Source: Syntrophomonadaceae bacterium
Lineage (GTDB): Bacteria > Bacillota > Syntrophomonadia > Syntrophomonadales > Syntrophomonadaceae
DNA: 45,544 nucleotides
NCBI GenBank assembly: GCA_028692415.1
Contig: JAQUXM010000004.1
Coordinates: forward strand, 6,863 to 52,406
Direction: 5' to 3'
The notes under the pieces are model-generated. The model was not told the DNA's origin. It worked only from the letters and a program-made list of their open reading frames with translations, and made no database searches. The position numbers and the translations under genes are program-made. Position 1 is the stretch's first letter; every line of letters starts with the position of its first letter. This document shows positions 1-45,544 of the stretch, piece after piece.

Positions 1-136
1 CCTGGCAACCACCAACCGCAACTTTGTAGGCCGGATGGGGCATCCGGAAAGTGAAGTTTACCTCTCCAGCCCGGCGGTAGCAGCAGCCAGTGCGATCAAG
101 GGAAGAATTACAGCACCCGAGGAAATACTCAAATAA
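1..136 (+). CDS. leuC: 3-isopropylmalate dehydratase large subunit, C-terminal fragment (truncated by window start)
   Basis: Frame 2 reads [44 protein letters not shown], the typical LeuC/aconitase C-terminus, immediately upstream of leuD. Confidence 0.9.
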
Positions 137-161
137 ATTCCATGGAATTGGGAGTGTTAAT

Positions 162-650
162 ATGACGTTTAGCGGTAAGGTATATAAATTTGGTGCTGAT
201 GTAGATACGGATGCGATAATTCCGGCTCGTTATTTGAATACCTTTGACCCCCAGGAATTGGCCAAACACTGTATGGAAGACGCTGACCCTGAATTTCCGG
301 CCAAGGTTAAAACCGGGGACATCATCGTTGCTGAAAAGAATTTCGGCTGCGGCAGTTCACGGGAACATGCCCCGATCGCAATAAAGGGAGCGGGTGTGGC
401 TTGTGTCATAGCCAAATCTTTTGCACGTATTTTCTATCGTAATTCAATAAATATCGGATTGCCCATTCTAGAGTGCAGTGCGGCCGTTGATGCGATTAAT
501 GAAGGTGATGAGATCGAGGTAGAATTGAAAACCGGCTGCATTAAAAACCTGCGGACTGGTGAAGAGTATCAGGCCATGCCTTTTCCTGAGTTTATGCAGG
601 GCATTATGGATAAAGGCGGCTTAATTGAATACGTGCGCGAAAAGGCTTAA
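162..650 (+). CDS. leuD: 3-isopropylmalate dehydratase small subunit
   Basis: [25 protein letters not shown]...[12 protein letters not shown]; internal ATG at 162 preferred over the ORF-track start at 90, which overlaps leuC. Confidence 0.95.
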
Positions 651-737
651 TGGATTACCAGTAACCTCGATAAGAACGCCATGCGCACCATGGGCACAGG
701 TAAAATCCATAACTCATAATTTGAAAGGATGGAAGTA

Positions 738-1817
738 ATGTATAAAATCGCAGTACTGCCAGGCGATGGCATAGGAGCGGAGATAGTTCCGGAGGCAATA
801 AAGGCTCTTAATGCGATAGCAGAGCGCTTTGGTCATGAGTTTGTATTTAATGAAGCCCTGATCGGAGGAGCCGCTTATGATGTGGAAGGGACCCCGCTTC
901 CTCCTGCGACTTTGGAGCTTTGCCGTCAGTCTGATGCTGTGTTGCTGGGAGCAATCGGCGGACCCAAGTGGGATAATCTTCCTGCTAAACTGCGGCCTGA
1001 AGTGGGAGCTCTGTTGCCGCTGCGCAAAGAACTGGAACTTTATGCCAATCTTCGTCCCAGTGTGCTTTTTCCGGGGCTGTTGCAGGCCTCAACTTTAAAA
1101 GAGGAAGTAATTGAGGGAGTAGATATCCTGGTAATTCGTGAATTGACCGGAGGTCTTTACTTCGGGGAGAAGAGTCGGGAAAAAACCGCTGATGGAGGCC
1201 AAAAAGCCACTGATATATTGAGCTATTCCACTTATGAGATTGAAAGAATCGTCCGCTTTGCTTATGAAGCAGCCCGCCAGCGCCGCAAAATTCTGTGCTC
1301 GGTTGACAAGGCCAATGTGCTGGAGAGTTCACGCTTGTGGCGCGAGACAGTCAGCGACCTGGCCAAAGAATATCCCGATGTGGAAACCACTCACATGTAT
1401 GTAGACAACTGCTCAATGCAGCTTATCAGAAATCCCCGGCAGTTTGACGTTATTGTTACTGAAAATATGTTTGGGGACATCCTGACCGATGAAGCTTCCA
1501 TGCTGACGGGTTCCATAGGCATGCTGCCCAGTGCTTCCATTGGCGGCCAAGTGGGGCTTTATGAACCTTCGCACGGCAGTGCTCCTGATATTGCCGGGCA
1601 GCAGAAGGCTAACCCACTGGCCACCATTTTATCAGCAGCCATGATGCTAAGGTATTCCTTCCAATTAGAAGCAGAGGCCCGGCTGATTGAAAAGGCGGTA
1701 AAAGACGTTCTAGCCGAAGGCTACCGCACCCCGGATCTGATGGAAGCCGGCAAAAAACTGCTTAACACGATAGAAATGGGGGACATGGTCGCTGAGCATA
1801 TTAGCAAGGGCGAGTAG
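738..1817 (+). CDS. leuB: 3-isopropylmalate dehydrogenase
   Basis: [20 protein letters not shown]...[11 protein letters not shown]...[13 protein letters not shown]; start at 738 (SD AAAGGA) or 729. Confidence 0.95.
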
Positions 1818-1841
1818 ATACCTATCTTTGAGGCTACAGAA

Positions 1842-3440
1842 ATGACAGGAGGTTCATCAATTGGGGATAAAAATCGAGATGTTTTAATCTATGACACTAC
1901 TTTAAGAGATGGTTCACAGGGGGAAGGCCTTGCCTTTTCCCTGGAGGACAAGATAAAGATTGCCAAAAAGCTTGACTATTTAGGAGTATCATACATAGAA
2001 GGCGGATGGCCGGGCAGCAATCCTAAAGACTTGGAGTTTTTTGTCGAGGCGCAAAAGATGGAATGGCAGCATGCCCGTATTACTGCCTTCAGTTCCACCC
2101 GCAAACCGGGCGTTGGTATCGAGCATGACAGTAATATTAAAGCACTGCTGCAGGCCGGGGTTGGTGTTGCGGCCATTTTCGGCAAAGCATGGGATTTCCA
2201 TGTTTTACGTGCCCTTGAAACCACACTGGAAGAAAACCTCAACATGGTCCGGGAGACGATTAGCTATTTAAAGGATCGTGGTTTGGAAGTTCTATTTGAT
2301 GCAGAACATTTTTTTGACGGTTATAAGAATAATCCGCAGTATGCCCTGAAGGTATTGGAGACCGCAGCTGCCGCCGGTGCTGATTGGCTGATTCTTTGCG
2401 ATACCAACGGCGGAACCATGCCATGGGAGATCGAGTCGATCATTAAAGCAGTTCAACAAATTAGTCAACTGCCCCTGGGAATTCATGCCCATAATGACTC
2501 CGCTTGTGCGGTAAGCAATTCGCTGGTGGCAATTAAACAGGGTTGCTGTCAGGTTCAGGGCACCATCAACGGTTATGGGGAGCGTTGCGGCAATGTGGAC
2601 CTTTGCGCGATTATCCCCAATCTGGAATTAAAACTAGGTAAAAAAGCCCTGCCGGCAGGTCATTTGAAGTATTTAAGCGAGGTTTCCCATTATATTGGGG
2701 AGGTTGCCAATATGCCTCATTATAATAGCCAGCCTTTTGTTGGTTATGGTGCCTTTGCCCATAAAGGCGGAATTCATGTAAATGCCTTGCTTAAAGATGC
2801 GCTCACCTATGAGCATATTGACCCGGAAGCAGTAGGCAATCATCGCCGGGTTTTGGTCTCTGAACTATCAGGCATTTCCAACTTGTTATATAAGGCCAAG
2901 GAGCTAAATCTAAACATCGATAATTATGATGATGAGACCCGCAAGGTTATCAGACAGATTAAGGAATTGGAAAGCCAGGGATTGCAATTTGAAGGAGCTG
3001 ATGCCTCCCTGGAGCTTTTCCTGCGCAAAGCATTTGGACAACATGATGATTTTTTCCAATTGAAAAACTTGAAATTGATTATTGAGAAAAATGAAGATGA
3101 TGATATTACCGCTGAAGCAGTTGTAAAACTGCTGGTGGGAGACAAGGTTTTTCATACGGCTGCTGAAGGCGATGGGCCGGTCAATGCTTTGGACAATTCC
3201 TTGCGCAAGGCTTTGACTGAAGTATATCCAGAAATAGCAAAGATGCATCTTAGCGACTATAAGGTGCGGGTGCTAGACGGCAATCAAGGAACCGCTGCCC
3301 GAGTCAGAGTTCTTATAGAATCAGCAAACGAAACAAACCAGTGGAGCACCGTGGGTGTTTCGGAAAATATCATTGAGGCCTCCTGGCAGGCGATTGTAGA
3401 CAGTATCAACTATATGCTTATGAAAAGAGACTTGAGCTAA
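1842..3440 (+). CDS. cimA: (R)-citramalate synthase
   Basis: HMGL-like N-terminus LIYDTTLRDGSQGEGLAFSLEDKIKIAKKLDYLGVSYIEGGWPGSNPKD plus LeuA-type C-terminal domain; length and motifs match the CimA class rather than 2-isopropylmalate synthase. Start codon is ambiguous (see findings). Confidence 0.88.
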   Translation: MTGGSSIGDKNRDVLIYDTTLRDGSQGEGLAFSLEDKIKIAKKLDYLGVSYIEGGWPGSNPKDLEFFVEAQKMEWQHARITAFSSTRKPGVGIEHDSNIKALLQAGVGVAAIFGKAWDFHVLRALETTLEENLNMVRETISYLKDRGLEVLFDAEHFFDGYKNNPQYALKVLETAAAAGADWLILCDTNGGTMPWEIESIIKAVQQISQLPLGIHAHNDSACAVSNSLVAIKQGCCQVQGTINGYGERCGNVDLCAIIPNLELKLGKKALPAGHLKYLSEVSHYIGEVANMPHYNSQPFVGYGAFAHKGGIHVNALLKDALTYEHIDPEAVGNHRRVLVSELSGISNLLYKAKELNLNIDNYDDETRKVIRQIKELESQGLQFEGADASLELFLRKAFGQHDDFFQLKNLKLIIEKNEDDDITAEAVVKLLVGDKVFHTAAEGDGPVNALDNSLRKALTEVYPEIAKMHLSDYKVRVLDGNQGTAARVRVLIESANETNQWSTVGVSENIIEASWQAIVDSINYMLMKRDLS

Positions 3441-3444
3441 ATGG

Positions 3445-3474
3445 GCTGACAAGGGGACGGTTCTCCTTGTCAGC
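3445..3474. repeat. GGGGACGGTTCT-family hairpin after cimA, possibly acting as terminator
   Basis: GCTGACAAGG-ggacggttct-CCTTGTCAGC, 10-bp stem. Confidence 0.7.
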
Positions 3475-3641
3475 ATCCTTTTGTCGAAAAGAAAATTAGT
3501 ACAAAGTCGAAAAAGGATTGACGGATAGTAAATCCTAAATTAAAATATTTAAGAATAAGCGGTGGAAATAATGGAATCAAATACTAAAACATAGAAAAAT
3601 GGAAAATATAGTAAACTATGGCTGGGGAGAAGGAAAAAATC

Positions 3642-3962
3642 ATGAAAGATTATAGCCCGGTACATAACTGCTACCGGGCAGTATTATCATTGGTTAACCA
3701 CTTGGATTCAGTCTGCAAGAATAAGAATAGTCTGGTATCAATCTATGAAGAATTGAGTGAGCTGGCTTTCTATATTATGGAAGACGATGGGGAGCTAATG
3801 TGCAGAGTTATAGAACAAATGAAACGTAGTATTGATGAGCTTCAATGCGGTAGTCATCTCAAATCTGAGGAAGATCGACAACGATTTGATTTTATTACCG
3901 GTGAGATAAAAACGCATTTAAATTTCCTGGTAATTGAATATAGTAATAGAAATAGCCGATGA
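3642..3962 (+). CDS. hypothetical protein
   Basis: MKDYSPVHNCYRAVLSLVNHLDSVCKNKNSL...; SD-like GAAGG upstream; no family recognised. Confidence 0.6.
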   Translation: MKDYSPVHNCYRAVLSLVNHLDSVCKNKNSLVSIYEELSELAFYIMEDDGELMCRVIEQMKRSIDELQCGSHLKSEEDRQRFDFITGEIKTHLNFLVIEYSNRNSR

Positions 3963-3990
3963 AGTTCCTCTGCGGGGGAACTTCTTGTGT
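3961..3990 (+). terminator. putative hairpin terminator
   Basis: GAAGTTCC-tctgcggg-GGAACTTC followed by TTGTGTT. Confidence 0.45.
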
Positions 3991-4058
3991 TATACTGTCA
4001 GAAAATGAAACTTATTGTTTATAGTGATCCAGCAAAGTATGTCGGGGGGAGGATACAG

Positions 4059-5093
4059 ATGAAGGCAATGATCATGGCTGCCGGGGTAGGATCCAGGTTA
4101 ATGCCCCTGACCATGGAAATTCCCAAACCAATGATACCTATGGTTAACCAGCCATTAATGGAAGGGACCATTAAACTTTTATGCGAATATGGTTTTAAAG
4201 AGATTATAGCCAATCTTCATCATCAAAAGCAGGTTATTATTGATCATTTTGCGGATGGCCAGGAGTTTGGTCTGCAGCTTGGTTATTCTCCTGAAGATGA
4301 GTTGCTGGGCACAGCCGGGGGAGTTAAAAATTGCGAGTGGTTCCTGGATGATTGTTTTGTAGTTATTAGCGGTGATGCACTTACTGACGTCGACCTCATT
4401 TCTTTATTGTCCCAGCATAAAAAAAATGGTGCCCTGGCCACTATAGCTCTTAAAGAGGTTCGGGATGTCGAACAGTTTGGGGTAGTAATTATTGATGATA
4501 TGGGAAAGATTAGGCAATTTCAGGAAAAACCAAAGGAGGAGGAGGCACTCAGTCGCCTGGCCAATACCGGTATATATATTTTTGAACCCGAGATTTTTAA
4601 ATATATCCCAGCCCGGCAATTTTATGATTTCGGCAAGCAGGTATTTCCGGAATTGGTTAAGATAGGGGCCCCCTTCTTTGGCGTCCCGATTGATAGTTAT
4701 TGGTGTGATATTGGTGATTTGGAGACCTATCGCCAGGCACATGGTGATATTCTGGAAGGCAAGCTTAATATTAAATGTCAGACTCTGATGTATAATAGCG
4801 GGGAAGGTAAAATGGTGCTGGGCGAGGGGTCAGAGATCAGTAATGAAGCATGTATCCAGGGAAACGTAGTGATAGGTCAGAATTGCAGGATAAAAGCCGG
4901 AGCCTATATAAGTGATTCGGTCATCTGGGATAATAGCATTATAGAAACTGGCGCGAACCTAAATAGTTGTATAGTTGGAAGATCATGCAAAATAGGCCGG
5001 TCAGCATTGATCAACCCTGGAGCGGTGATTGCCAGCGGCTGTCAGCTTGCAGATCGTGCCCAAGTAGCTCCCGGCCAAAAGATAAGCAGATGA
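4059..5093 (+). CDS. NDP-sugar pyrophosphorylase / mannose-1-phosphate guanylyltransferase-like nucleotidyltransferase
   Basis: MKAMIMAAGVGSRLMPLTMEIPKPMIPMVNQPLMEG; C-terminal left-handed beta-helix-like repeats; SD GGGAGG before ATG 4059. Confidence 0.88.
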   Translation: MKAMIMAAGVGSRLMPLTMEIPKPMIPMVNQPLMEGTIKLLCEYGFKEIIANLHHQKQVIIDHFADGQEFGLQLGYSPEDELLGTAGGVKNCEWFLDDCFVVISGDALTDVDLISLLSQHKKNGALATIALKEVRDVEQFGVVIIDDMGKIRQFQEKPKEEEALSRLANTGIYIFEPEIFKYIPARQFYDFGKQVFPELVKIGAPFFGVPIDSYWCDIGDLETYRQAHGDILEGKLNIKCQTLMYNSGEGKMVLGEGSEISNEACIQGNVVIGQNCRIKAGAYISDSVIWDNSIIETGANLNSCIVGRSCKIGRSALINPGAVIASGCQLADRAQVAPGQKISR

Positions 5094-5112
5094 CAAGGGT
5101 ACATGACAAGGG

Positions 5113-5178
5113 CATGACAAGGGGAAGGTTCTCCTGTCAGGAAATATTTCCTGACAGGAGAACCTTCCCCTTGTCATG
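5113..5178. repeat. 66-bp perfect palindrome, GGGGAAGGTTCT variant of the GGGGACGGTTCT repeat family
   Basis: CATGACAAGGGGAAGGTTCTCCTGTCAGGAAAT|ATTTCCTGACAGGAGAACCTTCCCCTTGTCATG. Confidence 0.95.
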
Positions 5179-5186
5179 TACCGTCC

Positions 5187-5744
5187 CTACTCCGTGAGCA
5201 GCTTTTTAAATCCCGCATCCAGTTCCTGCAGATTACCCTGTTTAACTTGCTCCAGATCCTGAGCAGCAACTGGTGACATGTTGAAAATGCGATATTTCCC
5301 TTTTTCTTTGATTAGTATGGCCAGTTCCATACCTGAAGGCTGATCGTTTTCTTTAAAAGTATATACTACCAGAGCACTATACTCGGCTTTTTTGGTATAG
5401 CTGGGCATAAGCTCGATGCTTATATTTTTAGGCAATTCATTTTTACTTTCGATTTCGGCAATTACTTTACTGCTTTCCTTTTCAATAGTTTCCCGGTTTT
5501 CCAGCAATTGGGCCGGAGTCATGGTGCTGTATTGAGGAAGGAAACGTATTGACCAAAAAACACTTAGGTTTTTGGAGACCGTATCATAATCCCGTTCAAA
5601 ATACGATTGGTAAAAGTCCTGCACCGTTTTTTCCGGGGAGGATTCCACAAAAGCTGCATAATAATACATTGAACCAATTATAACCACTATAAGCAATGGT
5701 ATAAAAGTGGGGATACTACGGGTAGTTGGTTTACTCAATATCAA
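5187..5744 (-). CDS. hypothetical membrane-anchored protein
   Basis: N-terminal TM segment FIPLLIVVIIGSMYYYAAF followed by SSPEKTVQDFYQSYFERDYDTV (DUF-like extracytoplasmic domain). Confidence 0.7.
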   Translation of the reverse strand: MILSKPTTRSIPTFIPLLIVVIIGSMYYYAAFVESSPEKTVQDFYQSYFERDYDTVSKNLSVFWSIRFLPQYSTMTPAQLLENRETIEKESSKVIAEIESKNELPKNISIELMPSYTKKAEYSALVVYTFKENDQPSGMELAILIKEKGKYRIFNMSPVAAQDLEQVKQGNLQELDAGFKKLLTE

Positions 5745-5807
5745 AATACCTCGCTTTCCTTTACAATTATAAGTATGATTCTAACAGATTGGAAATGTAT
5801 TAACAAT

Positions 5808-5942
5808 AACGAGGCGGAAAGACGGCCACCCCTCCTTTAAGTGGTTGGGTTACCATTAACAAACCAGGCAGTGGGTTTTAATCGCCCGCCTCGTTGCACG
5901 GTGCGGAAGTAACTGCTTCGCAGTTTCTTCCGATGTTTAAAA
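5808..5942 (+). repeat. two-hairpin dispersed element, copy A
   Basis: AACGAGGCGG...CCGCCTCGTTG then GGAAGtAACTGCTTCGCAGTTTCTTCC; similar sequence recurs at 7210, 7313, 9953(-), 34595 and 38730. Confidence 0.85.
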
Positions 5943-5969
5943 GGGACATGATTTCAGGAGGATGACCAT

Positions 5970-7211
5970 TTGAAGAAGGTTATTGTAGTAGGAGGGGGCC
6001 CGGCTGGGATGATGGCCGCTGCAGTTGCAGCCCGGCAGGGGGCTAAAGTCACTTTATTGGAAAAGAAAGAGGCGGTAGGCAAGAAACTGGTCATAACCGG
6101 CAAGGGACGCTGTAACCTGACTTCGGCAATTCCTGATGACCGCTTTATGGCTGGCTATGCCTGTAACGGGAGATTTTTGTACAGTGCGCTGCATGAGTTT
6201 TCCAGTCGTGACTTAATAGATTTTTTTGCGGACAATGGTTTGAAATGCAAGGTAGAAAGAGGACAGCGGGTATTCCCCGAATCCGACCGGGCTGCGGATG
6301 TGGTGAGTATCCTTTATCAAGACCTTATCCATGGGGGAGTCGAACTAAGAAAAAGTGTGGCGGTTAAGGGTCTATATATACATGGCGGGGTGTTAAAAGG
6401 CGTGGCGACGGAGCAGGGAAGACTGGAAGGCGGTGCCGTAGTTATAGCCACGGGTGGCATGTCATATCCCGGAACCGGTTCCACCGGTGATGGCTATGCC
6501 TGGGCCCGGGCAGCAGGGCATCATATTGTTGAACCTCGCCCGGGCCTGGTTCCGCTGGTAACCGCGGAGGCCTGGGTAAAGGAACTGCAGGGTTTAAGCC
6601 TTAAAAATGTACGGGCTTCATCCTACCGGGAGGATGGGAAAAAAATCAATGAGGAATTTGGGGAAATGCTTTTTACGCACTTTGGCGTATCAGGTCCAAT
6701 CATCCTAAGTATGAGCCGGGATATTGGCGAATATCTGTTTTCCCGGGGTCATAAGGTAAAAATGCTGCTTGATTTAAAACCGGCTTTGGATGAGCAGCAG
6801 TTGGACCAGCGCCTGCAAAAGGATCTGGCTAAAAACACCCGTCGGCAGTTTAAAAACGCTTTAGATGAACTGCTGCCCCGCAAGCTTATACCGGTGATAA
6901 TAGAACTAAGTCAAATAGATCCGGAGAAGGAATGTCATCAAGTAACTCGCGACGAGCGAAAAAAACTCCTGCACTTGTTAAAAGGCCTTGAACTTGGCAT
7001 AGTTAAGACTCGACCGCTGGCTGAAGCTATTGTCACTGCCGGCGGGGTGGATGTTAAGGAAGTAAATCCGCGGACGATGGAATCCCGTTTGTTGAAGGAT
7101 TTATTCTTTGCCGGGGAAATCTTGGATGTTGATGGTTATACTGGAGGATTTAACCTGCAGGCAGCATTTTCAACGGGTTTTGTAGCCGGCAAAAATGCGG
7201 CTTTGTTATAA
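5970..7211 (+). CDS. NAD(P)/FAD-dependent oxidoreductase, HI0933/YhiN/BaiN-like flavoprotein
   Basis: MKKVIVVGGGPAGMMAAAVAARQGAKVTLLEKKEAVGKKLVITGKGRCNLT...GGVDVKEVNPRTMESRLLKDLFFAGEILDVDGYTGGFNLQAAFSTG. Confidence 0.92.
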   Translation: MKKVIVVGGGPAGMMAAAVAARQGAKVTLLEKKEAVGKKLVITGKGRCNLTSAIPDDRFMAGYACNGRFLYSALHEFSSRDLIDFFADNGLKCKVERGQRVFPESDRAADVVSILYQDLIHGGVELRKSVAVKGLYIHGGVLKGVATEQGRLEGGAVVIATGGMSYPGTGSTGDGYAWARAAGHHIVEPRPGLVPLVTAEAWVKELQGLSLKNVRASSYREDGKKINEEFGEMLFTHFGVSGPIILSMSRDIGEYLFSRGHKVKMLLDLKPALDEQQLDQRLQKDLAKNTRRQFKNALDELLPRKLIPVIIELSQIDPEKECHQVTRDERKKLLHLLKGLELGIVKTRPLAEAIVTAGGVDVKEVNPRTMESRLLKDLFFAGEILDVDGYTGGFNLQAAFSTGFVAGKNAALL

Positions 7212-7312
7212 CGAGGCGTAAAGCTCTCCCTCGCTTCTTTAAGCTTTCGGGCTGCAATTAACAAAACAGGCGTTGAGTTCTAATCCCCTGCCTCGTTGCA
7301 GCGGTGTGTTGA
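7210..7312 (+). repeat. two-hairpin dispersed element, copy B1 (lacks the 3' hairpin)
   Basis: AACGAGGCGTAAAGC...CTGCCTCGTTGCAGCGGTGTGTTG; starts inside the TAA stop of the preceding gene. Confidence 0.8.
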
Positions 7313-7444
7313 AACGAAGCGGAAAACTGTCCTCCCGCTTCTTTAAACGCTCGGGTTGCTATTAACAAAAAAGACGTTGGGTTCTAATCTCCAGCCGCAG
7401 CGGTGTGCTGAAACTACTCCGCAGTCTCTTCGGATGCTTAAATA
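7313..7444 (+). repeat. two-hairpin dispersed element, copy B2 (tandem to B1)
   Basis: AACGAAGCGGAAAACTGTCCTCCCGCTTCTTTAAACG...GCAGTCTCTTCGGATGCTTAAATA. Confidence 0.8.
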
Positions 7445-7550
7445 AGATGAACTGCCGGGCAGGCTATTACGCAAGGCTGCTATTCGTTGACGAAACAGGG
7501 CATTTCTGCTACTATGTGAGTTGATTATGAGATAATGGAGGGAATTGGAA

Positions 7551-8435
7551 GTGAGCACCACTAAATTGCTTGACTATAAAGGCTCATCTGATTATATCGT
7601 ATCAGATGAGTTGAGAAACAGTGTAAATATAGCGGTTGCATTGCAAAAACCGCTCTTGATCAAGGGCGAACCAGGCACCGGTAAAACGATGCTGGCAGAG
7701 AGTATTGCCAAATCCTTGGGGATGGAACTGATTATATGGAATATAAAATCAACCACCAAAGCCCAGGAAGGACTATATTTGTATGATACTGTACAGAGGC
7801 TATATGACAGCCAATTTGGGGAAAGCAATGTCTCTGATATCAAGAAATATATAAAACTGGGCAAGCTTGGCGAGGCCTTCCTGTCCGGTAAACAGGTCGT
7901 CTTACTGATTGATGAAATCGACAAAGCCGACCTGGAATTCCCCAATGACCTTTTGTGGGAACTGGACCAGATGAGTTTTTATATTCCGGAAACCAAGGAG
8001 ACCATTGCCGCCAAGAACCGCCCCATCGTAATCATTACCAGTAATGCGGAGAAGGAACTGCCGGATGCATTTCTGCGGCGCTGTATCTTTCATTATATTG
8101 CTTTCCCTGATCCCGAGGGTATGGAAAAGATTATTGCCGTGCATCACCCGCGCTTGGAGAAACGCTTGCTGGAACAGGCTATGGAAACCTTTTACATGTT
8201 GAGAAATATCCCCAGCATACAAAAACGCCCCAGCACCAGCGAATTGATCGACTGGCTGCAGGCCCTGGTAGTTGGCGGAATCAGCCCTAACAAGATTAAA
8301 CAGGACCTCCCCTTCCTGGGTGTTTTACTTAAGAAAAATGAAGATCTGGATACCATGTTAAACCAGCTTTATGGTAAAACCCAGAACAAGACTCCCAATG
8401 TAAAGAATAATGCCTATAATCGCTACCGCTATTAG
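7551..8435 (+). CDS. MoxR-like AAA+ ATPase
   Basis: Walker A KGEPGTGKTMLAESIA, Walker B VVLLIDEIDKAD; GTG 7551 (or TTG 7545) after GGAGG. Confidence 0.92.
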   Translation: MSTTKLLDYKGSSDYIVSDELRNSVNIAVALQKPLLIKGEPGTGKTMLAESIAKSLGMELIIWNIKSTTKAQEGLYLYDTVQRLYDSQFGESNVSDIKKYIKLGKLGEAFLSGKQVVLLIDEIDKADLEFPNDLLWELDQMSFYIPETKETIAAKNRPIVIITSNAEKELPDAFLRRCIFHYIAFPDPEGMEKIIAVHHPRLEKRLLEQAMETFYMLRNIPSIQKRPSTSELIDWLQALVVGGISPNKIKQDLPFLGVLLKKNEDLDTMLNQLYGKTQNKTPNVKNNAYNRYRY

Positions 8436-8437
8436 CG

Positions 8438-8661
8438 GGTAAGGCGTGAGGGGTTAGGGGAAGAACGTACTTGCTACCAACATTAAAAACAAGTTAACCC
8501 TTTACCTTCAATTATTATTGATACTTGGTGCTTGATTGGATTAAACCGAATCATAAAAGGTGTTTTTGAACCGGATGTATAGAAAAGAACTGCCGTAATA
8601 TAAATTAAGGTGTGAAATTATTAATTGGTCTACTCCTCACCCCTCACGCCTTACCCCTTAC
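8438..8661. repeat. intergenic element bounded by inverted heptad arrays
   Basis: GGTAAGGCGTGAGGGGTTAGGGG at 8438-8460 and CCTCACCCCTCACGCCTTACCCCTTA at 8634-8661 in opposite orientation. Confidence 0.7.
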
Positions 8662-8679
8662 GATCCGAAGGAGTTTGTG

Positions 8680-9891
8680 ATGTTTACCAAATTTTATTAT
8701 AATCTAAAGGATTATGGAATTCCGGTTTCCATGAATGAGTGGCAGCTGCTGTTGGAGGCACTCGAATCAGGAATGGCCGGGTCCAGCTTGACCGGATTTT
8801 ATTACTTGTGCCGGGCTGTGCTGGTAAAAACTGAAGCCCATTATGACCGCTTTGACCTGGCTTTTGCCAGTTTTTTTGGTGATATTGAGTCTCCTGAAGG
8901 TTTGCCGGATAAAATATGGGAATGGCTGGACAAAGAATTGCCCGAACAGGAGATTACGGAAGCAATGCGGCTCAATCACCAGCAGCTTGACCTGGATGAA
9001 ATGAAACGGATGCTGGAGGAACGGCTGGCCGAGCAAAATGAGGAACACCACGGCGGCAACCGCTGGGTAGGCACTGGAGGGACTTCGCCCTTCGGGCATT
9101 CGGGTTATCACCCGGGAGGTATACGGATTGGCGGCAGTACCCGCAACCTGTCGGCGGTGAAAGTGGCGGGTATGAGGAAATATCAGGAATTCCGCACCGA
9201 TGAAACCCTGGGAATAAGGCAATTTCAGGTAGCCCTCCGCAAGCTGCGGCAATTTACTACCCGCCTGGATGGTGCCCGCACCGAGCTTGATTTGGATGGC
9301 ACTATTGACCGGACCTGCAACAATGCCGGCCGTTTGGAACTGGTTTGGGACCGGCCTCGGGAAAACGGGATAAAGGTTTTGCTGCTGATGGATTCAGGGG
9401 GTTCCATGGTTTCTTACAGCCGTCTTTGCAATCAGTTATTTACAGCGGTAAACCGCTCCAATCATTTTAAGGATTTAAAAATATTCTATTTTCACAACTG
9501 CATTTATGACTGGTTATTCCATGATCCCAGTTGCAGTTTGAATGCCTATACCGATACGGAATATATTTTAAAAACCTATGACAGCGATTACCGGATTATT
9601 ATTGTAGGGGATGCCAGCATGTCTTCCTATGAGTTGATGCGGGTAGGAGGAATTATTGAATGGGGCATGCATAACGATACCCCTGGTATCGAATGGCTGC
9701 GGCGTCTGCGCCAGCATTTTGAATATTCGGTCTGGCTTAATCCGATTCCCAAAAACTATTGGGATTGGATGGAGGGGGTATTTACCATAAATAAAATTGC
9801 TGAGGTTTTTCCCATGGAAAGCCTGACGGTGGAAGGTCTGGAAACTGCAATAACCAAGCTGCGCAGCCGACAGGCGGTTAAAATGGGATGA
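8680..9891 (+). CDS. VWA domain-containing CoxE-like protein
   Basis: LLLMDSGGSMVSYSRLCNQLFTAV...FYFHNCIYDWLFHD...IIIVGDASMS; follows the MoxR ATPase. Confidence 0.88.
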   Translation: MFTKFYYNLKDYGIPVSMNEWQLLLEALESGMAGSSLTGFYYLCRAVLVKTEAHYDRFDLAFASFFGDIESPEGLPDKIWEWLDKELPEQEITEAMRLNHQQLDLDEMKRMLEERLAEQNEEHHGGNRWVGTGGTSPFGHSGYHPGGIRIGGSTRNLSAVKVAGMRKYQEFRTDETLGIRQFQVALRKLRQFTTRLDGARTELDLDGTIDRTCNNAGRLELVWDRPRENGIKVLLLMDSGGSMVSYSRLCNQLFTAVNRSNHFKDLKIFYFHNCIYDWLFHDPSCSLNAYTDTEYILKTYDSDYRIIIVGDASMSSYELMRVGGIIEWGMHNDTPGIEWLRRLRQHFEYSVWLNPIPKNYWDWMEGVFTINKIAEVFPMESLTVEGLETAITKLRSRQAVKMG

Positions 9892-9913
9892 AACATTAAG
9901 ATGAAACATTATA

Positions 9914-9939
9914 AAGAGGGTGAGCCCCTCTTTTTTTTT
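9914..9939 (+). terminator. rho-independent terminator
   Basis: AAGAGGGTGAGCCCCTC followed by nine T. Confidence 0.85.
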
Positions 9940-9952
9940 GTCCTGGAATCCA

Positions 9953-10085
9953 TTAAACATCGGAAGAAATTGCAGAGCCGTTTCTTCCGCACCGTTGCAA
10001 TGAGGCGGGGGCTAGAACCCGCCGCCTGTTTTGGTAATAGGAACCCTACCACTTAAAGAAGCTGGGGAGATCTTTGCGACTCGTT
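9953..10085 (-). repeat. two-hairpin dispersed element, copy C (inverted)
   Basis: Reverse complement reads AACGAGTCGCAAAGATCTCCCCAGCTTCTTTAAGTGG...CCCGCCTCATTGCAACGGTGCGGAAGAAACGGCTCTGCAATTTCTTCCGATGTTTAA. Confidence 0.85.
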
Positions 10086-10251
10086 ATATATTGACAAGCC
10101 GGTTTCGTATATTAAAATTATAATTAATAACATATTAACTAAACATAACAATATTTGTATGAGAAACAGACGATTAGAAATAACAATAGGAGGTGACTGA
10201 CGGCAGAGTTTGCAGGCATGATAGAGATAAGAAAAATAAGGGGGTAACATA

Positions 10252-11025
10252 ATGGATTACAGTGCATATCAGACTTTAAAAGCGGAGGCATTGGAAGGCG
10301 GAATACTGGTGGTGTCCTTAAACCGCCCGGATAAATACAATGCCATGAACATGATGATGATGGAAGAGCTTAATGACCTTTGGCTAAAGCTAAAAAGAGA
10401 TCTTGACACGAGGGTAGTTATTTTAAAAGGCGAAGGGGAGAAAGGTTTTTGCGCTGGGATGGAAGTAGCGGATATTATCAAACCAGCAACCATGAAGAAC
10501 ATCCCGGCCATGTACGATTTGCAGCTGCCCATAGGTGAATTGCAGATCAACATGCGCAACTGCCCGCAGCCCATTATCTGTGTAGTTCATGGCGCTGCAG
10601 CAGGTGCCGGTTTCAGTTTTTCCATTGCTTCCGATATTCGCATCATTGCACCGGATGCTAGATTCTCAGCGGCTTATGTTAATGTTGGACTGGCTGGTGC
10701 GGACATGGGCAGCAGTTATTTCCTGCCTCGTATTATTGGAACCGGACGGGCTTTTGAATATCTCTATACCGGGGCCTGGATGAATGCCGAAGAAGCCATG
10801 CAACTGGGATTTGCCTCGCGTTGTGTGGAGAAGGACAAACTGCTGGAAACCGCTATGGAGATAGCCCAGGCTATAGCCAAGAAAGATCCGCTAGCCATGA
10901 AATTAACCAAAGAAGCGGTTAATCTTAATATCGATGCCCCTAGTCTGGAATCTGCAATAATCATGGAAAACCGCAACCAGAACATGATGATAAGCCTGCT
11001 GGCCAGTAAAATACCAGCAAAATAA
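10252..11025 (+). CDS. enoyl-CoA hydratase/isomerase (crotonase) family protein
   Basis: LNRPDKYNAMNMMMMEEL...GEGEKGFCAGMEV...VHGAAAGAGFSFSIASDIRI. Confidence 0.92.
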   Translation: MDYSAYQTLKAEALEGGILVVSLNRPDKYNAMNMMMMEELNDLWLKLKRDLDTRVVILKGEGEKGFCAGMEVADIIKPATMKNIPAMYDLQLPIGELQINMRNCPQPIICVVHGAAAGAGFSFSIASDIRIIAPDARFSAAYVNVGLAGADMGSSYFLPRIIGTGRAFEYLYTGAWMNAEEAMQLGFASRCVEKDKLLETAMEIAQAIAKKDPLAMKLTKEAVNLNIDAPSLESAIIMENRNQNMMISLLASKIPAK

Positions 11026-11047
11026 AACAAGGACCCAAAGGGACGGG

Positions 11048-11115
11048 AGAGCAAGTGGGGACAGTTCTTGCCTTGCGCGCTAGCGCGCAAGGCAAGAACT
11101 GTCCCCACTTGCTCT
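11048..11115. repeat. 68-bp perfect palindrome (GTGGGGACAGTTCTTG type)
   Basis: AGAGCAAGTGGGGACAGTTCTTGCCTTGCGCGCT|AGCGCGCAAGGCAAGAACTGTCCCCACTTGCTCT. Confidence 0.97.
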
Positions 11116-11126
11116 GAATGGAAAGC

Positions 11127-11155
11127 TTGACAGCGAATCAATTATACATTTTAAT
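11127..11155 (+). promoter_or_regulatory. putative sigma-A-type promoter of the marR gene
   Basis: TTGACA - 17 nt - TTTAAT. Confidence 0.55.
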
Positions 11156-11163
11156 ATAAAAGG

Positions 11164-11180
11164 CAATAATTAAATTATTG
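11164..11180. promoter_or_regulatory. candidate MarR autoregulatory operator
   Basis: Palindrome CAATAATT-A-AATTATTG just upstream of the marR start. Confidence 0.5.
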
Positions 11181-11204
11181 TAATGATAACAAAGGAGCTT
11201 TTAA

Positions 11205-11642
11205 ATGTTAGATTTTACTACTTTTTGGTGTTTCCGGCTTAATGCCCTTTCCCGCAAAATCAGCCGGATGTATAACGGCAGATGCCTGGAGCATGGGATA
11301 ACGGCTGCTCAGACCTTTGTAATATTTGATGTTATGGAACATGAAGGTACCAGTGTCAAAGATATAGCTACTCGCATACAGTTGGACAGTCCGGGCGTAA
11401 CGGGCTTGATTGACCGGCTCGTAAAAGAAGGCCTGGTGGAAAGAAAAGAAGATCCTGAAGACCGGCGGAGCCTGCGAATTACTCTTACCGGGAAGGGGCG
11501 CGAACTGGCTGACAGCAAATTAATTCCCATGGCCCTGGAATTTAATAGATATATCAGAAGCATAGTGCAGCCGGAAGTAGCCAAGATATTTCAAAACTCC
11601 TTGGATCTCTTTGATCAGCAACTAAGTAAGAGCGGCGATTAA
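11205..11642 (+). CDS. MarR family transcriptional regulator
   Basis: VKDIATRIQLDSPGVTGLIDRLVKEGLVERKEDPEDRRSLRITLTGKG winged helix. Confidence 0.93.
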   Translation: MLDFTTFWCFRLNALSRKISRMYNGRCLEHGITAAQTFVIFDVMEHEGTSVKDIATRIQLDSPGVTGLIDRLVKEGLVERKEDPEDRRSLRITLTGKGRELADSKLIPMALEFNRYIRSIVQPEVAKIFQNSLDLFDQQLSKSGD

Positions 11643-11730
11643 ACGCAGTTTCAAGCTACTATCCTGTTTTATAAGGCAGGCACAGGTATATAGCATCCCC
11701 TCTAAAGGTTTAAATAAGGAAAATTTACTA

Positions 11731-11764
11731 AACAACCTTGAGTATATCAGGTTGTTTTTTATTT
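11731..11764 (+). terminator. rho-independent terminator after marR
   Basis: AACAACCT-tgagtatatc-AGGTTGTT followed by T-rich tract. Confidence 0.8.
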
Positions 11765-11906
11765 GCCGAGGCTGCATAGAAAAAACGAATGGAGATGGTC
11801 TTCTTCATTTATAAATAAATCAGCCACAACTCTGGCTGGGATTCATATTACGTACTAAAATTATGGAGCTTATGAATAACTTATGATATTATTATTTTAA
11901 TGAAGA

Positions 11907-11929
11907 ATAACTATCATATGAATAGTTAT
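11907..11929. promoter_or_regulatory. candidate operator upstream of the acyl-CoA dehydrogenase
   Basis: Perfect inverted repeat ATAACTAT-catatga-ATAGTTAT. Confidence 0.5.
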
Positions 11930-11964
11930 GATAGTAAGCGGAATAAGGAAAAGGGGGTTTGCAA

Positions 11965-13104
11965 ATGGAATTCAATCTTAGTAAAGAACAATCGTTAATT
12001 CAACAGATGGCCCGCGAATTTGCCGAGAAAAGCATAGCTCCAGTTGCGAAACAAATTGATGAGGAAAGCAAGATACCCGAGGAGATTCTGGCGGGGATGG
12101 CTGAACTGGAATTGTTCGGCATACCTTTTAGTGAAGAGTATGGTGGAGCCGATGGCGGTTATGACGGATATGTGCTGGTCATGGAACAAATCGCCAAGGT
12201 GTCTGGGGGCATAGCTATGACCATGGCTGCGCATACGCTGGGATTGGGTGCCATATCAGCCTTCGGGACTGAGGAGCAGAAGAAAAAATACATGGTACCG
12301 GGATGCAAGGGCAAGCATATAGTATCCTTTGCTTTCACTGAGCCGGGAACCGGTTCCGATCCCAAGCAGCTAAGCAGTACTGCCAAACGGGATGGCGACT
12401 ATTATATCTTAAACGGGACCAAGCGTTTTATATCCAACGCCAATTTCCCTGGAGCCATGGTGGTATTTGCCAAGGAGACGGAAACCGGCGAAGTTACCGC
12501 CTTTATTCTGGACAAGTTAAGCCCGGGCTATTCCATATCTGAGCCCTGGGAGAAAATCGGTATGCATGGCGGGCAATTATTGGATGTATATATGAAAGAT
12601 GTAAAGGTGCCGGTGGAAAACCTGCTGGGGAAGATCGGGCAAGGTTTTCCGGTTTTATTATTAGGAATTGCGCTGGGAAAAATAGGAACCAGCACCGCAG
12701 CCCTGGGAGGAACCCTGGCAGCATTTGAAGAAGCCGTAAAATATGCCAGGGAAAAAACCCACCGCGGCCAGCCGATAGCTAAATTTCAAGCTATTCAGTT
12801 AAAAATAGCCGACCTGGCCATAAAATATGAAACCGCCCGCTGGTTATGTTATCGCCTGGGATGCCTGGCCAATAATATCAAAGATCCGGCCGCGTTTGCA
12901 GCCGAGGCAGCTCTGGTCAAGGCTTACTGCGGTGATAATGTAGTTGATGCTGCCCGTATAGCAGTTGATGTGCATGGTTCTTATGGACTTATGAGAGACT
13001 ATACCATTGAACGGGTCTATCGTGATGCAATAATCGGCCCGGAAATCGAGGGTGTAGCTGATATGCAGAAAATGATTGTAGCCGGATCCATACTCAAGAA
13101 ATAA
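11965..13104 (+). CDS. acyl-CoA dehydrogenase
   Basis: MEFNLSKEQSLIQQMAREFAEKSIAPVAKQID...FAFTEPGTGSDPKQLSSTA...YGLMRDYTIERVYRDAIIGPEIEGV. Confidence 0.95.
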   Translation: MEFNLSKEQSLIQQMAREFAEKSIAPVAKQIDEESKIPEEILAGMAELELFGIPFSEEYGGADGGYDGYVLVMEQIAKVSGGIAMTMAAHTLGLGAISAFGTEEQKKKYMVPGCKGKHIVSFAFTEPGTGSDPKQLSSTAKRDGDYYILNGTKRFISNANFPGAMVVFAKETETGEVTAFILDKLSPGYSISEPWEKIGMHGGQLLDVYMKDVKVPVENLLGKIGQGFPVLLLGIALGKIGTSTAALGGTLAAFEEAVKYAREKTHRGQPIAKFQAIQLKIADLAIKYETARWLCYRLGCLANNIKDPAAFAAEAALVKAYCGDNVVDAARIAVDVHGSYGLMRDYTIERVYRDAIIGPEIEGVADMQKMIVAGSILKK

Positions 13105-13270
13105 AGCAAAAATGTTGCATACAACCTGTATAACAAAGGATTATAATATTGATATATAGCACTTAGCTAAAAATTGGTAATTTATTACAGGGAAGGTAGA
13201 GGGAGCAGAATAAGAAACTGCCCTTTGTGCCTGACCCCTTACCCTTCACTTAATACTGGGAGGTACAGGC

Positions 13271-14557
13271 ATGGAGAAATTTGATGTTATCGTAGTAGGC
13301 GCTGGTTTGGCTGGTCTGGCCGCCGCCTATACCCTTGCTTCGGAGGGGATGGAAGTTCTGGTGCTGGAACGCGGGGATTATCCGGGTGCCAAGAATGTAA
13401 CGGGAGGGCGGCTTTACGTCAACCCGGTACGCGAGTTATTCCCCGACCTTTGGAAGAAAGCTCCGCTGGAACGCTTTATTGCCCGGGAGGGAGTTACCAT
13501 GATGGCCCACGAGCGTTCACTCAGCATTGGCTATGACGGTAATGAACTACTGGAAGAGCCGCAGCAAAGTTTCTCTGTTCTGCGCGCCAAATTTGATCGC
13601 TGGCTAGCCAAACAGGCGGAAAGAAAAGGGGCCATGATCGTAGACAAAAACCGGGTTGATGACCTGGTCCGGGAAGAGGGCCGGGTGGTCGGAGTCTGGG
13701 CGGGAGGCGACGAACTCCGCGCTGATGTGGTAATCGCCTGTGACGGGGTGCTGTCTCTCCTGGCTGAAAAAGCAGGCTTGCGCCAGCCCGGCAACCCCAA
13801 GGATTTTGCCGTTGGCTTCAAGGAAGTGATTGAACTCGATTCTGCAGTCATCAACGAGCGTTTTGCCCTGGAAGGCAACGAGGGTCTGGCCCGCATGTAT
13901 ATGGGGGAAGTAACCCGGGGCAAGTTTGGCGGCGGTTTCCTGTATACCAATAAGGACAGCATCAGCCTGGGTATAGTGGTGGGGATCAAAGATTTAATGG
14001 AAGGCCCTAATCCGGTGCAGGCTCCCGTTCTGCTTGATGAGTTTAAACAGCGCCGTGAAATTGCACCCTTGATTAAAGGTGGCGCAACTGTGGAATATGC
14101 TGCTCATGCCATACCCGAGGGAGGGCTTAAGGCGATGGGCAAGCTTTATGGAGATGGGATTCTGCTGGCCGGTGACGCGGCTGGTTTTTCCATGAACATT
14201 GGGGTTACGGTGCGGGGCATGGAATATGCTCTGGCCTCCGGTTACTATGCGGCCCAGGCGGTTATAAAGGCTAAAGCGGCCGAGGATTTCACCGCCCGGA
14301 GTCTGGCCATTTATGAGAGTATCTTAAACAACAGTTTTGTTATGGAAGACTTTAAAAGCTTCCAGGCGGCTCCCGAAGCCCTCGAAAACCCGAGATTTTT
14401 TGAGCACTATCCGGAATTGCTCGGAAATATTATGCGCGATATTTACGCCGTTCCGGCTGGTCCTAAAAATCGATTGTATCCCACCATCAAACAATATATG
14501 AAGATAGGGGAACTCTGGTCGATGTTTGGCGATATGAGAAAGGCGATGAAAATATGA
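13271..14557 (+). CDS. fixC: FixC-like electron-transfer flavoprotein:quinone oxidoreductase
   Basis: MEKFDVIVVGAGLAGLAAAYTLASEGMEVLVLERGDYPGAKNVTGGRLY...GILLAGDAAGFSMNIGVTVRGMEYALASG. Confidence 0.92.
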   Translation: MEKFDVIVVGAGLAGLAAAYTLASEGMEVLVLERGDYPGAKNVTGGRLYVNPVRELFPDLWKKAPLERFIAREGVTMMAHERSLSIGYDGNELLEEPQQSFSVLRAKFDRWLAKQAERKGAMIVDKNRVDDLVREEGRVVGVWAGGDELRADVVIACDGVLSLLAEKAGLRQPGNPKDFAVGFKEVIELDSAVINERFALEGNEGLARMYMGEVTRGKFGGGFLYTNKDSISLGIVVGIKDLMEGPNPVQAPVLLDEFKQRREIAPLIKGGATVEYAAHAIPEGGLKAMGKLYGDGILLAGDAAGFSMNIGVTVRGMEYALASGYYAAQAVIKAKAAEDFTARSLAIYESILNNSFVMEDFKSFQAAPEALENPRFFEHYPELLGNIMRDIYAVPAGPKNRLYPTIKQYMKIGELWSMFGDMRKAMKI

Positions 14558-14838
14558 GCGAGATCATAGGGTTGAAGGCTAAACTGGGCCTGGACGTTTT
14601 TAAGCATGATAAAGAGCCGCATATCAAAATCAAACCTGGCATGGCCAAGGACCCCCGGCTGAAAAGAGCGGTGCTGGTCTGCCCGGCCGGGCTTTACAGT
14701 GAAAATGCGCAGGGCGAAGTGGAGTTTACCATCGACGGTTGTCTGGAATGCGGGACCTGCCGCCTGGCTTGCGGTACCGAGGTTCTGGAGTGGAATTATC
14801 CGGGCGGCGGTACCGGGGTGCAATTCCGTTTTGGATAG
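14554..14838 (+). CDS. fixX: FixX-like ferredoxin
   Basis: Overlaps fixC by 4 bp; VCPAGLYSE...CLECGTCRLACGTEVLEWNYPGGGTGVQFRFG. Confidence 0.92.
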   Translation: MSEIIGLKAKLGLDVFKHDKEPHIKIKPGMAKDPRLKRAVLVCPAGLYSENAQGEVEFTIDGCLECGTCRLACGTEVLEWNYPGGGTGVQFRFG

Positions 14839-14865
14839 ATAATACTATTTAGGGGGATTAGAGAG

Positions 14866-15621
14866 ATGAATATTGTTGTGGCAATGAAGCAAATACCGGA
14901 CCTGCAGCAGATTCGGATTCGCAATCGCAAACCGGTATTTGATGATGTCCCGATGACACTGGGGGCCATTGATAAGAATGCCCTGGAAGTTGGGGTTAGT
15001 ATTAAAGAAAGCCAGGGAGGAAAGGTTACGGTTCTCTCGGCTGGCAATGAAGATTTGGAAGATACGATCAAAGAAGCCCTGGCGGCCGGAGCGGATGAAG
15101 CTTTATTGGTAATCGATGATGCCCTGGCGGTAGCCGGCAGTGATGTCATCGCGATGGTTCTGGCGGCTGCAGTTAAAAAGATGGAAGCAGCTGAGCTGAT
15201 TATTTTCGGCGAAGGCAGCGGCGACAATTACTCGGGGCAGGTTGGTTCCCGGGTAGCGGCTATTCTGGACTGGCCCCAGGTGGGTTATGCGAGCTCCCTG
15301 GAATTGAACGGGAATATGCTGCGGGCAGCCCGTTCCCTGGAAGACGGGGAAGAGATCGTCGAAGTGACTTTGCCGGCGGTAGTCACGGTAATATCAGGGA
15401 TTAATGAGCCGCGGATTCCATCGGTCACGCAGATTTTGAAGGCGGGCAAGAAGCCCAAGGAGGTATTGGAACCCGAAGATTTGGGCCTGCAAATACCTGC
15501 TGAAGCTCAAGTTCTAAGTTTGAGCAACCTGGCACCGGAAAGCGAACGCAAACAGGTTGTCCTGAAAAGTGTGGACGAACTGGTACAGGCATTGAAAAAT
15601 GAGAATGTGATTGGGAGGTAA
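14866..15621 (+). CDS. etfB: electron transfer flavoprotein subunit beta (FixA/EtfB)
   Basis: MNIVVAMKQIPDLQQIRIRN...GRPRR-type C-terminal motif INEPRIPSVTQILKAGKKP. Confidence 0.93.
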   Translation: MNIVVAMKQIPDLQQIRIRNRKPVFDDVPMTLGAIDKNALEVGVSIKESQGGKVTVLSAGNEDLEDTIKEALAAGADEALLVIDDALAVAGSDVIAMVLAAAVKKMEAAELIIFGEGSGDNYSGQVGSRVAAILDWPQVGYASSLELNGNMLRAARSLEDGEEIVEVTLPAVVTVISGINEPRIPSVTQILKAGKKPKEVLEPEDLGLQIPAEAQVLSLSNLAPESERKQVVLKSVDELVQALKNENVIGR

Positions 15622-15626
15622 GTGTT

Positions 15627-16559
15627 GTGGCAGGAATATTGATTTATAGCGATAAAGACAAGCTGGCTCTGGAGTTGATCACTGCCGCCCATCAGATAGC
15701 TACGGTCCTGGGTCAGGAGATTAAAGCAGTGGCCATAAACAATGATGCGCAAGCACAAGTATTGGCTTCGGCCGGGGCTGATACATATATAATTAGTAAT
15801 GCCGAGATAGTTCAGGCTGATGTGGCAGCAGTTGCAGCTGCCCTGCAACAGACCGCTGAGCAGCTGGGGATAGATACCGTCCTGTTAGCTTCCAACCGTC
15901 GGGGCAAAGAACTGGCTGGCCGGCTGGCCCAGATCATGGGGGCGGGCTGCCTTACCGATATAGCGGGGATAAAGGTGGCAGATAATAAAATAGAGTGCCA
16001 GCGTAATGCGCTGGGTGGGGCTACGGTTGCTATCCAGTACATTGCGGCGCCGCGCAAGGTAATTGCTATTATGCCCCGGGCTTTTGAACCCGCCGGAGCT
16101 GGCACGGGCAAAATCAGTCACTTGGATGTTGCGGCCAGATCATCAGGGGTAAAAATGCTGGAGCTAAAGGAAAAAAGCAGTGATAGTGTGGACATAGAAG
16201 GTGCCAATATATTGGTGGCGGTTGGGGAAGGGCTTAACAGCCAGGGAGACCTGGGCATGGTTGAAACCCTGGCTCAAAAACTGGGAGGTGTAATAGCCTG
16301 TTCCAAACCAGTGGCTACCGATAAGAAATGGTTGCCGGAAGATAGAATAATTGGACTTTCCGGGAAGAAATGCAAACCGGAATTGGCGGTATTATTGGGG
16401 ATTTCCGGGCAGGTGCAGTTTACCGTAGGCATACGCGATGCTAAAACCATAGTAGCAGTCAATACCGATGAAAATGCGCCGGTCAATCAGATGGCCGACT
16501 ATATTCTGAATGCTGATCTGCATGAGGTTGTGGCTGGGTTAAACAAAGCTTTGGCATAG
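15627..16559 (+). CDS. etfA: electron transfer flavoprotein subunit alpha (FixB/EtfA)
   Basis: Adjacent to etfB; FAD domain RIIGLSGKKCKPELAVLLGISGQVQFTVGIRDAKTIVAVNTDENAPVNQMADY. Confidence 0.93.
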   Translation: MAGILIYSDKDKLALELITAAHQIATVLGQEIKAVAINNDAQAQVLASAGADTYIISNAEIVQADVAAVAAALQQTAEQLGIDTVLLASNRRGKELAGRLAQIMGAGCLTDIAGIKVADNKIECQRNALGGATVAIQYIAAPRKVIAIMPRAFEPAGAGTGKISHLDVAARSSGVKMLELKEKSSDSVDIEGANILVAVGEGLNSQGDLGMVETLAQKLGGVIACSKPVATDKKWLPEDRIIGLSGKKCKPELAVLLGISGQVQFTVGIRDAKTIVAVNTDENAPVNQMADYILNADLHEVVAGLNKALA

Positions 16560-16562
16560 TGG

Positions 16563-16652
16563 ACAAGGGGACGGCATGACAAGGGGACGGTTCTCCTGTC
16601 AGGAAATATTTCCTGACAGGAGAACCGTCCCCTTGTCATGCCGTCCCCTTGT
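16563..16652. repeat. 90-bp perfect palindrome of the GGGGACGGTTCT repeat family
   Basis: ACAAGGGGACGGCATGACAAGGGGACGGTTCTCCTGTCAGGAAAT|ATTTCCTGACAGGAGAACCGTCCCCTTGTCATGCCGTCCCCTTGT. Confidence 0.97.
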
Positions 16653-16708
16653 GTCACTTGCGAATGAAGCTTATCTGAGCTATATTGTTAGAGAATCACA
16701 GAAAGGCA

Positions 16709-17152
16709 GTGGGAAAATTGGAGGTAAGCCTGGGAATATACGCCGGGGTCATCTTTGCACTTTACTCAATATATTTCAGTAAAATAATCAAGGGCAAGCC
16801 TGAGGAGTTTGAATTGGAGATGCTGCAAGCCCTGGCCAATTGGATGATAGCCACCGGGGTTAAAAGCCAATCTCAAATATGGTTTATGCTCATTTCTTCG
16901 CTGATTCTTGAGGCCACCTATTTTGTTCTAGTGTTAACGCTAGTCAGCAACCCATTTATATTGTATTTTACCTGGCTGTTTATTGGTATTGAAACCGTTC
17001 ATATAGCAATTCTCTTTATGGCTTTTTATCGCTTTTTCCATACCCGGCTGCTGCTCAAAGATATCTTTAAATGGAGATTGGAAAGAGTAAGTGCGCAATT
17101 CTTTTTCACCCATTCCCTGCTGCTTATTATCTACATGCTCTTTATTCAGTAA
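16709..17152 (+). CDS. hypothetical multi-pass membrane protein
   Basis: Hydrophobic segments; GTG 16709 after GAAAGG is the likely start, ORF track begins at TTG 16685. Confidence 0.6.
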   Translation: MGKLEVSLGIYAGVIFALYSIYFSKIIKGKPEEFELEMLQALANWMIATGVKSQSQIWFMLISSLILEATYFVLVLTLVSNPFILYFTWLFIGIETVHIAILFMAFYRFFHTRLLLKDIFKWRLERVSAQFFFTHSLLLIIYMLFIQ

Positions 17153-17197
17153 AAAACACTGATTGGGGCTCATGACAAGGAGCAAAAGAAGCTTGCC

Positions 17198-18337
17198 CTA
17201 GGTTAATTCACCCACATTTTTCAGCTTCATTTTAACCTTAACTTTAATGTCAAGGTTTTCAATGAAACCACTCTGGTCCACCTGGTTCTGAAATTCTTTT
17301 CTCCATTTAGCCAGTATATATTTGTTTATGTCTATACAATCAACTTTGTACTCCTGCTGCATTTTCTCAATGAACTTCATGCAATCTGATTTCGTATCCG
17401 CCGCAATCTGATTTTCTATCATTTTATGTAAATCCGGGTTTTGAATAAAGTTCTTATTAAATTCGTGTTCGATCAGGCTTCCTTTCAGATAGACCGTAAT
17501 CAGGTAGCTAAACTTATCTCCGTTACAATCCATCTTGACCTTGCGACCACCACAACACACATCTACTGATCCCTTATCTAAGATCTGACCATCCTTTTTT
17601 ATAATATAGGGTATATTGCCGGATGCTTCAATGCCCCGCAGCATTACCAGTGAACGGCTTTCATCCAGATTCGCTTTGCCGATCATTTTATCCTTTTTAA
17701 AAATGGCTGTACCTGTGACTTCAACTTTTTGGTTTTTTAAGGTTAATAACGGCATAATGGGATTTTTCCCTGGGGCGCGATTAACCCCAAACTGGTACAA
17801 GGTAGTGGAAGGAATAAAACTACGTTTTTCAGATTGCTTTAAAACTCCTTTAAGGTATTCCCCCATATTTGAGTAATCTTTGATAGGGGCACGCAGAACA
17901 TCTTCCCCCCGCCCTTCGGCAACCGCGAAATTCTCGGTTTTAGGAATTTGAGCTCCCCGGAATAGGGCTTCAACCATATTGTTTATGCCGGCCCGGGCCA
18001 GATCTTCCCCCAGAATAATTACTGCTGCAACTCCGGCCGAATATGTTCCCGGTGAAGAATAAGGCTTCTGACCACGGGCATTGCCGATTAAGATTCCGGT
18101 TGTTCTCTCAATTCTAAAGGGCTTTTTAACATCCTGAGCCAAGTTGGGAATTATAACTGTCAAATCAACCAACGGCTCACCTTGGTTCTGCCTTGCTGCA
18201 GCGATTGAGCTTTCATGCAAGTCATAAGCCCCGGTAGCTGGAAAACTCACCTTATTTACATCACGATAATCCCAACAACCTGAAATGCTAAAGACCAGAA
18301 ATACTATGACGAAGACCAGCAACAGCTTTTTAAACAA
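17198..18337 (-). CDS. Ger(x)C family spore germination lipoprotein (paralogue 1)
   Basis: Lipobox VFSISGCWDYRDVNKV; GerAC-type repeats; overlaps upstream gerB gene. Confidence 0.92.
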   Translation of the reverse strand: MFKKLLLVFVIVFLVFSISGCWDYRDVNKVSFPATGAYDLHESSIAAARQNQGEPLVDLTVIIPNLAQDVKKPFRIERTTGILIGNARGQKPYSSPGTYSAGVAAVIILGEDLARAGINNMVEALFRGAQIPKTENFAVAEGRGEDVLRAPIKDYSNMGEYLKGVLKQSEKRSFIPSTTLYQFGVNRAPGKNPIMPLLTLKNQKVEVTGTAIFKKDKMIGKANLDESRSLVMLRGIEASGNIPYIIKKDGQILDKGSVDVCCGGRKVKMDCNGDKFSYLITVYLKGSLIEHEFNKNFIQNPDLHKMIENQIAADTKSDCMKFIEKMQQEYKVDCIDINKYILAKWRKEFQNQVDQSGFIENLDIKVKVKMKLKNVGELT

Positions 18338-19427
18338 GCATCTTACCTCCCCGCATGAATGCTGCCAGATGATAGAGCAGGGGATAGCCTAGTCCTATTA
18401 TTAGAAAGCCATAACCCGCATAATCCCATAATTTGAAAACTGACAAAAGATTATGGGGGAGAAGCGCAAGTATATATATAGCCAAAGCAATGAACATCAA
18501 AGCATATGTATTATATTTTTTCTCATCAATTTTCAGGAGCTGGCTCAAGGATAGGGAAGCGGCAAATCCCATATTAACTGCCGGCCGTGCTCCCATACCC
18601 ATCCAAAAAACTAAAAATATAAATTCCAAACGTTCAAGCACTGGTACTTGACTGACCTTCAAGAGCATCAGGCCCGGCCATAGTATTCTTTGCAGATTGT
18701 TAACCCCAAAGACCAATAGGCAAGTTATTACCATGGCCAGGTATAATAGCGTGGTGATGCAAACTGCGATTAATCCAGCTTTGAGCACCTCCTCCTGCTT
18801 GTTGACCAGAGAATAGAATACTAAAAGCACTTCGGTCCCGGCAAAAGAATAAGCAGTGGTCAAAGCTCCTCGGGCAATGCCCTTAAGGCCTGCTTCACCG
18901 ACCGGTAAAATATTGGTGTAGTCGGCTTGCCCGACTGGTATTATCAAAATAAAAAGCAGCAACACCCCAAAATAAAAAAGTATTTCATTTAACCTGGCCA
19001 ATACTCTTACTCCCTTGCTGCCGATATAGACAATACTGATAGTTATAAATAGCAATACTACAGCCAGCGGGGTTTTGGGCAATAAATATAAATTGGCTAT
19101 TTCAGCAAAAGATCGTACCACCAGTGATTCGAATAATAAGACATAAGCAATGAAAAGAATTATAAGGACCGACCCGACATTTTTGCCAAACAACCCTAGG
19201 GCCATTTGGGTAAAACCCATTTGTGGCATCCGCCGGCCCAGACGTTCGATCAGGAATACCGACAGAAAAGGAATAATAGCCCCTAGAACTACCGAAATCC
19301 AAGCATCTTCTCCAGCCTTGCCGGAGACCATCCGCGGTAAGGCGAAAATGCCCGCCCCAATTTGGGAACCAATAATAACGAAGATTAACTGTTTACTGGT
19401 GATCGTGGAACTGGTTTTATCTTTCAT
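18330..19427 (-). CDS. GerAB/endospore germination permease (paralogue 1)
   Basis: KQLIFVIIGSQIGAGIFALPRMVSGKAGEDAWISVVLGAIIPFLSVFLIERLGRRMP. Confidence 0.93.
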   Translation of the reverse strand: MKDKTSSTITSKQLIFVIIGSQIGAGIFALPRMVSGKAGEDAWISVVLGAIIPFLSVFLIERLGRRMPQMGFTQMALGLFGKNVGSVLIILFIAYVLLFESLVVRSFAEIANLYLLPKTPLAVVLLFITISIVYIGSKGVRVLARLNEILFYFGVLLLFILIIPVGQADYTNILPVGEAGLKGIARGALTTAYSFAGTEVLLVFYSLVNKQEEVLKAGLIAVCITTLLYLAMVITCLLVFGVNNLQRILWPGLMLLKVSQVPVLERLEFIFLVFWMGMGARPAVNMGFAASLSLSQLLKIDEKKYNTYALMFIALAIYILALLPHNLLSVFKLWDYAGYGFLIIGLGYPLLYHLAAFMRGGKMLV

Positions 19428-21001
19428 TAATCGTTTTCCTCACCGGTATTTCCCTGCCTTTGTGGGTTATGTGAAGGTATGGAAACGGGGCGTTTGTTCA
19501 TTTTCCACATAAATGTACGGATAAAGGTGTCTTTAAGGTCGGAGAAACGGGTGGGAGCCAAGGGACTAAAATAAGGAACTCCCATGCTTTCCAGGCTGAC
19601 CAGATGGGTCAGAAAAATAATTGCCCCAAAGGAAAGACCAAACAACCCAAAGCTTGCGGCCAGCATCATCATGGGCAGTCTTATTATTCGAGTGGATAAT
19701 ACCAAGCTTGATGCAGGAAGAGCATAGGTGCAGATGACCGATACCGAGATAATAAGAATAACAATGGGACTGGCTAATTTGGCAGTAATGGCTGCCTGAC
19801 CTAGTATAATACCCGAAACTACGCCAACTGTTTGACCAATCTGTTGGGGAAGACGTAACCCCGCCTCAATAACCAGTTGGATTATGATTTCCATGATTAA
19901 GGCCTCGACTACTACGGGAAAGGGAACCGCCACGCGGGCTTTAGAGAAGCTGATTAACAAATCATAGGGAAGCAACTCCGGTTGATAGCTAAGAAGCGCA
20001 ATATATGAGGCTGGAAGACTCACTGCGACAATCCAGGCAACATATCGCATTAACCTAATGTAACTGGAAAATAGGGTTCGCTCGTAATAATCTTCGGGGG
20101 CCTGCAAAAACTGCACAAAAAGGGCTGGGACCGCCAAGGCCAATGGAGTATTATCGACTATTATCACTACCCGTCCCTCAAGTAAATAAGGTACCAGCTT
20201 ATCAGGTCGTTCGGAGGAATAAACTTGAGGAAACAAACTCGATGGGTCGTCTTCAATGAATTGCTCCACATAACCGGAGGCAACAATCCCGTCAATATCC
20301 ATCTGATTGATACGATCTTTGACTTTCTGAACAATTTGGGGGTCGGCTATATCGTCAATGTATAATATAGCTACCTCAGTACGGGTCCTACGGCCCACCA
20401 GGGTTTTTTCCACCACCAGGTTGGGGTCCCGCAGCCGGCGCCGGATCAGAGCAATATTTACATCTACCCTTTCTATAAAACCTTCCCGGGAACCCCGCAT
20501 CGTCTGTTCAGCCGGAGGCACATCAATATTTCTGGATTTACCGCCATGAATATCTATGGCCAGTACATCATCAAGGCCATCAAACATTAAAATAGTAATA
20601 CCATCAAATATCGTTTGTACCAGAGAAGATAGATTAGCTATTTTGGCGATACGGCTTGCAGTTATGGACGTCTTATAGATGGTTTCGATTAGAGTATGGG
20701 AGCCCGAGGTTAATAAATCCTCCCTATCACAATTCAGCATCAATGGTTTGAGTATATGGAGGTTGAGAATCTCAATATCTATCACTTGATTTATATAGAC
20801 AGCAACTGCCTCCAGGCGCGGATTACCCTCCAAATAAAAGGAATGGGTTATAATGTCATAGTTTTTTTCAATATAGGGCTTTAAGAGCTGCATTTTTTCA
20901 GACAGAGCTACCGGAAGTTTGGTATCCGGTATATTTTTTATACTTCTATCCCGTGCATCTGCAGTTGGCGGTGTTTTTCTGGGTCTTATCTTCATAATCA
21001 T
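19427..21001 (-). CDS. GerA family spore germination protein (GerAA-like)
   Basis: SFYLEGNPRLEAVAVYINQVID...RGSREGFIERVDVNIALIRRRLRDPNLVVEKTLVGRRTRTEVAILYIDDIADP. Confidence 0.95.
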   Translation of the reverse strand: MIMKIRPRKTPPTADARDRSIKNIPDTKLPVALSEKMQLLKPYIEKNYDIITHSFYLEGNPRLEAVAVYINQVIDIEILNLHILKPLMLNCDREDLLTSGSHTLIETIYKTSITASRIAKIANLSSLVQTIFDGITILMFDGLDDVLAIDIHGGKSRNIDVPPAEQTMRGSREGFIERVDVNIALIRRRLRDPNLVVEKTLVGRRTRTEVAILYIDDIADPQIVQKVKDRINQMDIDGIVASGYVEQFIEDDPSSLFPQVYSSERPDKLVPYLLEGRVVIIVDNTPLALAVPALFVQFLQAPEDYYERTLFSSYIRLMRYVAWIVAVSLPASYIALLSYQPELLPYDLLISFSKARVAVPFPVVVEALIMEIIIQLVIEAGLRLPQQIGQTVGVVSGIILGQAAITAKLASPIVILIISVSVICTYALPASSLVLSTRIIRLPMMMLAASFGLFGLSFGAIIFLTHLVSLESMGVPYFSPLAPTRFSDLKDTFIRTFMWKMNKRPVSIPSHNPQRQGNTGEEND

Positions 21002-21071
21002 ATGTCTCCTGAACAGTTTGTATTATCTTTCCCAGGGCAGACTTGACTATGCAGGGAAGGGGCGTCAAAGA

Positions 21072-21122
21072 GGCAGGCATGGGGACGGTTCTTTTGCCTG
21101 CATCCCCATGCCTGCCGTCCCC
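21072..21122. repeat. GGGGACGGTTCT-family imperfect palindrome between gerA and gerC
   Basis: GGCAGGCATGGGGA...TCCCCATGCCTGCC (21072-21116) with an alternative pairing GGGGACGG (21081)/CCGTCCCC (21115). Confidence 0.8.
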
Positions 21123-21146
21123 CGTACAGCCTCCACTATGCCTTAT

Positions 21147-22283
21147 CTAGGTTAGCTCCCCGGTGTTTTTTAGTTTCATTTTAACTTCGACCTCAATATT
21201 TACATTTTCAATAAATTCCTGATCGACTTTATCCTCCAATTCTTTTCCCCATCTAGCCACGGCGTATTTGCTAATATCGATGCAGTCTATTCTATACTCT
21301 TGCTGCATTTTGCTAATAAATTTATAACAATCTTTTTTAACATCGGAAGCTATTTGACTTTCTATCATTTGTTGCAAATTCTCATTTTCGGTAAAAAGCT
21401 TGCCGAATTGATGTTCGATAAGATTTCCTTCCAGCATAACAATTATTAGAAAATTAATATCGTCACCATTACGTTCTACTTTAACTTTGCGCTTATTGCT
21501 TGCATCCACCGAACCTCTATCTAATATGATGCCGTTTCGTTTAATCGTAAACGCTACATTGCCTGTTGCCTTAATACCCCGCAGCAGCATCAGTGAGCGG
21601 GTCTCAGTTAAATTGGCCTTGCCGATCATGCGGTCTTTTTTGAAAATAGCCGTACCGGTAACCTCAGCTTTTTTATTTTTTTGTTTTATTAGGGGCATGA
21701 TGGGATTTTTGCCTGGGCCTTGCCAAACTTCAAAGTTGTGTAAAGTAGTGGCTGGGATAAAACCACGTCTTTCAGATTTTTGCAGTATTCCCTTAAGATA
21801 ATCTGCCATACTGAGGTAATCCTCCACGGGAGCCTCTAAGATGCCGTCTCCCCTTCCTTCACTAATTGCGAAATTTTGGATACTTGGACTCAGGGCTCCC
21901 CGAAACAGCGCTTGAAAAATATTATTTAACCCGGTTCCGGCCAAATCTTCACCTACAATTATTATCCCGGTGGCCCCCGGCGAATATGTCCCGGTTGAGG
22001 TATAGGGTTTTTGCCCCCGTGCATTGCCAACCGTGACTCCAGTTGTTTTTTCAATTCTAAATTTTAATGTGGCGTTTTGGGCCAGATTAGGAAGAATAAC
22101 CGCTAGATCTATCAGCTGCTCTTGGTTTGCCTCATCGCGCAAAGCCCTAAGGCCAACTTCATGCAGGTCATAGGCAGCAGCCAGGGGGAAATCAATCCGG
22201 TTGACATCCCGATAGTCCCAGCATCCCGCAAGCATAACCAGCTGAATTCCCAGCAGGATAAGCAGTACGCATCTTCTAAACAT
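21147..22283 (-). CDS. Ger(x)C family spore germination lipoprotein (paralogue 2)
   Basis: Lipobox VMLAGCWDYRDVNRI; closely similar to the 17198-18337 product. Confidence 0.92.
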   Translation of the reverse strand: MFRRCVLLILLGIQLVMLAGCWDYRDVNRIDFPLAAAYDLHEVGLRALRDEANQEQLIDLAVILPNLAQNATLKFRIEKTTGVTVGNARGQKPYTSTGTYSPGATGIIIVGEDLAGTGLNNIFQALFRGALSPSIQNFAISEGRGDGILEAPVEDYLSMADYLKGILQKSERRGFIPATTLHNFEVWQGPGKNPIMPLIKQKNKKAEVTGTAIFKKDRMIGKANLTETRSLMLLRGIKATGNVAFTIKRNGIILDRGSVDASNKRKVKVERNGDDINFLIIVMLEGNLIEHQFGKLFTENENLQQMIESQIASDVKKDCYKFISKMQQEYRIDCIDISKYAVARWGKELEDKVDQEFIENVNIEVEVKMKLKNTGELT

Positions 22284-23376
22284 ACATTCTCACCCCGCCG
22301 CGCCAGAATGCTGCCAAATGGTAAAGCAAGGGATAGCCCACTCCCATAACAAAAAAACCATAGCCGGCATACTCAGCCAGCTTGAAAGCTGCCAGAACAT
22401 CATGTGGCAGCAAGGCCAGTATAAATATGCCCAACCCGACAAAAACCAGAGAATATATGTGGTATTTTTGCTCGTCTATCCTTAATAACTGGCTTAAGGA
22501 TAGAGAAGCCGCAAAGCCCATGTTAATAGTCGGCCGTGCTCCGGTCCCCAGCCATACAAACAGGAATATGAACTCCAAACGCTCAATTACCGGTATTTGC
22601 GCAACCTTTAGCAATACCAGTCCCGGCCAGATTATTTTTTGCAGACCATAAGTTCCAAAAACCAGTTCACCAATGATAACCATGGCGCAAAACAAAGCTG
22701 TTACTATTCCGATAGCTGTCAACCCTGCTTTCATAACTTCTTCCTTCTTGTTCACCAATGTATAAAAAACCAGGAGTATTTCAGTACCGGCAAAGTAATA
22801 GGCGGAAGTAAAAGCTCCCTGGGCAATTCCTTTCAATCCCGACTCGCCTACCGGTAAAAGGTTGGTATAGTCTGATTGTCCTAAAGGTAATAACAAGAAC
22901 ATGAAAGATAATAGAAGCAGGTAAAACATGAATTCATTTATCCTCCCCAGTACCCTTGCTCCTTTGCTTCCGATATATATAATGGTGAATATGTACATCA
23001 ACAAAACTACGGTCAGTGGTGTTTTTGGCAAAAGATATAGTTTGGTAACTTCGGCATATATTCGTACTACTAGGGATTCAAAAGCTATTACATAGGCAAT
23101 AAAAAGTATTATAAGGAAGGACCCTATATATTTGCCGAACAAAGCAGTTGTCATCTGGATAAAGTTTTGGTCCGGCATCCGTTTGCCCAAGCGTTCAATT
23201 AAATACAGCGAAATAATCGGAATTATGGCACTTAGGATTACCGCTATCCAGGCATCTTTGCCAGCATATTCGGATACCACGCGGGGCAGGCTGAATACTC
23301 CTAAACCAAATTGGGCCCCGATAATAACGAATATTAATTGCTTGCTGCTAATCATGGAGCCCGTTTTATCTTTCAT
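22276..23376 (-). CDS. GerAB/endospore germination permease (paralogue 2)
   Basis: MKDKTGSMISSKQLIFVIIGAQFGLGVFSLPRVVSEYAGKDAWIAVILSAIIPIISLYLIERLGKRMP; closely similar to the 18330-19427 product. Confidence 0.93.
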   Translation of the reverse strand: MKDKTGSMISSKQLIFVIIGAQFGLGVFSLPRVVSEYAGKDAWIAVILSAIIPIISLYLIERLGKRMPDQNFIQMTTALFGKYIGSFLIILFIAYVIAFESLVVRIYAEVTKLYLLPKTPLTVVLLMYIFTIIYIGSKGARVLGRINEFMFYLLLLSFMFLLLPLGQSDYTNLLPVGESGLKGIAQGAFTSAYYFAGTEILLVFYTLVNKKEEVMKAGLTAIGIVTALFCAMVIIGELVFGTYGLQKIIWPGLVLLKVAQIPVIERLEFIFLFVWLGTGARPTINMGFAASLSLSQLLRIDEQKYHIYSLVFVGLGIFILALLPHDVLAAFKLAEYAGYGFFVMGVGYPLLYHLAAFWRGGVRMYV

Positions 23377-23515
23377 TGCTATTACTTCTCTCCTCCGGTA
23401 TTTTTACGAAGCGTTCTATCCCGTTATTGATACTGATCATTGCTTAGCTTCGATCGGATGAGTTTGTTTTTTTCTACTTGATGCCGCGACATAGGGAGAC
23501 GTTATTGTTGTGTCA

Positions 23516-24007
23516 TCACTTCTTCGGTTTTGCGGCGGTATTAATGGTATTGGAAAGAAAGAGGGGGATGAAATCATCCGCTTGCTTTACTCCTATTACA
23601 GCATAATAAGCAGTACCGGGAATTGATTGAAAATGACAGGTACCACTGAGATCACTGATTGGAAGCTCATAACTATTGGGCTGTAAACGGGAATCATGCA
23701 AGCGGATTAAGAGGTCTTCATAATCCAAAGCGGCTCCAAATTCGTCTAGGATTTCTTGCCAGGTAGATGGTTTGATATTCCAAGAAGCCAGGATATATTT
23801 GGAATGGGCACTGAGCTTTAATTCATTTTCTTCCGGCATTGCTCTGACCGGTTCAACGTATTTAAACAACTCGCCGGCAGTCTCAAAATCGTACTTTCTT
23901 TGCGGGGTAGTTTCTGGGTGATCTGGTTTTTTAGGATTGGACAATATCCAGTAGACCATCAAGATCAAAACTGCCGTAACCAGTAATATGAATACCAATG
24001 GGATCAT
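23516..24007 (-). CDS. hypothetical protein with N-terminal TM anchor
   Basis: MIPLVFILLVTAVLILMVYWILSNPKKP...; no family recognised; divergent from the CPBP gene. Confidence 0.6.
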   Translation of the reverse strand: MIPLVFILLVTAVLILMVYWILSNPKKPDHPETTPQRKYDFETAGELFKYVEPVRAMPEENELKLSAHSKYILASWNIKPSTWQEILDEFGAALDYEDLLIRLHDSRLQPNSYELPISDLSGTCHFQSIPGTAYYAVIGVKQADDFIPLFLSNTINTAAKPKK

Positions 24008-24132
24008 TTTACCACCTCCTGTTTAAGTTTAGTATTCCCCGAAAAATTAACAAAATGCCGGGTGTTCTCCAAGAAAGCACTAAAAATGCGGGATAAGGTG
24101 TATAATAAATACGGCAAGGGAGGAGTCAACTT

Positions 24133-24846
24133 TTGAATAAAGAGACAGGACAATTGCGCTGGGGATTGCTGGAAATATTCATGGTCTTTGCTGGGATTAT
24201 GGGTGTCGGAATGCTTTTTAGTCTTTATGCCGATCGAATGATGATAAAGTTTACCCGGTTGGGCATAGCAGATAGCGAATTTTCTCTTTTTATTTTAAGT
24301 TTTCTGCTGCAATTCTTTAGCACAGTAATTCTAGTGCTGCTTTTTACCGTTTGGATCAATCGAGCCAGTTTAAAAGATCTAGGGTTGCAGAAAGCTGATC
24401 GCCAAGATCTGCTAAGATATGGTCTGCTAGGTGGAATCATGCTCATGATGCTGGTGACAGTCATGGGTATTCTGATAAATTACTGGCAGCCACAGATTAG
24501 CCCGCAGGTTTTTGAAGAAATGCTGCGTTCGGTAAATGGGGATACGGGCTTTATAATTATGTTTATCATAGGTGCGGTAATGGCACCTTTTACCGAAGAG
24601 TTATATTATCGCGGAATGATTTACCCGGTATTGCGGAATTATCTGGGGCCGCTGGGCGGAGCTCTGGTGGCCGGACTGTTATTCGGAATAGCTCACTGGG
24701 ATTTCTGGCGAACGCTGCCCCTGGCAGTGGGAGGAGCGGTACTCTGTTATATATATGAAAAAAGCGGCAGCATCTGGGTCCCCATGCTGGCGCATGGGAT
24801 GTGGAACGGTATTATGTCAGTCATCGTTTATTTTAGTATTATTTAA
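24133..24846 (+). CDS. CPBP family intramembrane glutamic endopeptidase (CAAX protease-like)
   Basis: MAPFTEELYYRGMIYPVLRNYLGPLGGALVAGLLFGIAHWD...MLAHGMWNGIMS (EExxxR and H motifs). Confidence 0.92.
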   Translation: MNKETGQLRWGLLEIFMVFAGIMGVGMLFSLYADRMMIKFTRLGIADSEFSLFILSFLLQFFSTVILVLLFTVWINRASLKDLGLQKADRQDLLRYGLLGGIMLMMLVTVMGILINYWQPQISPQVFEEMLRSVNGDTGFIIMFIIGAVMAPFTEELYYRGMIYPVLRNYLGPLGGALVAGLLFGIAHWDFWRTLPLAVGGAVLCYIYEKSGSIWVPMLAHGMWNGIMSVIVYFSII

Positions 24847-24854
24847 TTCCAGGC

Positions 24855-25048
24855 AGTGAGGAGTAAGGAGTAAAAATCTATTAACTCCATAAGCGCATCC
24901 TTGATTAGCGGTCAAAGAGCATGTCGTAACGCTCGAGCAGCCTTAATGGTTAAGTTATAAATTGAAGTACGGGAAGGGTGGACACAAGGTATGAGCAAAA
25001 ATATCGTCGTACTAGTCACCCCTAACACCTAACCCCTTACACCTTACG
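24855..25048. repeat. intergenic element bounded by inverted heptad arrays
   Basis: AGTGAGGAGTAAGGAGTAA at 24855 and TCACCCCTAACACCTAACCCCTTACACCTTACGA at 25016-25048. Confidence 0.65.
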
Positions 25049-25162
25049 ATTTAAAAGAATATAGAATATATTCTTTTAAATCCAGGCCTACTGTGTTAAA
25101 TTATTTCTGTTGGCAATAGTCATAGCAATCAATGATTGCAAAACATCAAGGGAGTGGAGAAA

Positions 25163-25465
25163 ATGCCAATTTATGATTACCGTTGCGAGAACTGCGGACA
25201 TTTTGAAACAGTCCAGAAAATTTCCGCTCCGGCACTTAGTGAGTGCCCCACTTGCGGAGGCAAAACGGAAAGGCTGATAAGTAAAAACATCGGGGTGGTT
25301 TTTAAAGGGTCCGGGTTTTATAAAACCGACAATAACGCGGTTAAAGACCGAGTCCGGACCCTCAACAAGGAGAGACAGGTTGATAATCAGGCTTTGCTTG
25401 ATGGTGATACCAAATCATTTGTTGAACAATCAGAAAAAACAACGCAAAAAGTACTTGAAGCCTAA
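25163..25465 (+). CDS. FmdB family zinc ribbon protein
   Basis: MPIYDYRCENCGHFETVQKISAPALSECPTCGGKTERLISKNIGVVFKGSGFYKTD. Confidence 0.95.
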   Translation: MPIYDYRCENCGHFETVQKISAPALSECPTCGGKTERLISKNIGVVFKGSGFYKTDNNAVKDRVRTLNKERQVDNQALLDGDTKSFVEQSEKTTQKVLEA

Positions 25466-25487
25466 TCCCCGGAAGGGGATTTTTTCT
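25464..25487 (+). terminator. rho-independent terminator
   Basis: AATCCCC-ggaa-GGGGATT followed by TTTT. Confidence 0.85.
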
Positions 25488-25507
25488 TCATGTAGAAATA
25501 ATAAAAA

Positions 25508-25540
25508 GTGAGGAGTGAGGGGTTAGGGGTGAGGAGTAGG
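25508..25540 (+). repeat. heptad array (GTGAGGGGTTAGGGGTGAGG)
   Basis: gtgaggagtgaggggttaggggtgaggagtagg, 7-bp periodicity. Confidence 0.75.
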
Positions 25541-25679
25541 AATTTTAGCAGTTACACCTCCAGCCATACATTCTATATCTCACTCAACTTTTAGGGCATT
25601 GCCCGTACGCCACCCTGTGGATACTGCCATGTTAACTAGGGCTACGCTTACGGGTGAGAGTTATATTACGGCTGGTTAT

Positions 25680-25970
25680 TAACTCAACTTGCTGACCAAA
25701 AGAATAGGCTGAAAGCCCGAAAAAGCAATAAAATAAACTGTTTAAAATCCCATATTGATGAACATCGCGAGCTATCTTATAGGTCATTGCGAGTGCAGCG
25801 AAGCAATCTATCCATCGACAAGTCATTTTGAATTGCTTCGCTACAGCTCGCAATTATCACGGGTAATAACCCGCCACGCGAGTATTCATGGCAATGACAA
25901 AGGAGAAGCGTTGCCTAAGCAATGACAATTTAGTTTGTCGCATAATATGTCAACTACGAAAGTTGAGTTA
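25680..25970. repeat. putative MITE-like element containing CATTGCGAG-type repeats
   Basis: Possible TIR TAACTCAACTT (25680-25690)/AAGTTGAGTTA (25960-25970); interior ggtcattgcgagtgcagcgaagcaatct and attgcttcgctacagctcgcaattatcacgggtaataacccgccacg. Confidence 0.55.
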
Positions 25971-25989
25971 TTAATTAGAGGTGTAATAA

Positions 25990-26697
25990 GTGATTAAGGC
26001 GATTACTTTCGATTTTTGGAATACCCTGTATAAGATACCCTCGGATAAATGTTTATCGAGTATAAGAATACAAAATCTTGATACAATTCTGCAGGAAGCC
26101 GGTCTCAAATTTTCACCGGAAGAAATAAGAGCCGCCTTTAAACACAGCTGGCAAAAAGCCTGGTACCAGCAGCGGGCTTATGGTGAAGAAATAACCCCCC
26201 GCGGCCATGTTACAGACATATTGGAGAAACTGGGGGTAGGCCCCCGGACAGCAGATATAGAGGATTCGGCCTATCTGGCTTATACCCGGGCTTTGCTGGA
26301 ACTGCCGCCGGTGGTTAACGAGGGGGTCCTGGAGACGCTGCCGCTGCTGGCGGGTAAATACAAGCTTGCCGTAATATGCAACACCGGAGCAACCCCGGGC
26401 GTTATCCTGCGGGAACTGGTTAAAAAAGATGGCTTGTATGACTACTTTGGATTTATGGTCTTTTCCGATGAAGTAGGTTTTGCCAAGCCCAGTATTAAGA
26501 TATTTAACTATACCCTTAAGCATCTGGGCATAGTAAGCTCAGATGCCGCTCACATTGGGGATGATGCCATTACCGATGTTATCGGGGCCAAGAAGGCTGG
26601 GATGACTGCAGTCTGGCTGGCTCCGGGAGAAAAGTGGGCGGTCCCGGAAGCTGATTTTCATGTGCAGAATGTTAACGAGTTAATAAGATTATTTTAA
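25990..26697 (+). CDS. HAD family hydrolase
   Basis: IKAITFDFWNTLYKIPS...FSDEVGFAKPSIKIF...HIGDDAITDVIGAKKAGM. Confidence 0.92.
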   Translation: MIKAITFDFWNTLYKIPSDKCLSSIRIQNLDTILQEAGLKFSPEEIRAAFKHSWQKAWYQQRAYGEEITPRGHVTDILEKLGVGPRTADIEDSAYLAYTRALLELPPVVNEGVLETLPLLAGKYKLAVICNTGATPGVILRELVKKDGLYDYFGFMVFSDEVGFAKPSIKIFNYTLKHLGIVSSDAAHIGDDAITDVIGAKKAGMTAVWLAPGEKWAVPEADFHVQNVNELIRLF

Positions 26698-26714
26698 AGA
26701 GTGTGGTGTTTTGG

Positions 26715-27002
26715 ATGGAAATAGGCAACATGAAAATAGTAAATATCGTGGAAAAGATGATTTTGGATGCCATGGATGAAGTTCTGGAACACAAGCCGCA
26801 AATCTGCAAGTGTGATAAATGCCTGTCGGATATTGTTGCTTATGCCTTGAACAGACTGCCACCTCGCTATGTTGCAAGTGAAAAGGGCAATACCCTCGCG
26901 AAAGCCGCCTACTTGGAAAAGAGTATACAGGTTGCGCTGCTGGTAGCATTGACTGAAGCAGTTGAGCAAATCAATGCCAACCCCCGGCATGATAAGGAGT
27001 AG
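26715..27002 (+). CDS. ComFB family (late competence development) protein
   Basis: NIVEKMILDAMDEVLEHKPQICKCDKCLSDIVAYALNRLPPRYVASEKG. Confidence 0.88.
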   Translation: MEIGNMKIVNIVEKMILDAMDEVLEHKPQICKCDKCLSDIVAYALNRLPPRYVASEKGNTLAKAAYLEKSIQVALLVALTEAVEQINANPRHDKE

Positions 27003-27004
27003 AA

Positions 27005-27478
27005 GTGAAGGAGATCAACATATATACAGATGGGGCCTGTTCAGGCAATCCCGGTCCCGGTGGCTGGGGAGCAGTGCTGCTCTATGGCGAAAAACAGAAA
27101 GAGATATCCGGTGGCGAAGAGGCTACGACCAACCAGCGTATGGAGTTGACTGCGGTGATCGAAGCACTCCAGGCTTTAAAGGTTAGTGCCTGGAAGGTGA
27201 CCGTATATTCCGACAGTGCTTATGTGGTAAACGCATTCAAGCAGAACTGGATAGCCAAATGGCGGGTAAACGGCTGGAAAAACAGCAAAAAGGAAGATGT
27301 AGCCAATCAGGATCTGTGGAAAAGACTGATTGAACTCATGTCGAAAAACCAGGTTAGTATTGAAAAGGTCAAGGGACATGCCGGAGATCACTGGAATGAG
27401 CGCTGTGATGAACTGGCCCGGCAGGCCATTAAAACCATGCTCGGTAAACAAGCAGCGGATGGTAACCACAATGGATAA
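27005..27478 (+). CDS. rnhA: ribonuclease HI
   Basis: MKEINIYTDGACSGNPGPGGWGAVLLYGEKQKEISGGEEATTNQRMELTAVIEAL...VKGHAGDHWNERCDELARQA. Confidence 0.96.
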   Translation: MKEINIYTDGACSGNPGPGGWGAVLLYGEKQKEISGGEEATTNQRMELTAVIEALQALKVSAWKVTVYSDSAYVVNAFKQNWIAKWRVNGWKNSKKEDVANQDLWKRLIELMSKNQVSIEKVKGHAGDHWNERCDELARQAIKTMLGKQAADGNHNG

Positions 27479-28130
27479 GGTGAAGTTGTATTTCGAAACC
27501 GAGCACGGCAAGACAGGGGCCGGAATTGAAATCCTGTCTCCAGATGCCAGTGTTGCTGACCTTTTACAAGCTTGGCAGCCTTTGTGTGATGACTCGGGTT
27601 TATTGAAATTATATGCCAACCACAATTTCGCGGAATGCAAGGGATGCTCCGTAAACTGCTGTAATACGGCCTATGTAATACCTGATCTCATATCCTTTCG
27701 TAAAATGGCTGCATATTTAAACCTGGCTCCGGCTGATTTTCTGGATCGTTATTTTCAAAAGGAAAAACTGGAACTGGGATTATTGCGCATGCGCCCCAAT
27801 CCCTGCATATTTCTGCAAAACAATATCTGCAGTATTTACCGGTTGCGTTCTTTAATCTGTCGCTTTTATGTCTGCAGTAATATCCTGGGCGATACCGAGC
27901 AGCTTATATACAGTATTGCCTGGACGGGGATTACGGCTACCCAGTTGTTCGCCCAAGATCAAGGGTTGCTGAATGTTAATCCCCAAGCGGGCTGGAGCAG
28001 TTTTGATCTCATGTTTAAGAAGCTTATTGATGAGTACCGCGACCATCCCGGGGTGGATTTATTTATGAATGCCCAAGAATATAGCGAGATCCCGTTAAAG
28101 GTTTTTAATGAAAGGGGACACACCTCCTAA
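27471..28130 (+). CDS. YkgJ family cysteine cluster protein
   Basis: FAECKGCSVNCCNTAYVIPDLISF...LRMRPNPCIFLQNNICSIYRLRSLICRFYVC; start at 27471, overlapping rnhA by 8 bp. Confidence 0.85.
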   Translation: MDKVKLYFETEHGKTGAGIEILSPDASVADLLQAWQPLCDDSGLLKLYANHNFAECKGCSVNCCNTAYVIPDLISFRKMAAYLNLAPADFLDRYFQKEKLELGLLRMRPNPCIFLQNNICSIYRLRSLICRFYVCSNILGDTEQLIYSIAWTGITATQLFAQDQGLLNVNPQAGWSSFDLMFKKLIDEYRDHPGVDLFMNAQEYSEIPLKVFNERGHTS

Positions 28131-28144
28131 GCAAGAATGTCCCC
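28114..28144. repeat. GGGGACACACC...GAATGTCCCC repeat overlapping the end of the YkgJ-family gene
   Basis: GGGGACAcacctcctaagcaagaaTGTCCCC. Confidence 0.75.
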
Positions 28145-28281
28145 TAATAAAGCTTTTTTTATCATATTGCAGGATTTTGGCCGGTGAAATGGAATATATT
28201 AGCTTGATGTAATTTCGGCTTTGGGGGTGAGAAAGAATTTTCAATGGGCTTAATCAAATAATAAAAAGGGGAGGAAGACAA

Positions 28282-29493
28282 GTGATAAAGTTTGGAAAAA
28301 AATCAAGATTGGCAGTTGTACTTTGCTTAATGCTGACTTTAACCATGCTGGCAGGCTGTGCGGCGAACAAAGAGGCAGCGGAACCGGCGAAAGATGACAA
28401 GGCCGCCCAGAGTGAAAAGCAAGAAGTAATCAAGCTTGGTTTTCTGGGTGCCAAAACCGGTGATGTGGCCAACTATGGCATACCCGGTGAAAAAGGCATG
28501 AAAATGGCGATTGACGAATTGAATGCCAATGGCGGCATCATGGGTAAAACGGTTGAAGGAATTTATGAAGACAACAAAGGTGACACCGCAGAAATAGCCA
28601 ACATAACCACCAAATATATCACCCGTGACAAAGTAGTGGCTATGGTGGGTGACCCCTGCACCGGTTTGACTAAAGTAGCAGCCGAAATAGCTCAGAAGAA
28701 TAAAGTTGTCATCTTTTCAGCTGGAGCAACTGGAACCGGCGTTGTAGAGATAGGCGATTATGTATTTCGCAATACTTTGCTGGATCAGTTTGCAGTTCCT
28801 TCCGTAGTTGATTGGATGGTAAACACCAAGGGATGGAAAAACATAGCAATTATAACCTCGCTCAACAACGGCTATAGCACAGCTTTAACCCCGGTATTTA
28901 AAGAGGCCCTAAATGCTCAAAAAGCCAAGATCGTCATTGAAGAAAGCGTTAATGATGGCGAAAGCGATTTTTCAGCTCAGGTAACCAAACTCAAAAAAGC
29001 CAATGCTGATGTGCTGGTATTTACCGGTTATTACCGCGAGGCGGCACTGATCATGAACGAAGCCCAGAAGCAAGGCTTGACTATAAGCCTGATCGGCGGC
29101 GATGGACTTTATGGACAGGACTTGATCAAACTGGGCAAAACTGCAGTGGAAGGGAAAGTCATTTACTACTGTGGCTTCAGCAGTGATCAAGCTGCTCCTG
29201 AAACCGAAAAATTCATCAAGAAATATGAAGAGATCTACAAAGAAAAGCCCGACATGTTTTCCGCACAATACTATGATGCGGTTATGATTCTGGCCAAGGC
29301 CATGACTGATGCCAAGAGCACTGATCCCAGCGTTTTCAAAGCAGAATTGGCAAAATTAAAGGATTATCCCGGGGTATCCGGCAACACCACCTTCAGAGCT
29401 GATCGTGAGCCGGTCAAGAGCCCGATTTGCCTGATTACCGTAAAGGATGGCCAATTTGTAGTGCTGGAGAAAATACCTGTAAATGTGAAATAG
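28282..29493 (+). CDS. livK: branched-chain amino acid ABC transporter substrate-binding protein
   Basis: Lipobox TMLAGCAANK; IKLGFLGAKTGDVANYGIPGEKGMKMAIDELNANGGIMGKTVEGIYEDNKGD. Confidence 0.93.
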   Translation: MIKFGKKSRLAVVLCLMLTLTMLAGCAANKEAAEPAKDDKAAQSEKQEVIKLGFLGAKTGDVANYGIPGEKGMKMAIDELNANGGIMGKTVEGIYEDNKGDTAEIANITTKYITRDKVVAMVGDPCTGLTKVAAEIAQKNKVVIFSAGATGTGVVEIGDYVFRNTLLDQFAVPSVVDWMVNTKGWKNIAIITSLNNGYSTALTPVFKEALNAQKAKIVIEESVNDGESDFSAQVTKLKKANADVLVFTGYYREAALIMNEAQKQGLTISLIGGDGLYGQDLIKLGKTAVEGKVIYYCGFSSDQAAPETEKFIKKYEEIYKEKPDMFSAQYYDAVMILAKAMTDAKSTDPSVFKAELAKLKDYPGVSGNTTFRADREPVKSPICLITVKDGQFVVLEKIPVNVK

Positions 29494-29502
29494 ATTCATC
29501 GC

Positions 29503-29538
29503 TGAGGCGTGAGGCGTGAGGGGTAAGGGGTTAGGTGT
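29503..29538 (+). repeat. heptad array
   Basis: gaggcgt gaggcgt gaggggt aaggggt taggtgt, exact 7-bp periodicity. Confidence 0.8.
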
Positions 29539-29590
29539 GTTCTCTTACGGGAAGAACACCAACCCGCTCTCCTCAATAATTCTAAATACC

Positions 29591-29976
29591 AAATTTGATT
29601 CCCCTGCAAAAAGTAATAATCGTGCATTGCGAGCGATAGCATAATGTCATTTCTATGAAACTAGTGTGCTTGTCATTGCGAGGAGCGTAAGCGACGCGGC
29701 AATCTTCCCCGGTCATTGCCGCATATAATGAAAAATGCTCTAACGCTTTTCGTTTATCGTGGCGGGTTATTACCCGTGATAATTGCGAGCGATAGCGAAG
29801 CAATCTATAGTGTCTTTGCGTGTGAAGCAGAAAAAGATTGCCGCGCTGCGCTCGCAATGACAGGTTTGGAGCTTACTTGCCGTTATTGTTTTCATAACAA
29901 TGACAGAATTGCAAAGCAATCGTTTCTATCAATGCTATTCAGGGACACCATTGGTTTTTGCATTGGAATCAAATTT
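29591..29976. mobile_element. MITE-like non-coding element of CATTGCGAG repeats bounded by 22-bp TIRs
   Basis: AAATTTGATTCCCCTGCAAAAA (29591-29612) versus inverted TTTTTGCATTGGAATCAAATTT (29955-29976), 2 mismatches; 5' part and 3' interior recur near-identically at 45348-45544. Confidence 0.75.
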
Positions 29977-30023
29977 AAATTGATAGAGAATTATTACAGA
30001 AACTTGTTATTTATTTGATAATT

Positions 30024-30095
30024 AGTGAGGCGTCAGGCGTGAAGGGTAAGGAAGATGTATCAATCCTCACCCCTCACCCCTTACACCTTACACTT
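30024..30095. repeat. inverted pair of heptad arrays upstream of livH
   Basis: GTGAGGCGTCAGGCGTGAAGGGTAAGG (30024) and CCTCACCCCTCACCCCTTACACCTTACAC (30064). Confidence 0.75.
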
Positions 30096-30109
30096 TATAG
30101 GAGGAACTT

Positions 30110-30985
30110 ATGTTCTGGGAACAGTTGTTGAACGGTTTGACGCTGGGAAGCACCTATGCTTTGATAGCGCTGGGCTATACCATGGTTTATGGAATTGTAC
30201 AACTAATCAATTTTGCGCATGGTGAGATATATATGTTCGGTGCGTTTGCCGGGCTATTTCTGGTCAGCTTCTGCGGCGTCAACATCGTGCTGGCTTTGCT
30301 GGGGGCGATGGCCTTTTGCATGCTGCTGGGCATGTTGATCGAACGCATTGCCTATCGCCCGCTGCGGGGCAAATCATCCCGTCTTTCCGCTTTAATCAGT
30401 GCAATTGGGGTATCGATATTTCTTTCCACTCTGATGGTCTTGCTGGCTGAAACCAATACCCGCCGTTATCCTGATGTAGTACCAAATCATAGCTTTCATC
30501 TCGGATCACTTGATTTTTCTCTTATGCAGATAATAATACTGCTGTTTTCCGCAGTACTGATGGTGGGTTTGCAGCTAATGGTGCAGAAAACCCGCATAGG
30601 CAAGGCCATGCGGGCTTGCTCGCAGGATTTGGATGCGGCTTACCTGATGGGGATTAATGTCAACCGGGTCATTTCCTTCACCTTTGCGGTTGGCTCAGCC
30701 CTGGCGGCGGCTGGCGGAGTCATGGTAGCGATTTACTATAATGCAGTATGGCCTTATATGGGTACCATGGCTGGGCTGAAAGCGTTTTCGGCCGCGGTGT
30801 TGGGGGGTATAGGCTCGATACCGGGGGCAATGATCGGGGGTCTCAGCCTTGGCGTTTTGGAGATTATGGGAGTTGCCTATCTCTCTTCTTCCTATAAAGA
30901 TGCCATTGCTTTTGGCATTCTCATCCTGGTTTTACTGATTCGGCCCCAGGGTTTGCTGGGGCAAAAGATTTCCAAGAAGGTGTAG
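30110..30985 (+). CDS. livH: branched-chain amino acid ABC transporter permease LivH
   Basis: NGLTLGSTYALIALGYTMVYGIVQLINFAHGEIYMFGAF. Confidence 0.95.
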   Translation: MFWEQLLNGLTLGSTYALIALGYTMVYGIVQLINFAHGEIYMFGAFAGLFLVSFCGVNIVLALLGAMAFCMLLGMLIERIAYRPLRGKSSRLSALISAIGVSIFLSTLMVLLAETNTRRYPDVVPNHSFHLGSLDFSLMQIIILLFSAVLMVGLQLMVQKTRIGKAMRACSQDLDAAYLMGINVNRVISFTFAVGSALAAAGGVMVAIYYNAVWPYMGTMAGLKAFSAAVLGGIGSIPGAMIGGLSLGVLEIMGVAYLSSSYKDAIAFGILILVLLIRPQGLLGQKISKKV

Positions 30986-31882
30986 GTGAACATATTGGAT
31001 GCGATAATATCCCAGTATATCGATCCCTATTACCTGCGAATAATGATTCTGATCGGCATAAATATCATACTGGCTTTGGGTATCAACCTGATTACCGGGG
31101 TTACCGGCCAATTGACCATGGGACATGCCGGGTTTATGAGCATAGGCGCATATACTTCAGCGATTCTCTCCATGCAATTCGGCTTTTCGTATGTTCTTGC
31201 CCTACTGGCCGGAGCTGTGATGGCGGCATTATTTGGTATCATTATCGGGATTCCCACACTAAGGCTGGACGGCGATTACCTGGCCATGGTAACGATTGGT
31301 GCTGCAGAAATTATCCGGGTTTTCTTCCTGAACTTTGAACCGGGGGGCAAAGCCGTAGGATTGGCAGGAATTCCGCAGCATACTACATTTATGACGGTTT
31401 GGGTGGTGGCCTTGATTGTAATTCTATTCAATGCTCGTTTGCTTAATTCCCGCATCGGGAGGGCCTTTTATGCGATCAGGGAAAATGAGATTGCGGCTGC
31501 TGCTTCGGCTATCGACACTACGCGTATGAAGATACTGGCTTTTATGGTGGGCGCATTTTTGGGTGGCTTGGGAGGCGGGCTTTATGCCCATTATATGTAT
31601 TATATAAATCCCCAGGATTTTGGCTTTATGAAATCCATTGAATTGTTAAACATGGTGGTTCTGGGAGGTATGGGCAGTATACCCGGCACTATTCTGGGGG
31701 CTTGCATCCTAACGCTGGCTCCGGAACTGCTTAGAATCGTAGCCGAATACCGCTTGCTGTTTTATGGTGCCCTGCTGGTGATTTTGATGATATTCAGACC
31801 TAATGGTTTACTGGGTGATGTAAGGATCTATGATCTTAGAAAACGCTGGGGGAAAAAAGAGGTGGAATCATGCCAGTCCTGA
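30986..31882 (+). CDS. livM: branched-chain amino acid ABC transporter permease LivM
   Basis: GINLITGVTGQLTMGHAGFMSIGAYTSAIL...GIPTLRLDGDYLAMVTIGAAEIIR; GTG start at 30986. Confidence 0.95.
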   Translation: MNILDAIISQYIDPYYLRIMILIGINIILALGINLITGVTGQLTMGHAGFMSIGAYTSAILSMQFGFSYVLALLAGAVMAALFGIIIGIPTLRLDGDYLAMVTIGAAEIIRVFFLNFEPGGKAVGLAGIPQHTTFMTVWVVALIVILFNARLLNSRIGRAFYAIRENEIAAAASAIDTTRMKILAFMVGAFLGGLGGGLYAHYMYYINPQDFGFMKSIELLNMVVLGGMGSIPGTILGACILTLAPELLRIVAEYRLLFYGALLVILMIFRPNGLLGDVRIYDLRKRWGKKEVESCQS

Positions 31883-32634
31883 GTTTGGAAAACATAAGTC
31901 AGGAATTCGGAGGCTTGCGTGCTTTGGACGCGGTTAATATTGATGTTGCAGAGCTGGCTATATTTGGTATAATCGGCCCCAATGGAGCGGGAAAAACCAC
32001 CTTGTTTAATATTATTACGGGATTCTATGTTCCGACTGAAGGCAGTTTGATTTTTCAAGGGCGCAATGTAAACGGAGTAGCTACCCATAGTATTGCGCGG
32101 CTGGGTATCGCCCGTACTTTTCAAAATATACGGCTGTTCAACAAGCTGTCAGTTTTGGACAATGTCCGAATTGGTTGTCATGGCGTAAGCAAGTGTGGCT
32201 TTTTTAGCAGTTTGCTGGGCTTGCCGGCGATGCTCCGCGAGGAAAAGCAAATCAAGGAAGAGGCGGTTAGGCTTCTGGCTCTGGTAGGTCTTTATGAAAA
32301 AAGACAGGAATATGCGGAAAATCTAGCCTATGGCGAACAGCGGAAATTGGAAATTGCCCGGGCCCTGGCCTTAAAACCTTCGCTGCTGCTGCTTGATGAG
32401 CCTGCGGCCGGGATGAACACGGGCGAGAAGGCGGAATTAATGGATCTCATTCGGGAAATCCGGCAGGATATGAAGATTACCATTCTTTTAGTGGAACATG
32501 ATATGAATCTGGTTATGAATATCTGCGAAAGGATAGCCGTACTCGATTATGGCCGAAAAATTGCCGAAGGCTCACCATTCGAAATTAAAAGTGATGAAAG
32601 GGTCATTCAGTCTTATCTGGGAGCAGGCGCATGA
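31870..32634 (+). CDS. livG: branched-chain amino acid ABC transporter ATP-binding protein LivG
   Basis: LENISQEFGGLRALDAVNIDV...GPNGAGKTTLFNIITGFY...LLLLDEPAAGMNTGE...EHDMNLVMNICERIAVLDYGRKIAEG. Confidence 0.94.
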   Translation: MPVLSLENISQEFGGLRALDAVNIDVAELAIFGIIGPNGAGKTTLFNIITGFYVPTEGSLIFQGRNVNGVATHSIARLGIARTFQNIRLFNKLSVLDNVRIGCHGVSKCGFFSSLLGLPAMLREEKQIKEEAVRLLALVGLYEKRQEYAENLAYGEQRKLEIARALALKPSLLLLDEPAAGMNTGEKAELMDLIREIRQDMKITILLVEHDMNLVMNICERIAVLDYGRKIAEGSPFEIKSDERVIQSYLGAGA

Positions 32635-33518
32635 GACCCTTGAACATTTATATCTTGATATTTTTCTCAGTCTTCTGTATGGCTACTTCATCCATCATCA
32701 TCCGCTACTCCAGTTCGCCAGCTATGATCATAGCTCTCTACCGCGTCGTATTTACCGCCGTACTGGCAGCATCCCTGGGAGGGACCAGAATCTTCGCTAA
32801 CTTAAGGGCGATAAACCGGCGCGATTATTTTTATATATTGTTAGCCGGCATCTTTTTGGCACTGCACTTCGGATTCTGGATTACCTCATTAGACTACACC
32901 AGTATTCCCAGTTCGGTTTTATTCACCAACCTGCAGGTTGTCTTTGTACTCCTGTTTTCTATTTTCATTCTTAAGGAAAAAGTTAATGCATGGGTTAGCG
33001 GGGGGATTCTGCTGGCTATACTGGGCAGCGCCATGATTGGCGGGGGCGACCTGGCATCCGGACGTTTTTATGGGGACATGCTGGCACTCACCAGCGGGCT
33101 CTTTGTGGCCATTTATTTTATAGCCGGAAGACAAGTGCGAAGCCGGGTGGATGTCTGGTCCTACACCGGTGCGGTGTCGGCGGTGGCGGCTTTGGTCTTG
33201 GTGCCAGCCAGCATTTTATTCGATTTACCCCTTACTGGATTCGGAATTCGGGAATGGTTGTTGTTTTTCCTCCTGGCTTTGGGACCGGGTATTGCCGGTC
33301 ACGGTATTCTCAACTGGGCCTTGAAATATGTAAAGGCCCCCGTAGTTTCAGTTTCCATACTAGGAGAATCCGTAGGGGCCAGTATCCTGGCTTATATTTG
33401 TTTTGGCGAACTCTTGCTCTGGTATCAGATTATCGGTGGTATCTTTATTCTTTCCGGCATTTACATGGCAGTCACCAATGAAGCCAAAACCGAACTCGCT
33501 GCCCAGCCGGTCAGCTAA
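32631..33518 (+). CDS. EamA/DMT superfamily transporter
   Basis: ATSSIIIRYSSSPAMIIALYRVVFTAVL...two five-TM EamA repeats; ATGA overlap with livG. Confidence 0.9.
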   Translation: MRPLNIYILIFFSVFCMATSSIIIRYSSSPAMIIALYRVVFTAVLAASLGGTRIFANLRAINRRDYFYILLAGIFLALHFGFWITSLDYTSIPSSVLFTNLQVVFVLLFSIFILKEKVNAWVSGGILLAILGSAMIGGGDLASGRFYGDMLALTSGLFVAIYFIAGRQVRSRVDVWSYTGAVSAVAALVLVPASILFDLPLTGFGIREWLLFFLLALGPGIAGHGILNWALKYVKAPVVSVSILGESVGASILAYICFGELLLWYQIIGGIFILSGIYMAVTNEAKTELAAQPVS

Positions 33519-34534
33519 TCGTAGATTTTTGTCCAGTTGGTCTTGGGGAAGTAGTGCTCGACAATCTGGCGAGCCTTTTGACCTTCTTTGGCCATGGTGA
33601 ATGCACCCCACTGCTCCATGCCGCAGCCATGACCCCAGCCGTTGCCTTTAAAAACGATATTGTTGCCTTCAGCCTTGATGCTGCTGAATATAGTTGAATA
33701 AAGAAGATCAAATCCAACTTTTTCCCGGAGCATGGCCGCGGGAATAGAAGCCTGGCCGGCGGTGATGGTCAGTGCTCGTCCGGAGGGCCCTTTTTTGCTT
33801 ATACGAATATCATCCAACGATCCGGCCTTGCTTCCCATAATATTCTTGATTTGCCAGCGCGGTACTTTTACGGTCCAGTTTTTATACTTGGCCGGGGCAT
33901 TTTTGATGCCGTTGGTTGTTACCGGAACAAGATATGAAGCTTTTTTCTTTAGCTTTGGAAAACCCTCCTCAATGCTGGCGGTTTTGTCCTTGGATAAGGA
34001 GTGGAACAAGGCATAGACAAACTTGCCTTTATAGGTAAGCACCTGACCGCGCGTCTCTTCTACTGCTTTGCTGATATTGGGGGTGATGGCCTTTTCGTCA
34101 TAAGCCTGAAATTCAGTATGGTCATCGCTGGCGTCCGTATTGTGTTTTTGCCTGGTGCCATTTTCATATTCCATCAAGGCCAGGGTCATCGTCCGGGCTA
34201 CAATAGCTTGTGCTTTCAAGGCCTCCATAGGATACTTGGGCCCGATTTCAGCAGCCACTACACCCTTGAGGTATTCTTCCAGCTTTAAATTCTGAGTTTT
34301 ACCGGTATCTTTACGGTAAAGGCTGATAGTTGGCTCGGCTTTATATTTGACTACTTCTGGAGCCATATACTGTGGTTGAACTGCTTGGGGGACTGGCTTT
34401 TTTGCCTCTTTTTGGCAGCCGCCAATACAGGATAAGAGGGCTGTAATCAATAAAAATACCAGGATTTTAGTGCAATTTGTTCTTTTAAGCAAAAAACTCG
34501 CTCCTTTACTTTTTGCTGTAGTTTTCCCTGGCAT
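33515..34534 (-). CDS. SpoIID/LytB domain-containing protein
   Basis: LEEYLKGVVAAEIGPKYPMEALKAQAIVARTMTLAL...FKGNGWGHGCGMEQWGAFTMAKEGQKARQIVEHYFP; lipobox LLSCIGGCQ. Confidence 0.93.
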   Translation of the reverse strand: MPGKTTAKSKGASFLLKRTNCTKILVFLLITALLSCIGGCQKEAKKPVPQAVQPQYMAPEVVKYKAEPTISLYRKDTGKTQNLKLEEYLKGVVAAEIGPKYPMEALKAQAIVARTMTLALMEYENGTRQKHNTDASDDHTEFQAYDEKAITPNISKAVEETRGQVLTYKGKFVYALFHSLSKDKTASIEEGFPKLKKKASYLVPVTTNGIKNAPAKYKNWTVKVPRWQIKNIMGSKAGSLDDIRISKKGPSGRALTITAGQASIPAAMLREKVGFDLLYSTIFSSIKAEGNNIVFKGNGWGHGCGMEQWGAFTMAKEGQKARQIVEHYFPKTNWTKIYD

Positions 34535-34594
34535 TTTTTACTTATGTCTGGCAAACTCAGGGATTTTCTTCGCTTTATAAAGCACAATATTTAT

Positions 34595-34733
34595 AACAAG
34601 GTAAAAAGATGTCTCCCGCTTCTTTAAGCGGCCAGGTTCCTGTTAACGGAAACGGACGGTGGGTTTTAATCTCCCGCCTCCTTGCAGCGGTGCGGAAGAA
34701 ACTGCTCTGCAGTTTCTTCCGATGCTTAAATAG
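34595..34733 (+). repeat. two-hairpin dispersed element, copy D
   Basis: AACAAGGTAAAAAGATGTCTCCCGCTTCTTTAAGCGGCC...CCCGCCTCCTTGCAGCGGTGCGGAAGAAACTGCTCTGCAGTTTCTTCCGATGCTTAAATA. Confidence 0.85.
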
Positions 34734-34762
34734 AGATTAATAAGCTTTAAGGAGGGATCAGC

Positions 34763-35230
34763 ATGCATATTGTACTGGTCGAGCCCGAAATACCCCAGAA
34801 TACAGGTAATATTGCCCGCACTTGTGCTTTGACCAATACTACCCTGCACCTGGTGCGGCCATTGGGATTTTCCCTGGAAGATCGATATTTGAAAAGAGCC
34901 GGTTTGGATTACTGGGATAAAGTGGAGCTAAAGCTTTGGGACAGTTTCGAGGAACTGGCCGGGTACTATGCCGAAGCCCGTTTTTTTCTGGCTACTACCC
35001 GAAGCGAACAAAACTATCACCAGGTACAATATCCCCATGACAGTTTTTTGGTTTTTGGTAAAGAAACGAAAGGACTGCCAAAGGGAATTCTTGATGCATA
35101 TCCTGACGGCCAGATTCGTATTCCCATGCGGGATATAGGACGCTCGCTCAACTTGGCCAATTCGGCAGCTATTATCTTGTATGAAGCATTAAGGCAGAAT
35201 GAATTTAATGCTTTAAAACAAGAGACTTAA
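34763..35230 (+). CDS. trmL: tRNA (cytidine(34)-2'-O)-methyltransferase
   Basis: MHIVLVEPEIPQNTGNIARTCALTNTTLHLVRPLGFSLEDRYLKRAGLDYWDKV...IPMRDIGRSLNLANSAAIILYEALRQ. Confidence 0.95.
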   Translation: MHIVLVEPEIPQNTGNIARTCALTNTTLHLVRPLGFSLEDRYLKRAGLDYWDKVELKLWDSFEELAGYYAEARFFLATTRSEQNYHQVQYPHDSFLVFGKETKGLPKGILDAYPDGQIRIPMRDIGRSLNLANSAAIILYEALRQNEFNALKQET

Positions 35231-35361
35231 GCCCCTATAAAATAATTAATAGTAATGTTGCAGGAAAAAAGACCCGATTTGATTAATAATAAATATATTA
35301 TATATACCTTTACCTGCTGTTAAAAAATGTATATTATGATAAAAAATAATCAACTGGAAGC

Positions 35362-37332
35362 ATGACCTTTTATAAAAACAGCTGGCAATTGAATATGCAG
35401 ATAGGGGAGAGTAAATTGAACGAACAGGCATTAGGGACAGGCAAGGTTCAGTTGTGGACCACGCTTGAACATTTGAATATCCTCAGTGATAAGCTCAATG
35501 AACTATTCTTTATCTATGATAAAACCGGAATAATCAAATTCATGAATAATAAAGCACTGGAGGTTCTGGGATATGGAGCTCAGGAAATAATAGGAAGCAG
35601 TATGCTGTCGCTAACTACGGATGAATATAAGGACCAACTAAGGGTAGAAATGGAAAACCTTTTTGGTCAGGGCATAAGCAGTATTTTTGAACTACCGGTG
35701 ATTGGCAAAGATGGTGCCCAACGACTTATTCATTTTAAAAGTGCTCCTATTATTGAAGAGGGTGAAATACCCGGAGGAATAACGCTTGGACAGGATATAA
35801 CTGCGTACCGGTATGCGACTGAAGCCCAGCGTATTACCGAGGAAAAACTAGCGGCGGCTTTTAACCTCAGCCCGGAAATGATAGCCATTAGTTCTCTGGA
35901 AGACGGACGTTATCTGGAGGTTAACGATGCCTTTGTAAGCCTTTTTGGCTATAGCCGAGAGGAGATTGTCGGCAAGACGGTCCGAGAGTTGAAAATTTGG
36001 GTTAATCCCCAAAATCGTGCTCGTTTGCAGAGGATGGTATTAGAAAATCCAATAGTTCGCGGAATAGAAGATAGCTTTAGGAAAAAATCGGGTGATATAT
36101 GGAGAGGTATTTGTTCTTTTGCACGGCTTAATATTGGCGGAGAACCTTTCATACTAACTGTAGGCACTGATATTACTGAAAAAAGACGTATGGAAGACGA
36201 CCTGCTAAAGGCTAGCAAATTGGAATCTTTAGGCATTTTAGCTGGGGGCCTGGCTCATGATTTTAATAATCTACTCACTATTATTATGGGCAACCTAACC
36301 TTAAGCAAAATGATTAATCAAGATAACCCTGATTCACTCAAGTTTTTACAGGAAGCTGAACATGCAATTTTGCAAGCCCGGTGTTTAACCCAGCAACTGC
36401 TTACCTTTGCCCGGGGTGGAGCACCGGTAATGAAAATAACCACAATTGAAGAGTTAATCAAAGATGCGGTGACATTTTCCCTCAGTGGGTCCAGTGTTAA
36501 AGCTCAGTTTAACATTAAAAATCTATGGAAGGTAGAAATTGATGCGGGGCAGATCAACCAGGTTATCAACAATCTCATACTTAATGCGGTTCAGGCCATG
36601 CCTGACGGCGGAGAGATACGGGTTGCAGCAGACAACACCGAATTGGATGAATTTAATATGCATCCTCTAAAAGCTGGCCCTTATATCAGAATATCCATTA
36701 AAGATCAGGGACAGGGCATTCCCGAGCATTGTCTGGATAAGATATTTGATCCCTATTTTACTACCAAGGAGCAAGGAACTGGTCTGGGATTGGCTACCGC
36801 TTTTTCAATTATCAACCGGCACGGGGGTCATCTTTACTGTGAATCTTCAGCAAATGAAGGGGCCTGTTTTAATATTTATCTGCCTGCGGTATGTGATGAA
36901 GTTGAATTGGCCAAAGAAGAGGAACGTGTTCCTTTACAGGGCAAGGGGAGAGTGCTGGTAATGGATGATCAATACCGGATCCAAACCATGCTTGGGGAAA
37001 TGCTAATCCAGTTAGGATATGAACCGGAACTGACTAATGATGGAATGCAAAGCATAGAAAGATACCGGGAGGCTATGGCTAATGGAAAGCCCTTTAACGC
37101 TGTAATTATGGACCTGACCATTCCAGGGGGGATGGGGGGCAAGAGGGCGCTGGAAGGCCTCGTTGCAATTGATCCGGCGGTAAGAGTGATAGTCAGCAGC
37201 GGCTATACCAGTGATCCATTGCTATCCCAGCAGGGAAAATCAGGTTTTCAAGCAGTTCTGGCCAAGCCATATAGTATAGTAGAATTGAGTGAGGTATTGC
37301 AAAAAGTAATTCAAAATGAACAGGCTTCCTAA
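35362..37332 (+). CDS. PAS-domain hybrid sensor histidine kinase with C-terminal receiver domain
   Basis: Tandem PAS domains; LAHDFNNLLTIIMGN H-box; DQGQGIPEHCLDKIFDPYFTTKEQGTGLGL; C-terminal RVLVMDDQYRIQ...VIMDLTIPGGMGG. No obvious TM segments. Confidence 0.92.
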   Translation: MTFYKNSWQLNMQIGESKLNEQALGTGKVQLWTTLEHLNILSDKLNELFFIYDKTGIIKFMNNKALEVLGYGAQEIIGSSMLSLTTDEYKDQLRVEMENLFGQGISSIFELPVIGKDGAQRLIHFKSAPIIEEGEIPGGITLGQDITAYRYATEAQRITEEKLAAAFNLSPEMIAISSLEDGRYLEVNDAFVSLFGYSREEIVGKTVRELKIWVNPQNRARLQRMVLENPIVRGIEDSFRKKSGDIWRGICSFARLNIGGEPFILTVGTDITEKRRMEDDLLKASKLESLGILAGGLAHDFNNLLTIIMGNLTLSKMINQDNPDSLKFLQEAEHAILQARCLTQQLLTFARGGAPVMKITTIEELIKDAVTFSLSGSSVKAQFNIKNLWKVEIDAGQINQVINNLILNAVQAMPDGGEIRVAADNTELDEFNMHPLKAGPYIRISIKDQGQGIPEHCLDKIFDPYFTTKEQGTGLGLATAFSIINRHGGHLYCESSANEGACFNIYLPAVCDEVELAKEEERVPLQGKGRVLVMDDQYRIQTMLGEMLIQLGYEPELTNDGMQSIERYREAMANGKPFNAVIMDLTIPGGMGGKRALEGLVAIDPAVRVIVSSGYTSDPLLSQQGKSGFQAVLAKPYSIVELSEVLQKVIQNEQAS

Positions 37333-37462
37333 ATAGTCGTAAGCTTAATCCAAAATACCTAGATAATGTGTAAAAAGATTAAATATAGAAAAATTTCTAT
37401 ACAGAGGGTTGGCTTTAGCGTATTATGGTATTGTTATGATTCGGAAGGAGATGGGAAAAGCA

Positions 37463-38362
37463 ATGCGGGTGCTGGTAGCTGACGATGATGCTTTGTCCAG
37501 AAAAATTCTGGAGGAGTCACTTAACCACTGGGGATATGAGCCGGTTATTGCCAAAGACGGAGATGAAGCGTGGGACATGCTCAAAGAGGATGGAGGACCG
37601 ACTCTGGTAATACTGGACTGGGTGATGCCCGGAATGGAAGGGATCGAGGTATGCCGGAAGGTTAGAGCACGGAACACGGTGAATTATTTTTACATCATAC
37701 TCCTGTCTGCCAAGAATTCGCACTATGATGTTATCAAGGGATTGGAATCAGGTGCGGATGATTATATTATAAAACCGTTTCACTCGGAAGAGTTAAGATC
37801 CCGGCTCAAAATCGGCCAGCGAATTATTGAACTTGAAAAGAGGATTTTGTGTCTGGCGAGTACGGACTATTTAACTGCACTATTGAACCGGCGAGCCTTT
37901 ATAGAACGTATGGAAGCTGAAATTAACCGGGTTACCCGGGAAAAGAAAAGTCTTGGCATTGTAATAGCTGATCTCGATTATTTTAAATCAGTAAATGATA
38001 CCTACGGACACCAGGCTGGCGATCTCGTGCTGCAGGAATTTTCACGCTTGTTGTGTTCATCTTTTAGAATTTATGATTTTATAGGACGTTATGGAGGAGA
38101 AGAGTTTATTGTGGGGCTGCCCGGAGCCAGTGCTGAAGTTTCCGGGGCTATAGCCGAAAGAGTAAGAAGACGATTCGAAGAACACCGGACTCTGATTCCC
38201 GAATGGGATGCCGGAATTGGGGTTACTTCAAGTTTTGGTGTTGCGGCCATGGAAAACGGCCAACCGGAACTTAGTATAGACGGGCTGATCAAGCAAGCTG
38301 ATGCTGCCTTGTACCAGGCCAAGCAGCAAGGCCGCAATCAGGTAAAGATATTTAGAACTTAG
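37463..38362 (+). CDS. response regulator with GGDEF diguanylate cyclase domain
   Basis: MRVLVADDDALSRKILEESL...VILDWVMPGMEG...KPF; RYGGEEFIVGLPG catalytic loop. Confidence 0.94.
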   Translation: MRVLVADDDALSRKILEESLNHWGYEPVIAKDGDEAWDMLKEDGGPTLVILDWVMPGMEGIEVCRKVRARNTVNYFYIILLSAKNSHYDVIKGLESGADDYIIKPFHSEELRSRLKIGQRIIELEKRILCLASTDYLTALLNRRAFIERMEAEINRVTREKKSLGIVIADLDYFKSVNDTYGHQAGDLVLQEFSRLLCSSFRIYDFIGRYGGEEFIVGLPGASAEVSGAIAERVRRRFEEHRTLIPEWDAGIGVTSSFGVAAMENGQPELSIDGLIKQADAALYQAKQQGRNQVKIFRT

Positions 38363-38381
38363 CCAGGATTTATACTAAAAA

Positions 38382-38410
38382 TAAAAAAAACCCGTAAGGG
38401 TTTTTTTATT
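38382..38410 (+). terminator. rho-independent terminator, probably bidirectional between convergent genes
   Basis: AAAAAAACCC-gtaa-GGGTTTTTTT. Confidence 0.88.
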
Positions 38411-38438
38411 TTTAGTATTTTTAGAAATATAAATACTA

Positions 38439-38639
<201 letters not shown>

Positions 38640-38729
38640 CTATTAGCATTATAATGAACGCTTATTTGTTTGTCAATTTGATAAACAGTGGAATTTATCA
38701 ATTACAGCAGCTATGCAATGATGAATAAT

Positions 38730-38978
38730 AACGAGGCGCAAAGACCTCCCCCGCTTCTTTGAGTGGCCGGATTCATATTAACCCCCCATATTCGCAACAT
38801 CAGTAGTGCCCGCAGGGGTGCACCCACCTATGAAAATGGGGAAAGATTGCCACGTCGCTGCGCTCCTCGCAATGACAAGCACACTAGTTTCATAGCAATG
38901 ACAGGGCGGCGGACTAATCTCCCGCCTCGTTGCAGCGGTGTATTGAAACTGCTCCGCAGTTTCTTTCGATGCCTAAAT
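38730..38978 (+). repeat. two-hairpin dispersed element, copy E, interrupted by a CATTGCGAG-family insertion
   Basis: AACGAGGCGCAAAGACCTCCCCCGCTTCTTTGAGTGGCCGG...attaac [insert about 38783-38903] ggcggcggactaatctCCCGCCTCGTTGCAGCGGTGTATTGAAACTGCTCCGCAGTTTCTTTCGATGCCTAAA. Confidence 0.8.
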
Positions 38979-39036
38979 TTGATAAAATAATATTCATTGA
39001 TGGAATGTGCAGATAATATGGAACAGGAGCAAGAAA

Positions 39037-39681
39037 ATGAAATGTGTTATTCTGGCCAATGGTGAATATGAGGAGATTGAAGTTTATCATGATATAGTTC
39101 AGGAAGCCGATATCATTATTTGCGCTGACGGCGGTGCCAATTATGCAAGGCAGATGGGGGTTACGCCCGGTTATATTATTGGCGATTTGGATTCTATTTC
39201 AGCAGAGGTCAAGGAATATTTTGCTGGCCTAAATGTAGAATATCAAAAATACCCGCGCCAGAAAGACTTTACCGACCTGCATTTAGCCCTGGCACTGGCA
39301 GATAAACTAGGGGCGAATGAAATAATTCTTATCGGCAGTTTGGGGAAAAGGTTGGACCACACCCTGGCCAATATATATTGCGGAATAGAGATGGCGCAAA
39401 AGGGCAAGAGAATTATGCATTATTCGCCAAGCTGCACGGTTTATCTGGTCACTGATTATCTGCGCCTAAGCGGAGAAGCAGGTGATCTGGTGTCAGTTAT
39501 GGCATTAAGTGACAAAGCCAGCGGGGTTTATGAAAGGGGCTTTGAATATCCACTGGAGGGTGTGGTAATGGAAAGCTGTAACCCTTTGGGCGTATCCAAT
39601 GTATTACTTGGCGGGGATTATGGGGAAATAGGCCTGAAAGAAGGAATCCTGGCGGTGTTCCATTACCCGAACAAGAAATAA
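39037..39681 (+). CDS. thiamine pyrophosphokinase
   Basis: MKCVILANGEYEEIEVYHDIVQEADIIICADGGANYARQMGVTPGYIIGDLDSIS...YPRQKDFTDLHLAL...GSLGKRLDHTLANI. Confidence 0.93.
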   Translation: MKCVILANGEYEEIEVYHDIVQEADIIICADGGANYARQMGVTPGYIIGDLDSISAEVKEYFAGLNVEYQKYPRQKDFTDLHLALALADKLGANEIILIGSLGKRLDHTLANIYCGIEMAQKGKRIMHYSPSCTVYLVTDYLRLSGEAGDLVSVMALSDKASGVYERGFEYPLEGVVMESCNPLGVSNVLLGGDYGEIGLKEGILAVFHYPNKK

Positions 39682-39857
39682 TATACAAAAGGGAAAGTAG
39701 ATAGGGCTATTTTGCGAAGAACGATTCATTCTATAACAATTTTAATGGATCAGGGGCAGACTTTGCGGCAATTCGGGGTACGATTCGAGCTCTAACAAGC
39801 TTGTCTGGGCACATGCAAGTACATATAAATATAGCAGAAGTGAGTTTAGGGAATTCC

Positions 39858-39880
39858 TCCCCTCACCCCTAACGCCTCAC
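39858..39880 (-). repeat. heptad array upstream of cdaA
   Basis: cccctcacccctaacgcctcact. Confidence 0.65.
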
Positions 39881-39899
39881 TTGCTTGGAGGAAAATGTT

Positions 39900-40754
39900 T
39901 TGGATTTGAGTATTTTGTCCGGGATTTTTGCCAGCCCCTGGGATATCATTCGCAGTTTGTTGGACATAGCTATAGTTGCATATGTATTTTACCGCATTTT
40001 ACGCTGGATAAGCGGCACCCGCGCTGAACAGCTGCTCCGGGGTTTGATTCTGCTGCTCTTGTTTTCGCTGGCCGCCAGTTATTTGCGCCTGGATATGGTC
40101 AAATGGCTGGTGGAAAAGGTATGGATAGTATTTGCCATCACCTTGCCCATCGTATTTCAACCGGAGTTGCGCCGGCTTCTGGAACAGATTGGCCGCGGCA
40201 GTTTTTTTGCCCGTTCCAATATAGAAATGGAAGAGTATGAAAGCATAATTAACGAGATTGTTGATGCTACTGCTGTATTATCCCGTAACCAGGTTGGGGC
40301 CTTAATAATATTTACCAGGGAAACCGGGATTAACGAGTATCTGGAAAGTGGAGTTTTCCTGGATTCTCTGGTTTCATCAGGATTGCTGGTCAATATCTTT
40401 GTGCCCAACTCACCTCTGCACGATGGGGCCAGCGTAATCAGCGGGGGGAGAATAAAAAAAGCCGCCTGTTTCTTGCCTTTGAGCGATGATCCGCATCTGG
40501 ATAAGGAACTGGGGACCCGCCACCGGGCCGGGCTTGGAATCACCGAGGTTTCCGATGCTCTGGCCTTAATCGTATCTGAAGAAACCGGAACCATATCGCT
40601 GGCCAAGGAGGGTAAGCTGCAGCGTTATTTGGATACCCGGAGCCTTAAGGAGCTTCTTCGCCAGGAGCTTTTATTGCAGGAAAAATGGAGCGAAACAGTG
40701 CGAAGGAGGTGGGCTGGTGAGTCCAAGACCCCCAGGCAAAACGATCGGGCTTAA
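39900..40754 (+). CDS. cdaA: diadenylate cyclase
   Basis: Three TM segments, then EYESIINEIVDATAVLSRNQVGALIIFTRETGINEYLESG...NSPLHDGASVI...GTRHRAGLGITEVSDALALIVSEETGTIS; start probably TTG 39900 after GGAGG. Confidence 0.95.
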   Translation: MDLSILSGIFASPWDIIRSLLDIAIVAYVFYRILRWISGTRAEQLLRGLILLLLFSLAASYLRLDMVKWLVEKVWIVFAITLPIVFQPELRRLLEQIGRGSFFARSNIEMEEYESIINEIVDATAVLSRNQVGALIIFTRETGINEYLESGVFLDSLVSSGLLVNIFVPNSPLHDGASVISGGRIKKAACFLPLSDDPHLDKELGTRHRAGLGITEVSDALALIVSEETGTISLAKEGKLQRYLDTRSLKELLRQELLLQEKWSETVRRRWAGESKTPRQNDRA

Positions 40755-41646
40755 AGTGATATCCATTATATTTGCGGTTTTATTGTGGCTTTATGTTGCC
40801 AATCAGGGAGAACTTACGGCCAGCCAGGATTCCATAAAAGTACAGCTGCAATACCGGCATCTGGCCCAGGGCTTGAGTGTAAACGGACCCGAGCAGGTTT
40901 ATGTCAAACGCTGGGGTACTTTGCGGGAAAACCGGAATATTATTGCTTATGTCGATATGGCTGGTCTTGCTCAGGGCAGCCACCGTATCCCGGTCAAAGT
41001 TGAGCCGGTAGCAGGGGTGATTTTAACCAGTGTCAAGCCCAAACAAATTGATGTCGTCATCAATGAACTGAAGGAAGAAACGCTTCCTGTAAAATATGTT
41101 GTTAGCCGTAACCCACCTTACGGTTATGAGTTGCTGGATGTAATCATGGAACCTGAAAAATGCCTGCTTAAAGGAGAAGAAACCGCAATCCGCGCCGTAG
41201 TTGAGGTTACAGCCGCAGTGGATCTTGGGGAGGCTAAAGACTTTACAACCCTTAAAGTGCCGCTTCAGGCCAAAGATAAAGGAGGCAGCGTGCTAAGCCA
41301 GGGAATAAGGATCGTTCCTGATAAAGTATCGGTATATGCAGTAATCGGGCAAATTCAAAGCAGCAAGAAAGTTAAAGTCAAGACTGAATATGCCGGAAAT
41401 TTAGGTTTGGGATATGAATTGGGCAAGATAGAAATAAGCGTGGATGAAGTAATGGTTTTAGGGAGCAAGGAACAACTGGAAGGCATTGAGGAAGTTAGCA
41501 TCCAGGCCATTGACTTGAGCGGTAAAGTAGAGTCCTTCAGCCAGGAAAGTGAAATTATTCTGCCTTCGGGATTAAAAGCTTACCCGGCTCGGGTAATGGT
41601 CAATGTCGAAATAAAGCAAGTTATTGAAAAAGAGGTTGTGGAATGA
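40717..41646 (+). CDS. cdaR: YbbR-domain protein, CdaA regulator
   Basis: Overlaps cdaA; N-terminal TM VISIIFAVLLWLYVANQGE; YbbR repeats (e.g. LPVKYVVSRNPPYGYELLDVIMEPEKCLLKGEE). Confidence 0.9.
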   Translation: MSPRPPGKTIGLKVISIIFAVLLWLYVANQGELTASQDSIKVQLQYRHLAQGLSVNGPEQVYVKRWGTLRENRNIIAYVDMAGLAQGSHRIPVKVEPVAGVILTSVKPKQIDVVINELKEETLPVKYVVSRNPPYGYELLDVIMEPEKCLLKGEETAIRAVVEVTAAVDLGEAKDFTTLKVPLQAKDKGGSVLSQGIRIVPDKVSVYAVIGQIQSSKKVKVKTEYAGNLGLGYELGKIEISVDEVMVLGSKEQLEGIEEVSIQAIDLSGKVESFSQESEIILPSGLKAYPARVMVNVEIKQVIEKEVVE

Positions 41647-43295
41647 AACTCCGGGTAAGGGAGATAAAAATGCCCCTGGAACATGATGAAAGTCAATTAA
41701 TTGATGCTGTGGCCCGGCGGCTGGGGGTCAGCAGCAGTAAAATAGCGGCTTTGAAGCTGGTGAAGAAAGCCGTAGACGCGCGGCGCAAAACCGTTTGCTT
41801 CAGCTATACTGTAGACGTGGAATTAGATAACAAGATTAAACTGGCTAAAAAGGTTCTGAAAGCAGTGAGCATAGTCGAGGTTCAACCGCAAGCCGCCGGC
41901 AATATTCCAGCAGGATCCAAAAAGCTGGAGCATTCACCGTTAATTGTGGGGGCTGGACCGGCCGGTTTATTCTGTGCCCTGTACCTGGCCCAAAACGGTT
42001 ATAAGCCAACGCTTATTGAACAGGGGCAGGATATCGATCGGCGGGCCAAAACTGTTAACCGGTTCTGGCAAAAGGGATTGCTGAATCCACTTTCCAATCC
42101 CCAGTTTGGCGAAGGAGGAGCCGGGGCTTTTTCCGATGGCAAGCTCACAGCCCGAAGTGCTGACGCTCGTATTCCGTATATTTTGCAGACTTTTGTCAAA
42201 TATGGTGCCAGCGAAGAGATTTTATATGTAAAAAAGCCCCATTTAGGAACTGATGTTATTCAAGCGATAGTTAAAAGAATAAGGCAGGAGATTATTTCGC
42301 TAGGTGGGGAATTCTATTTTGATGCCTGTATGACAGACATAAATATTAACCGATCGAAACTAAAAAGCATAATAATAAATAATGAGATAGAAGTACCGTG
42401 CTCGCTGCTGGTTCTGGCAGTGGGAAACAGTGCCCGTGAGGTTTATCGCCTGCTTTACCGCAAGAATGTAAACCTGCAGGCCAAGGCTTTTGCGGTGGGG
42501 GTCAGGATCGAGCATCAACAGGAATTGATCGACCGCATCCAGTATGGCAGCTTTGCTGGACATCCCCAGCTTGGGGCCGCCGATTATCACCTTACTTATC
42601 AGGACCCGGCAAGTGGAAGGTTATTTTATACCTTCTGCATGTGTCCCGGCGGTTATGTGATAGCAGCAGCATCAGGACCGGGGCAGGTGGTTACCAATGG
42701 CATGAGTTACCTGGCCCGCAATACCGGAATTGCCAACTGCGCGCTGGTGGTTACGGTTAACCCTGCCGATTGGGGTAACCGGCTGCTGGGAGGGATAGAA
42801 TTTCAAGAGAATTTGGAAGATAGAGCTTTTAAGATGGGTGGAGGACAGTATAGAGCTCCCGCCCAGTTCTTAAAAGATTTTTTAATGCAAAAAAGCTCAG
42901 CAAGCTTGGAAAATTCCCTGGCGACGTATCGACCGGGAGTGGCTCCAGCGAATTTATGGGAGCTTTTTCCCCGTGAAATATGTGAAGTAATGGACCGGGG
43001 GATCAGACACTGGGAGCAAAAAATGCAGGGCTTTATAAATGACAAAGCGGTCTTGACCGGTGTGGAAACCCGTACCTCAGCCCCCTTGCGGATCGAAAGA
43101 AACGAGGAGATGACTTCCCTGAGTCTTGGCAACCTCTACCCCTGCGGGGAAGGAGCCGGTTATGCAGGAGGGATTATAAGCTCAGCCCTGGACGGTGTAA
43201 AGGTAGCGGAAAAAATTATGACCAGTTATGCTAAACCAAAGGAAAAGCTAAACATAGCCGGCAGCAGTGTTTTAAACGCCCGCGAGCTTTTTTGA
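41643..43295 (+). CDS. FAD-dependent dehydrogenase (COG2509-like)
   Basis: SPLIVGAGPAGLFCALYLAQNGYKPTLIEQGQDIDRRAKTV...NPQFGEGGAGAFSDGKLTAR...LYPCGEGAGYAGGIISSALDGVKVAE; conserved position between cdaR and glmM. Confidence 0.92.
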   Translation: MKLRVREIKMPLEHDESQLIDAVARRLGVSSSKIAALKLVKKAVDARRKTVCFSYTVDVELDNKIKLAKKVLKAVSIVEVQPQAAGNIPAGSKKLEHSPLIVGAGPAGLFCALYLAQNGYKPTLIEQGQDIDRRAKTVNRFWQKGLLNPLSNPQFGEGGAGAFSDGKLTARSADARIPYILQTFVKYGASEEILYVKKPHLGTDVIQAIVKRIRQEIISLGGEFYFDACMTDININRSKLKSIIINNEIEVPCSLLVLAVGNSAREVYRLLYRKNVNLQAKAFAVGVRIEHQQELIDRIQYGSFAGHPQLGAADYHLTYQDPASGRLFYTFCMCPGGYVIAAASGPGQVVTNGMSYLARNTGIANCALVVTVNPADWGNRLLGGIEFQENLEDRAFKMGGGQYRAPAQFLKDFLMQKSSASLENSLATYRPGVAPANLWELFPREICEVMDRGIRHWEQKMQGFINDKAVLTGVETRTSAPLRIERNEEMTSLSLGNLYPCGEGAGYAGGIISSALDGVKVAEKIMTSYAKPKEKLNIAGSSVLNARELF

Positions 43296-43297
43296 GA

Positions 43298-43430
43298 GGG
43301 GATACACCAATAAGGTACGGGGACACACCATGAATATATGGGGACACACCAATAATGTATTGGGACACACCTTCTATCGAAGGAATGTCCCCGTCGCAGG
43401 GAATGTCCCCCATCAACTACAGCATTAATC
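43298..43430. repeat. 21-bp direct tandem repeat (GGGGACACACCnnnAAnnTAT) followed by inverted GAATGTCCCC copies
   Basis: Units at 43298, 43319 and 43340 of 21 bp each, plus a divergent unit at 43361; then ggaatgtccccgtcgcagggaatgtcccc. Confidence 0.85.
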
Positions 43431-43722
43431 GCACCCGATGGACTTATGCCTGCGTTTGAAAGGAAAATATTCCCGTATAAACAAATGATTAGATCAGGCA
43501 TAAATGTAAATAAAAGGAAATTATGAGGATTAAGAATACAGATAATCAATGTTTTAGAATAAGATGCAGCCGGTAGACAGTATAACACTGAGGGCGCATA
43601 ATTAATAAACAGCTGCTTAGTCAGCACTGCTTGGATTGAATAAAAAGTGAGTTTTGATTGTACCCGGGGGTGCAAACCAGATATAGTGAAAAGCTTATAA
43701 TATGTATCGGGAGGAAAATAAA

Positions 43723-45078
43723 GTGGGAGTGTTGTTTGGTACTGATGGAGTAAGAGGAATTGCCAATGTGGAACTTTCACCGGAGATGGCCTTTCACTTG
43801 GGCCGGGCGGGAAGCTATATGCTGGCTGAAAAGAATACCGGCAGCCGGCCTCGTATACTGGTTGGCAAAGACACCCGTATATCGGGGGACATGCTGGAAG
43901 CCGCTCTGATTGCAGGAATTTGCGCAACGGGTGCGGATGTATTGACGGTAGGGGTCATTCCTACTCCAGCAGTGGCCTATTTAACGCAAAAATATGAAGC
44001 ATCCTGTGGAATAGTTATATCCGCATCGCATAATCCCGTACAGGACAACGGAATTAAATTTTTTGGCCCCAGTGGTTACAAATTGCCCGATGAACTGGAG
44101 AATGAAATCGAAGCACTGGTGCATAAAGGCACGCGTAATTTGACTCGTCCTCAGGGTGAAGAAATTGGCAGAGTCTATGATGTTGCCGAGGCCGCGAACA
44201 ACTATCTCGACTATTTGATATCCTGCTTTAACCTGGAAGGCAGTCTCAGTGGTTTTACCATCGTTGTGGATTGTGCCAATGGGGCGGCTTTTGCTACGGC
44301 ACCCGAGATGTGGAAACGGCTGGGCGCGCGGGTTATAGCCATACATGATAAACCCAATGGGCTGAATATTAATGATAAATGCGGGTCTACGCATACTGAG
44401 GGCTTAAAGAAAGCGGTTATCCAGAATAAAGCTGATATTGGCATCGCCTATGATGGAGATGCCGACCGGTGTATAGCTATAGATGAACGGGGCAATGAAC
44501 TGGACGGTGATCATATACTGCTGATTTGCGCCCAGGATATGAACAGCCGTGCCCAGCTCAAGCCTCCACTAGTGGTGGCAACGGTCATGAGCAATATCGG
44601 TTTGGATATTGCGCTAAGACGGGAAAATATTGCGGTGCAAAGCTGCAAAGTCGGGGACCGCTATGTGCTCGAAAAGATGAAAGAAACCGGAGCACTGCTG
44701 GGTGGAGAACAATCCGGGCATATCATTTTTTCACAATTTGCCACTACTGGTGACGGACTCCTGACCTCGCTTAAACTGGTTGAATTTATGAAACGTTCCG
44801 GCTTGTCGCTGTCTGAACTGGCCCGGGGCTTGGAAAAGCAACCGCAGATGCTGGTTAATGTTCGTATGGATAATAAAGAAGAGATTTTGTCGCGCCCGCT
44901 GGTCCAGGAAGCATTAAAGAAGGCTGAGGAAAGACTTGGGCAATGCGGCAAACTGGTGGTAAGACCCTCGGGGACCGAGCCATTGGTCAGAATTATGGCT
45001 CAGGGTCCCGAACAGTACCTATTGGAGGAGGTGATTGATGATATTAAGCAAGCCGTTGAAACGGCCCAGCAAAAATAG
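43723..45078 (+). CDS. glmM: phosphoglucosamine mutase
   Basis: VLFGTDGVRGIANVELSPEMAFHLGRAGSYML...GIVISASHNPVQDNGIKFFGPSGYKL...DGDADRCIAID; GTG 43723 after GGGAGG. Confidence 0.96.
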   Translation: MGVLFGTDGVRGIANVELSPEMAFHLGRAGSYMLAEKNTGSRPRILVGKDTRISGDMLEAALIAGICATGADVLTVGVIPTPAVAYLTQKYEASCGIVISASHNPVQDNGIKFFGPSGYKLPDELENEIEALVHKGTRNLTRPQGEEIGRVYDVAEAANNYLDYLISCFNLEGSLSGFTIVVDCANGAAFATAPEMWKRLGARVIAIHDKPNGLNINDKCGSTHTEGLKKAVIQNKADIGIAYDGDADRCIAIDERGNELDGDHILLICAQDMNSRAQLKPPLVVATVMSNIGLDIALRRENIAVQSCKVGDRYVLEKMKETGALLGGEQSGHIIFSQFATTGDGLLTSLKLVEFMKRSGLSLSELARGLEKQPQMLVNVRMDNKEEILSRPLVQEALKKAEERLGQCGKLVVRPSGTEPLVRIMAQGPEQYLLEEVIDDIKQAVETAQQK

Positions 45079-45090
45079 TCCCGTAAGGGT

Positions 45091-45325
45091 AGCGCCTGAC
45101 CCACTTAAACAATTATGAATTATGAATTCTTAATTAAGGAAGGGATTGCTTTGCAATCACAACCATCATTCAAAATTAAAAATTAAGAATTCAAAATTTC
45201 AGAAGTGGGTGACGAGGAGGGGGCTTATCGAATTATCGGCGGATACCCCCCGGTGCAACCACCACCGTTAGTATGGTTTTAAAGACGGCTGGCAACAGCC
45301 GGGACAAAAAGCCTTGCCGTGGGAT
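45091..45325 (+). ncRNA. glmS ribozyme: glmS glucosamine-6-phosphate-activated ribozyme with expanded P1 loop
   Basis: A|GCGCCTGacccactt ... aagtgggTGACGAGGaGGGGGcTTATCGAATTATCGGCGGATaCCCCCCGG, closely resembling the B. subtilis glmS ribozyme core as recalled (GCGCC...TGACGAGGAGGAGGTTTATCGAATTTTCGGCGGATGCCTCCCGG); downstream ...GGGACAAAAAGCC; located right after glmM. Confidence 0.93.
45107..45202. repeat. AT-rich inverted-repeat element inside the glmS ribozyme P1 loop
   Basis: GAATTCTTAATT (45124-45135) perfectly inverted as AATTAAGAATTC (45181-45192), with internal hairpin GATTGCtttGCAATC. Confidence 0.85.
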
Positions 45326-45347
45326 AAGAAAATTTGGAATTATGAAT

Positions 45348-45544
45348 TATGATTCCCCTGCAAAAAGTAATAATCGTGCATTGCGAGCGATAGCATAATG
45401 TCATTGCGAGCGATAGTATAATGTCATTGCGAGCGATAGCGAAGCAATCTATAGTGTCTTTGCGTGTGAAGCAGAATAAGATTGCCGCGCTGCGCTCGCA
45501 ATGACAGAATTGCAAAGCAATCGTTTCTATTCAATGCTATTCAG
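45348..45544. mobile_element. CATTGCGAG mosaic/MITE-like element, truncated by window end
   Basis: gattcccctgcaaaaagtaataatcgtgcattgcgagcgatagcataatgtcatt identical to the 29598 copy, with shared 3' interior cagaattgcaaagcaatcgtttctat(t)caatgctattcag. Confidence 0.8.

Follow-up and report, generated by a model that had tools for sequence, protein, structure and literature searches.

The window analysed here is a stretch of 45,544 nucleotides from a Syntrophomonadaceae bacterium in which a short repeat recurs. The question that it raises is whether this repeat is a small mobile element or a repeated structured RNA, such as a 5'-UTR element, since the sequence-only reading had considered both. 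The results strongly support a small non-autonomous mobile element. This element is probably of the PATE kind, a short, transposase-free derivative of IS200/IS605 (PMC3119063), and would move as the IS200/IS605 elements do.

The repeat family in the window and in related genomes

Sequence comparison and a profile search confirmed the six copies of the window. Copy 1 (ACGAGG...TTTAA, 5809-5940, plus strand) retains AATA at its left end (5805-5808, plus strand), where the consensus has TATA. Copy 2 (7211-7313, plus strand) has no 3' hairpin and runs directly into its tandem partner, copy 3 (7314-7441, plus strand), and copy 4 is inverted (9953-10084, minus strand). Copy 5 is full length (34596-34729, plus strand) and lies between a TATA (34592-34595) and the gene for a TrmL-like protein (SpoU methylase). 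Copy 6 consists of a left part (38731-38782, plus strand) and a right part (38904-38976, plus strand), separated by another repeat of ~120 bp (38783-38903), part of which matches a repeat at 29645-29687. Thus, the architecture proposed as common to all copies belongs to a real family, but it is interrupted in the copy at 38730 and incomplete in the one at 7210. A second dispersed repeat family (ATTGCGAGCGATAGCGAAGCAATC...) is found at 25820-25878, 29575-29929 and 45329-45530, and one piece of it (38861-38903) is within copy 6.

The estimate of about six copies is right for the window, but not for the genome. With a covariance model, at least 150 copies were found among the matches listed for the 3.0-Mb host assembly, at least 150 among those listed for a congener (G001), and 136 in the complete 2.94-Mb genome of a member of the same family (G021). 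A profile grown from a single copy recovered 58 copies in ~254 kb of host stretches picked for holding copies, and nhmmer E-values as low as 1e-48 place the family far above chance. Regarding its distribution, the repeat was present in 18 of the 63 genomes of the class, all 18 within one family; the high-copy status is restricted to two genera, and the other positive genomes have 1-10 matches. The copies show a mean identity of 91% to the family consensus (TATAACGAGGCGAAAAGATGTCCCCCGCTTCTTTAAGCGGTCGGGTTCCTATTAACAAAACAGGCGGCGGGTTCTAATCCCCCGCCTCGTTGCAGCGGTGCGGAAGAAACTGCTCCGCAGTTTCTTCCGATGCTTAAA) and of 84% to each other, and this star-like radiation is a burst from one master or consensus sequence.

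The repeat gave no match in Rfam, at gathering or at lax thresholds, nor in phage and plasmid collections, and a literature search on repeats in Syntrophomonas returned no paper. The earlier statement that no named family can be assigned is correct for the sequence, but the behaviour of the repeat fits PATE and IS200/IS605 elements, as described below.

Boundaries and insertion rule

The edges of the repeat are sharp, TATA|AC on the left and CTTAA|A on the right (the bar marks the junction), and the flanks beyond them are of approximately random composition. The inserted segment, ACGAGG...GATGCTTAA, measures ~133 bp in the alignments, which is too short for encoding a transposase. It is inserted directly 3' of TATA (TATA^A), so the conserved TATA preceding ACGAGG is the target sequence and stays at the left end. 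The conserved tail noted before is present, but the element ends at CTTAA and the 'ATA' of that tail is mostly flank.

The search for empty sites in related genomes recovered exact ones, about ten in total, which is the finding that bears out the mobile-element reading. In the best of them, G059 is filled and G021 is empty (TTTATA|ATGCGAGC), with flanks 99.6% identical. The most informative site is filled in G021 (...CTTAA|GTAGCAC) and empty in G060 (ATATA|GTAGCAC), from which it follows that the left A belongs to the element. Another comparison was G021 with G059 and G060 (AATA|AGCAAAGG), and others came from G059 with G060 and G001 with G021. Some of the sites compared between genera have diverged, and a few deviate from the rule by 1-2 bases.

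Four of the window insertions could be followed in the same way. The site of the copy at 5808 is uninterrupted in G001 (TATTAACAATA|AAGG), the copy at 38730 is also absent from G001, and the copy at 34595 is absent from G021. The insertion at 7210 is shared by the host and its congener G001 and is missing in G021; therefore, some insertions predate the separation of the species and others are younger than it. Near the site of the host copy at 34595, G001 carries a TnpB-type element (Cas12f1-like_TNB; L134:1-480 and the end of L135) located after TATTTAA.

Neither target duplication nor loss of target bases was seen in the about ten empty sites. A duplication of 1 or 2 bp was rejected as well, because in 12 copies the first base of the right flank is not A and the left base is still A. 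Terminal inverted repeats are also missing, as the ends TATA|ACGAGG and CTTAA| differ. A classical MITE, which requires both inverted repeats and target duplication, was consequently discarded on the basis of the end consensus, the empty sites and the unmatched end bases.

Hairpins and orientation to the replication fork

Folding the consensus strand with DNA parameters gave three separate hairpins (z = -5.4), all on one DNA strand (z of -5.4 and -4.7), with the outer two set in from the ends by ~17 nt on the left and ~9 nt on the right. Their counterparts in copy 5 are the left subterminal hairpin CCCGCTTCTTTAAGCGG (34615-34631, plus strand), the middle hairpin GGACGGTGGGTTTTAATCTCCCGCC (34654-34678, plus strand) and the right subterminal hairpin (34694-34720, plus strand), 9 nt from the right end, in which the majority of the family's compensatory changes are found. 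The long AACGAGGCG/CGCCTCGTT stem described previously also forms in the minimum-energy fold with RNA parameters, but the DNA fold has the three hairpins instead.

According to a simple home-made gene caller, the copies are intergenic in 57/58 and 95/96 cases (152/154 in total), whereas 68-73% of TATAA sites fall in called genes. In 20 of the 81 cases that have a co-directional upstream gene, the TAA across the left junction serves as the stop codon of this gene, as it does in copy 2 with the YhiN-like gene. Insertion into promoter -10 boxes was also considered and rejected, given that -35 elements are not enriched compared with unoccupied TATAA sites.

In the complete genome G021, the only one used for this analysis, 94 of 127 copies are co-oriented with the replication fork (p=6e-8), with origin and terminus placed according to GC skew along the stretches analysed. 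This bias persists between divergent genes (26:8, p=0.003). It could be due in part to selection through leading-strand genes, and a replication-linked bias is a known feature of IS200/IS605 elements (PMC5371812).

The IS200/IS605 behaviour is proposed because the left tetranucleotide is kept, there is no duplication, the hairpins are on one strand and the orientation is linked to the fork; the first three features have been described for the insertion of these elements (PMC7290912, PMC6006769). In this model, a transposase of the Y1 HUH type, supplied in trans, would bind the hairpins on single-stranded DNA. The cuts would be made 3' of TATA on the left and 3' of TTAA on the right, and the strand would be excised and then pasted into the single-stranded lagging-strand template. 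The burst has probably come largely to an end, leaving an element that is now mostly inert, and this would be in line with the lack of a transposase match in the host genome. On the other hand, no guide tetranucleotides could be assigned in the element, and this counts against IS200/IS605.

Search for a transposase

The Y1 family PF01797 had no match in the host genome. A search for an autonomous copy, using 5'-only and 3'-only matches and the surroundings of Y1 genes, yielded only deletion and nested-insert derivatives, with no transposase; that no transposase gene with the ends of the element turned up counts against the PATE assignment. A true IS200 is present in the same bacterial family (G050), with a left hairpin (CCCCCGCC...GGCGGG), a right hairpin and AT-rich ends (TTTAAT). 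Its layout resembles that of the element, whose left hairpin looks alike and whose ends are likewise rich in AT, but the sequences of the two are not significantly similar.

The only intact Y1 proteins in G001, G021, G059 and G060 have ~255-300 aa and are RAYT-like, as are the Y1 proteins of G022. This speaks for a domesticated RAYT (class 2 TnpA-REP Y1) as the agent that spread the repeat, which would then be REP/REPIN-like rather than a PATE of an IS200 transposon. The REP-like high copy number and intergenic placement point the same way, as do class 2 subclasses described as carrying a C-terminal domain but lacking any known REP partner (PMC6006769). This explanation is nevertheless rather unlikely, since the element has ~133 bp instead of 21-65 nt, no GTAG foot was identified in it, no copy was found beside the 18 Y1 loci of G001, G021 and G022 (flanks up to 1.5 kb), and the same type of Y1 protein is common in genomes without any copy. 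The more specific proposal that the element is the substrate of the REP-less, C-terminally extended RAYT-like Y1 proteins of this bacterial family is unlikely too. If true, a domesticated class of Y1 transposases would be tied to a mobile element of 130 nt that has three hairpins and targets TATA.

Insertion without duplication is also possible for IS110-like and IS91/Helitron-like elements and for retroposition of a structured RNA, and Helitron/IS91-like elements have a hairpin at a similar distance (~10 nt) from their 3' end. Moreover, the arm GGGTTCTAATCCC resembles a T-loop, so that an origin from a tRNA comes to mind. It is improbable, however, that the repeat is a passenger of one of these systems: the tetranucleotide on the 5' side, the co-orientation with the fork and the hairpins at both ends fit IS200/IS605 better, no repeated core is present at the element ends, and ARAGORN detected no tRNA in the window, so the tRNA-like reading was rejected.

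Covariation and orientation to genes

RNAalifold predicted no consensus structure for the family, and in 50 copies standard pairs amounted to 90.6%, versus 89.7% with shuffled partners. The two sides of a pair have thus changed nearly independently of each other, which leaves the idea of a conserved 5'-UTR RNA unsupported. Compensatory changes were more numerous than in shuffles (22 vs 9.4), mainly in the 3' (right) hairpin, and this clustering suggests that the right hairpin was of importance in the active lineages.

Apart from the inverted copy 4, the copies of the window do face the next gene, with gaps to the start codon of 29, 103 (the tandem pair), 33 and 60 bp. Neither the orientation nor the 30-60 bp spacing that had been pointed out extends to the rest of the host genome: the downstream gene is co-directional in 31 of 54 copies (31:23, p=0.34, not significant), and the 3' distance to it goes from overlap to >1 kb, with a median of 118. 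Hence, although the window spacing, the stable RNA fold and the compensatory changes would be consistent with a repeated and also dispersed regulator in the form of a structured RNA or 5'-UTR, such a regulator is very improbable in view of the almost independent pairs, the weak gene-facing orientation, the lack of an Rfam match and of upstream -35 enrichment, the exact and species-specific insertions, and a bias in the complete relative that tracks the fork even between divergent genes.

Nested inserts and other repeats

Several G021 copies (L094, L097, L098, L111, L114 and L120) carry the same REP-like insert of ~48 bp (ATCCTTAATAGTGAGCGAAGCGAACATCAGTGGTGCCCGCAGGGTGC) at one place in the left hairpin. 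Its identity among copies suggests that the composite itself underwent amplification. In the G022 copies, a different small insert is located where the right hairpin has its foot. Small repeats that target the palindromes of PATEs have been reported (PMC3119063).

Other features of the window were also recorded. Spacerless perfect palindromes, 66-90 bp long, are located at 5113-5178, 11048-11115 and 16563-16652, the first and third sharing GGTTCTCCTGTCAGGAAAT. Repeats of the CTCACCCCTCACCCCTTACACCTTAC type occur in both orientations (8634-8684, 25020-25070, 25496-25541 and 30064-30114), and similar runs are found in G021 (L094). A segment of two genes occurs twice as a direct repeat (17198-19428 and 21147-23377, 3949 bp apart, ~71% identical in aligned blocks), and the Rfam search located a glmS ribozyme/riboswitch at 45080-45327 (88.8 bits).

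Comparison with known systems

As a PATE-like element, this repeat would add a bacterial case of a highly abundant IS200/IS605-like passenger with base-exact empty sites, and the complete genome makes its fork-linked orientation measurable. It also explains many intergenic hairpins in the high-copy genomes, which calls for caution before these are read as riboswitches or UTR structures. Furthermore, Y1 proteins without a known partner could be tried on it as a defined substrate that has TATA as target and TTAA as end.

Regarding the REP, BIME and REPIN sequences and their RAYTs, they are likewise short, palindromic, intergenic repeats tied to Y1 proteins, but the element is longer, has three hairpins and no identified GTAG foot, and is not beside the RAYT-like genes examined. 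The bcr1-type repeats of Bacillus cereus are dispersed structured elements of ~150 bp without genes; they duplicate their target, and the element does not.

With IS608, ISDra2 and the IS200 of G050, the element shares insertion 3' of a tetra- or pentanucleotide, the absence of target site duplication, subterminal hairpins on one strand and a replication-linked orientation, but it has neither tnpA nor tnpB. The sequences of its two subterminal hairpins are not alike, in contrast to IS608, and this counts against the assignment; another IS200/IS605 family member with differing hairpins is described (PMC7290912).

The PATEs of Haloquadratum (PMC3119063) differ in that the host here is a bacterium, the sequence is unrelated, the target is TATA and no IS605-type transposon with the same ends was found. 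In common, both lack terminal inverted repeats, target duplication and room for a transposase, and both have near-terminal palindromes, a high copy number, small repeats nested in the palindromes and a conserved terminal oligonucleotide that is the target sequence.
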